Shown here: positions 1 to 32,983 of the stretch, piece by piece
Numbering within the stretch: the stretch's first letter is position 1
How the letters are laid out: each line of letters begins with the position of its first letter
Assembly (NCBI GenBank): GCA_026989535.1
Contig: JALSJD010000016.1
Coordinates: forward strand, 1-32,983
Length of the DNA stretch: 32,983 bases
Reading direction: 5' to 3'
Origin: Cyclobacteriaceae bacterium
GTDB taxonomy: Bacteria > Bacteroidota > Bacteroidia > Cytophagales > Cyclobacteriaceae
The notes under the pieces: generated by a model
The model's input: the letters and a program-made list of their open reading frames with translations, nothing else
Databases searched by the model: none
Told to the model about the DNA's origin: nothing
Program-made: the position numbers and the translations under genes

Positions 1-2
1 GT

Positions 3-95
3 GGCTGGCCGTGGCCTACCCACGATCATGTAAATGCCAAAGACAAAGGACGATTTGCCAAATATGCCGATGGAAAAATTGAAGTGAGAGAATAG
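3..95 (+). pseudogene. C-terminal end of an unidentified protein, cut by the window edge
   Basis: An open frame enters from the left edge and stops at TAG 93-95. The visible tail begins GWPWPTHDHVNAKDKGRFAK and ends in KIEVRE. I do not recognise the family. It may be the intact 3' end of a normal gene lying outside the window, or a remnant. Its central 15 codons (29-73) occur again, base for base, at 824-868 beyond the toxin-antitoxin pair, in the same reading frame, so one of the two copies is a duplicated fragment. Only about 30 residues are visible, so no function is offered. Confidence 0.45.
29..73 (+). repeat. 45-bp direct repeat, left copy
   Basis: Positions 29-73 are identical to 824-868. 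Both copies are read in one frame and encode the VNAKDKGRFAKYADG tail. The two copies bracket the 750 bp that hold the RelE/ParE-type toxin-antitoxin pair. Recombination between them would remove the pair. Confidence 0.85.
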
Positions 96-137
96 CTCTT
101 ATCCTCATTTATTTATTCTTCTATTTATTCGTGGAGA

Positions 138-443
138 TTACTCGGTAAAGGGTTCTTGGCTTGTGTGGATTACATTTAAAATATCAATCACATTCTCTTT
201 AACTTCATACACGATTCGATAACTCCACCTAAAAAATCTCCTAACCTCCCCTAATTCTTTTGGATAATACTCATCTATTTGATATTTTCTTGGATGAGTT
301 GATAACGAATTCGTGGCTTTAAATATTCCTTTCCTGACTCTATCTGCACTTTGAGGAGACCCCTCTTTTATTCGTTGGTAATGATTTTCAAGTGAGTGAG
401 CTGCCTTAGTCGTCCAATTCACTTTTAATTTCTTTGCTACCAA
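138..443 (-). CDS. RelE/ParE-family toxin of a type II toxin-antitoxin system
   Basis: This 101-residue protein has the size and pattern of the RelE/ParE fold: basic N-terminus, a helical stretch (NHYQRIKEG, residues 21-29), and a C-terminal sheet with a RFFRWSYRIVYEV segment (about 69-81) followed by IDILNVIHTSQ. In the family such proteins act in the cytoplasm, either as ribosome-dependent mRNA endonucleases (RelE) or gyrase inhibitors (ParE); the sequence alone does not settle which. Its start overlaps the last 7 bases of the upstream antitoxin gene (437-688), the usual antitoxin-first order with translational coupling. The pair is probably autorepressed, as is normal for the family. It sits between the two 45-bp repeats, which suggests acquisition or duplication of this segment. 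Confidence 0.85.
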   Translation of the reverse strand: MVAKKLKVNWTTKAAHSLENHYQRIKEGSPQSADRVRKGIFKATNSLSTHPRKYQIDEYYPKELGEVRRFFRWSYRIVYEVKENVIDILNVIHTSQEPFTE

Positions 444-688
444 TTTTCAGATTGTTTTTCTAGCTCTTCTTGACTAAGATATTTACCCTCTTTCATTTGT
501 AGTCTAGCTTCATCAATATCATGGATATAAGCTTCTTTGGCAATAGGCTTTCCTTCTGCTGTAAACCCTATAACTTCCTCTTTTAATCTTTCTTTTTTGA
601 GCAAAGATTCCAATTTTGAAATAAGGTTTTCATTCCTTACTGCCAATATTTCTTGTATAAAGTTCAGTTTCCTTGTCTGTATATCCAT
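437..688 (-). CDS. Antitoxin partner of the RelE/ParE-type toxin
   Basis: An 83-residue, highly charged and mostly helical protein lies directly upstream of the toxin and overlaps it by 7 bases. The N-terminal half (residues 1-35, rich in Leu, Glu, Lys) looks like a short dimerising helix pair. The C-terminal half contains EGKPIAKEAYIHDIDEAR and a Glu-rich tail ending KQSENW, typical of the flexible toxin-wrapping arm of Bacteroidota antitoxins. No clear ribbon-helix-helix or HTH motif can be picked out, so DNA binding is assumed only from the usual behaviour of such modules. The identification rests mainly on position, size and composition. Confidence 0.75.
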   Translation of the reverse strand: MDIQTRKLNFIQEILAVRNENLISKLESLLKKERLKEEVIGFTAEGKPIAKEAYIHDIDEARLQMKEGKYLSQEELEKQSENW

Positions 689-740
689 AATTATTTTTTG
701 CTACTAAGTTAACGATTTCATTTTGGAATCTAACTGATAG

Positions 741-887
741 ACCTACCAAAACTGGCGCAAAAGTTATTGCAAAGTCTTCCTATTCAGTTATTCTATACCT
801 TTTATAGGCCATAACGAAAACCGTGTAAATGCCAAAGACAAAGGACGATTTGCCAAATATGCCGATGGTCGTAAAAAAACAAAGTAA
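741..887 (+). pseudogene. Remnant carrying a second copy of the VNAKDKGRFAKYADG tail
   Basis: A short open stretch follows the stop at 738-740 and ends at TAA 885-887. Its last third (824-868) repeats the C-terminal fragment at the left window edge exactly, but the protein then ends in RKKTK instead of KIEVRE. The residues before the repeat (around SIPFIGHNENR) do not match the left copy, so only the tail was duplicated or conserved. There is no convincing start codon or domain, and I treat it as a gene fragment. Confidence 0.4.
824..868 (+). repeat. 45-bp direct repeat, right copy
   Basis: Identical to 29-73. It lies 41 bp before the CTTAAG box of the two-component system, so the duplicated segment reaches close to the cusR promoter. 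Confidence 0.85.
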
Positions 888-908
888 TCAAATCGAAGAA
901 TCAATTAT

Positions 909-925
909 TTTAAGCTAATCTTAAG
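909..925 (+). promoter_or_regulatory. Candidate response-regulator box (TTTAAG-N5-CTTAAG) upstream of cusR
   Basis: Two near-identical hexamers, TTTAAG at 909-914 and CTTAAG at 920-925, are spaced 11 bp start to start, about one helical turn, as is usual for tandem OmpR-family sites. The same arrangement with two perfect CTTAAG hexamers lies at 3038-3054 before the pump gene. The box abuts the putative -7 element at 928-935 and would cover the -33 region, which suggests autoregulation. Confidence 0.6.
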
Positions 926-927
926 AC

Positions 928-935
928 TAGATTTG
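928..935 (+). promoter_or_regulatory. Putative Bacteroidota -7 element of cusR
   Basis: TAGATTTG fits the Bacteroidota TAnnTTTG consensus fully. Transcription would begin near 942, leaving a leader of about 28 nt before ATG 970. I see no TTTG at the expected -33 position, which fits a promoter that depends on a bound regulator. Confidence 0.5.
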
Positions 936-969
936 ATTCAATCTGCTATAATTTCTTGATTTTTGTAAT

Positions 970-1638
970 ATGCGATTACTTATTGTAGAAGATGAGCCTG
1001 GAATTGCCAACTTTTTAAAACAAGGACTGGAAGAAGAATCGTATGAAGTTGACCTTGCCGACAACGGCAAAACCGGCCTTGATTTAGCCTTAAACAATAA
1101 TTACGACCTTTTACTACTTGATTGGATAGTGCCTGAATTAAGTGGATTGGAGATTACCATAAAATTTAGAGCCCAAAATACAATAACACCCATCATTTTT
1201 TTAACAGCCAAAGACACCCTGCAAGAAACCATTACTGCCCTAAAGCAAGGAGCAAATGATTATGTTAAAAAACCCTTTCATTTTGAAGAAATATTAGAGC
1301 GGATAAAGGTGCAATTACGGCCTAAAACAGCTAAAAATGAATTGTTGATGCTTAATTCGATACATATAAATTTAGGTAGCCGGCAAGTGTTCAAAAACAA
1401 AAAAGAGATAATTCTTACACAAAAAGAGTTTGACTTATTAACCTACCTCATTCAAAACCAAGGAAGTATTTGCACCAGAATTGATATTATTAAAGATGTG
1501 TGGGATATTCATTTTGAGTATAACACAGGTGTAATTGATGTATATATTAATGCACTTAGAAAAAAGCTAAACTTGCAAAAAGAGGACGATTTTATTCAAA
1601 CAGTGCGAGGAGTGGGCTACATTGCCAAGGAGCTATGA
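970..1638 (+). CDS. cusR: OmpR/PhoB-family response regulator, CusR-like
   Basis: This 222-residue cytoplasmic regulator has a receiver domain at residues 1-115, with the acidic pocket E7-D8, the phospho-acceptor D51 (in LLLLDWIVPE) and the conserved lysine K101 in VKKPF. A winged-helix DNA-binding domain follows at about 125-222, with LTQKEFDLLTYLI and the closing QTVRGVGYIAKE that mark the OmpR/PhoB class. It overlaps the kinase gene by 4 bases (ATGA at 1635-1638), so the two are translationally coupled. The neighbouring metal RND pump and the shared CTTAAG boxes make it the likely activator of czcA-czcB in response to metal in the periplasm. Assignment to Cu/Ag rather than Zn/Co/Cd cannot be made from the sequence; the gene symbol denotes the family only. 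Confidence 0.9.
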   Translation: MRLLIVEDEPGIANFLKQGLEEESYEVDLADNGKTGLDLALNNNYDLLLLDWIVPELSGLEITIKFRAQNTITPIIFLTAKDTLQETITALKQGANDYVKKPFHFEEILERIKVQLRPKTAKNELLMLNSIHINLGSRQVFKNKKEIILTQKEFDLLTYLIQNQGSICTRIDIIKDVWDIHFEYNTGVIDVYINALRKKLNLQKEDDFIQTVRGVGYIAKEL

Positions 1639-3023
1639 GTATATCATTTAAAAACCGAATTGCGCTTAATTATGTAGTGGCTACGGCCATAATGATAGCC
1701 GCAGTATTCGTTATTATAGTGCTTATTGTTAAAACCACTGTATTTTATAATTTAGATAAAAACCTTGAATTTGAAGCCAATAAACACACAGACGAACTCA
1801 TTATTCATAATGATAGCGTACATTTTGCTAACATTTTAGAGTGGACGGAAAGAGAGCATCGTGAGGTTCAATTTCATCCTGTTTTTATTCAGCTTGTAAG
1901 CCTCAAGGGGCTTTTTATGGATAAATCGCCCAACTTAAAAGATGCCAATTTAATTTTTGAGAAGGGCAACCATAATAAACAGTTTAACACCCATATTAAA
2001 GGCATCCCTGTAAGGCAAATTCAAATACCCATAGTAGAAAAAGGCGTAACTAAGGGTTTTATGCTGGCTGCCGTTTCCACTGAAGAGGCTGAAATGGTTA
2101 TCAAAAATTTAAAAAATGTATTGCTATTACTGTACCCCTTGGTGCTATTTGTATTGTTTGGAGTAGCGCGCTACTTAGCAGGCCGAAGTATAAAACCTAT
2201 CAAAAAAATTACAGATACGGCCAACGATATTACTAAAAATAGCCTTAACGAACGCATAGAGTTGCCCCAAAACAAAGATGAACTCTACACCCTAACCTCC
2301 TCCATTAACGAACTATTAGAGCGAATACAAGAAGCATTTGAACGCGAAAAACAATTTACCTCCGATGCTTCGCACGAATTAAGAACACCACTGGCTGTTT
2401 TAACAGGCACACTAGAAGTGCTGATACGAAAACCACGCACCGAAGCAGAATACAAAGAAAAAATTGAATACAGTATTAAGGAGATTGCGCGTATGTCTGC
2501 CACGGTAGACCAATTATTAATGTTGGCCAGAGTAGATAACGAAATCAAATTAGCGAAACAACAACCCATTGAGCCTGTGGCCATTATCGATACTGTATTA
2601 GAGCGGTACAAGCATATAATTAAGGAGCAAGAGCTAATCATTAATGTAGATACTGAAGCAGATATTAAACTTGAAAGCAACCCATATTACATTGATTTAA
2701 TTTTTGATAATTTAATTTCTAACGCCATTAAATATTCTAAAAATGGCACTGGCATAAACGTCTCATTTAGTAAAAAAGCCTCTTCGGTAATTTGCTTAAT
2801 TGCAGACCAAGGAGTTGGCATTTCTGGGGAGCACTTAGATAAAATTTTCAACCCATTTTTTAGAGCAAAGTCCTCCTCTCATAAAACAGCCAAAGGAGAC
2901 GGCCTAGGCCTTTCCATAGTAAAAAAAGCGTGCGAATCGATGGGCATTATAATTAGCATTAAAAGCAAAGTAAACCACGGCACAACAGTAACCCTTACTT
3001 TTCCTCCTAACCTAAATTCCTAG
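1635..3023 (+). CDS. cusS: Sensor histidine kinase, CusS-like
   Basis: A 462-residue inner-membrane kinase: TM1 at about residues 11-33, a periplasmic sensor of roughly 125 residues, TM2 at about 162-180, a HAMP linker, the phospho-accepting H247 in DASHELRTPL, and a HATPase domain with the N box (DNLISNAIKYSKNG), G1 box (DQGVGIS) and G2 box (GDGLGLSIV). This order is standard for metal-sensing kinases of the CusS/CzcS type. It phosphorylates the partner regulator encoded just upstream with a 4-base overlap. The periplasmic part is short and has several histidines (for example HTDELIIHNDSVHF at about 51-64 and EREHRE), which could bind metal, but that is inference. Confidence 0.9.
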   Translation: MSISFKNRIALNYVVATAIMIAAVFVIIVLIVKTTVFYNLDKNLEFEANKHTDELIIHNDSVHFANILEWTEREHREVQFHPVFIQLVSLKGLFMDKSPNLKDANLIFEKGNHNKQFNTHIKGIPVRQIQIPIVEKGVTKGFMLAAVSTEEAEMVIKNLKNVLLLLYPLVLFVLFGVARYLAGRSIKPIKKITDTANDITKNSLNERIELPQNKDELYTLTSSINELLERIQEAFEREKQFTSDASHELRTPLAVLTGTLEVLIRKPRTEAEYKEKIEYSIKEIARMSATVDQLLMLARVDNEIKLAKQQPIEPVAIIDTVLERYKHIIKEQELIINVDTEADIKLESNPYYIDLIFDNLISNAIKYSKNGTGINVSFSKKASSVICLIADQGVGISGEHLDKIFNPFFRAKSSSHKTAKGDGLGLSIVKKACESMGIIISIKSKVNHGTTVTLTFPPNLNS

Positions 3024-3033
3024 CAACTGATAC

Positions 3034-3058
3034 AAATCTTAAGCATATCTTAAGATTT
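3034..3058 (+). promoter_or_regulatory. Perfect 10-bp inverted repeat containing CTTAAG-N5-CTTAAG before the pump gene
   Basis: Arms AAATCTTAAG (3034-3043) and CTTAAGATTT (3049-3058) are separated by 5 bp. Since CTTAAG is its own reverse complement, the site is also a direct repeat of CTTAAG with 11-bp spacing, as expected for an OmpR-family dimer. It lies 29 bp before the putative -7 element, a normal place for an activator. The same motif occurs before cusR, so CusR is the likely ligand. Confidence 0.7.
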
Positions 3059-3086
3059 AAAAGTGAATTATGATAAAGGACAAAAT

Positions 3087-3094
3087 TACTTTTG
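3087..3094 (+). promoter_or_regulatory. Putative Bacteroidota -7 element of the czcA-czcB operon
   Basis: TACTTTTG fits TAnnTTTG fully. Transcription would start near 3101 and ATG is at 3117. No TTTG is visible at -33, in line with activation from the upstream CTTAAG box. Confidence 0.5.
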
Positions 3095-3116
3095 CAATGT
3101 ATAAAAGCAGTTTGAT

Positions 3117-6100
3117 ATGTTAGAACGGATTATTGGATACAGCATTCAGCACAAACTGATTGTGTTTTTATTTACTTTAGGAATTATAGGGCTCGGAATT
3201 TACTCCCTAACCCAACTGCCCATTGGGGCAGTACCTGATATTACCAATAATCAGGTGCAGGTTATTACCACCTCTCGCAACCTAGCCACCGAAGATGTTG
3301 AAAAATACCTTACCTACCCTGTTGAGCTAGAAATGGCCAATCTACCGGGTGTTATAGAGATTCGTTCGGTTTCAAAATTTGGCCTCTCGGTTGTTACCAT
3401 TGTGTTTGAGGATGATATGGGCACCTACCTGCCACGGCAATTAATTGCTGAAAAAATAAAAAGTGCCGAAGAAAATATACCCAAAGGGTTTGGATCTCCT
3501 TTTATGGGCCCAGTTTCAACAGGTTTAGGCGAAATTTATCAATACATACTTGATGTAAAGCCTGAATATAAAGACAGCTATTCCATTACAGATTTGCGTA
3601 CCATACAAGACTGGGTAGTACGAAGACAACTATCTGGCATTAAAGGTGTTGTAGAAGTAAATACTTGGGGAGGAAAATTAAAACAATATGAAGTAAGCAT
3701 CGACCCAGAGCAGTTGAGAGCCATTCAAATTTCGATTTCTGAAGTATATGAAGCACTTGAAAAGAATAATGGCGTTACAGGTGGTGGCTATATTGAAAAA
3801 ATTAACGAAAGCTATTTTATTCGAGGCGAGGGGCTTGTAAAATCATTAGAAGATATTGAAAACATTGTTGTTACCACACGCGAAGGCACGCCCATTTATA
3901 TTAGAGATGTAGCAAAAGTAGGCTTTGGCCACGCCACACGTTTTGGGGCAATTACGGCCAATGGAGAGGGAGAAAAAGTGCTGGGGCAAGTAATGATGCT
4001 AAAAGATGCCAATTCGAAAGCCACTATTAATAGAGTAAGAGCTCGGGTAGATGAAATTCAAAAAACCCTCCCTCCCGGTATTTTTATCAATGGTTTTTTA
4101 GATCGAAATGAACTTATTGAAAAAACTACGATGACGATTACCGAAAACTTAATTTCAGGTTTTCTCATTGTAATTTTCATTGTAGTACTCCTGCTCGGCA
4201 ATATTCGGTCAGGTTTGGTAGTTGCCTCGGTTATCCCAATTTCCCTCCTTTTTGCCATATCCTTAATGTATTTTACAGGTGTTGATGCCAACCTCATGAG
4301 CTTAGGCGCCATCGATTTTGGGATTATCATTGACGGTGCAGTTATTATTGTAGAATTTATTGCCTTTAAAATTACGGCTGATAGAACTAAAATACTTGGT
4401 TTACCCAAAGCTGAAAGACAAGATTTTATTGATAAAGTAACCTTTGAAGGAACTACAAAAATGATGCGTTCGGCTGTGTTTGGGCAAATAATTATCATTT
4501 TGGTATTTATCCCAATTTTATCCTTAACAGGGGTTGAAGGCAAAATGTTTAAGCCTATGGCATTGGTGTTTTCATTTGCCCTTACAGGCACAATGATTTT
4601 AGGTTTTACCTATGTACCGGTGGTTTCCTCCTTATTCATCACTCCTACTGACCCTACAAAAAGAACGATTTCTAAACGATTAATGAATTGGTTAGAGAAA
4701 TTATACGAACCTTCTATTACGTGGGCATTAAACAGTAAAAGGATCATTATCGGTAGTGCATTAGTACTACTAGTTGCTACAGGAATTGTGTTTAGTAAGA
4801 TGGGTGGCGAATTTGTGCCTACCTTGGATGAAGGTGATTTTGTGATTCAGCCAGTGCTTAAAACCGGCACATCGCTGCAAAAAACAGTTGAAACTACTAC
4901 CCGCATTGAGCAAATATTAAAACGATTTCCGGAGGTAAAAGATGTAGTTACCAGAATTGGAGCTGCCGAAGTGCCTACCGACCCTATGTCGATGGAAGAA
5001 AGTGATGTAATTATTACCCTTAAGCCTAAAGGCGAATGGACTACCGCAGAAACCAAAGATGAGCTGGCCGATCATTTTAAAGAGGCATTGCAAGAAATAC
5101 CGGGCATTGATTACGAATTTACACAGCCCATCGAAATGCGTTTTAATGAGCTTATTACTGGTGTTAGAGCAGATTTGGCTATAAAAGTATTTGGCGAAAA
5201 TTTAGAAGTCTTAAATCAAAAAGCATTAGAAATTGAAAAGCTCATAGAAAACATTCCGGGTGCAGCTGATGTTATTGTGGAAAAAGTGAGCGGATTGCCT
5301 CAAATGAGTGTGGTGTATAACCGTAAGAAAATAGCCAAGTACGGCTTAAATGTAAGCGACCTTAATAAAATAATAAGTATGGGGTTTGCAGGCTTGCCAG
5401 CAGGCAAAGTGTTTGAAGGCGAAAAACAGTTTGATTTGGTTATTCGCTACGATGATAAATACCGGAAGAACATTCATAATTTAGAAGAATCGACTATTTT
5501 GCTACCTAATGGAGCCTACTTACCTCTGCGGGAGCTTGCAACCATATCTTACACCAAAGGACCCGCAAAAATATCGAGAGACGATACCAAGCGTAGAATC
5601 GTAGTAGGTGTAAATGTGCGAAATCGAGATTTAGAGTCGGTAGTAAAGGATGTACAAAACATACTTGAGGCAAAATTAACATTGCCCTCAGGGTATAGCA
5701 TTACGTATGGCGGCCAATTCGAGAATCTAAATAGTGCCCGCCAACGATTGATGATTGCGGTACCCATCGCACTTTTACTCATTTTTGTACTCTTATACTT
5801 TGCCTTTGGTTCGGTAAAAGATGCCTTATTGATTTACACGGCCATTCCACTTTCAGCTGTGGGTGGTGTATTTTTTCTTTACATCCGAGATCTTCCTTTT
5901 AGTATTTCTGCAGGCGTTGGGTTTATCGCATTATTTGGCATTGCGGTACTTAATGGCATTGTACTTATAGAGCATTTTAAAGAGCTAAAAACCAAAGGAT
6001 TTAAAAGTATAAATGAACGCATTATTACGGGCACCAAGGAGCGTTTACGGCCTGTGTTGTTAACAGCAGGTGCCGCAGCACTTGGGTTTCTGCCTATGGC

Positions 6101-7445
6101 CATATCAACTTCGGCAGGTGCCGAAGTACAACGCCCATTGGCCACCGTTGTTATTGGGGGGTTAATAACGGCTACTTTGCTAACAATGCTTGTGTTGCCT
6201 GTGCTTTACGCAATGTTCGAATCTAACCTGCCAAAATTAAAAGGCCTTAAAAAAAGGAGTGCCTTAGGTTTATTAATTATCATACTTCCTTTTGCATCAA
6301 ATGGGCAATCTACTACCCCTTTAAACCTAGCCCAAGCCATTGATTTGGCACTTGCCAATAACCAAGGTGTAAAGGCCGCTAAGCTGCAAGTTGATAAACG
6401 AAAGCAATTAGAATCCTCCGCTTTTAATATTGGAATGACGGAGGCCTATTATCAATATGATGAAAATAATATAGCTCCAAATGGGCTTCCACTCAAAGTT
6501 TGGGGCGTTAGTCAGGCATTTGAGTTTCCTACCGTGTATAACTCACAAAAAAAAGTAAAGAAATTAGAAACCAAGATTGAGCAGCAAAAGTATTTAATAG
6601 ATGAGTTCTACTTAAAAAAAGGGGTTTCTAAAGCCTATTATAATATAATCTACTGGCAAAAAGTTGCAGCTAATTATAAGTACCTCGATAGTCTTTTTAG
6701 TCACTTTGTAAATGCTGCTTCTCGAAAATTTGAATTAGGAGAAACAAATTACTTAGAAAAACTGACCGCATCGTCTAAAAAGAAAGAAATCAATCTTTTA
6801 TTAAAACAAACCAACGAAAGTATAGTTCGCTCCTACTTAGAGCTAAACAAATGGATGCAGGTTGACAGCACTTTTATTATTTCAGATGCTGGATTAGAAA
6901 AACTTGCAATCAATTCAATAGACACATTAAATCATCCGGGATTGCTTTATTATACTAATGCCATTGAATTGCAAGACAAATCACTTGCTGTGGCAAAAAA
7001 CAGGCTACTCCCCGATCTTCGACTTTCTTATTTTCAAGGATCCAATACAGGTGATAATGCACAAATATACCAAGGTTTTGAGGCTGGAATCGGCATTCCG
7101 TTATTCTTTGGTGCTCAAAAATCTGAGATAAATGCCGCTAAAATTAACCGCTCAATTATAGAAAGTGACGCCCTCAATTATAGAAATCAACTAAAGTCCA
7201 ACTATCATCAGCTTTTATCTGATTTAGCCAAGTATAACGAAGCCATCACTGTGTACCATCAAAGTGGAAAAACGTTGGCTTCTGAACTAATTCATACCTC
7301 CAGTAGAGGGTATCAAGATGGCGAAATAGACTTTGTACAGTATTTATTAGCCCTCGAAAATGCTATTTCAATTGAAATGGCCTATTTAAAAAACCTAAAT
7401 AATTACAATCAAACAGTACTTGAAATTAATTATTTAACCCAATAG
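3117..7445 (+). CDS. czcA: Heavy-metal RND efflux pump fused to a TolC-like outer-membrane factor (CzcA-CzcC fusion)
   Basis: Residues 1 to about 1040 are a CzcA/CusA-type proton-driven RND transporter: N-terminal TM1, two periplasmic porter regions, and a TM4 motif with D400, D406 and E413 (DFGIIIDGAVIIVE). The equivalent residues in the divalent-cation pump CzcA carry protons; Cu/Ag pumps have a different TM4 pattern. So Zn/Co/Cd/Ni-type export is the better guess. Residues about 1066-1442 are an outer-membrane factor (OEP/TolC type) starting TPLNLAQAIDLALANN. The protein, 1442 residues, is about 400 longer than a stand-alone pump. At the junction, basic residues KKR (1045-1047) precede a hydrophobic run LGLLIIILPFA (1050-1060) and NGQS, which looks like a former OMF signal peptide; it would act as a 13th membrane segment or be cleaved. 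The adaptor gene follows after 4 bp. Confidence 0.93.
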   Translation: MLERIIGYSIQHKLIVFLFTLGIIGLGIYSLTQLPIGAVPDITNNQVQVITTSRNLATEDVEKYLTYPVELEMANLPGVIEIRSVSKFGLSVVTIVFEDDMGTYLPRQLIAEKIKSAEENIPKGFGSPFMGPVSTGLGEIYQYILDVKPEYKDSYSITDLRTIQDWVVRRQLSGIKGVVEVNTWGGKLKQYEVSIDPEQLRAIQISISEVYEALEKNNGVTGGGYIEKINESYFIRGEGLVKSLEDIENIVVTTREGTPIYIRDVAKVGFGHATRFGAITANGEGEKVLGQVMMLKDANSKATINRVRARVDEIQKTLPPGIFINGFLDRNELIEKTTMTITENLISGFLIVIFIVVLLLGNIRSGLVVASVIPISLLFAISLMYFTGVDANLMSLGAIDFGIIIDGAVIIVEFIAFKITADRTKILGLPKAERQDFIDKVTFEGTTKMMRSAVFGQIIIILVFIPILSLTGVEGKMFKPMALVFSFALTGTMILGFTYVPVVSSLFITPTDPTKRTISKRLMNWLEKLYEPSITWALNSKRIIIGSALVLLVATGIVFSKMGGEFVPTLDEGDFVIQPVLKTGTSLQKTVETTTRIEQILKRFPEVKDVVTRIGAAEVPTDPMSMEESDVIITLKPKGEWTTAETKDELADHFKEALQEIPGIDYEFTQPIEMRFNELITGVRADLAIKVFGENLEVLNQKALEIEKLIENIPGAADVIVEKVSGLPQMSVVYNRKKIAKYGLNVSDLNKIISMGFAGLPAGKVFEGEKQFDLVIRYDDKYRKNIHNLEESTILLPNGAYLPLRELATISYTKGPAKISRDDTKRRIVVGVNVRNRDLESVVKDVQNILEAKLTLPSGYSITYGGQFENLNSARQRLMIAVPIALLLIFVLLYFAFGSVKDALLIYTAIPLSAVGGVFFLYIRDLPFSISAGVGFIALFGIAVLNGIVLIEHFKELKTKGFKSINERIITGTKERLRPVLLTAGAAALGFLPMAISTSAGAEVQRPLATVVIGGLITATLLTMLVLPVLYAMFESNLPKLKGLKKRSALGLLIIILPFASNGQSTTPLNLAQAIDLALANNQGVKAAKLQVDKRKQLESSAFNIGMTEAYYQYDENNIAPNGLPLKVWGVSQAFEFPTVYNSQKKVKKLETKIEQQKYLIDEFYLKKGVSKAYYNIIYWQKVAANYKYLDSLFSHFVNAASRKFELGETNYLEKLTASSKKKEINLLLKQTNESIVRSYLELNKWMQVDSTFIISDAGLEKLAINSIDTLNHPGLLYYTNAIELQDKSLAVAKNRLLPDLRLSYFQGSNTGDNAQIYQGFEAGIGIPLFFGAQKSEINAAKINRSIIESDALNYRNQLKSNYHQLLSDLAKYNEAITVYHQSGKTLASELIHTSSRGYQDGEIDFVQYLLALENAISIEMAYLKNLNNYNQTVLEINYLTQ

Positions 7446-7449
7446 AATT

Positions 7450-8616
7450 ATGAAAAAACAGTATATGCACCGTAAATTCAGGCTTAAACTACTTGTTGGT
7501 TTGGTTATGGTTTCCATCATTACTTCTTGCAATTCAGGCGATTCTAAAAATGTAGAAACGGAAGAATTAGTTGTAACCAACAACCAAGTGGTACTTAGTG
7601 CCGCACAGTTTGAATCTTCGGGTATGCAACTCGGAACGATACAGCAAGTTGATTTTCCTGTTTATGTAACCTCCAATGGAGCGATAGATGTACCCCCAGA
7701 AGGCAAAGCCACGGTGAGTACTTTTTATGCAGGGTATGTAAAAAAAATTAGTTTATTGCCGGGTGATAAAGTAAAAAAAGGGCAGGCTGTTTTAACGCTC
7801 GAAAACCCAGAGTACCTAGAGATGCAACAAGCGTACTTAGAAGCCCAAAGTAAATTGGCCTATTTAAAAGCAGATTACGAACGGCAAAAAACACTTAACT
7901 CTGAAAAAATTGCTTCCAACAAGAGCTTTATGAAGGCTGAATCGGACTATAAGGTTACCCTTATTGGCTATAAAGCATTGGGCAAAAAACTAGAGATGAT
8001 GAATATAAACCCTCGTAAAATATCAGCGTCTAATCTAACCTCTATTATTACGCTATACGCTCCCATAAGTGGGTTTATTACCAAAGTAGATGCCCGCAAA
8101 GGCACCCTTCTTACGCCTTCTACCGAAGCTTTTGAAATTATAAATACTGGACATATTCACCTAGAGCTAAAAGTATTCGAAAAGGATGTGCAAAAAATTA
8201 AAGAAGGGCAGCCCATAATTTTTAAAATACCAGCCAATGGGGGTATAATATATGAAGCGGAAGTACATCTAGTTGGCAAAAAAATAGCAGGCGAAAGCAG
8301 AATTGTTGAAATACACGGCCATTTAAAAAACGAAGATGAATCCAGTACATTTTTACCCGGTATGTATATTGAGGCTCAGATAGAAATAAAAAGTGATAAA
8401 GTGTATGCCTTACCCGAAACCGCAGTAATAAATGTGGGTAGTAAAAACTACATTCTTGTTTTAACCGAACAAAAAGAGGGTAATTATTATTTTAATCAAC
8501 AAGAAGTGCAAATTGGAAAAACAACCAACAACCTTGTGGAGATTAAAGCGAGCAAAGACCTTCCAAAACAGAATAAAGTACTTATACAAGGTGCTTTTAA
8601 TCTGGTAACAGAGTAA
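7450..8616 (+). CDS. czcB: Periplasmic adaptor (membrane-fusion) lipoprotein of the metal RND pump
   Basis: A 388-residue HlyD/CusB-family adaptor. The N-terminus has a lipoprotein signal with lipobox ITSC and C27 as the lipidated residue. A barrel-sandwich (lipoyl-like) segment is split around a helical hairpin: VKKISLLPGDKVKKGQAVLT at about 97-116, the hairpin around 120-190, then LYAPISGFITKVDARKGTLL, followed by beta-barrel and membrane-proximal domains. It would bridge the CzcA part and the fused outer-membrane factor in the periplasm. It is the last gene of the operon, starting 4 bp after the pump and followed by hairpins at 8618-8632 and 8656-8696. Lipid anchoring is common for these adaptors in Bacteroidota. 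Confidence 0.93.
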   Translation: MKKQYMHRKFRLKLLVGLVMVSIITSCNSGDSKNVETEELVVTNNQVVLSAAQFESSGMQLGTIQQVDFPVYVTSNGAIDVPPEGKATVSTFYAGYVKKISLLPGDKVKKGQAVLTLENPEYLEMQQAYLEAQSKLAYLKADYERQKTLNSEKIASNKSFMKAESDYKVTLIGYKALGKKLEMMNINPRKISASNLTSIITLYAPISGFITKVDARKGTLLTPSTEAFEIINTGHIHLELKVFEKDVQKIKEGQPIIFKIPANGGIIYEAEVHLVGKKIAGESRIVEIHGHLKNEDESSTFLPGMYIEAQIEIKSDKVYALPETAVINVGSKNYILVLTEQKEGNYYFNQQEVQIGKTTNNLVEIKASKDLPKQNKVLIQGAFNLVTE

Positions 8617-8617
8617 A

Positions 8618-8632
8618 CCCTTCTAAGAAGGG
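8618..8632 (+). terminator. Small hairpin just after czcB
   Basis: CCCTTC-TAA-GAAGGG forms a 6-bp stem starting 2 bases after the stop codon. The following CATGGCTTTT gives only a weak T-run. It may assist the stronger hairpin 24 bp downstream or protect the 3' end. Confidence 0.4.
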
Positions 8633-8655
8633 CATGGCTTTTCAAGTGAAAGTAA

Positions 8656-8696
8656 AGGGCGTAAACTAAACTCGAAAATAGTTTAGTTTACGCCCT
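8656..8696. terminator. Bidirectional hairpin terminator between convergent genes
   Basis: A perfect 16-bp stem (8656-8671 with 8681-8696) closes a 9-nt loop. It lies between the 3' ends of czcB (plus) and the propeller lipoprotein (minus, ends 8708), so it can serve both strands. The T-rich tails are interrupted on both sides, but the stem is long. Confidence 0.75.
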
Positions 8697-8707
8697 CAGT
8701 TTAGGTT

Positions 8708-9931
8708 TTATTCTAATAAAATTAATGTTGCTTTTATTACTGATTTATGTTTGATTCTTTGCTCTACCCATGCAACCATTAATGAACTATCATCAACTTG
8801 AGCAATAACAGGCATTTGACTATCGATGCCAAGTTCACTTACATTTATAGTTTCATTCACCTTTCCGTTCTCATCAATTTTAGTAATAACTACCTGTCTA
8901 TAAGCCTCGCCCTTATTATTGTTTAAACGAAGCTCATACGTTAAATAAAAATAGTTTTTTGCCCAAATCATTTGAGGGTGGGTTGCATTTTTATCAATAA
9001 GTGTTCTCGTTGGTGAGGTATTATTAGAACTAGCACCTACCGTAAAATACACTCCTTTACCACCGCCCATTGTAAACCAGGCAGTAGCTCTTTGAGTATC
9101 ATTAGTTGCAATTGTAGGCCCCGTATGAGGGCACCCTCTTATCATCCAATTATCTGCACTTATACGTTTTCCTTTAGAAAAAGTGTTTCCATTATCTTCA
9201 GAATAAACATAAACCATATCTCTAATTGAGTCATTTATAATATCTCTAAAAGCAATGTTAAGTTTTCCATGCTTATCCACTTGAAGCTCCGTTCTGCAAC
9301 ATTGGCAAGTGCTTCCTTGCACAGCCACTTCTTCTCTAAATCCTCCAAAGTGACTTGTTTGCTTAAAAAATATTGAACTGCCTTCGTCTTTTTCTAATTT
9401 TCGAGAATCAAGCCAGGTTACACCAATTTCTCCATTTACTAAGCGTGCTAAATCGTAAAAGCTTTGGCTAGCCGAAGTAGTATCAGTCACAAATTTGCTT
9501 TCATCACTCCAAGTAGCCCCATTATCAGTAGATTCTACATAAAATAAATCTCCGGCAAATCGTCTTTTACTGGCCTTGTTTTCTCTTCTATAAATTGCAA
9601 TAATATCCCCATTGTGTTTTATAGCAATTTTAGCCATACTTTCGTGGTGGGCTTGCATCCCTTTTGTTTTCTGAATCTTTTGTATCTCACCAAAAGTTTC
9701 TTGTTGCTTATCAAATTGTCTAAAATTTAATACATATTGCCCCGAATCAGTATCAGCCGATGACCAAACAATTACAGGATTGTCATAATTATCTTTAGTT
9801 AAAAATACTGCTTGAGAAAATTTAGTTGAATCTGATAGTATTACAGGTTCAACATACCCAATCTTATCATTTTTATTAACCGAACAAGCAATCCCGAATA
9901 CCCCAATGATGCAAAAAAATATATGTTTCAT
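8708..9931 (-). CDS. Sialidase-fold (BNR/Asp-box) lipoprotein with a CQCC motif
   Basis: A 407-residue exported lipoprotein: signal with GIAC lipobox, C16 lipidated. Two Asp-box motifs, STDNGATW and SEDNGNTF, show a sialidase-type beta-propeller. The catalytic Arg triad and Tyr of real sialidases cannot be made out, so a sugar hydrolase is not supported. The central segment has STCQCCRTEL and later RGCPHTGP, a set of cysteines plus histidine more suggestive of a metal or redox site. The gene lies 65 bp downstream of a TonB-dependent receptor on the same strand and probably shares its transcript. An outer-membrane-associated role in substrate or metal capture with that receptor is inferred from context. 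Database pipelines would probably call it sialidase or exo-alpha-sialidase. Confidence 0.75.
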   Translation of the reverse strand: MKHIFFCIIGVFGIACSVNKNDKIGYVEPVILSDSTKFSQAVFLTKDNYDNPVIVWSSADTDSGQYVLNFRQFDKQQETFGEIQKIQKTKGMQAHHESMAKIAIKHNGDIIAIYRRENKASKRRFAGDLFYVESTDNGATWSDESKFVTDTTSASQSFYDLARLVNGEIGVTWLDSRKLEKDEGSSIFFKQTSHFGGFREEVAVQGSTCQCCRTELQVDKHGKLNIAFRDIINDSIRDMVYVYSEDNGNTFSKGKRISADNWMIRGCPHTGPTIATNDTQRATAWFTMGGGKGVYFTVGASSNNTSPTRTLIDKNATHPQMIWAKNYFYLTYELRLNNNKGEAYRQVVITKIDENGKVNETINVSELGIDSQMPVIAQVDDSSLMVAWVEQRIKHKSVIKATLILLE

Positions 9932-9996
9932 TAATTGTAGTAGTTAAATATACACATTGGCAATACCCAAAAAAGGCATTACCAATGTGTAATAAA

Positions 9997-12318
9997 TTAT
10001 TTATTAACCCCTGTAAAAGTATAAGCTACACCAATATTAACATTAATTGGATCGCCAGGGCTATAGCTTGTACCCCAAGATGAAGCACTTGCTCTGGTAG
10101 AATACTTTTGGTTGGTTGCATTTAGCACGTTAGTCCAAACCTCAAACCCTTTTAGGTTATAACCAACTCTAACATTGAGTAGGTCATGCCCTCTATATTC
10201 CTTTGTATTTGCTGCATCCATAAAATATCCATCAATATGTTGCCACTCAAGTGATATTCTAAACCCAGTAATAAATTTTGGTTTATAAATTATTTCAGAA
10301 TTTGCAATAAAACTTGGTGCTTGTGCCATCTCATTATCAGAATAATCGTTGCCGTTTTCTACATAATTAGTAAAAGTATGGCTGGCATTAGAACCATTAA
10401 ACCTAAACACAAAATCTCGTAAAGGTTTTATCGTTAAACCATATTCTATTCCTTTATGCTCGGTTTCTCCAGCATTTTGGTTCTCAAGAGAGCCATCAGG
10501 CATAAGCACTTGAATAATTTCATTCTTACCATTCATTTGGTAAACGGCCACATCTATATATGCCATATTTTTTAATAAGCTTACCCACCCGCCAATTTCA
10601 GTATTGGTATAATCTGCAGGATCTAATGTGGGCACTTTTACTCCTCTGTACAGCTCGCCTACTTGTGGTGGGGCAAACCCAATACTATAATTGGCATACA
10701 TACCCGAGTTTTTTCCAAAATCGTACGTGGCTCCTAGTTTGGGTGTAATTGCATGAAATTTATCTTTTGAATCGGGTGCACCTGAAAAAGCACTAGCACC
10801 TAAGTTATTTCGATAGTCATAATTAAATCCATCATAGCGTACAGCAGCAATAAGCTTAAGTCTGTTAACAGGTGAGATATCCGCTCGAATATAACCAGCC
10901 ACATTTGTCAAATCTACTTCATAATCGGTAAGCATAGAGTCGGCATGATTAGTGTAAGAATCATAAATGCCATCATCTGTTTTGTTGATACTTATATAAT
11001 TAGCTTTATACGTATTGGGGCTATAATCCAAACTAAAACCAGCGGTAACTGAACTATTTAGAAAATCAAAATTTTGCTGATGTTGAATAATTGTACTATA
11101 ACTATTAAAAGCATTTTCATTGCTTTCACCATGTGCAAGGTTTCTGTTTCCTCCTGGGTTTCCCCAAGGAGAATAATCGTCTTTAATTCTGTAGGAGGGC
11201 AACTGAGCAATTGAATTTTTTCGGTAAATAAAAATGGCTTTAGTTTCGCTGTTTTTGTTCCAAAAATGCTGTAATTGCGATTTAAACCTTAATGCATTTA
11301 CATCTCTATTTGTAAACGTATTAACTGATGAATATTCTTCGCCATAATAGTTTGCACTATCTAAACTGCCTGACATATCTGATACATAATCTATATAGGT
11401 TAGCGAATTACTCCATTTTGTATTGTCATTAATGGTGTAATTTAACTTTGCAGTTAAAGCCAATTTATCAAAATCACTGAAATCTCGAATCCCATCTCTA
11501 CTTCGGGCATAATAACCTGATACATAGGCACCTACTTTTCCTTTTGTATTAGATAATGATAAATCCATTCTTTGGTATCCAATATTGTTTCCTTGTACAC
11601 CAACCCTTACGTTTGGAGTTGCTGTAGGATTTTGCGTTATAAAATTTATGGCACCACCAATAGCTTCGCTACCATACATTGATGAAGCCGGACCTCGAAT
11701 TACCTCTATTTTACTGATAGCGGCCATATTCATTTCTAATAAGGCATTATGATTAAAAACACCTGCTACTCTAATGGGAATACCATCCTCTAGGTACAAA
11801 AACAAGCCCTTCGTTGATATTGGTTGGCGAATAGCCATCATATGCTGTTCATTACCTAGATCGGCCATATAAACACCGCTTATCTTGTTTAATACCTGAT
11901 CCAATTTAGTGGGCTTAGTTTCAGCCATTACTAAAGACGAAATGGTTGAAATTGCAACGGGCACATCTTTTCTTTCTTGGCCTCCTCTATTACCAGTAAC
12001 TACAATTTGATTAAGGCTGGTAACTGATTGAGTTAGTTTTATGATTGATGGAACATCGGTTGAAGAAATGCTAACAGTTTCGTAGCCAACAAACGATATT
12101 TGGAGCATTGTAAAGGCATCATTTTTTTTCAAAATAAAAATTCCTTGATTATTTGAAACTACTCCTTCTGCAGTTCCTTCAAATATAATTGCCGCTCCTG
12201 GAATTGGCTCATCAGTTTGTGCATCAACAATTCGAGCTGTAATTTGTTGTTGAGCAAAGGAGTCTAATGGTAAGTAAAGACTCAATGTTGCTATTATTAA
12301 AAAGTATAATTTGTTCAT
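9997..12318 (-). CDS. TonB-dependent outer-membrane receptor
   Basis: A 773-residue receptor: signal peptide 1-22 (cut after SFA), a carboxypeptidase-regulatory-like (DUF4480/CarbopepD_reg) domain at about 24-105 with GAAIIFEGTAEGVVSNNQG, a plug at about 110-230 (LNQIVVTGNRG, IEVIRGPASSMYGSEAIGGA), and a 22-strand barrel to the C-terminus ending VAYTFTGVNK. It imports a ligand across the outer membrane with TonB-ExbBD energy. The plug has a Met/His-bearing segment (GNEQHMMAIRQPI). Upstream lies a small Cys-containing protein gene and downstream the CQCC propeller lipoprotein, all on the minus strand. Their nearness to a metal-efflux locus suggests metal or metallophore uptake, but the ligand is not determined. 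Confidence 0.93.
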   Translation of the reverse strand: MNKLYFLIIATLSLYLPLDSFAQQQITARIVDAQTDEPIPGAAIIFEGTAEGVVSNNQGIFILKKNDAFTMLQISFVGYETVSISSTDVPSIIKLTQSVTSLNQIVVTGNRGGQERKDVPVAISTISSLVMAETKPTKLDQVLNKISGVYMADLGNEQHMMAIRQPISTKGLFLYLEDGIPIRVAGVFNHNALLEMNMAAISKIEVIRGPASSMYGSEAIGGAINFITQNPTATPNVRVGVQGNNIGYQRMDLSLSNTKGKVGAYVSGYYARSRDGIRDFSDFDKLALTAKLNYTINDNTKWSNSLTYIDYVSDMSGSLDSANYYGEEYSSVNTFTNRDVNALRFKSQLQHFWNKNSETKAIFIYRKNSIAQLPSYRIKDDYSPWGNPGGNRNLAHGESNENAFNSYSTIIQHQQNFDFLNSSVTAGFSLDYSPNTYKANYISINKTDDGIYDSYTNHADSMLTDYEVDLTNVAGYIRADISPVNRLKLIAAVRYDGFNYDYRNNLGASAFSGAPDSKDKFHAITPKLGATYDFGKNSGMYANYSIGFAPPQVGELYRGVKVPTLDPADYTNTEIGGWVSLLKNMAYIDVAVYQMNGKNEIIQVLMPDGSLENQNAGETEHKGIEYGLTIKPLRDFVFRFNGSNASHTFTNYVENGNDYSDNEMAQAPSFIANSEIIYKPKFITGFRISLEWQHIDGYFMDAANTKEYRGHDLLNVRVGYNLKGFEVWTNVLNATNQKYSTRASASSWGTSYSPGDPINVNIGVAYTFTGVNK

Positions 12319-12772
12319 TTTGGTATAAAATATAAGGAAGGGGTTATCTCTTCCATAAAAAAAATTAGGTGTAAAAATCTAGTATAGATTTTAGTTTAGT
12401 ATTTGATTTCTAGCTTTATTTAATTGCAGGTTTAATACCCTATAATGGCTATAAAAAAACGATCAATACGGTCGAAATAGAGTTCTTTTAACACCCCATC
12501 TTTTCCCCCACCATCTGGCGGGGAGACTGGTAAAATAACTCCTTGAGGAACTATAGGATGCCTTTTCAACGTAGATTTAACACTACAATGTTACTCGGGT
12601 GACCGTATAATAAAACTAGAATTAAGGTAGATTATGCAATAAAGCAATGGATAGAATTAGTTATTGCTGCCGTTATTAAACGAGCAAAATTGAACAATTC
12701 ATTAAAGTGCATACTATATATAGTGTGCGTCTAAAAACTAAGAATTCTATTTTTTTAATGCATAAGCTAGGG
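12319..12772. other. 454-bp gap without a gene between the small Cys protein and the TonB receptor
   Basis: AT-rich with no open frame of substance. It holds a GC-rich imperfect hairpin at 12506-12523 (CCCCACCA / TGGCGGGG around TC) that stands out from its surroundings and looks like a REP-type unit, and a near-palindrome at 12709-12728. The promoter of the TonB receptor must lie in its left part, but I found no full TAnnTTTG match; TAGATTTT (minus strand, near 12384-12391) is the closest. Confidence 0.4.
12709..12728. repeat. 20-bp near-perfect palindrome
   Basis: GCATACTATA / TATAGTGTGC pairs at 9 of 10 positions with a T-G wobble. It lies 45 bp downstream of the small Cys-containing gene (minus strand). 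It could be that gene's transcription end or an operator; there is no clean U-run. Confidence 0.4.
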
Positions 12773-13168
12773 TTAGCCTAATTGCTTGGGCGGAGGTGTT
12801 ACTAATTCAAGGATAACATCATACCTCAAACGGGTGTTTAATAGTATGTATTCTGAATCTATAAGACCAAATAAATGATTTAGCTCAATACTATTAGAAA
12901 TCGTATGAGAAATAATCTTCACTTCAGTCCTAGATTCTAATGGAACTTCTTGTTCTGAATTTTGATCTCCTACAAAAAGCTTAAGCTGCGAGTTTAGGTA
13001 ACATTGCCCCTTACATGATGATAGGTCATCGTCAAGGTTAATACATAACTCTTGAGAAATATATTCATAGTTTAGCTGGTACTCAAGATAAGGCAGTAAA
13101 CCCTTACTTAAATAGGTTACATAGAGAACCAATAAAGCGATTGAAGCACTCGATTTCATTATTTGCAA
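12773..13168 (-). CDS. Small membrane-anchored protein with CKGQC motif, next to TonB receptor
   Basis: A 131-residue protein with one N-terminal hydrophobic segment (about 7-25, ASIALLVLYVTYLSKGLLPY), a following NYEYISQELCINLDDD segment, then SSCKGQCYLNSQL, and a Pro-rich end TPPPKQLG. The pattern 'C-I-N ... C-K-G-Q-C-Y-L' and the terminal proline run resemble small uncharacterised Bacteroidota proteins found beside TonB receptors. The three cysteines in the exported part could bind a metal ion; this is inference. ATG at 13159 (M4) is an alternative start. It is transcribed toward the receptor, 454 bp away, so co-transcription is possible but not certain. Confidence 0.6.
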   Translation of the reverse strand: MQIMKSSASIALLVLYVTYLSKGLLPYLEYQLNYEYISQELCINLDDDLSSCKGQCYLNSQLKLFVGDQNSEQEVPLESRTEVKIISHTISNSIELNHLFGLIDSEYILLNTRLRYDVILELVTPPPKQLG

Positions 13169-13225
13169 AATAAGACCAATTAATCTTAATTAACAATGAT
13201 TAAAATAGAATGTATTAAAAAAATG

Positions 13226-13374
13226 GTATCTATTCAGCCAAAAAAACGTGGCCACAAAGGCTACAAGACTCTAAGAACCACTAAATCAGTACTAAAAATG
13301 CAAACTATTTCGTAGAACTTTGAGCCTTGGTGTCTTAGTGGCTAAAAAGGACACTATATTGGCTGAATAGATAC
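13226..13374. mobile_element. MITE-like non-coding element, 149 bp
   Basis: Terminal inverted repeats of 16 bp match perfectly (GTATCTATTCAGCCAA at 13226-13241 and its reverse complement at 13359-13374). Both ends are flanked by the same 8 bp, AAAAAATG (13218-13225 and 13375-13382), as expected of a target-site duplication. The interior has no ORF and is itself partly self-complementary, with degenerate repeats of the CACAAAG / CACTAAG kind (for example CCACAAAGG at 13252-13260 and CTTAGTGGC at 13334-13342). It would need a transposase supplied from elsewhere. Confidence 0.75.
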
Positions 13375-13660
13375 AAAAAATGTAATACAGGGTAAATCTG
13401 TTTTGAGAGGGCAAATGGCAAATAGTGCATTTTTTGAGCAACCTTATGAACTTCGAAGCAATCACGAACTCTTAAAAAAAAAGACTACGCCCTAACCAAT
13501 TAAAGCCTGACGCTATAATCGGCAGGCTAATGTGGTAACGCCTAAATTGGGTAAAACATACACAGTTTGCATACTACTACTACACTTCGGCCTTATTGGC
13601 AAGATAACCTATTTTTAATTAAGTAATTGATAATCAAATAGATATGTTGTTTAATTATAA

Positions 13661-13676
13661 TTGGCACGAGTTTGTA
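13661..13676 (+). promoter_or_regulatory. Possible sigma54-type -24 element before the small exported protein
   Basis: TTGGCACG at 13661-13668 matches the sigma54 -24 consensus fully. The expected -12 GC is not in place: TTTGTA follows with spacing one base short. A sigma54 activator gene lies downstream at 14298. I regard this as a candidate only. Confidence 0.3.
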
Positions 13677-13730
13677 TTAAGTATAATTATATAAACAAAT
13701 TATTCTTAAACCATTTAAACGTTTACAATT

Positions 13731-14042
13731 ATGAAAAAAGTAATGATGTCATTGATTTTAGCTATGCTGGTTACTGTATCATCTTTTGCTAATGACGCAA
13801 AAGCAACGGCAGAAAATTTGCAAGAGTCGAAAGAAAAAATAACGATGGCCGATGTGCCTGAAGTTGTTCAAAATGCATTAGCCGAGAGTGAATACGAGGC
13901 AGGAAATGTATCAGAAGTGTATAAGTTGGTATTATCCGACATTTTACACTACGAGTTTGTAATAGAAATAGATGGCACAAAATGGGCTATTTATTACGAC
14001 TCATCTGGCCAGTATGCGGGCAAAAAAGAGGCAGAACAATAG
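13731..14042 (+). CDS. Small exported PepSY-like protein
   Basis: A 103-residue protein with a clear signal peptide (MKKVMMSLILAMLVTVSSFA, cut before ND). The mature part of about 83 residues starts with a helical Glu/Lys-rich segment, then ITMADVPEVVQNALAES, and a sheet-forming end (YKLVLSDILHYEFVIEIDGTKWAIYYDSSG). This arrangement resembles the PepSY-like/PepSY_2 proteins of Bacteroidota, which are periplasmic and of unknown role. The gene stands alone: a strong terminator follows at 14089-14119 and a sigma54-like element precedes it. Its link to the adjacent NtrC-type regulator is plausible but unproven. Confidence 0.7.
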   Translation: MKKVMMSLILAMLVTVSSFANDAKATAENLQESKEKITMADVPEVVQNALAESEYEAGNVSEVYKLVLSDILHYEFVIEIDGTKWAIYYDSSGQYAGKKEAEQ

Positions 14043-14088
14043 TAGCCAAGTTAGCTCTAGGTCTATCCTCTATTAATTAAATCATGCT

Positions 14089-14119
14089 AAAAGCTCCCAC
14101 TAGTGGGAGCTTTTTTTTT
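14089..14119 (+). terminator. Strong rho-independent terminator after the PepSY-like gene
   Basis: AAAAGCTCCCA (14089-14099) and TGGGAGCTTTT (14104-14114) pair completely around a CTAG loop, and a run of nine T (14111-14119) follows. It isolates the small gene from the regulator downstream. Confidence 0.9.
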
Positions 14120-14297
14120 ATATTTGACCTAAGGACACCTCTATTAATTGCTTGTGCCCCCTTGGGTTAGATTAAAGCACTTATCTGCTTCCGTTATAAT
14201 CAACAAAAAGGCAACCAGCCTGCCTTGTCGATTCTGCCTTGCATCTAAGCACTTTATTTCTAACGGAGGGTAAAATCAGTAGGGAATTTAAGATGCT

Positions 14298-15671
14298 ATG
14301 ATGATAAAAATATTGCTAGTAGATGATGACCCTTCATTTAACTCTATGCTCTCCTCCTTTTTGAGCCGTAATAATTATCAGGTAAATACGGCCTTTTCAT
14401 CTAAGTCTGCATTATCAATTTTTAAAAGTAAGCCATTCGATTTGGTACTTACTGATTTTAAGTTGCCCGATATGGATGGTTTAGAGCTAATTAAGTGTAT
14501 TAAAAAGGACAAGCCTGACCTTCCGGTCATTCTTATTACTAATTATTCCGATATCCGAACCGCTGTAACCTCCATTAAGCTAGGCGCTTATGAGTTTGTA
14601 ACCAAACCGGTTGTGCCAGATGAATTGCTTATTATTATTAAAAAGGCACTGGAAGCAAAAAGTTCAACATCTAAAAACAGCGCAAAAAAAGAGGCGCAAA
14701 AAACAGATTATGTAATTGGGAGCAGTACAGCTTCTAGTACTTTTTGGCAACACTTACAACTGGTAGCACCTACCAAAATGACGGTACTTATTTTGGGCGA
14801 AAGCGGTACCGGTAAAGAGTATGCTGCCAAAATGATTCACCAAAAAAGTAAGCGTGCAAACGAACCATTTATTGCCGTAGATTGTGGCGTTTTTTCAAAG
14901 GAGTTGGCTGCCAGCGAATTATTTGGTCATACAAAAGGAGCCTTTACAGGAGCCACTCAAGACAAAATGGGCTATTTTGAATTGGTAGATAAGGGTACTA
15001 TTTTTTTAGATGAAGTAGGAAATCTCCCGTATGATGTGCAGGTACAGCTTCTTAGGGTAATTCAGGAACGAAGTATTCGCAGAATTGGGAGCAATAACGA
15101 TGTTTTTGTAGATGTGAGGATAATAGTTGCTACAAACGAGAATTTAAAAAATGCGGTAAATAAGGGTCATTTTCGTGCAGATTTGTATCATAGACTAAAT
15201 GAATTTGAACTGGAAATTCCACCACTTAGAGAAAGAATAGAGGACTTTCCGGAATACATAGCTCTTTTTCTTTCGCAAGCTTGTGCTGAGCTAGAAAAAC
15301 ACATAAATGAGATAGATGATAATGCCTTAACTGCAATGAAAAAGTATAGTTGGCCCGGCAACCTGAGAGAGTTAAAAAATGTAATTAAGAGAGGAGTGCT
15401 TTTAAGTACAAAAACTGTGCTTACCATAAATCAGTTGCCCTACGAACTTAGGCAAGAAAATAATTTTGAAGAGATAGACACTCCCCTCGCAGACACTAAA
15501 GAAGAAAGTATTACTACAGATTTAAAAGCCATTAAGGAACAACAAGAAAAAGCGCTTATCTTAAAACTTCTTATAGAAACCAAATACAATAAAAGTAAAA
15601 CTGCAAAAATGCTAAACATAGACCGGAAAACATTATACCATAAAATTGCTAAGTATAAAATTGAAGCTTAG
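14298..15671 (+). CDS. NtrC-family sigma54-dependent response regulator
   Basis: 457 residues: receiver domain 1-118 with D8-D9-D10, phospho-acceptor D53 (VLTDFKLPD) and K103; AAA+ sigma54-interaction domain about 138-370 with Walker A GESGTGKE (167-174), the sigma54-contacting GAFTGA loop (214-219), Walker B FLDEVG (236-241), and the arginine-containing VRIIVATN and SWPGNLREL motifs; a Fis-type helix-turn-helix at about 432-457 (SKTAKMLNIDRKTLYHKI). It activates sigma54 promoters from a distance using ATP. No kinase gene is next to it on the same strand, but the hybrid kinase at 15736-18351 is convergent and ends 64 bp away. In-frame ATG at 14301 is an equal alternative start. Confidence 0.95.
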   Translation: MMIKILLVDDDPSFNSMLSSFLSRNNYQVNTAFSSKSALSIFKSKPFDLVLTDFKLPDMDGLELIKCIKKDKPDLPVILITNYSDIRTAVTSIKLGAYEFVTKPVVPDELLIIIKKALEAKSSTSKNSAKKEAQKTDYVIGSSTASSTFWQHLQLVAPTKMTVLILGESGTGKEYAAKMIHQKSKRANEPFIAVDCGVFSKELAASELFGHTKGAFTGATQDKMGYFELVDKGTIFLDEVGNLPYDVQVQLLRVIQERSIRRIGSNNDVFVDVRIIVATNENLKNAVNKGHFRADLYHRLNEFELEIPPLRERIEDFPEYIALFLSQACAELEKHINEIDDNALTAMKKYSWPGNLRELKNVIKRGVLLSTKTVLTINQLPYELRQENNFEEIDTPLADTKEESITTDLKAIKEQQEKALILKLLIETKYNKSKTAKMLNIDRKTLYHKIAKYKIEA

Positions 15672-15706
15672 CCTGTATAATTAAGGTGCAAAGGAAAAGC
15701 CAAAAC

Positions 15707-15726
15707 GATGAGATGAGATGAGATGA
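15707..15726. repeat. Four tandem GATGA units
   Basis: Four exact copies of a 5-bp unit lie between the 3' ends of the convergent regulator and kinase genes. It is a simple-sequence repeat that could vary in copy number; no coding consequence is expected. Confidence 0.7.
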
Positions 15727-15735
15727 ATTATTTCT

Positions 15736-18351
15736 CTACAGTTCCTTATTAGCGCAGGCGGTTTTGAGTTTTTTAAGAATAACCTGCAGTTCGGGGTAGA
15801 GTTTTTGCGCACAAGCAATCGCTTGCTCTGTATTATCCAATTGATGGTATAATTCTATACTGCCCAACGTTTCGCTAACCGTATAAAGCCCAAGGTAATC
15901 GTAGGTAGTTTTAATTTGGTGGCTTAAATCTGCTAGGTTATTAATAGAACTACTAGAATTACTAGCCAATAATTTGCCAAATTCACTCACTTGCCTTTGG
16001 TTATTTATAATTAAGTCTGCCAGCATTTTTTGAAAAACATCTTCGTGTTCTCCAGCAAATTTTCGAATAATCGAAAAGTCAAATAAGTAAGCTTTACCCA
16101 TATCCTCTTTAATTAATGAGGGTTTATTATTATCTAAAACAGTGGGTTTGGGTTTAATTACTTTAGCTGATTTAAACTTGAAAGCTAAAATTTTCTGAAT
16201 ATCAGCCGTTTTATAAGGTTTAGTACACACTTGATCAAAGCCTTCGTTAAGCAGTACCTTTAATTTTTGAGGCTGAATATGTGCTGTAAGTGCTACTACG
16301 GGTATTTTTATTTTCATTAATCGTACTTTTTTTAGGAAAGCACTGCCGTCCATCCCGGGCATTTTAATATCTGTAAATATTAGATCAACCAATTGGTGTG
16401 CCTCTTTTAGAAAGGTTAGTGCATCTGCTGCATTTTTAAAAACTTCTACATTCTCCACATTTTTAATCAAAATTTCTTCTAATAATTTAGCATTCCATTC
16501 ATCGTCCTCAACTACCATAATGGTAGCTTTTAGTAGTTGCTCTTCTGGTTTAAAGCTTTTAGTAACAGGCTCGTTTATGTTTGGCTCTGCCAAGGGCAAC
16601 TCGAGCATTACGGTAAAAGTTGAGCCAAACTCAGGCTTGCTTTTAACTAAAATATTTCCTCCCATTGCTTCAACTAGGCTTTTTGTAATAGAAAGACCAA
16701 GACCTGTACCCCCAGTTTTATCTAAAGAAAACGTATTTTGAGTAAACTCATCAAAAATAGATAGTTGTGCTTTTTGAGGAATGCCAACGCCTGTATCATT
16801 AACAATTATCTCCAACTTTACTAATCTTGATAACTGAGTGGCAGATACGGTTAGGGTAACTTTTCCTTTTTCTGTAAATTTAACGGCATTGCTCAACAAG
16901 TTGGTAAATATCCGTTTCATTTGAAGGGCATCGCCAACAAGCCAAAAGTTTTTAAGGTCTCCGGTAAGCGAAGCTTGAAAAGAAATATTTTTTTTGTTTG
17001 CCAAAGGCAAAAAGAGTATTTTCATTTCCTTTACCATGGCTCTTAAATCAAATGGTTGGGCGTTAAGTTTCAGTTTTCCGGCTTTAATTTTAGCCTGGTC
17101 TAAAATATCAGTTACCAATGCTGATAAAAAAGTATTTGAATAATTAATGCCACTCATAAACTCTTGTTGTTTAAAAGTTAGCTGAGTTTGCCCAATTAGT
17201 TCAGAAAAACCTTGTATGCTTTGCAAAGGAGTTCTTATTTCGTGGCTCATATTAGAAAGAAACTCTTCTTTTATCCGTGCCAATTTTTCTACATAAATTT
17301 TTTCTTTTTCCAATTGTTTGCGGTAGTAATAAGATCGGGTAATGTCTCTAAGGATAAAAAAAAGAAACACACTGCTCATAAAAAATCCAGCCAGCCCTGC
17401 AAGTAATATAAAGTGGGTGGCTCTGGTGGCTATTTCTCTGGCATATTGATTACTCTGTGCCGATTCTTCTTTTTCTTCTTTTCTAAGTTGATCTATAATG
17501 GCCCTAATACTAAAAATAAATACCTGATCCTGGTGCAGCAATGCTAACTCTTTTTGTGTAAGTTGCTGCTGCATTCTTTTTTCTTTTTTAATAGTTTGAT
17601 TTAAAATTCTTTGAACCTGCACCAGCGTAGAGTCGGGTGAGTAATCTTTTAAAATGCTCGTATCAACTCTAATCTCTTTAGTAAAAAAAAGTTCTTCTTT
17701 GGTCGTCATAATTGTATCTATAACTGTTTTATCTCCTCCAAAAATTTTTCTAATAAATCCATTAAGCCCCTTGTATTGGTCAGGAGTTATCACTATTTCT
17801 TCACTTTCTACCGGCAAAAAGTATCCTTTTAAAAACTCTCCTCTTCGCATTTGTAGTTCTAAAAGAGAGGAATCGTTGAGCTGATTTTTAATACGTGCCA
17901 ATGCTTGGCTGGTAAACACAGACATTTGCTTTTTGTTTTTTAACTTTAAGAATGCCCGAAGGTATTGAAGTTTGGTTTCAAACAAAGTTTGAAGCGAGTC
18001 AACTCTTTTTGCCTGAGTGCTGTCATTGCTAAGCATTGCCCTAAGCTCGCTCATTTTATACCTAGCAGACTCTATTTGTAGCAGGTATTTCTTCTCCAAT
18101 AATGTGTCGCCTGTTAGTATAAACGCCTGAATATGATTTTCGGCTTCGAAAATTTCTCGAAAGGTTTCATTAATAAGTTCCATTTTTTCGTTAGGCCTAC
18201 TTAGCCGTTTAATGGACTTGGTAAGCGTTGAAAAACTTTGGTAACTTGAATAGGAGATGCAGGCAAAAATTAATACGAAAATCAGAAAAATCATCCATAT
18301 TTTTCGTTTCGTTTCGTAGTTTGTTTTAAACTTACCTTGTGGTTTGCTCAT
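15736..18351 (-). CDS. Hybrid sensor histidine kinase with receiver and Hpt domains
   Basis: 871 residues: TM1 about 18-36, an extracytoplasmic helical sensor (37-315, CHASE3-like at its start: ETFREIFEAENHIQAFILTG), TM2 about 318-340, a coiled linker, HisKA with H370 (MSHEIRTPLQ), HATPase with TNLLSNAVKFTEKG, NDTGVGIP and GGTGLGLSI, a receiver domain with D661 (FTDIKMPGMDG) and a C-terminal Hpt domain with H811 (DLSHQIKTTYDYLG). The protein thus carries the first three relay stations (His-Asp-His) and needs an external receiver as output. The convergent NtrC-type regulator is the nearest candidate. A hairpin lies 49-101 bp upstream of its start. Confidence 0.93.
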   Translation of the reverse strand: MSKPQGKFKTNYETKRKIWMIFLIFVLIFACISYSSYQSFSTLTKSIKRLSRPNEKMELINETFREIFEAENHIQAFILTGDTLLEKKYLLQIESARYKMSELRAMLSNDSTQAKRVDSLQTLFETKLQYLRAFLKLKNKKQMSVFTSQALARIKNQLNDSSLLELQMRRGEFLKGYFLPVESEEIVITPDQYKGLNGFIRKIFGGDKTVIDTIMTTKEELFFTKEIRVDTSILKDYSPDSTLVQVQRILNQTIKKEKRMQQQLTQKELALLHQDQVFIFSIRAIIDQLRKEEKEESAQSNQYAREIATRATHFILLAGLAGFFMSSVFLFFILRDITRSYYYRKQLEKEKIYVEKLARIKEEFLSNMSHEIRTPLQSIQGFSELIGQTQLTFKQQEFMSGINYSNTFLSALVTDILDQAKIKAGKLKLNAQPFDLRAMVKEMKILFLPLANKKNISFQASLTGDLKNFWLVGDALQMKRIFTNLLSNAVKFTEKGKVTLTVSATQLSRLVKLEIIVNDTGVGIPQKAQLSIFDEFTQNTFSLDKTGGTGLGLSITKSLVEAMGGNILVKSKPEFGSTFTVMLELPLAEPNINEPVTKSFKPEEQLLKATIMVVEDDEWNAKLLEEILIKNVENVEVFKNAADALTFLKEAHQLVDLIFTDIKMPGMDGSAFLKKVRLMKIKIPVVALTAHIQPQKLKVLLNEGFDQVCTKPYKTADIQKILAFKFKSAKVIKPKPTVLDNNKPSLIKEDMGKAYLFDFSIIRKFAGEHEDVFQKMLADLIINNQRQVSEFGKLLASNSSSSINNLADLSHQIKTTYDYLGLYTVSETLGSIELYHQLDNTEQAIACAQKLYPELQVILKKLKTACANKEL

Positions 18352-18399
18352 CTTATAAATTATGCTTTTAAGCTATCACTCAAGCTGAGCTATTTAGCC

Positions 18400-18452
18400 A
18401 TAAGTGAACAAACCAATTAGTGCCTGTTTATAACGAACAGGCTTTCACTTAT
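18400..18452. repeat. Nested inverted repeat upstream of the hybrid kinase gene
   Basis: Outer arms ATAAGTGAA (18400-18408) and TTCACTTAT (18444-18452) surround an inner stem GCCTGTT (18422-18428) / AACAGGC (18436-18442). It may end the amidohydrolase transcript or form a structured leader for the kinase. There is no U-run on the minus strand. Confidence 0.5.
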
Positions 18453-18504
18453 ATTTTATGCAAAATTAGATTTTTCATGATAATTAGTGTTTGTCTATAA
18501 ACTC

Positions 18505-18670
18505 CAAATAACAAAAATCAAATAAATCTCAAAAACGAAAATATCAAACTATGCAAGTATTTGGTGTTTAGGTGATTGCATTTTGAGGTTTACTTGTTAT
18601 TTGATTTTTGTTATTTGTTATTTAAATATTAACATTTGTTATTTGAATATTGGCATTTGTTATTTCTGAA
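18505..18670. repeat. Inverted repeat with heptameric periodicity
   Basis: A 21-bp perfect inverted repeat (18505-18525 and 18597-18617) includes ATAACAAAAATCAAATAA. A second pair inside it, 18524-18534 with 18581-18591, has one wobble. The right arm continues as eleven 7-bp units (18594-18670), five of them exactly TTGTTAT, the others TTGATTT, TTAAATA, TTAACAT, TTGAATA, TTGGCAT and TTCTGAA. The left arm shows CAAA every 7 bp at 18505, 18512 and 18519. Confidence 0.7.
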
Positions 18671-18693
18671 AAATATTGACTTTACCCATCTTT

Positions 18694-20409
18694 TTAAAAC
18701 AACTCCGATATATACACTTGCTGCCCTCCTACAACCGTCATCATTACGTTTGTTTTTAAAAGTTTATTACTTTCAACAGTCATTATATCTTGCGAAAAAA
18801 CAGTAAAATCAGCTAATTTGCCCACTTCTATACTTCCTTTAACGGTTTCTTCAAATTCGCCAAAGGCAGCATCCAGCGTATATGATTTTAGTGCTTGGGC
18901 GCGCGTCATACGCTCATCAGGCTCGTAACCGCCATTAGGTGTGCCTGCCAAGGTTTGCCGAGTAACAGAAGCGTAAAAGCTAGCAATTGGATTAATTGGC
19001 TCTACAGGCACATCGGTGCCATTTATTACTTTAGCCCCTGACTTAAGCAAGCTTTGCCACATATAAGCTCCTTCTTTAATTCGCTTCTCTCCTAGCCTAT
19101 CAATGGCCCAAGGTCTATCAGAGCTTAAGTGCACCGCTTGCATAGCGGCAATTACATTCATTTGCGCAAATCGTGGAATATCATTTGGGTGAAGATGTTG
19201 CGCATGTTCAATTCTAAATCGATGGTCTGTTATTGTTGGATTTTCTGCAAAAGCAGTTTGGTATTGATCCAGTATTTCTCGGTTAGCACGGTCGCCAATG
19301 GCGTGTGAGCACACCTGAAAACCATTGGCTAACCCACCTCTGGAGACCTCCAGCACATATTCCATCGGCAAAGTGGCCATCCCAAACTCACCGGGCATAT
19401 CTGAGTATTCTCCCAGCAGCCAAGCGCCTCTATTGCCTAAAGCACCATCGCAATTTAGTTTTATAGAGCGCACCGTAAGTAAATGATCCACAGTGTCAAT
19501 CATTGGTCCTTTCTGTAACCATTTTTTGGTGAGTGCTCTATCAGGTCCAGCAATCATTACATACAAACGAAGGTTTAGCTTTCCTTCCTCCTTAAATTGT
19601 TGGTATAAATCGATCGTATTCTGATCTGCACTTGCATCATGAAAACTAGTAATTCCATTACGCTGACACGCTTTTATGGCCAATTCCAGTGCCATTTTAT
19701 TTCGTTCGGCATCTTCGGTAGGAATGTATTTATAAATGGCATTTTGGGCTCTTTCGCTAAATATGCCTGTAGGGTTGCCGTGTTTATCTTTAATGATTTC
19801 GCCCCCTTCTATTTCTTGATCCATTTTTTCAACAGATAACTGGTTTACCCCTGCAATTTCCATCGCTTTGGCGTTTGCAAACCCTGCGTGGCCACTGGCA
19901 TGTTGTAAATAAACGGGGTTATTGGGCGATACAGCACTTAGTTTTTCGTGTGTTTGAAATCCCTTTACCAATACATCGGGTTGGGTATCCCATTTGCTTT
20001 GATGCCAGCCCCTCCCTAAAATCCATTCGCCTAGTTTCGCTTTGGCTACGGCATCTGCCACCATATCCACCAGTGCATCATAGCTTTTTACACCCATTAA
20101 ATTAAGGTTTAATTCACTATGCCCCAACCCCATCAAATGTCCGTGCGATTCTATAAAGCCAGGTGTCATAGTATAGCCCTTTAAATCCACCATTTGTGTT
20201 GAGTCACCCTTAAACGCATTTGCATCACTTTGGCTACCAACAAAAATAATTTTGCCACCTCTTACCACCACCGATTCAGGTTGCGAATTATGGGCATCAA
20301 CAGTATAAATTATGCCATTAAAATAAATGGCATCTGCATGCTCTATTGAGGGCTGACAAGCAAATAACGAAATACTCAAAACTAGCAGGGCTAATTGTTT
20401 AATTTTCAT
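18694..20409 (-). CDS. YtcJ-like amidohydrolase lipoprotein
   Basis: 571 residues with a lipoprotein signal (SLFAC, C18). The metal-dependent amidohydrolase fold is shown by PGFIESHGHL with H89 and H91, followed by WHQSKW, QHASGHAG, a HDAS segment, SHAIGDRANREILD, IEHAQHLHP and a GTDVPVEP near the end. This set is typical of the YtcJ/NfdA subgroup (amidohydrolase_3), zinc enzymes that hydrolyse amides such as N-substituted formamides; the true substrate is unknown. The lipoprotein signal places it in the periplasm. It stands alone: the gene upstream is divergent (20519) and the region downstream is the repeat gap. The catalytic Asp would be in GTDVP. Confidence 0.9.
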   Translation of the reverse strand: MKIKQLALLVLSISLFACQPSIEHADAIYFNGIIYTVDAHNSQPESVVVRGGKIIFVGSQSDANAFKGDSTQMVDLKGYTMTPGFIESHGHLMGLGHSELNLNLMGVKSYDALVDMVADAVAKAKLGEWILGRGWHQSKWDTQPDVLVKGFQTHEKLSAVSPNNPVYLQHASGHAGFANAKAMEIAGVNQLSVEKMDQEIEGGEIIKDKHGNPTGIFSERAQNAIYKYIPTEDAERNKMALELAIKACQRNGITSFHDASADQNTIDLYQQFKEEGKLNLRLYVMIAGPDRALTKKWLQKGPMIDTVDHLLTVRSIKLNCDGALGNRGAWLLGEYSDMPGEFGMATLPMEYVLEVSRGGLANGFQVCSHAIGDRANREILDQYQTAFAENPTITDHRFRIEHAQHLHPNDIPRFAQMNVIAAMQAVHLSSDRPWAIDRLGEKRIKEGAYMWQSLLKSGAKVINGTDVPVEPINPIASFYASVTRQTLAGTPNGGYEPDERMTRAQALKSYTLDAAFGEFEETVKGSIEVGKLADFTVFSQDIMTVESNKLLKTNVMMTVVGGQQVYISELF

Positions 20410-20518
20410 TTTTTAAGATTTTAAGGTCGTAGAGAGATAAATATAAGATGAAATTAATCGTTGAACCATATTTACTGACGATAACTATTTATCATTGCTA
20501 CAAATCGATTCTAATATT

Positions 20519-21223
20519 ATGCGTAAAATATCAATAATTACAATTGTAGCTATCCTTATCCTGTTGGCAATTCAAGGAAAGGGACAAGACTTTGGCATAT
20601 CAGCCTCATTCTTTCTCCCTAAAAATGGGGACTTCTCCGCTCCCATCAGCCCCTTATCTATCAGAGGTGTTTCCTTGGCAAGTGCAGGCATTTTTAGTAT
20701 TGATATTGGCGGTTCTTTGTACCGAATGACGGGTATGAGCATAACCACCAGCGAACCTATCGACACTCGCAAACCTATGGTAGGCCCCTTTTTTAATATG
20801 ATGGTTCCTTTAGAAGCAGTTATTAACCTAGGTAATAGCAATACAGCCTTTCTTATTAAAGGAGGAGGTTTTGTATTTTATAATTTTGGCACCAAGCTTA
20901 ATTATGGAAACATAGATAGAGCGATGCTTGATTACCTGAGTTTAGAAATTGCCAATTCCGATTTTACCTTTACTAATTCATTAGGCTTTGGCTACGAATT
21001 TGGATTAGAATTTATCCAATACCTTAACCGGCAATTCGGTATTACCATTGGTGCTAATTATTATATAGGAGGAGCCAATCTAAATTTAAAAGGAACGGTT
21101 AAAGGAGTGGATGCCAATGGGGTAGTATCGACCTCCACGGTTGATTTAAAAGATTCGAAACTAGATTATACAGGCTTAGAGTTCTCTGTGGGTCTTTTAT
21201 TTAGTTCGGGTAGAAGAAGATAA
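20519..21223 (+). CDS. Putative outer-membrane beta-barrel protein
   Basis: The frame is open from a TTG at 20495, but ATG 20519 starts a normal signal peptide (MRKISIITIVAILILLAIQGKGQ), so I take this start (234 residues). The mature part alternates hydrophobic and polar residues with many Gly and aromatics (GISASFFLPKNG, TFTNSLGFGYEFGLEF, FGITIGANYYIGGANL, YTGLEFSVGLLF), the mark of small outer-membrane barrels of about 8-10 strands. No specific family is recognised. The gene is divergent from the amidohydrolase lipoprotein with 109 bp between them, so the two may share control. Confidence 0.7.
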   Translation: MRKISIITIVAILILLAIQGKGQDFGISASFFLPKNGDFSAPISPLSIRGVSLASAGIFSIDIGGSLYRMTGMSITTSEPIDTRKPMVGPFFNMMVPLEAVINLGNSNTAFLIKGGGFVFYNFGTKLNYGNIDRAMLDYLSLEIANSDFTFTNSLGFGYEFGLEFIQYLNRQFGITIGANYYIGGANLNLKGTVKGVDANGVVSTSTVDLKDSKLDYTGLEFSVGLLFSSGRRR

Positions 21224-21316
21224 TCACCTTACCTCTTATATAACTAATACCTAAATGGAGCGATTCATTAAAGCGATAAGTACTAAGTTACCCCCTCAAT
21301 AAAGAAAAAATATACT

Positions 21317-23425
21317 CTATTTTTTTGATTGAATCAATTTTAATAACTGCAAGCCTTCTTGCGAGTTGGGCTGAATTTGCAGCCCTTGCAACATTACATT
21401 TTCGGCTTTTGCATTGCCCATTGTAAAATACAGATTAGCTAAATTATAATAAGCTCTAAAATTGGAAGGACCTAATTTAATCGACTCTCTCAAATCATTA
21501 ATGGCCAGTTCATTCTCCCCCACTTCGTAATAAAGCAGGCCACGCAAATAATATGCTCTACCAAAATTGGGCTCCATTTTTATAAGTGTTGATAAGGTTA
21601 TCAATGCTTTTTTATTATTGCCCACTACACTGTACACAGTGGCTAAATTTGTATATACCGGAGTAAGCAAGGAGTCCATTTTTAAGGCCATTTCATACTC
21701 TTTAATGGCTCTGGGTATATTTTGTTGCTTATAATAGTAATCGCCTAACTGCAACCTGCCTAACGGAAAATCGGCATTGGCACGCATCATAGTGAGTAAT
21801 TCGTTTCTGGCAGCTTGGGCACTACCTCTTTGCGCAGGGGCTAATTGAGCCAAGTCTAATGCTGCAATTAATTGAGCCGAGCCTATTCGAACAAGTTTGG
21901 TTTCATCCTCCATATATTGCAACGCAACGCTTGCTTTTTGCTCTAATGGATACTGCTGAAATTTGGCCAAGGCATTATACCGCACCAAAGCACTACTATC
22001 TTTAAGAGCGGTTAGCAACATATCAAATTCGGCTTGGGTATCATTTAATGGGTAATATTCTAAAGCAGTTGCACGAGCTATTGCTGGGTAATTAAGGTTA
22101 GTAATAAACTGTAAAACCTCAGCTCGTGCTCGGTCGTTATAAGGCGGCTGAGAGGCTTTTAATAAATAATCTGAGAAGTGATCGGCTCGCTCAGTTCCAT
22201 ACCATTTATTAATCCAGTTAGCCGCCCAAGTATCTGATTTATCTTTATGGCAACCAATACAGGCATTGGGAGTGCCGTACTTTTCGCTTTGGTCAGGCCG
22301 TGGAATTCTAAAACTATGGTCTCGCCTAAAGTCGTTGCCCATAAAAACGGCTCCCGTCATATGGCAGCTCACGCATTGCGCAGACTCATCTTCACCTTTA
22401 TGAAAATGATGTGCTTCTGAATTGTATGTTGGTTCGTGGCATTGCATACATAAAGCATTACCCTCAAATTTTAGTTTATTAGCATGCACATTATGGCAAT
22501 CGGCACATTTAACCCCTTTGGCAAACATTTTACTTTGCACAAAGGAGCCAAGTACATAATCCTCTTCTTTAATTTGGCCATCGGGGTAGTAGTATTCTGC
22601 ATTAATGGTTTGCAGCATAAACTGGTTATCAAAGGCAACATTGGGTTTTATCACCTCGGTTAATTTAACACGCCTTGCGTGGCAGCCAGCACATTGGTTA
22701 AGTTGCGCTGTCTGGCTAGCACCCATCACTTTAATTTGAGGGCTTCCTGCTGGATTTTCTTTAGAAGCCCAATTTAAATGGGCTCCTGCCGGGCCATGGC
22801 AAGCCTCACAGCTTACAGTAATATTATCGTAAGTAGTAGTAAAAGCATCCTTTGCAAGATTGTAATTCTTTTTTAAGTTGGTAGAGTGGCATTCGGCACA
22901 CATGGTGTTCCACCGTTGGGCTCCCTGGCTCCAATGTAACCAATCATTCGCAGGTATTTTTTCTCCCGAGTATTGATTAAACCATTCTTTCTTTTCAGTA
23001 TCCCACGTAGCTCTTAGGGTTTGGTATTTACCATCAGGGAATTTAATGAGGTATTGTTGCAAGGGAGTTATCCCAAAGGTATGTGCAATTTTATACTCCT
23101 TTTCTTGCCCAATGGTTCCTGTTTTTACGTAATAAGTGCTGTCTTTTTTAAAAAAGAAATAATTTTCACCATCGGCACTAAACGTAGCATTATTAAAATC
23201 GCCTAAAACGGTGGTGTCATGGGGTAGCTTCATCGCCCAATCGTGGTGAGAACCTTTCCAATTATTGTATTCAGTTTGGTGGCATTGGATACAACTGGTT
23301 TCTCCTGCATACTGGTTAGCAGAATATGTATTTGAGGATTGCATCCCCTCTTTCTCATTAGAATTGCAACTAAAAACAAAAGCTATGATGGACGTAAAAA
23401 TAAATAGTGATGTCAGATTATTCAT
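21317..23425 (-). CDS. Octaheme cytochrome c lipoprotein with HEAT-like and TPR segments
   Basis: 702 residues with lipobox FVFSC (C20). Eight CXXCH heme-binding sites are visible, starting at C45, C176, C206, C245, C307, C326, C351 and C389. Between the first and second lies a 125-residue sheet-rich insert. From about 430 to 530 there are HEAT-like helical repeats (DSSALVRYNALAKF, ETKLVRIGSAQLIAA), and from about 553 to 702 four TPR units (LGDYYYKQQNIPRAIKEYEMALKM onward). Heme attachment takes place outside the cytoplasm, so it is an electron-transfer or redox protein held at a membrane. Nearby genes give no donor or acceptor. The combination of multiheme and TPR is known in Bacteroidota and Planctomycetes genomes without assigned function. 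Confidence 0.9.
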   Translation of the reverse strand: MNNLTSLFIFTSIIAFVFSCNSNEKEGMQSSNTYSANQYAGETSCIQCHQTEYNNWKGSHHDWAMKLPHDTTVLGDFNNATFSADGENYFFFKKDSTYYVKTGTIGQEKEYKIAHTFGITPLQQYLIKFPDGKYQTLRATWDTEKKEWFNQYSGEKIPANDWLHWSQGAQRWNTMCAECHSTNLKKNYNLAKDAFTTTYDNITVSCEACHGPAGAHLNWASKENPAGSPQIKVMGASQTAQLNQCAGCHARRVKLTEVIKPNVAFDNQFMLQTINAEYYYPDGQIKEEDYVLGSFVQSKMFAKGVKCADCHNVHANKLKFEGNALCMQCHEPTYNSEAHHFHKGEDESAQCVSCHMTGAVFMGNDFRRDHSFRIPRPDQSEKYGTPNACIGCHKDKSDTWAANWINKWYGTERADHFSDYLLKASQPPYNDRARAEVLQFITNLNYPAIARATALEYYPLNDTQAEFDMLLTALKDSSALVRYNALAKFQQYPLEQKASVALQYMEDETKLVRIGSAQLIAALDLAQLAPAQRGSAQAARNELLTMMRANADFPLGRLQLGDYYYKQQNIPRAIKEYEMALKMDSLLTPVYTNLATVYSVVGNNKKALITLSTLIKMEPNFGRAYYLRGLLYYEVGENELAINDLRESIKLGPSNFRAYYNLANLYFTMGNAKAENVMLQGLQIQPNSQEGLQLLKLIQSKK

Positions 23426-23537
23426 AGAGTGTTTTCAACAACTAATAATAAAATCACCAAGATATTTAAACTATGGTAAAGAGTGGACTCAAACATGTAA
23501 TATTTCACTTTTCATTGAACCTAGAAGAAAAGGAATT

Positions 23538-24008
23538 TTATCCCAAATTTAAAATTCTTTGGTCGAAAGCAAACGGATTTATAACTTCTACAATATTGGT
23601 GTTAGCATGGTGCAAATGAGTAGGATTTAGTAAATAATTAAATTCTCCGGGAACAACTGCCGAAGGCACTTTTAATACATAATTATTATGAGCAAGTAGA
23701 AATTTTTTGCCCATATTTTGTGTGCTTACCAAAGAGTTCAGTTGCACATTCCATCCTTTAGGCAATTCGCCTATTGGGTATTCAATAATTTTTTCGAGCG
23801 TTCCTATTTTTATCTTTGCTAGGCAAACAGTAGTAGTAGATAAAAGGTGGTAGTTATGTACCAAATACTCCAAACTAGCCAAGGCAATGCTACCCGAAGT
23901 ATAGACCATATTAAGACCTTTAGGATTCCAACGCCCTCCATGCAGCCCTGCACCGATGCCCGACAAATCATTTATATACTCTTCTTTACTAATGCGATAA
24001 ACAAACAT
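23538..24008 (-). CDS. RES-domain toxin of a type II toxin-antitoxin system
   Basis: 156 residues covering one RES domain: MFVYRISKEEY (R5 of the conserved Arg), GAGLHGGRWNPKGLNMVYTSGSIALASLEYLVH (the GxRW(N)xxG-Y-x-S/A-LAxLE hallmark at about 22-50), and a C-terminal HHANTNIVEVINPFAFDQRIL. RES toxins deplete cellular NAD+ by an ADP-ribosyl-cyclase/phosphorylase-like reaction. The start codon overlaps the stop of the antitoxin gene by one base (TAATG at 24010-24006), so translation is coupled. The antitoxin lies upstream at 24008-24427. Confidence 0.92.
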   Translation of the reverse strand: MFVYRISKEEYINDLSGIGAGLHGGRWNPKGLNMVYTSGSIALASLEYLVHNYHLLSTTTVCLAKIKIGTLEKIIEYPIGELPKGWNVQLNSLVSTQNMGKKFLLAHNNYVLKVPSAVVPGEFNYLLNPTHLHHANTNIVEVINPFAFDQRILNLG

Positions 24009-24427
24009 TAGGCAAGCACACCATATTCTAACCGACCTATTTCATCAAGCAGTAACCTAATACCAAAGCTGTTAGTTAGTAAAGCCTTGGGTTTAACGCC
24101 ACCTAAGGCAATATTATCAGCAGCCATCCAATCATGAAATGATTCACCAAAAGCATCTAAACCTCTTCGATATACTTCTTCTATTTCTAAAATTTTTTCG
24201 GTAACCGATGGATTAAAAATTGATTTGCGTTTGTAGGTATCTATTGAAATGGGAATAAGCTTAATTAACTCTGTAACCGATAAACCCGAAAGCTTGAGTA
24301 CCTTTTTTATATAAGTTTTAGAAATGGATTGAGCAGACAGGCTGTAATACGAACCTGTTGCATACGCAACGGCTGGTTCTTCTAGTATTGAAGATGCCTT
24401 TGAAGGGGGTAAATTATAGGTTTTCAT
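24008..24427 (-). CDS. Xre/MbcA/ParS-family antitoxin paired with the RES toxin
   Basis: 139 residues: an N-terminal Xre-like helical part (about 35-85, LKLSGLSVTELIKLIPISIDTYKR) that should bind DNA, and the C-terminal MbcA/ParS (DUF2384) toxin-binding domain, GESFHDWMAADNIALGGVKP and IRLLLDEIGRLEYGVLA. The C-terminal residues of this family enter the active site of the RES toxin. It is the first gene of the operon; a TAnnTTTG element at 24464-24471 and a dyad at 24438-24464 precede it, which fits autorepression. Confidence 0.92.
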   Translation of the reverse strand: MKTYNLPPSKASSILEEPAVAYATGSYYSLSAQSISKTYIKKVLKLSGLSVTELIKLIPISIDTYKRKSIFNPSVTEKILEIEEVYRRGLDAFGESFHDWMAADNIALGGVKPKALLTNSFGIRLLLDEIGRLEYGVLA

Positions 24428-24437
24428 TTTTAATATA

Positions 24438-24464
24438 GTGTATTATTACATATAATTTATACAC
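24438..24464 (-). promoter_or_regulatory. Dyad before the RES-Xre operon (candidate antitoxin operator)
   Basis: GTGTAT (24438-24443) and ATACAC (24459-24464) form inverted hexamers with 15 bp between. The site spans the predicted transcription start (near 24457) and part of the leader, a normal position for antitoxin autorepression. Confidence 0.4.
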
Positions 24465-24471
24465 AAATATA
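24464..24471 (-). promoter_or_regulatory. Putative -7 element of the RES-Xre operon
   Basis: On the minus strand TATATTTG fits TAnnTTTG fully. A TTG lies 22 bp upstream of it, close to the -33 spacing. The leader would be about 30 nt. Confidence 0.5.
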
Positions 24472-24648
24472 CACCTTTTGATTAAATTATTATCAATACT
24501 CATAATTTTTTTTGAATTAGTTTCTGTTCTGAATAATATCTAGCCTCTATTAAATTAATTTCACCCTCTATTAGAATTAAAGGGGAACCCTTTACACATC
24601 AAATAATATAAAATTAATTAATTTCGCTTTTTTAAGATAAATACAGCA

Positions 24649-25356
24649 ATGGGAAGAGCATTTGAATTTAGAAAAGCACGTAAAATGAAAAGATGGTCTA
24701 AAATGGCCAAAACTTTTTCGCGAATAGGTAAAGATATTGTAATTGCCATTAAAGAAGGTGGCGTTGACCCTGAAACTAACTCGAGATTGCGTGCTGTAAT
24801 TCAAAATGCGAAAACGGCCAATATGCCCAAAGACATAATTGACCGAGCCATTAAAAAAGCAACCGATAAAGATACGAGTGATTACAAAGAAGTAAATTTT
24901 GAGGGATACGCCCTTCATGGCATCGCTATTTTTGTTGAAACTACCACCGATAATAACAACAGAACAGTGGCCAATGTGAGAGCCGCATTTACCAAATTTA
25001 ATGGCAATTTAGGCACATCAGGATCGGTAGAATTTTTATTTGAGCATACGTGCAATTTTAAAATACCAAGAGGAGAGCACGACTTAGAAGAGTTGGAACT
25101 TGAACTGATAGATGCAGGCATTGACGAAGTTTTTGAAGACGAAGGGGAAATTAACATTTACGGCCCGTTCGAAAGTTTTGGTTCTATCCAAAAAACGCTG
25201 GAAGCAATGAACATCGAAATCCTATCTTCTGGTTACGAACGTATTCCTATAAACACCACCAAGCTAACCGAAGAGCAAGAACAAGAAGTAGAAAAATTGC
25301 TTGATCGGCTGGAAGAAGATGATGATGTACACAATGTGTATCATACAATGGGCTAA
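24649..25356 (+). CDS. yebC: YebC/PmpR-family protein
   Basis: 235 residues of a complete YebC/TACO1-type protein. It opens with MGRAFEFRKARKMKRWSKMA, and NAKTANMPKDIIDRAIKKAT, YEGYALHGIA-like NFEGYALHGIAIFVE and NRTVANVRAAFTKFNGNLGT follow as expected; the C-terminus contains the RLEEDDDVHNVYHTM signature. The family acts in the cytoplasm either as a DNA-binding regulator (PmpR) or, as shown for some members, as a factor relieving ribosome stalling. The gene stands alone; there is no clear operon partner. Its start overlaps no other gene. Confidence 0.95.
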   Translation: MGRAFEFRKARKMKRWSKMAKTFSRIGKDIVIAIKEGGVDPETNSRLRAVIQNAKTANMPKDIIDRAIKKATDKDTSDYKEVNFEGYALHGIAIFVETTTDNNNRTVANVRAAFTKFNGNLGTSGSVEFLFEHTCNFKIPRGEHDLEELELELIDAGIDEVFEDEGEINIYGPFESFGSIQKTLEAMNIEILSSGYERIPINTTKLTEEQEQEVEKLLDRLEEDDDVHNVYHTMG

Positions 25357-25477
25357 AAATAGCCATTGGTCGGCTTATGTTGCAACTTAACGATATAATC
25401 CTCACTTGGTCTAAAATAAGGTTACATTAATTGTACTTTAGGGATTAATTACCAAACTTATAAAACTCAACTAACCT

Positions 25478-27211
25478 ATGCCCCTTACTCCTTACCTAGG
25501 TATATTAGGTCCTAACAGGGCAGCTCATTTATTACGCAGAGCAACTTTTGGTCCAAGCATACCCCTTATTCAGCAATTTGAAACACTCGATGCAGCTAGT
25601 GCAGTAGCCTTACTTTTCGATGATCAAATTCCTGACCCTGAACTACCCATTAATCCAGAAACCGGACAAGATTGGTTACTCTCAGGCGTGTTTGGAGAAG
25701 AACAGGGTCCTAGTAGCCTTACCAATCAGTTATTAATGTGGCTCATTGGCTTATCTTGCGATAACACACAACCTGTAAGCTTTTCAACCCGCGAAAAAAT
25801 CGTTTATTTTTTTCATACGCACTTTACTACGAAACAAGAAAATGTACGTAATAGCAGAACACTGTATTTTCAGAACGAGCTATTTAGGCAATTTGCTTTT
25901 GATAAAAACAAAACAGAGGAATTTAGTTTTAAATCTCTATTAAAAAAAATAAGTGTTGATAATGCGATGCTCCGTTTTTTAGATGGCAGCCAAAATGTGA
26001 AGGGCAGCCCTAATGAAAACTACGGGCGTGAGTTAATGGAGCTTTATGCCATTGGGCGAGGATTGGAAGGTACTTTTCCTACCGATTTACCACAAGGCGA
26101 CTACCTTAATTATACCGAACAAGACGTGCAAGCCGCTGCCCGTGTGCTATCGGGCATAAAGCTAGATGAAGATTACCTTACCATTGACCCAGACACAAAC
26201 CTACCCAGAGGCAGAGTAGCAACTGGCTCGCACGATAATGATGATAAGCAATTTAGCAACCGGTATAATAATACCATAATTAGCCCTAACCCTGCTCTAT
26301 TGCAAAGTGGGCAACCTACAGATGCCAGTGTTTTAGACGAAATAAGCCAGTTAGTAGATATGATTACTGCCCAACAGGAATCTTCTATTTTTATCTGCCG
26401 TACTTTATACCGTTTTTATGTGTATCACGAGGTTACTCAGCAAATTCAAGATACGGTTATTACCGAAATGGCAGCCACGCTTATTGCTAATAATTACAAA
26501 CTACAACCAGTACTGGAAGAACTTTTTAAAAGTGAGCATTTTTATGAGGCAGTAGCTATGGATGTAAACGATGATAAGTTTGGAGGTATTATTAAATCAC
26601 CTTTAGATTTAGTTGCTGGAACTTTTAGAGCCTTTAATTTATCGTTTGCCAACCACATAACCAACTACGATTTGTTTTACCAGCAAGTAGGCGACTTTTA
26701 CCGTAGTATGCAGCGCATGGGGCTAGATTATTACCAGCCCTTTGAAGTAGCAGGTTATACAGCATACCATCAGTTTCCGGCCTATAATAGAAACTGGATA
26801 TCCTCTAACTATTTGGCCAACCGATACGATTTGATTCGCAACATGTTTGTAATGATGGGTCAGCAGAACATAGAAATGCCTGGTTTTGATGTCGTGCAGT
26901 TCACAAAAAACTCCTTTGATAACCCCACAGGTGCCGATGCGCGAAGTTTAATTATAGCCTACATTCAATTTTTGTTTCCAGTTAATTTTAACCTAACCTA
27001 CGATGCCAATGCCGATGATAACTCGGGGCTAACTGCTGAACGCTTAAATTATTTTTTGCAAGCTTTTTTGTACGAACCACAATTAGATGCAGACCCTGAA
27101 ACGGAGTGGACTAACCGTTGGAATGCCAATTATGAAATGGATGTGGTAGAAGGCCAGTTGGTAAAACTTATTAACTCTTTATTGCAAACCCCTGAATACC
27201 AGTTAATGTAA
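25478..27211 (+). CDS. DUF1800 family protein
   Basis: 577 residues. Family hallmarks are GPNRAAHLLRRATFGP near the N-terminus (9-24), SFSTREKIVYFFHTHFTT, and ENYGRELMELYAIGRG (about 181-196). No signal peptide is evident from ATG 25478. DUF1800 proteins are nearly always encoded beside DUF1501 proteins, as here (7 bp gap to 27219), and are thought to act with them at the cell surface; their function is unknown. It is the first of four co-directional genes that end at the terminator 31552-31578, so one transcript is likely. Confidence 0.92.
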   Translation: MPLTPYLGILGPNRAAHLLRRATFGPSIPLIQQFETLDAASAVALLFDDQIPDPELPINPETGQDWLLSGVFGEEQGPSSLTNQLLMWLIGLSCDNTQPVSFSTREKIVYFFHTHFTTKQENVRNSRTLYFQNELFRQFAFDKNKTEEFSFKSLLKKISVDNAMLRFLDGSQNVKGSPNENYGRELMELYAIGRGLEGTFPTDLPQGDYLNYTEQDVQAAARVLSGIKLDEDYLTIDPDTNLPRGRVATGSHDNDDKQFSNRYNNTIISPNPALLQSGQPTDASVLDEISQLVDMITAQQESSIFICRTLYRFYVYHEVTQQIQDTVITEMAATLIANNYKLQPVLEELFKSEHFYEAVAMDVNDDKFGGIIKSPLDLVAGTFRAFNLSFANHITNYDLFYQQVGDFYRSMQRMGLDYYQPFEVAGYTAYHQFPAYNRNWISSNYLANRYDLIRNMFVMMGQQNIEMPGFDVVQFTKNSFDNPTGADARSLIIAYIQFLFPVNFNLTYDANADDNSGLTAERLNYFLQAFLYEPQLDADPETEWTNRWNANYEMDVVEGQLVKLINSLLQTPEYQLM

Positions 27212-27218
27212 TCCCACT

Positions 27219-28940
27219 ATGAAAAGAAGACATTTTTTACGAAATACATTACTCACAGGAGGCTCTTTAACATTAGGCGGTTTCCCCATTAATTTATTGG
27301 CACAAGAAAGCCAATTAAGCAAGTTGGCTGCTACCAGTACCAACGACCGTGTGCTTGTTATTTTACAATTACACGGAGGAAACGATGGGCTTAATAGTAT
27401 AATTCCGGTTGATTTATACGATCAATATTATAGCAGGCGAGCTAATATTGCCATCCCTAAAAAAGGCACAAACAGGGCCTTAATAGAACTAGATAACACC
27501 TTGCCATCCGATGCAAAAGTGGGGCTTCACCCAGATATGGGTGCTATGAAACAGCTCTATGATTATGGGCGATTGGGTATTGTTCAGGGTGTATCTTACA
27601 CCAATAATAATGGCTCTCATTTTAGAGGCAGAGATATTTGGTTTATGGGCGGTGGAGCCAACGATTATTTTTCCTCAGGCTGGATTGGCCGATACCTGCA
27701 ACAAGCTTATAAACCCCAAATTTACCCTGATGATTTCCCTAATGCTGCAATGCAAGACCCCTTGGCTATTGAGTTGGGCAGCGATGTATCTTTGGTGTTT
27801 CACCAAAACGGCAACATTCCGGCCTCAATTTCACTAGGGGGCAACCCCGATACTTTTGCTGATTTAGTAGATTCGCTCGAAGGATTTGTAGATGAAGGCA
27901 TTGACCCCAGAGGAAAACCACCTACCGCTTTAGACAATAGCCCTTATGGCAAAGAAATGAATTGGATTCTTGGGTTAGAAGATAAAACCGAAGACTACGC
28001 CCAGCGGTTAAGCCAGGTGTGGGATGCTTCGTCAGAGTCATCTGTAACTTACCCAGAAACCTACCCCTTTAATGCGCCAAAAAACGCAAAACGCAATCCC
28101 CTTTCGGGTCAATTGCAATTAATTGCACGCTTGCTCGATGGTGGTGGAGCAGGGCAAGGAGTTAAAACAAAAGTGTTTTTGCTAAGAATTGGAGGTTTTG
28201 ATACCCATGCGCAGCAAGTAGAAAATTACGACCCTACCATGGGTGTACACGCCACACAAATGTACCATATTGCCACGGCTATGAAAGCTTTTCAAGATGA
28301 TCTGAAAGCACGTGGGTTGGAAGAAAGAGTGCTAACCATGACCACTTCAGAATTTGGACGCAGAATTGGTTCAAATGGAAGTTACGGCACTGACCATGGC
28401 ACAGGAGCTCCTATGTTTTTATTTGGTCCTTATGCCAAATCAGGCGTATTAGGCAAAGTACCCAACTTAGATTTGGGCAATGTGGAAATGCAGTACGATT
28501 TTAAACAAATTTATGCTGCTATTCTAAAAGATTGGTTTGAAGTGGATGATACAACCATCCAAAATGATATTTTATTTAGAGATTATCGAAATGGAGCTGA
28601 TGATAATGGCGGTGTTTATGAGCCGCTAGACATCATTGACTCCAACATAATTACTTCAGTAAATGATTTTATTCAAAACAAATTTTATATGAAACCCTGT
28701 TATCCCAACCCAGCCAAAGACCAAGTAACCTTTACCTACCACATTAATGCTCATACTTCCGTAAGATTAGTGCTTTCTGATATTCAAGGAAGGTACTCAT
28801 CCACCATAGTTGATGAAATTAAGCAACCTGGTGAACACCAAGTAACTTTTCCTATTAATAACCTGCCTGCCGGGCAATATATATATAACTTTCAAGCGGG
28901 TCCTATCAAAGAATCTAACAAGCTAACCATTATTAAATAA
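27219..28940 (+). CDS. DUF1501 protein with T9SS C-terminal sorting domain
   Basis: 573 residues. The N-terminus MKRRHFLRNTLLTGGSLTLG is a Tat-like signal (twin Arg at 3-4) ending near LLAQ. The DUF1501 core (sulfatase-like, alkaline-phosphatase fold) includes QLHGGNDGLNSIIPV, NNNGSHFRGRDIWF and RIGGFDTHAQQ, and TTSEFGRRIGSNGSYGTDHG with likely metal ligands (D, H). The last 80 residues (about 490-573, PCYPNPAKDQVTF ... LPAGQYIYNF) form a type IX secretion sorting domain, so the protein is exported to the cell surface. It lies between DUF1800 and a PorT-like barrel gene, whose ATG directly follows its stop. The substrate is unknown. Confidence 0.92.
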   Translation: MKRRHFLRNTLLTGGSLTLGGFPINLLAQESQLSKLAATSTNDRVLVILQLHGGNDGLNSIIPVDLYDQYYSRRANIAIPKKGTNRALIELDNTLPSDAKVGLHPDMGAMKQLYDYGRLGIVQGVSYTNNNGSHFRGRDIWFMGGGANDYFSSGWIGRYLQQAYKPQIYPDDFPNAAMQDPLAIELGSDVSLVFHQNGNIPASISLGGNPDTFADLVDSLEGFVDEGIDPRGKPPTALDNSPYGKEMNWILGLEDKTEDYAQRLSQVWDASSESSVTYPETYPFNAPKNAKRNPLSGQLQLIARLLDGGGAGQGVKTKVFLLRIGGFDTHAQQVENYDPTMGVHATQMYHIATAMKAFQDDLKARGLEERVLTMTTSEFGRRIGSNGSYGTDHGTGAPMFLFGPYAKSGVLGKVPNLDLGNVEMQYDFKQIYAAILKDWFEVDDTTIQNDILFRDYRNGADDNGGVYEPLDIIDSNIITSVNDFIQNKFYMKPCYPNPAKDQVTFTYHINAHTSVRLVLSDIQGRYSSTIVDEIKQPGEHQVTFPINNLPAGQYIYNFQAGPIKESNKLTIIK

Positions 28941-29792
28941 ATGCGATTAAAACTAACCTTATTGCTCATCGTGTTAACCACCACGGTTTGGGCACAAAAA
29001 AGAAAAGCACCTTCTTCCTATAAAGATCCTTTTTTGGCAACCCAATGGTATTTAGGTTTTTTTGCAGGAGGTAATCTATCAAAAGCAACACCTTCAGCAG
29101 CTTATTACGGCTACGAACCCTTAAATTACGATGCTCGAGTAATTGGCAAAACTTATACAGGCCTAAAAAAGCTTGGAACACAGGCAGGGCTCGTCTTTAT
29201 GTTTTACACCAAAGGCTTTACCATTGGTCTAAAACCGGGCATTCACACCTACGAAGTAGAGCATATTACCAACGCCAACTGGAGCGATAGCAACGACCCA
29301 AACAACACATTGGAAATAAGTTATACCCATACCACTAATTTTAATTATTTAGAACTCCCCCTCACCGTACAATACGATTTAATGAAAGGGAGAATTAGGC
29401 CTTATATTGGGGTTGGAGGTTATTACGGCCTTTTACTCAATGCCAACCGCACCGTTCAACGCTCAGGCACCGATGCTGCTTCTGGTTCATCGGGCAGTTT
29501 TGTAAACACAGCCACCACCATTGGTGTTTCTGATTTATTTATAAAGTCTGCGCTGGGTATTAATGGATTTGTAGGCGTAAGTTACGACCCCGGTAATATT
29601 AGAATTACAATGGATGTGGGCTATAAACTTGGATTAAACAACATTACCAGCACCGAGAACAGGTACCTTAATAATGAGTTATCGGCCATTGGAGAAGCTA
29701 CCGATGACCTCTCCTTACAAAACCTCTACCTTAATTTTGGATTTGTATTTCCTCTTAAATTTATCAGTAAAAACTTTGACGCCATAAACTAA
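28941..29792 (+). CDS. PorT-like outer-membrane beta-barrel protein
   Basis: 283 residues with signal peptide MRLKLTLLLIVLTTTVWAQ. The mature protein shows the PorT/OMP_b-brl_2 pattern: LGFFAGGNLSKATP, TQAGLVFMFYTKGFTIGLKPGIHTYEVEH, FNYLELPLTVQYDLMKGRIRPYIGVGGYYG (a conserved family block at about 133-162) and GVSYDPGNIRITMDVGYKLGLNN. The start codon follows the DUF1501 stop with no gap. Related barrels serve the T9SS or adhesion, and this one probably works with the secreted DUF1501/DUF1800 pair, which is an inference from the operon. Confidence 0.88.
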   Translation: MRLKLTLLLIVLTTTVWAQKRKAPSSYKDPFLATQWYLGFFAGGNLSKATPSAAYYGYEPLNYDARVIGKTYTGLKKLGTQAGLVFMFYTKGFTIGLKPGIHTYEVEHITNANWSDSNDPNNTLEISYTHTTNFNYLELPLTVQYDLMKGRIRPYIGVGGYYGLLLNANRTVQRSGTDAASGSSGSFVNTATTIGVSDLFIKSALGINGFVGVSYDPGNIRITMDVGYKLGLNNITSTENRYLNNELSAIGEATDDLSLQNLYLNFGFVFPLKFISKNFDAIN

Positions 29793-29797
29793 TTACA

Positions 29798-31516
29798 ATG
29801 ATGACTACTAATGCTTTACTGAAAACAGACAATAAATTAAACGTCATTGCGAGCCTGCCTGCCGGCAAGGCAGGTGCAGCGTGGCAATCTCTAAATAAAA
29901 GATTGCGTCAGTCGCTCCTCCTTACCATTAACGTCATTGCGAAAATTTTTAGTTTCAAAAATTTGTGGCAATCTGAATATTATAATGAGGATGCCACAAA
30001 AACCATATTGTTTTTTAAGTTATTTAAGATTAGAATGAGTTTTTTCGCCTGCCTTGCCGGCCGGCTAGCATTGGCGGTTCCTTTTTTACAATCTTTATTA
30101 CGTCATTTCCCTACGCTGATCCGTCAACTAGGCGGATTCTGTTCTACCATTGACAGATTAAAGAGGGGATGCCGGAACAAATCCGGCAAAGTACAAAAAA
30201 GAACGGTTCCCCGCACTTGTTGCGGGGTCTCCATTTTTAAGGATGGGACAGGACATGTTTTCTGTCATTTTCCTACGCTGATCCGTCAACTGGGTGGATT
30301 ATGTTCTACCACTGGCGGAATTAATTTAGGTTTGAATTACAAAAGCATCAAATACATTATACTGCTGCTTGTTGCAGTAAGCTGCGATATTAGCAAAAAC
30401 GATGTTGTTCCAACCAATACCTTTACCAAAATTTACGATGACGACCGGTTTGAACAAGAATACTATCCACTAGATATTATTCAAACAACGGATGAGGGGT
30501 TTTTAATTTTATCAGAACTAAAAAACGACCAGTCCTTATTTACAACGGTGCTCGTAGTAAAAACAGATGCGATGGGTGCTATAATTTCTAGCACGCAAAT
30601 GGCTAGCCCTTATGTAATGCCCGTAAATGGCTGGCAAAAAATTGGCGAAAGCTACTATTTTGTGTGTATGGACGAAAACTCCACTACTGCCCAATTAGTA
30701 GCCGTAAGTGAAGAAGGCACCCTCGCTGATCCTGTGCCATTAAATGGCATAACCTACCCTTTGGCCGTAAATAGCGATGGTACACAATTTACTATTTTGT
30801 CGTATGATAATGGAAACGCAGAATCAGTTATTAGCGTTGCCACCACCACGGGCCAGATTAACCAACAAAAAGGTTATACGATTGGAGCTGGGGTAGATGT
30901 AGAAAAGCCAATCATTGACCATTTAACAAGAAATGGAGATATTTTACCCTTTCATGTTGGGCAAACAAGAGATGGACTATCCTATTTTAATGGGTTCTAT
31001 AATTACACATTTTCGTTGGTATTTACCAATTTTGGAGATGCCCCTACGGGTGTTTGCCAAGGGCAATTAAGCCAAGGTGGTATTAGCGAAGTGGCTAGTT
31101 TAGGCAATAATGTTTTTGGCATTGCTCGCTTTAATTTTGGTAATAATTACATTGCGCCTCTAGCCAACATCCCTACAAACTCAACCACATCCAGCACCGA
31201 TTTAGCAGGCAACACTTTTCCTGAAATAGAGAATAAATCGAAAGTAAAACTACTAGATGTAGGCACGGAGGGCAAATGGTTATACGCCACCACTACCCAA
31301 GCCAATCAAATAGTGCTGTATGCTTTTAACCAAACAGATGGCACCATTTTAGGAACGAGTTATTTAGGCAGTGGCAACCCTTACACCTTAGCTTCGGTAA
31401 CAACCACCCTAGATGGAGGTATTGCTGTGCTAGCTCAAACTTCGTTGGAAGGCAGGTTTAGAAGAATTGCCATTTTTAAAAGAGATAAGCAATTTTTGGA
31501 TGGCTTGATGAGGTAG
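29798..31516 (+). CDS. Lipoprotein of unknown function whose 5' end is a repeat island
   Basis: The reading frame runs 572 codons from ATG 29798, 5 bp after the barrel gene. Codons 16-172 are made of palindromic repeats (29842-30314) and read as low-quality sequence (VIASLPAGKAGAAWQSL, HFPTLIRQLGG twice). The true protein starts after that: at TTG 30332 (codon 179) begins LNYKSIKYIILLLVAVSC, a normal lipoprotein signal with C18, followed by about 375 residues with repeated sheet-rich units (DEGFLILSEL, DGTQFTILSYDNGNAESVI, LDGGIAVLAQTS) that suggest a beta-propeller surface protein. So the repeats probably lie between the ancient start and the signal peptide, or replaced the original ATG. It ends the operon before the terminator at 31552. 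Function unknown. Confidence 0.7.
   Translation: MMTTNALLKTDNKLNVIASLPAGKAGAAWQSLNKRLRQSLLLTINVIAKIFSFKNLWQSEYYNEDATKTILFFKLFKIRMSFFACLAGRLALAVPFLQSLLRHFPTLIRQLGGFCSTIDRLKRGCRNKSGKVQKRTVPRTCCGVSIFKDGTGHVFCHFPTLIRQLGGLCSTTGGINLGLNYKSIKYIILLLVAVSCDISKNDVVPTNTFTKIYDDDRFEQEYYPLDIIQTTDEGFLILSELKNDQSLFTTVLVVKTDAMGAIISSTQMASPYVMPVNGWQKIGESYYFVCMDENSTTAQLVAVSEEGTLADPVPLNGITYPLAVNSDGTQFTILSYDNGNAESVISVATTTGQINQQKGYTIGAGVDVEKPIIDHLTRNGDILPFHVGQTRDGLSYFNGFYNYTFSLVFTNFGDAPTGVCQGQLSQGGISEVASLGNNVFGIARFNFGNNYIAPLANIPTNSTTSSTDLAGNTFPEIENKSKVKLLDVGTEGKWLYATTTQANQIVLYAFNQTDGTILGTSYLGSGNPYTLASVTTTLDGGIAVLAQTSLEGRFRRIAIFKRDKQFLDGLMR
29842..30314 (+). repeat. Composite island of palindromic repeats inside an open frame
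   Basis: Parts seen: CGTCATTGCGA at 29842-29852 and 29932-29942; GTGGCAATCT at 29881-29890 and 29965-29974; the palindrome CCTGCCTGCCGGCAAGGCAG around 29854-29874 and a similar GC-rich block near 30048-30065; TGCCGGA-N5-TCCGGCA at 30169-30187; CCCCGCA-N5-TGCGGGG at 30209-30227; and a 51-bp repeat (30102-30152 and 30264-30314, 5 mismatches, each with GATCCG hairpin arms). All repeat offsets checked (90, 84, 162 bp) are multiples of three, and the 473-bp stretch has no stop codon in the frame of the gene. It is of the RPE/REP-like kind. Confidence 0.8.
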
Positions 31517-31551
31517 GGAAATCTAAGAAACCATAAAATAATAGTATGTAG

Positions 31552-31578
31552 AAAGGAGGTTTTTAACCTCCTTTTTTT
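31552..31578 (+). terminator. Rho-independent terminator of the DUF1800-DUF1501 operon
   Basis: AAAGGAGGT (31552-31560) and ACCTCCTTT (31566-31574) form a 9-bp stem around a 5-nt loop, followed by T's to 31578. It lies 36 bp after the lipoprotein stop. Confidence 0.9.
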
Positions 31579-31676
31579 GTGCCCAAATTTTAAGTTGCAT
31601 TATTTTAGCTAAATATTGAATTTTATTATTATATTTACCATTAATGATAAAATAGTGGTTTCCTAATAATGTTTTA

Positions 31677-32531
31677 ATGAGGCAATTGAAAATAAGCAAG
31701 CAAATAACAAATCGTGAGAGCATCTCGATTGATAAATACTTGCACGAAATTGCCAAAGTTGACCTGCTTTCTGCCGATGAAGAGGTGAGATTGGCAAAGC
31801 GTATTAAAGAAGGAGACCAAATAGCCCTAGAGAAATTAACTAACGCCAATCTGCGGTTTGTGGTGTCGGTAGCTAAACAATACCAAAACCAAGGGTTAAC
31901 ATTAGGCGATTTAATTAGTGAAGGAAACCTAGGGCTTATAAAATCGGCAAAGAGATTTGATGAAACCCGTGGCTTTAAATTTATTTCTTATGCGGTTTGG
32001 TGGATTCGACAAGCCATATTACAAGCCTTGGCCGAGCACGCAAGAATAGTGCGATTACCCTTAAACAGAGTAGGTTCTCTTAATAAAATAGCCCGAACCT
32101 TTTCTGAATTAGAACAACTTTATGAGCGTGAGCCATCACCAGAAGAGATTGCCGAAGTATTGGATATTGCACCCAAAGATATAACCTCATCTATGAAATT
32201 ATATGCAAGGCATTTATCAATGGATGCACCCATTGGAGACGAACTCAAGTTACTAGATGTGCTCAAAAACGATGAAATAGACCCCGATGCACTGCTTATG
32301 AGCGATTCATTAAATAGGCAAGTGCAAAGAGCCATTTCAATACTTACCCAACGTGAAGCAGACGTGATTTGCTATTATTTTGGCATCTGCGGTTCTAAAT
32401 CCCTCACACTTGAGGAAATTGGCAAAAAACTAAGCCTAACCCGTGAGCGGGTTCGCCAAATTAAAGAGAATGGCATCCGTAAACTGCGCCAGCCCTCTCC
32501 ACGAGAGATCTTAAAGCCGTATTTAGGTTAA
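31677..32531 (+). CDS. rpoD: Primary sigma factor of RNA polymerase (RpoD/SigA)
   Basis: 284 residues, the short form typical of Bacteroidota without the long region 1.1. Region 1.2 is at about 17-50 ([20 protein letters not shown]), region 2 at about 60-125 ([58 protein letters not shown]), region 3 at about 140-210, and region 4 at about 220-275 ([35 protein letters not shown] with the helix-turn-helix). It directs core polymerase to TAnnTTTG/TTTG promoters in this phylum. The gene stands alone after the operon terminator. The ORF is complete and ends in LKPYLG. Confidence 0.96.
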
Positions 32532-32727
32532 CCTCCTCCCAGAGTTTTGTCTTGTGCCATCGCTACGGAGAAGGAGTTAAATCTTTGGCAACACGCAGTC
32601 ACAAACCTTGTATTCAACTAACAATTTTTGAAGTATTCAAATCATATCTTATTCGCAAATTATCGGACGTTAATCCAACTTGAAAATAGAACGTAACTTC
32701 TTAATAGTTGCAGGTAATTGAAGGATT

Positions 32728-32983
32728 TTAGTCAGCCATTTGGACGAGTAAATCAGGCAGATATTTAATTTGCCCTGCTGCGGTAAGCCGATCGTTGAGG
32801 AAATCCCAAAAGGATATTTCCATTTTCCGGCAGGTTTTTTTCAAGGATGTAAAGGCATCTCTAGCCTTTCTTCCATTTTCACTACGGGTTGACCCGCTAA
32901 TTTTCCTTTTCTTAACATATTCCCTAATATCCCTTTCGCTTTGGTTGTTGTGCAAAGGGGTAAAAGGATACTCCAAACAAACA
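32728..32983 (-). mobile_element. IS66-family transposase, C-terminal part, running off the window
   Basis: The open frame enters from the right edge and ends at TAA 32730-32728, giving about 85 residues. TPLHNNQSERDIREYVKKRK holds the conserved NN-x-SE-x-x-IR segment with the last catalytic Glu of the DDE triad, and SGSTRSENGRKARDAFTSLK and the WDFLNDRL block follow as in IS66 transposases of Bacteroidota. The 5' part lies outside. The downstream IS end should lie between 32532 and 32727, but I could not identify its inverted repeat without the other end. It may be an intact IS element. Confidence 0.9.

Follow-up and report, generated by a model that had tools for sequence, protein, structure and literature searches.

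An open-frame island of REP-like palindromes ahead of a lipoprotein signal peptide in a Cyclobacteriaceae bacterium and its sister species

The CGTC-tagged REPs described by Di Nocera et al. in 2013 (PMC3733652) have been reported from five phyla, including Bacteroidetes, and consist of a CGTC head followed by ATTGC...GCAAT, with stems of 8-9 bp, loops of 4-5 bp and, in most cases, a fitting CCA tail. They form inverted pairs, predominantly head-to-head dimers, lie mostly in intergenic regions and are reported to lack a dedicated transposase. According to the same paper, they are also found inside open reading frames, at the N-terminus more often than at the end, with clusters in Thauera and R. 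conorii that code for between 43 and 82 residues; the RPE-6 and RPE-4 of R. conorii are equated with CGTC-1 and CGTC-4, and an N-terminal RPE-1 is stated to be expressed in vivo (section 15 of that paper). The words 'lipoprotein' and 'signal peptide' are absent from its main text. Fusions of the Rickettsia palindromic elements (RPEs) and MITEs fused in frame to host genes are both covered by a review (PMC10969869). Among the literature matches listed, of which PMC3733652, PMC2775950 and PMC2996958 come nearest, the portions of text covered held no case of repeats lying in frame before a signal peptide, and a text match for CGTCATTGCGAG, with which the repeat unit of the present locus begins, yielded plant microsatellites only.

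The locus reported here lies in a window of 32,983 nt (the whole stretch of DNA that was analysed) from a genome of 3.82 Mb in 252 contigs (G000), in which DUF1800, DUF1501, outer-membrane barrel and lipoprotein genes follow one another (Table 1). The lipoprotein ORF is the last of this run and begins with an ATG at 29798, six bases past the stop codon of the barrel gene; the end of the barrel gene directly precedes the lipoprotein start in L001-L004 and L056 too. The conserved lipoprotein begins at about 30332, i.e. 178 codons inside the ORF, and no Pfam family was found in the ORF as a whole. A minus-strand ORF at the contig end (32728-32976) resembles the C-terminal part of an IS66-type transposase.

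In their head, the start of their stem, the inverted partners found for part of the heads, their mostly intergenic location and the occurrence of cases within ORFs, the repeats of this island are like CGTC-tagged REPs; they are unlike them in the near absence of the CCA tail and in the 178 residues, with further repeats nested inside, that stand against the 43 to 82 of PMC3733652. As in Rickettsia, palindromic repeats lie in frame in a gene that appears functional, but the phylum is a different one, the insert precedes a cleavable export signal, and one intact gene is concerned among the loci examined, whereas many genes are hit in Rickettsia (PMC10969869). With the MITEs of that review, the locus shares non-autonomous repeats that add codons to a host ORF, although here neither a transposase nor a target-site duplication can be assigned. 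Stem-loop repeats are also tied to lipoprotein genes in the case of Borrelia IS605 (PMC2775950), but there they lie at the 3' ends of genes, whereas those of the present gene precede the signal peptide in frame. PARCEL repeats (PMC2996958) are likewise coding, have dyad symmetry and are present in lipoproteins among other proteins, but they are tandem repeats of 25 residues in the protein body, in contrast to the few non-tandem repeats ahead of the signal in the present case. Intragenic REPs, including N-terminal ones, are known; what is new is the place before a lipoprotein signal, the comparison with a sister species and the nested in-frame growth to 178 codons.

Between 29750 and 30400, direct repeats at spacings of 162, 90 and 84 bp were found together with four inverted-repeat pairs, which agrees with the palindromic repeats and the offsets that had been described for this stretch in a first-pass annotation; the longest repeat unit found has 61 bp (85% identical), and not the 51 bp named there. 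The island is composed of CGTC-headed, REP-like palindromes and of a second repeat family (element B). Sequence similar to the second dimer is present at G000:C111, and element B has 49 matches in the genome, the window copy included; four such matches each lie within about 1 kb at C88:17295-18195 and at C155:22227-22993. A 21-bp CCTGCC palindrome is nested in the first arm (29854-29874). A like insert occurs within a repeat arm of G004:C301 (L083) but is missing from the corresponding position of G000:C95 (L067), as would befit a small mobile element with the length of seven codons. When 29600-30500 was compared with Rfam, the one match, to a Bacillus-plasmid RNA, stayed below the threshold (17.1 of 31 bits) and was judged to be due to chance. 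A Bacteroidetes promoter pattern (TTTG, 17-23 bases, TAnnTTTG) matched twice in the window, compared with 2.67 matches expected by chance, and had no match in the island.

Table 1. Features of the repeat island and of the genes around it (window coordinates).
Feature	Position	Strand	Basis
Outer-membrane beta-barrel protein, upstream gene	28941..29792	+	PF13568, E 8.7e-15
48-bp run identical in the sister species, spanning the barrel stop codon and ATG 29798	29754..29801	+	Sequence comparison
Lipoprotein ORF, 572 codons, with repeat-derived 178-codon N-terminal extension	29798..31516	+	Stop-free frame
Predicted peptide (example) from the extension 29798-30331: VIASLPAGKAGAAWQS
CGTC-headed dimer common to L001, first arm	29842..29892	+	49/51 bases identical to L001
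21-bp CCTGCC palindrome nested in the loop of the first arm	29854..29874	+	Sequence
Same dimer, second (inverted) arm	29901..29924	+	29902-29924: 21/23 bases identical to L001
Second CGTC-headed dimer with long spacer, not in L001	29930..30077	+	AACGTCATTGCGA repeated at +90; 3' limit by eye
Element B (second repeat family), not in L001	30102..30324	+	61-bp direct repeat at both ends
Type II signal peptide LNYKSIKYIILLLVAVSC; lipobox cysteine codon 30383-30385	30332..30385	+	Translation; lipobox by eye
Mature lipoprotein part, no Pfam family	30386..31516	+	dN and dS of the core against L001

The repeat unit reads CGTCATTGCGAG...GCAATC, with GCAATGACG as its inverted partner, i.e. a CGTC head is followed by a stem that starts with AT. 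Exact CGTCATTGCGAG sites number 18 in the genome (9 per strand) and reversed controls 0; among 43 heads at the loci examined, 22 are followed after 40-250 nt by a GCAATGACG partner that has no more than 1 mismatch, a count in which both heads of one dimer may be included. The bases that follow GCAATC in these 43 heads are TG (14), TC (7), CC (3), CG (1) and CA (1), with none within reach in the other 17, and a tail of the CCA type is present in 1 of the 26 heads that have GCAATC in reach. Because the CCA tail is nearly absent, no published family is claimed and the name 'CGTC-headed, REP-like' is kept. Matches to Y1_Tnp number 15 in the genome, and a CGTCATTGC-type site was found at 1 of 10 Y1 loci examined (C11), on one side only. 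On this contig, the distance between a Y1-type transposase ORF (30020-30379; 146 aa) and the CGTC-headed repeat at 31309 (L059) is about 0.9 kb.

The nearest relative is L001 (JAMOMJ010000397.1; contig C397 of genome G004), the protein of which is 86% identical. A tree of nine rows pairs the window species with G004 as its sister (93/94) and places G003 next (99/99). In L001, an ATG at the matching place after the barrel stop is followed by a REP-like dimer and then by a signal peptide that reads SNYKSIKYIILILFVASC in place of LNYKSIKYIILLLVAVSC, and the gene order matches on either side of the island. The extension of L001 comprises 61 codons ahead of the codon that matches TTG 30332 of the window, and is in frame and open. 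Since a MAFFT alignment of the whole island misplaced the signal-peptide region, segment alignments were used. The net length differences are 12 nt in the spacer (loop) of the shared dimer, which is shorter in the window, and 363 nt farther on, where the window is longer and L001 holds 23 unaligned bases; both are multiples of three. Identity to L001 amounts to 934/1179 in the core, 521/657 in the barrel part and 31/44 in the 44 nt before the repeat. The longest identical run among the ungapped stretches compared is the one of 48 bp that covers ATG 29798, and the runner-up has 23 bp. Across 393 aligned codons of the core (30332-31513), dN is 0.078 and dS is 1.72; judged from these rates, the core is evidently a living gene under purifying selection, with synonymous sites near saturation.

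The lipoprotein gene is present in all five genomes of the genus, and it was compared with that of island-free relatives, as had been proposed at the outset. The repeat insertion is absent at the orthologous start in L002 (G003), L003, L004 and G002, all of which have an ATG and 17-18 residues ahead of the cysteine, and L001 carries a shorter insertion at the same site; the start of the G001 copy (L055) is also plain. In all, three congeners more distant than G004 are without the dimer. Among the 49 orthologue rows besides L001 (50 with it; L050, the match of which starts at residue 189, was left out), the first cysteine after residue 10 lies 11-46 residues past the farthest in-frame ATG, a distance that has no meaning for L012, where the farthest ATG lies far upstream of the signal. 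As far as the comparison of genomes goes, the two sister species evidently carry an insertion at a shared site, with a frame that is open in both, length differences that keep this frame and an identical start region. The simplest history would be a single insertion before the two sister species separated, with later net growth in the window lineage.

Over 29798-30331, stop codons number 0 in the frame of the ORF, 12 and 14 in the other plus frames, and 12, 6 and 17 in the minus frames, so that the stop-free frame noted by the first-pass annotation is indeed the only open one of the six. Dinucleotide shuffles of this stretch were free of stops in 3 of 20000 cases, and those of the shorter L001 extension in 1099 of 20000. 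Real copies of the repeats were taken as a control as well, because the repeats carry a sequence bias of their own. The elements, defined by a BLAST match of more than 45 nt to any of seven element queries, were drawn from the exact-site loci, 30 of the 49 element B matches and 16 matches of the second-dimer search; identical copies were counted once, the window's own copy was removed, and sites such as L067, L083 and L087 fell short of the length criterion. This gave 53 other elements, all from G000 and G004. With the element in the centre, 0 of 300 frames were open over 534 nt, compared with 12 of 318 over 186 nt and 55 of 318 for the element alone.

The last of these figures would speak for an accidental open frame, as would the shuffles of the L001 extension and the other full-length copies of the 30144-30300 element (element B), 4 of 17 of which are stop-free in the corresponding frame. 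These element B copies imply that the shuffle figure for the window overstates the surprise. In addition, the spacer copy of the second dimer at G000:C111 appears, by eye, to be open in the corresponding frame and, taken together with the element B copies, it indicates that the openness partly reflects which repeats could survive here. The idea that the frame had been opened by a one-base deletion private to the window copy of element B was dropped, because this deletion is also found in copies L094 and L096. The codon usage score is -0.12 for the window extension, +0.19 for the core and -0.04 for the L001 extension; codon usage in the extension is thus not gene-like, as is to be expected for repeat-derived sequence.

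Copies elsewhere bear on the same question. Among 55 distinct elements at the loci examined, the window's own copies left out, 4 lie to at least 80% within an ORF that has at least 50 codons outside the element. One of them is in the orthologue of L001, another in a fragment of 149 codons at G000:C76, and the remaining two are in ORFs with 95 and 87 codons. The genes that have at least 120 codons and start no more than 300 nt downstream of an element number 30 besides the present one, and none of these is open through the repeat just upstream. The expectation that an accidental frame would go along with copies in random frames elsewhere was half borne out: the copies are mostly intergenic and the genes downstream are closed to them, which makes the open frame at this locus an exception and not a by-product of the repeats. 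It appears quite improbable that the island represents intergenic repeats with an accidental open frame that was found by searching, or a misassembly. This explanation would require joint openness in two species, in a shared frame and with two length differences that are multiples of three; in addition, the 30 comparable genes and the matching gene order in L001 on either side of the island stand against it.

At G000:C76:15712-15761 (L125 1245-1691), a same-frame repeat copy (VIAVLPAGKAGAAWQS) lies near the end of the 149-codon ORF, the start of which appears to resemble a RhuM-type protein. A search of 148 family genomes for the REP-encoded peptide returned matches only in the window and at this site, with G004 apparently lying outside the same set, and the DNA pattern of a head with a CCTGCCTG start was found in 10 of the 148 genomes. 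At 18 pattern loci, two of them from G000, an ORF check of both strands found frames of 83-462 codons that pass the repeat in 5 cases. The only one that reaches far past the repeat on both sides, an ORF of 186 codons on the opposite strand in L163, was rejected as spurious because it is overlapped by an ORF of 434 codons.

It was also considered whether the insertion had moved the start of the gene. The first-pass annotation had let the likely real signal peptide begin with the TTG at codon 179; the position is correct by arithmetic, but the view of this TTG as the real start loses ground, because TTG 30332 aligns with TCG in L001. In-frame ATG, GTG or TTG codons of L001 before the signal are ATG 663, TTG 702 (just ahead of the repeat), and ATG 759, ATG 774 and TTG 780 (inside it), so that, wherever translation begins, an ordinary start codon would leave no less than the last third of its repeat within the translated part. 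If the start had moved, the old start region would now be an untranslated leader, and translation would begin at TTG 30332 in the window and at ATG 774 or 759 (or TTG 780), within the repeat, in G004; the repeats, if active, would be hairpins of the leader RNA, and the open frame would be a relic or due to chance. It is in keeping with such a history that TTG 30332 yields a compact and normal signal peptide, and that PMC3733652 cautions against taking REPs in annotated N-termini as translated, since most of them may not be. The island also folds better than shuffled sequences (z -7.4 in the window and -4.5 in L001), but palindromic repeats fold well anywhere, so that the fold says little. Two different new starts would be required, the frame is open in both species with both net length differences being multiples of three, and the region of ATG 29798 lies within the longest identical run. 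A moved start is thus rather unlikely, and the idea that the insertion shifted initiation to TTG 30332 has been weakened. The identity over ATG 29798 is read here as a sign of constraint on a start region that is still in use, and we infer that translation begins at this codon.

It should be noted that conservation is higher in the first repeat arm than in the coding sequence on its flanks, despite the near-saturated synonymous sites. That arm 1 surpasses the core in nucleotide conservation (49/51 versus 934/1179) is what a role as RNA or DNA, and hence a moved start, would predict. Coding alone does not explain this conservation, and a constraint on RNA or DNA or an exchange among copies may add to it. 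An intergenic repeat at G004:C301 and G000:C95, beside a homologous gene, is nearly identical between both genomes, so that repeat conservation by itself is no evidence of translation. These two loci were also considered as a second shared site; the flanks can be aligned, but they were not counted as such, because the more distant genes on the left are not the same and both copies failed the element filter. G004:C94 and G000:C48 share the flank on one side only.

Of the two possibilities first raised, an in-frame insertion as in the Rickettsia palindromic elements is now the better supported one, on account of the open insertion at the same site in L001, the frame-keeping lengths and the CGTC head. 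It is probable, on balance, that the repeats were inserted in frame before the lipoprotein signal, that they are translated from ATG 29798 and that the repeat piece is removed by signal peptidase II. Several circumstances speak against a translated extension: its codon usage is not gene-like, 178 residues ahead of a Sec signal are far from normal, the window has a TTG immediately before the signal peptide, some of the repeats are open in this frame by their own nature, a repeat can be shared and nearly identical in the two species without coding, and the assembly consists of 252 contigs, with repeats being prone to misassembly.

A history of the following kind is proposed, in which we infer that a single insertion took place in an ancestor, that ATG 29798 is used, that the protein is exported behind a long presequence and that signal peptidase II removes the latter. 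Before the window species and G004 separated, a CGTC-headed, REP-like dimer would have entered the gene in frame, behind the start codon and ahead of the signal peptide. The window lineage would then have gained another dimer as well as an element B copy, again with an unbroken frame. Initiation would have stayed at the ancestral ATG 29798, and the repeat-encoded residues (up to 61 codons in G004 and 178 in the window) would form a presequence ahead of the hydrophobic signal. This leader would be kept in the cytoplasm, because the front part of the signal (NYKSIKY) is positively charged, and would be lost once the protein is lipidated and cut ahead of the cysteine, as in the general course of lipoprotein maturation. 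As the lipobox cysteine lies behind the repeat piece, signal peptidase II would remove the whole piece, which would leave the mature lipoprotein unchanged and the insertion tolerated. Tolerance at this locus, as opposed to the 30 other genes downstream of repeats, fits a position at which added residues miss the mature protein.

One tentative generalization would be that the stretch between the start codon and a lipoprotein signal acts as a safe harbour, in which in-frame inserts are translated, cut off and discarded, so that repeats can pile up (from 61 to 178 codons) while the mature protein stays the same. In-frame palindromic insertions are best known from Rickettsia, and the present case comes from another phylum, with the same insertion available in a short form and a long form and with insert-free relatives for comparison. 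A simple reason for the tolerance is proposed, namely that the insert belongs to the part that is thrown away when the signal peptide is cleaved. Should the long form be exported, even a very long leader would not keep a lipoprotein signal from working.
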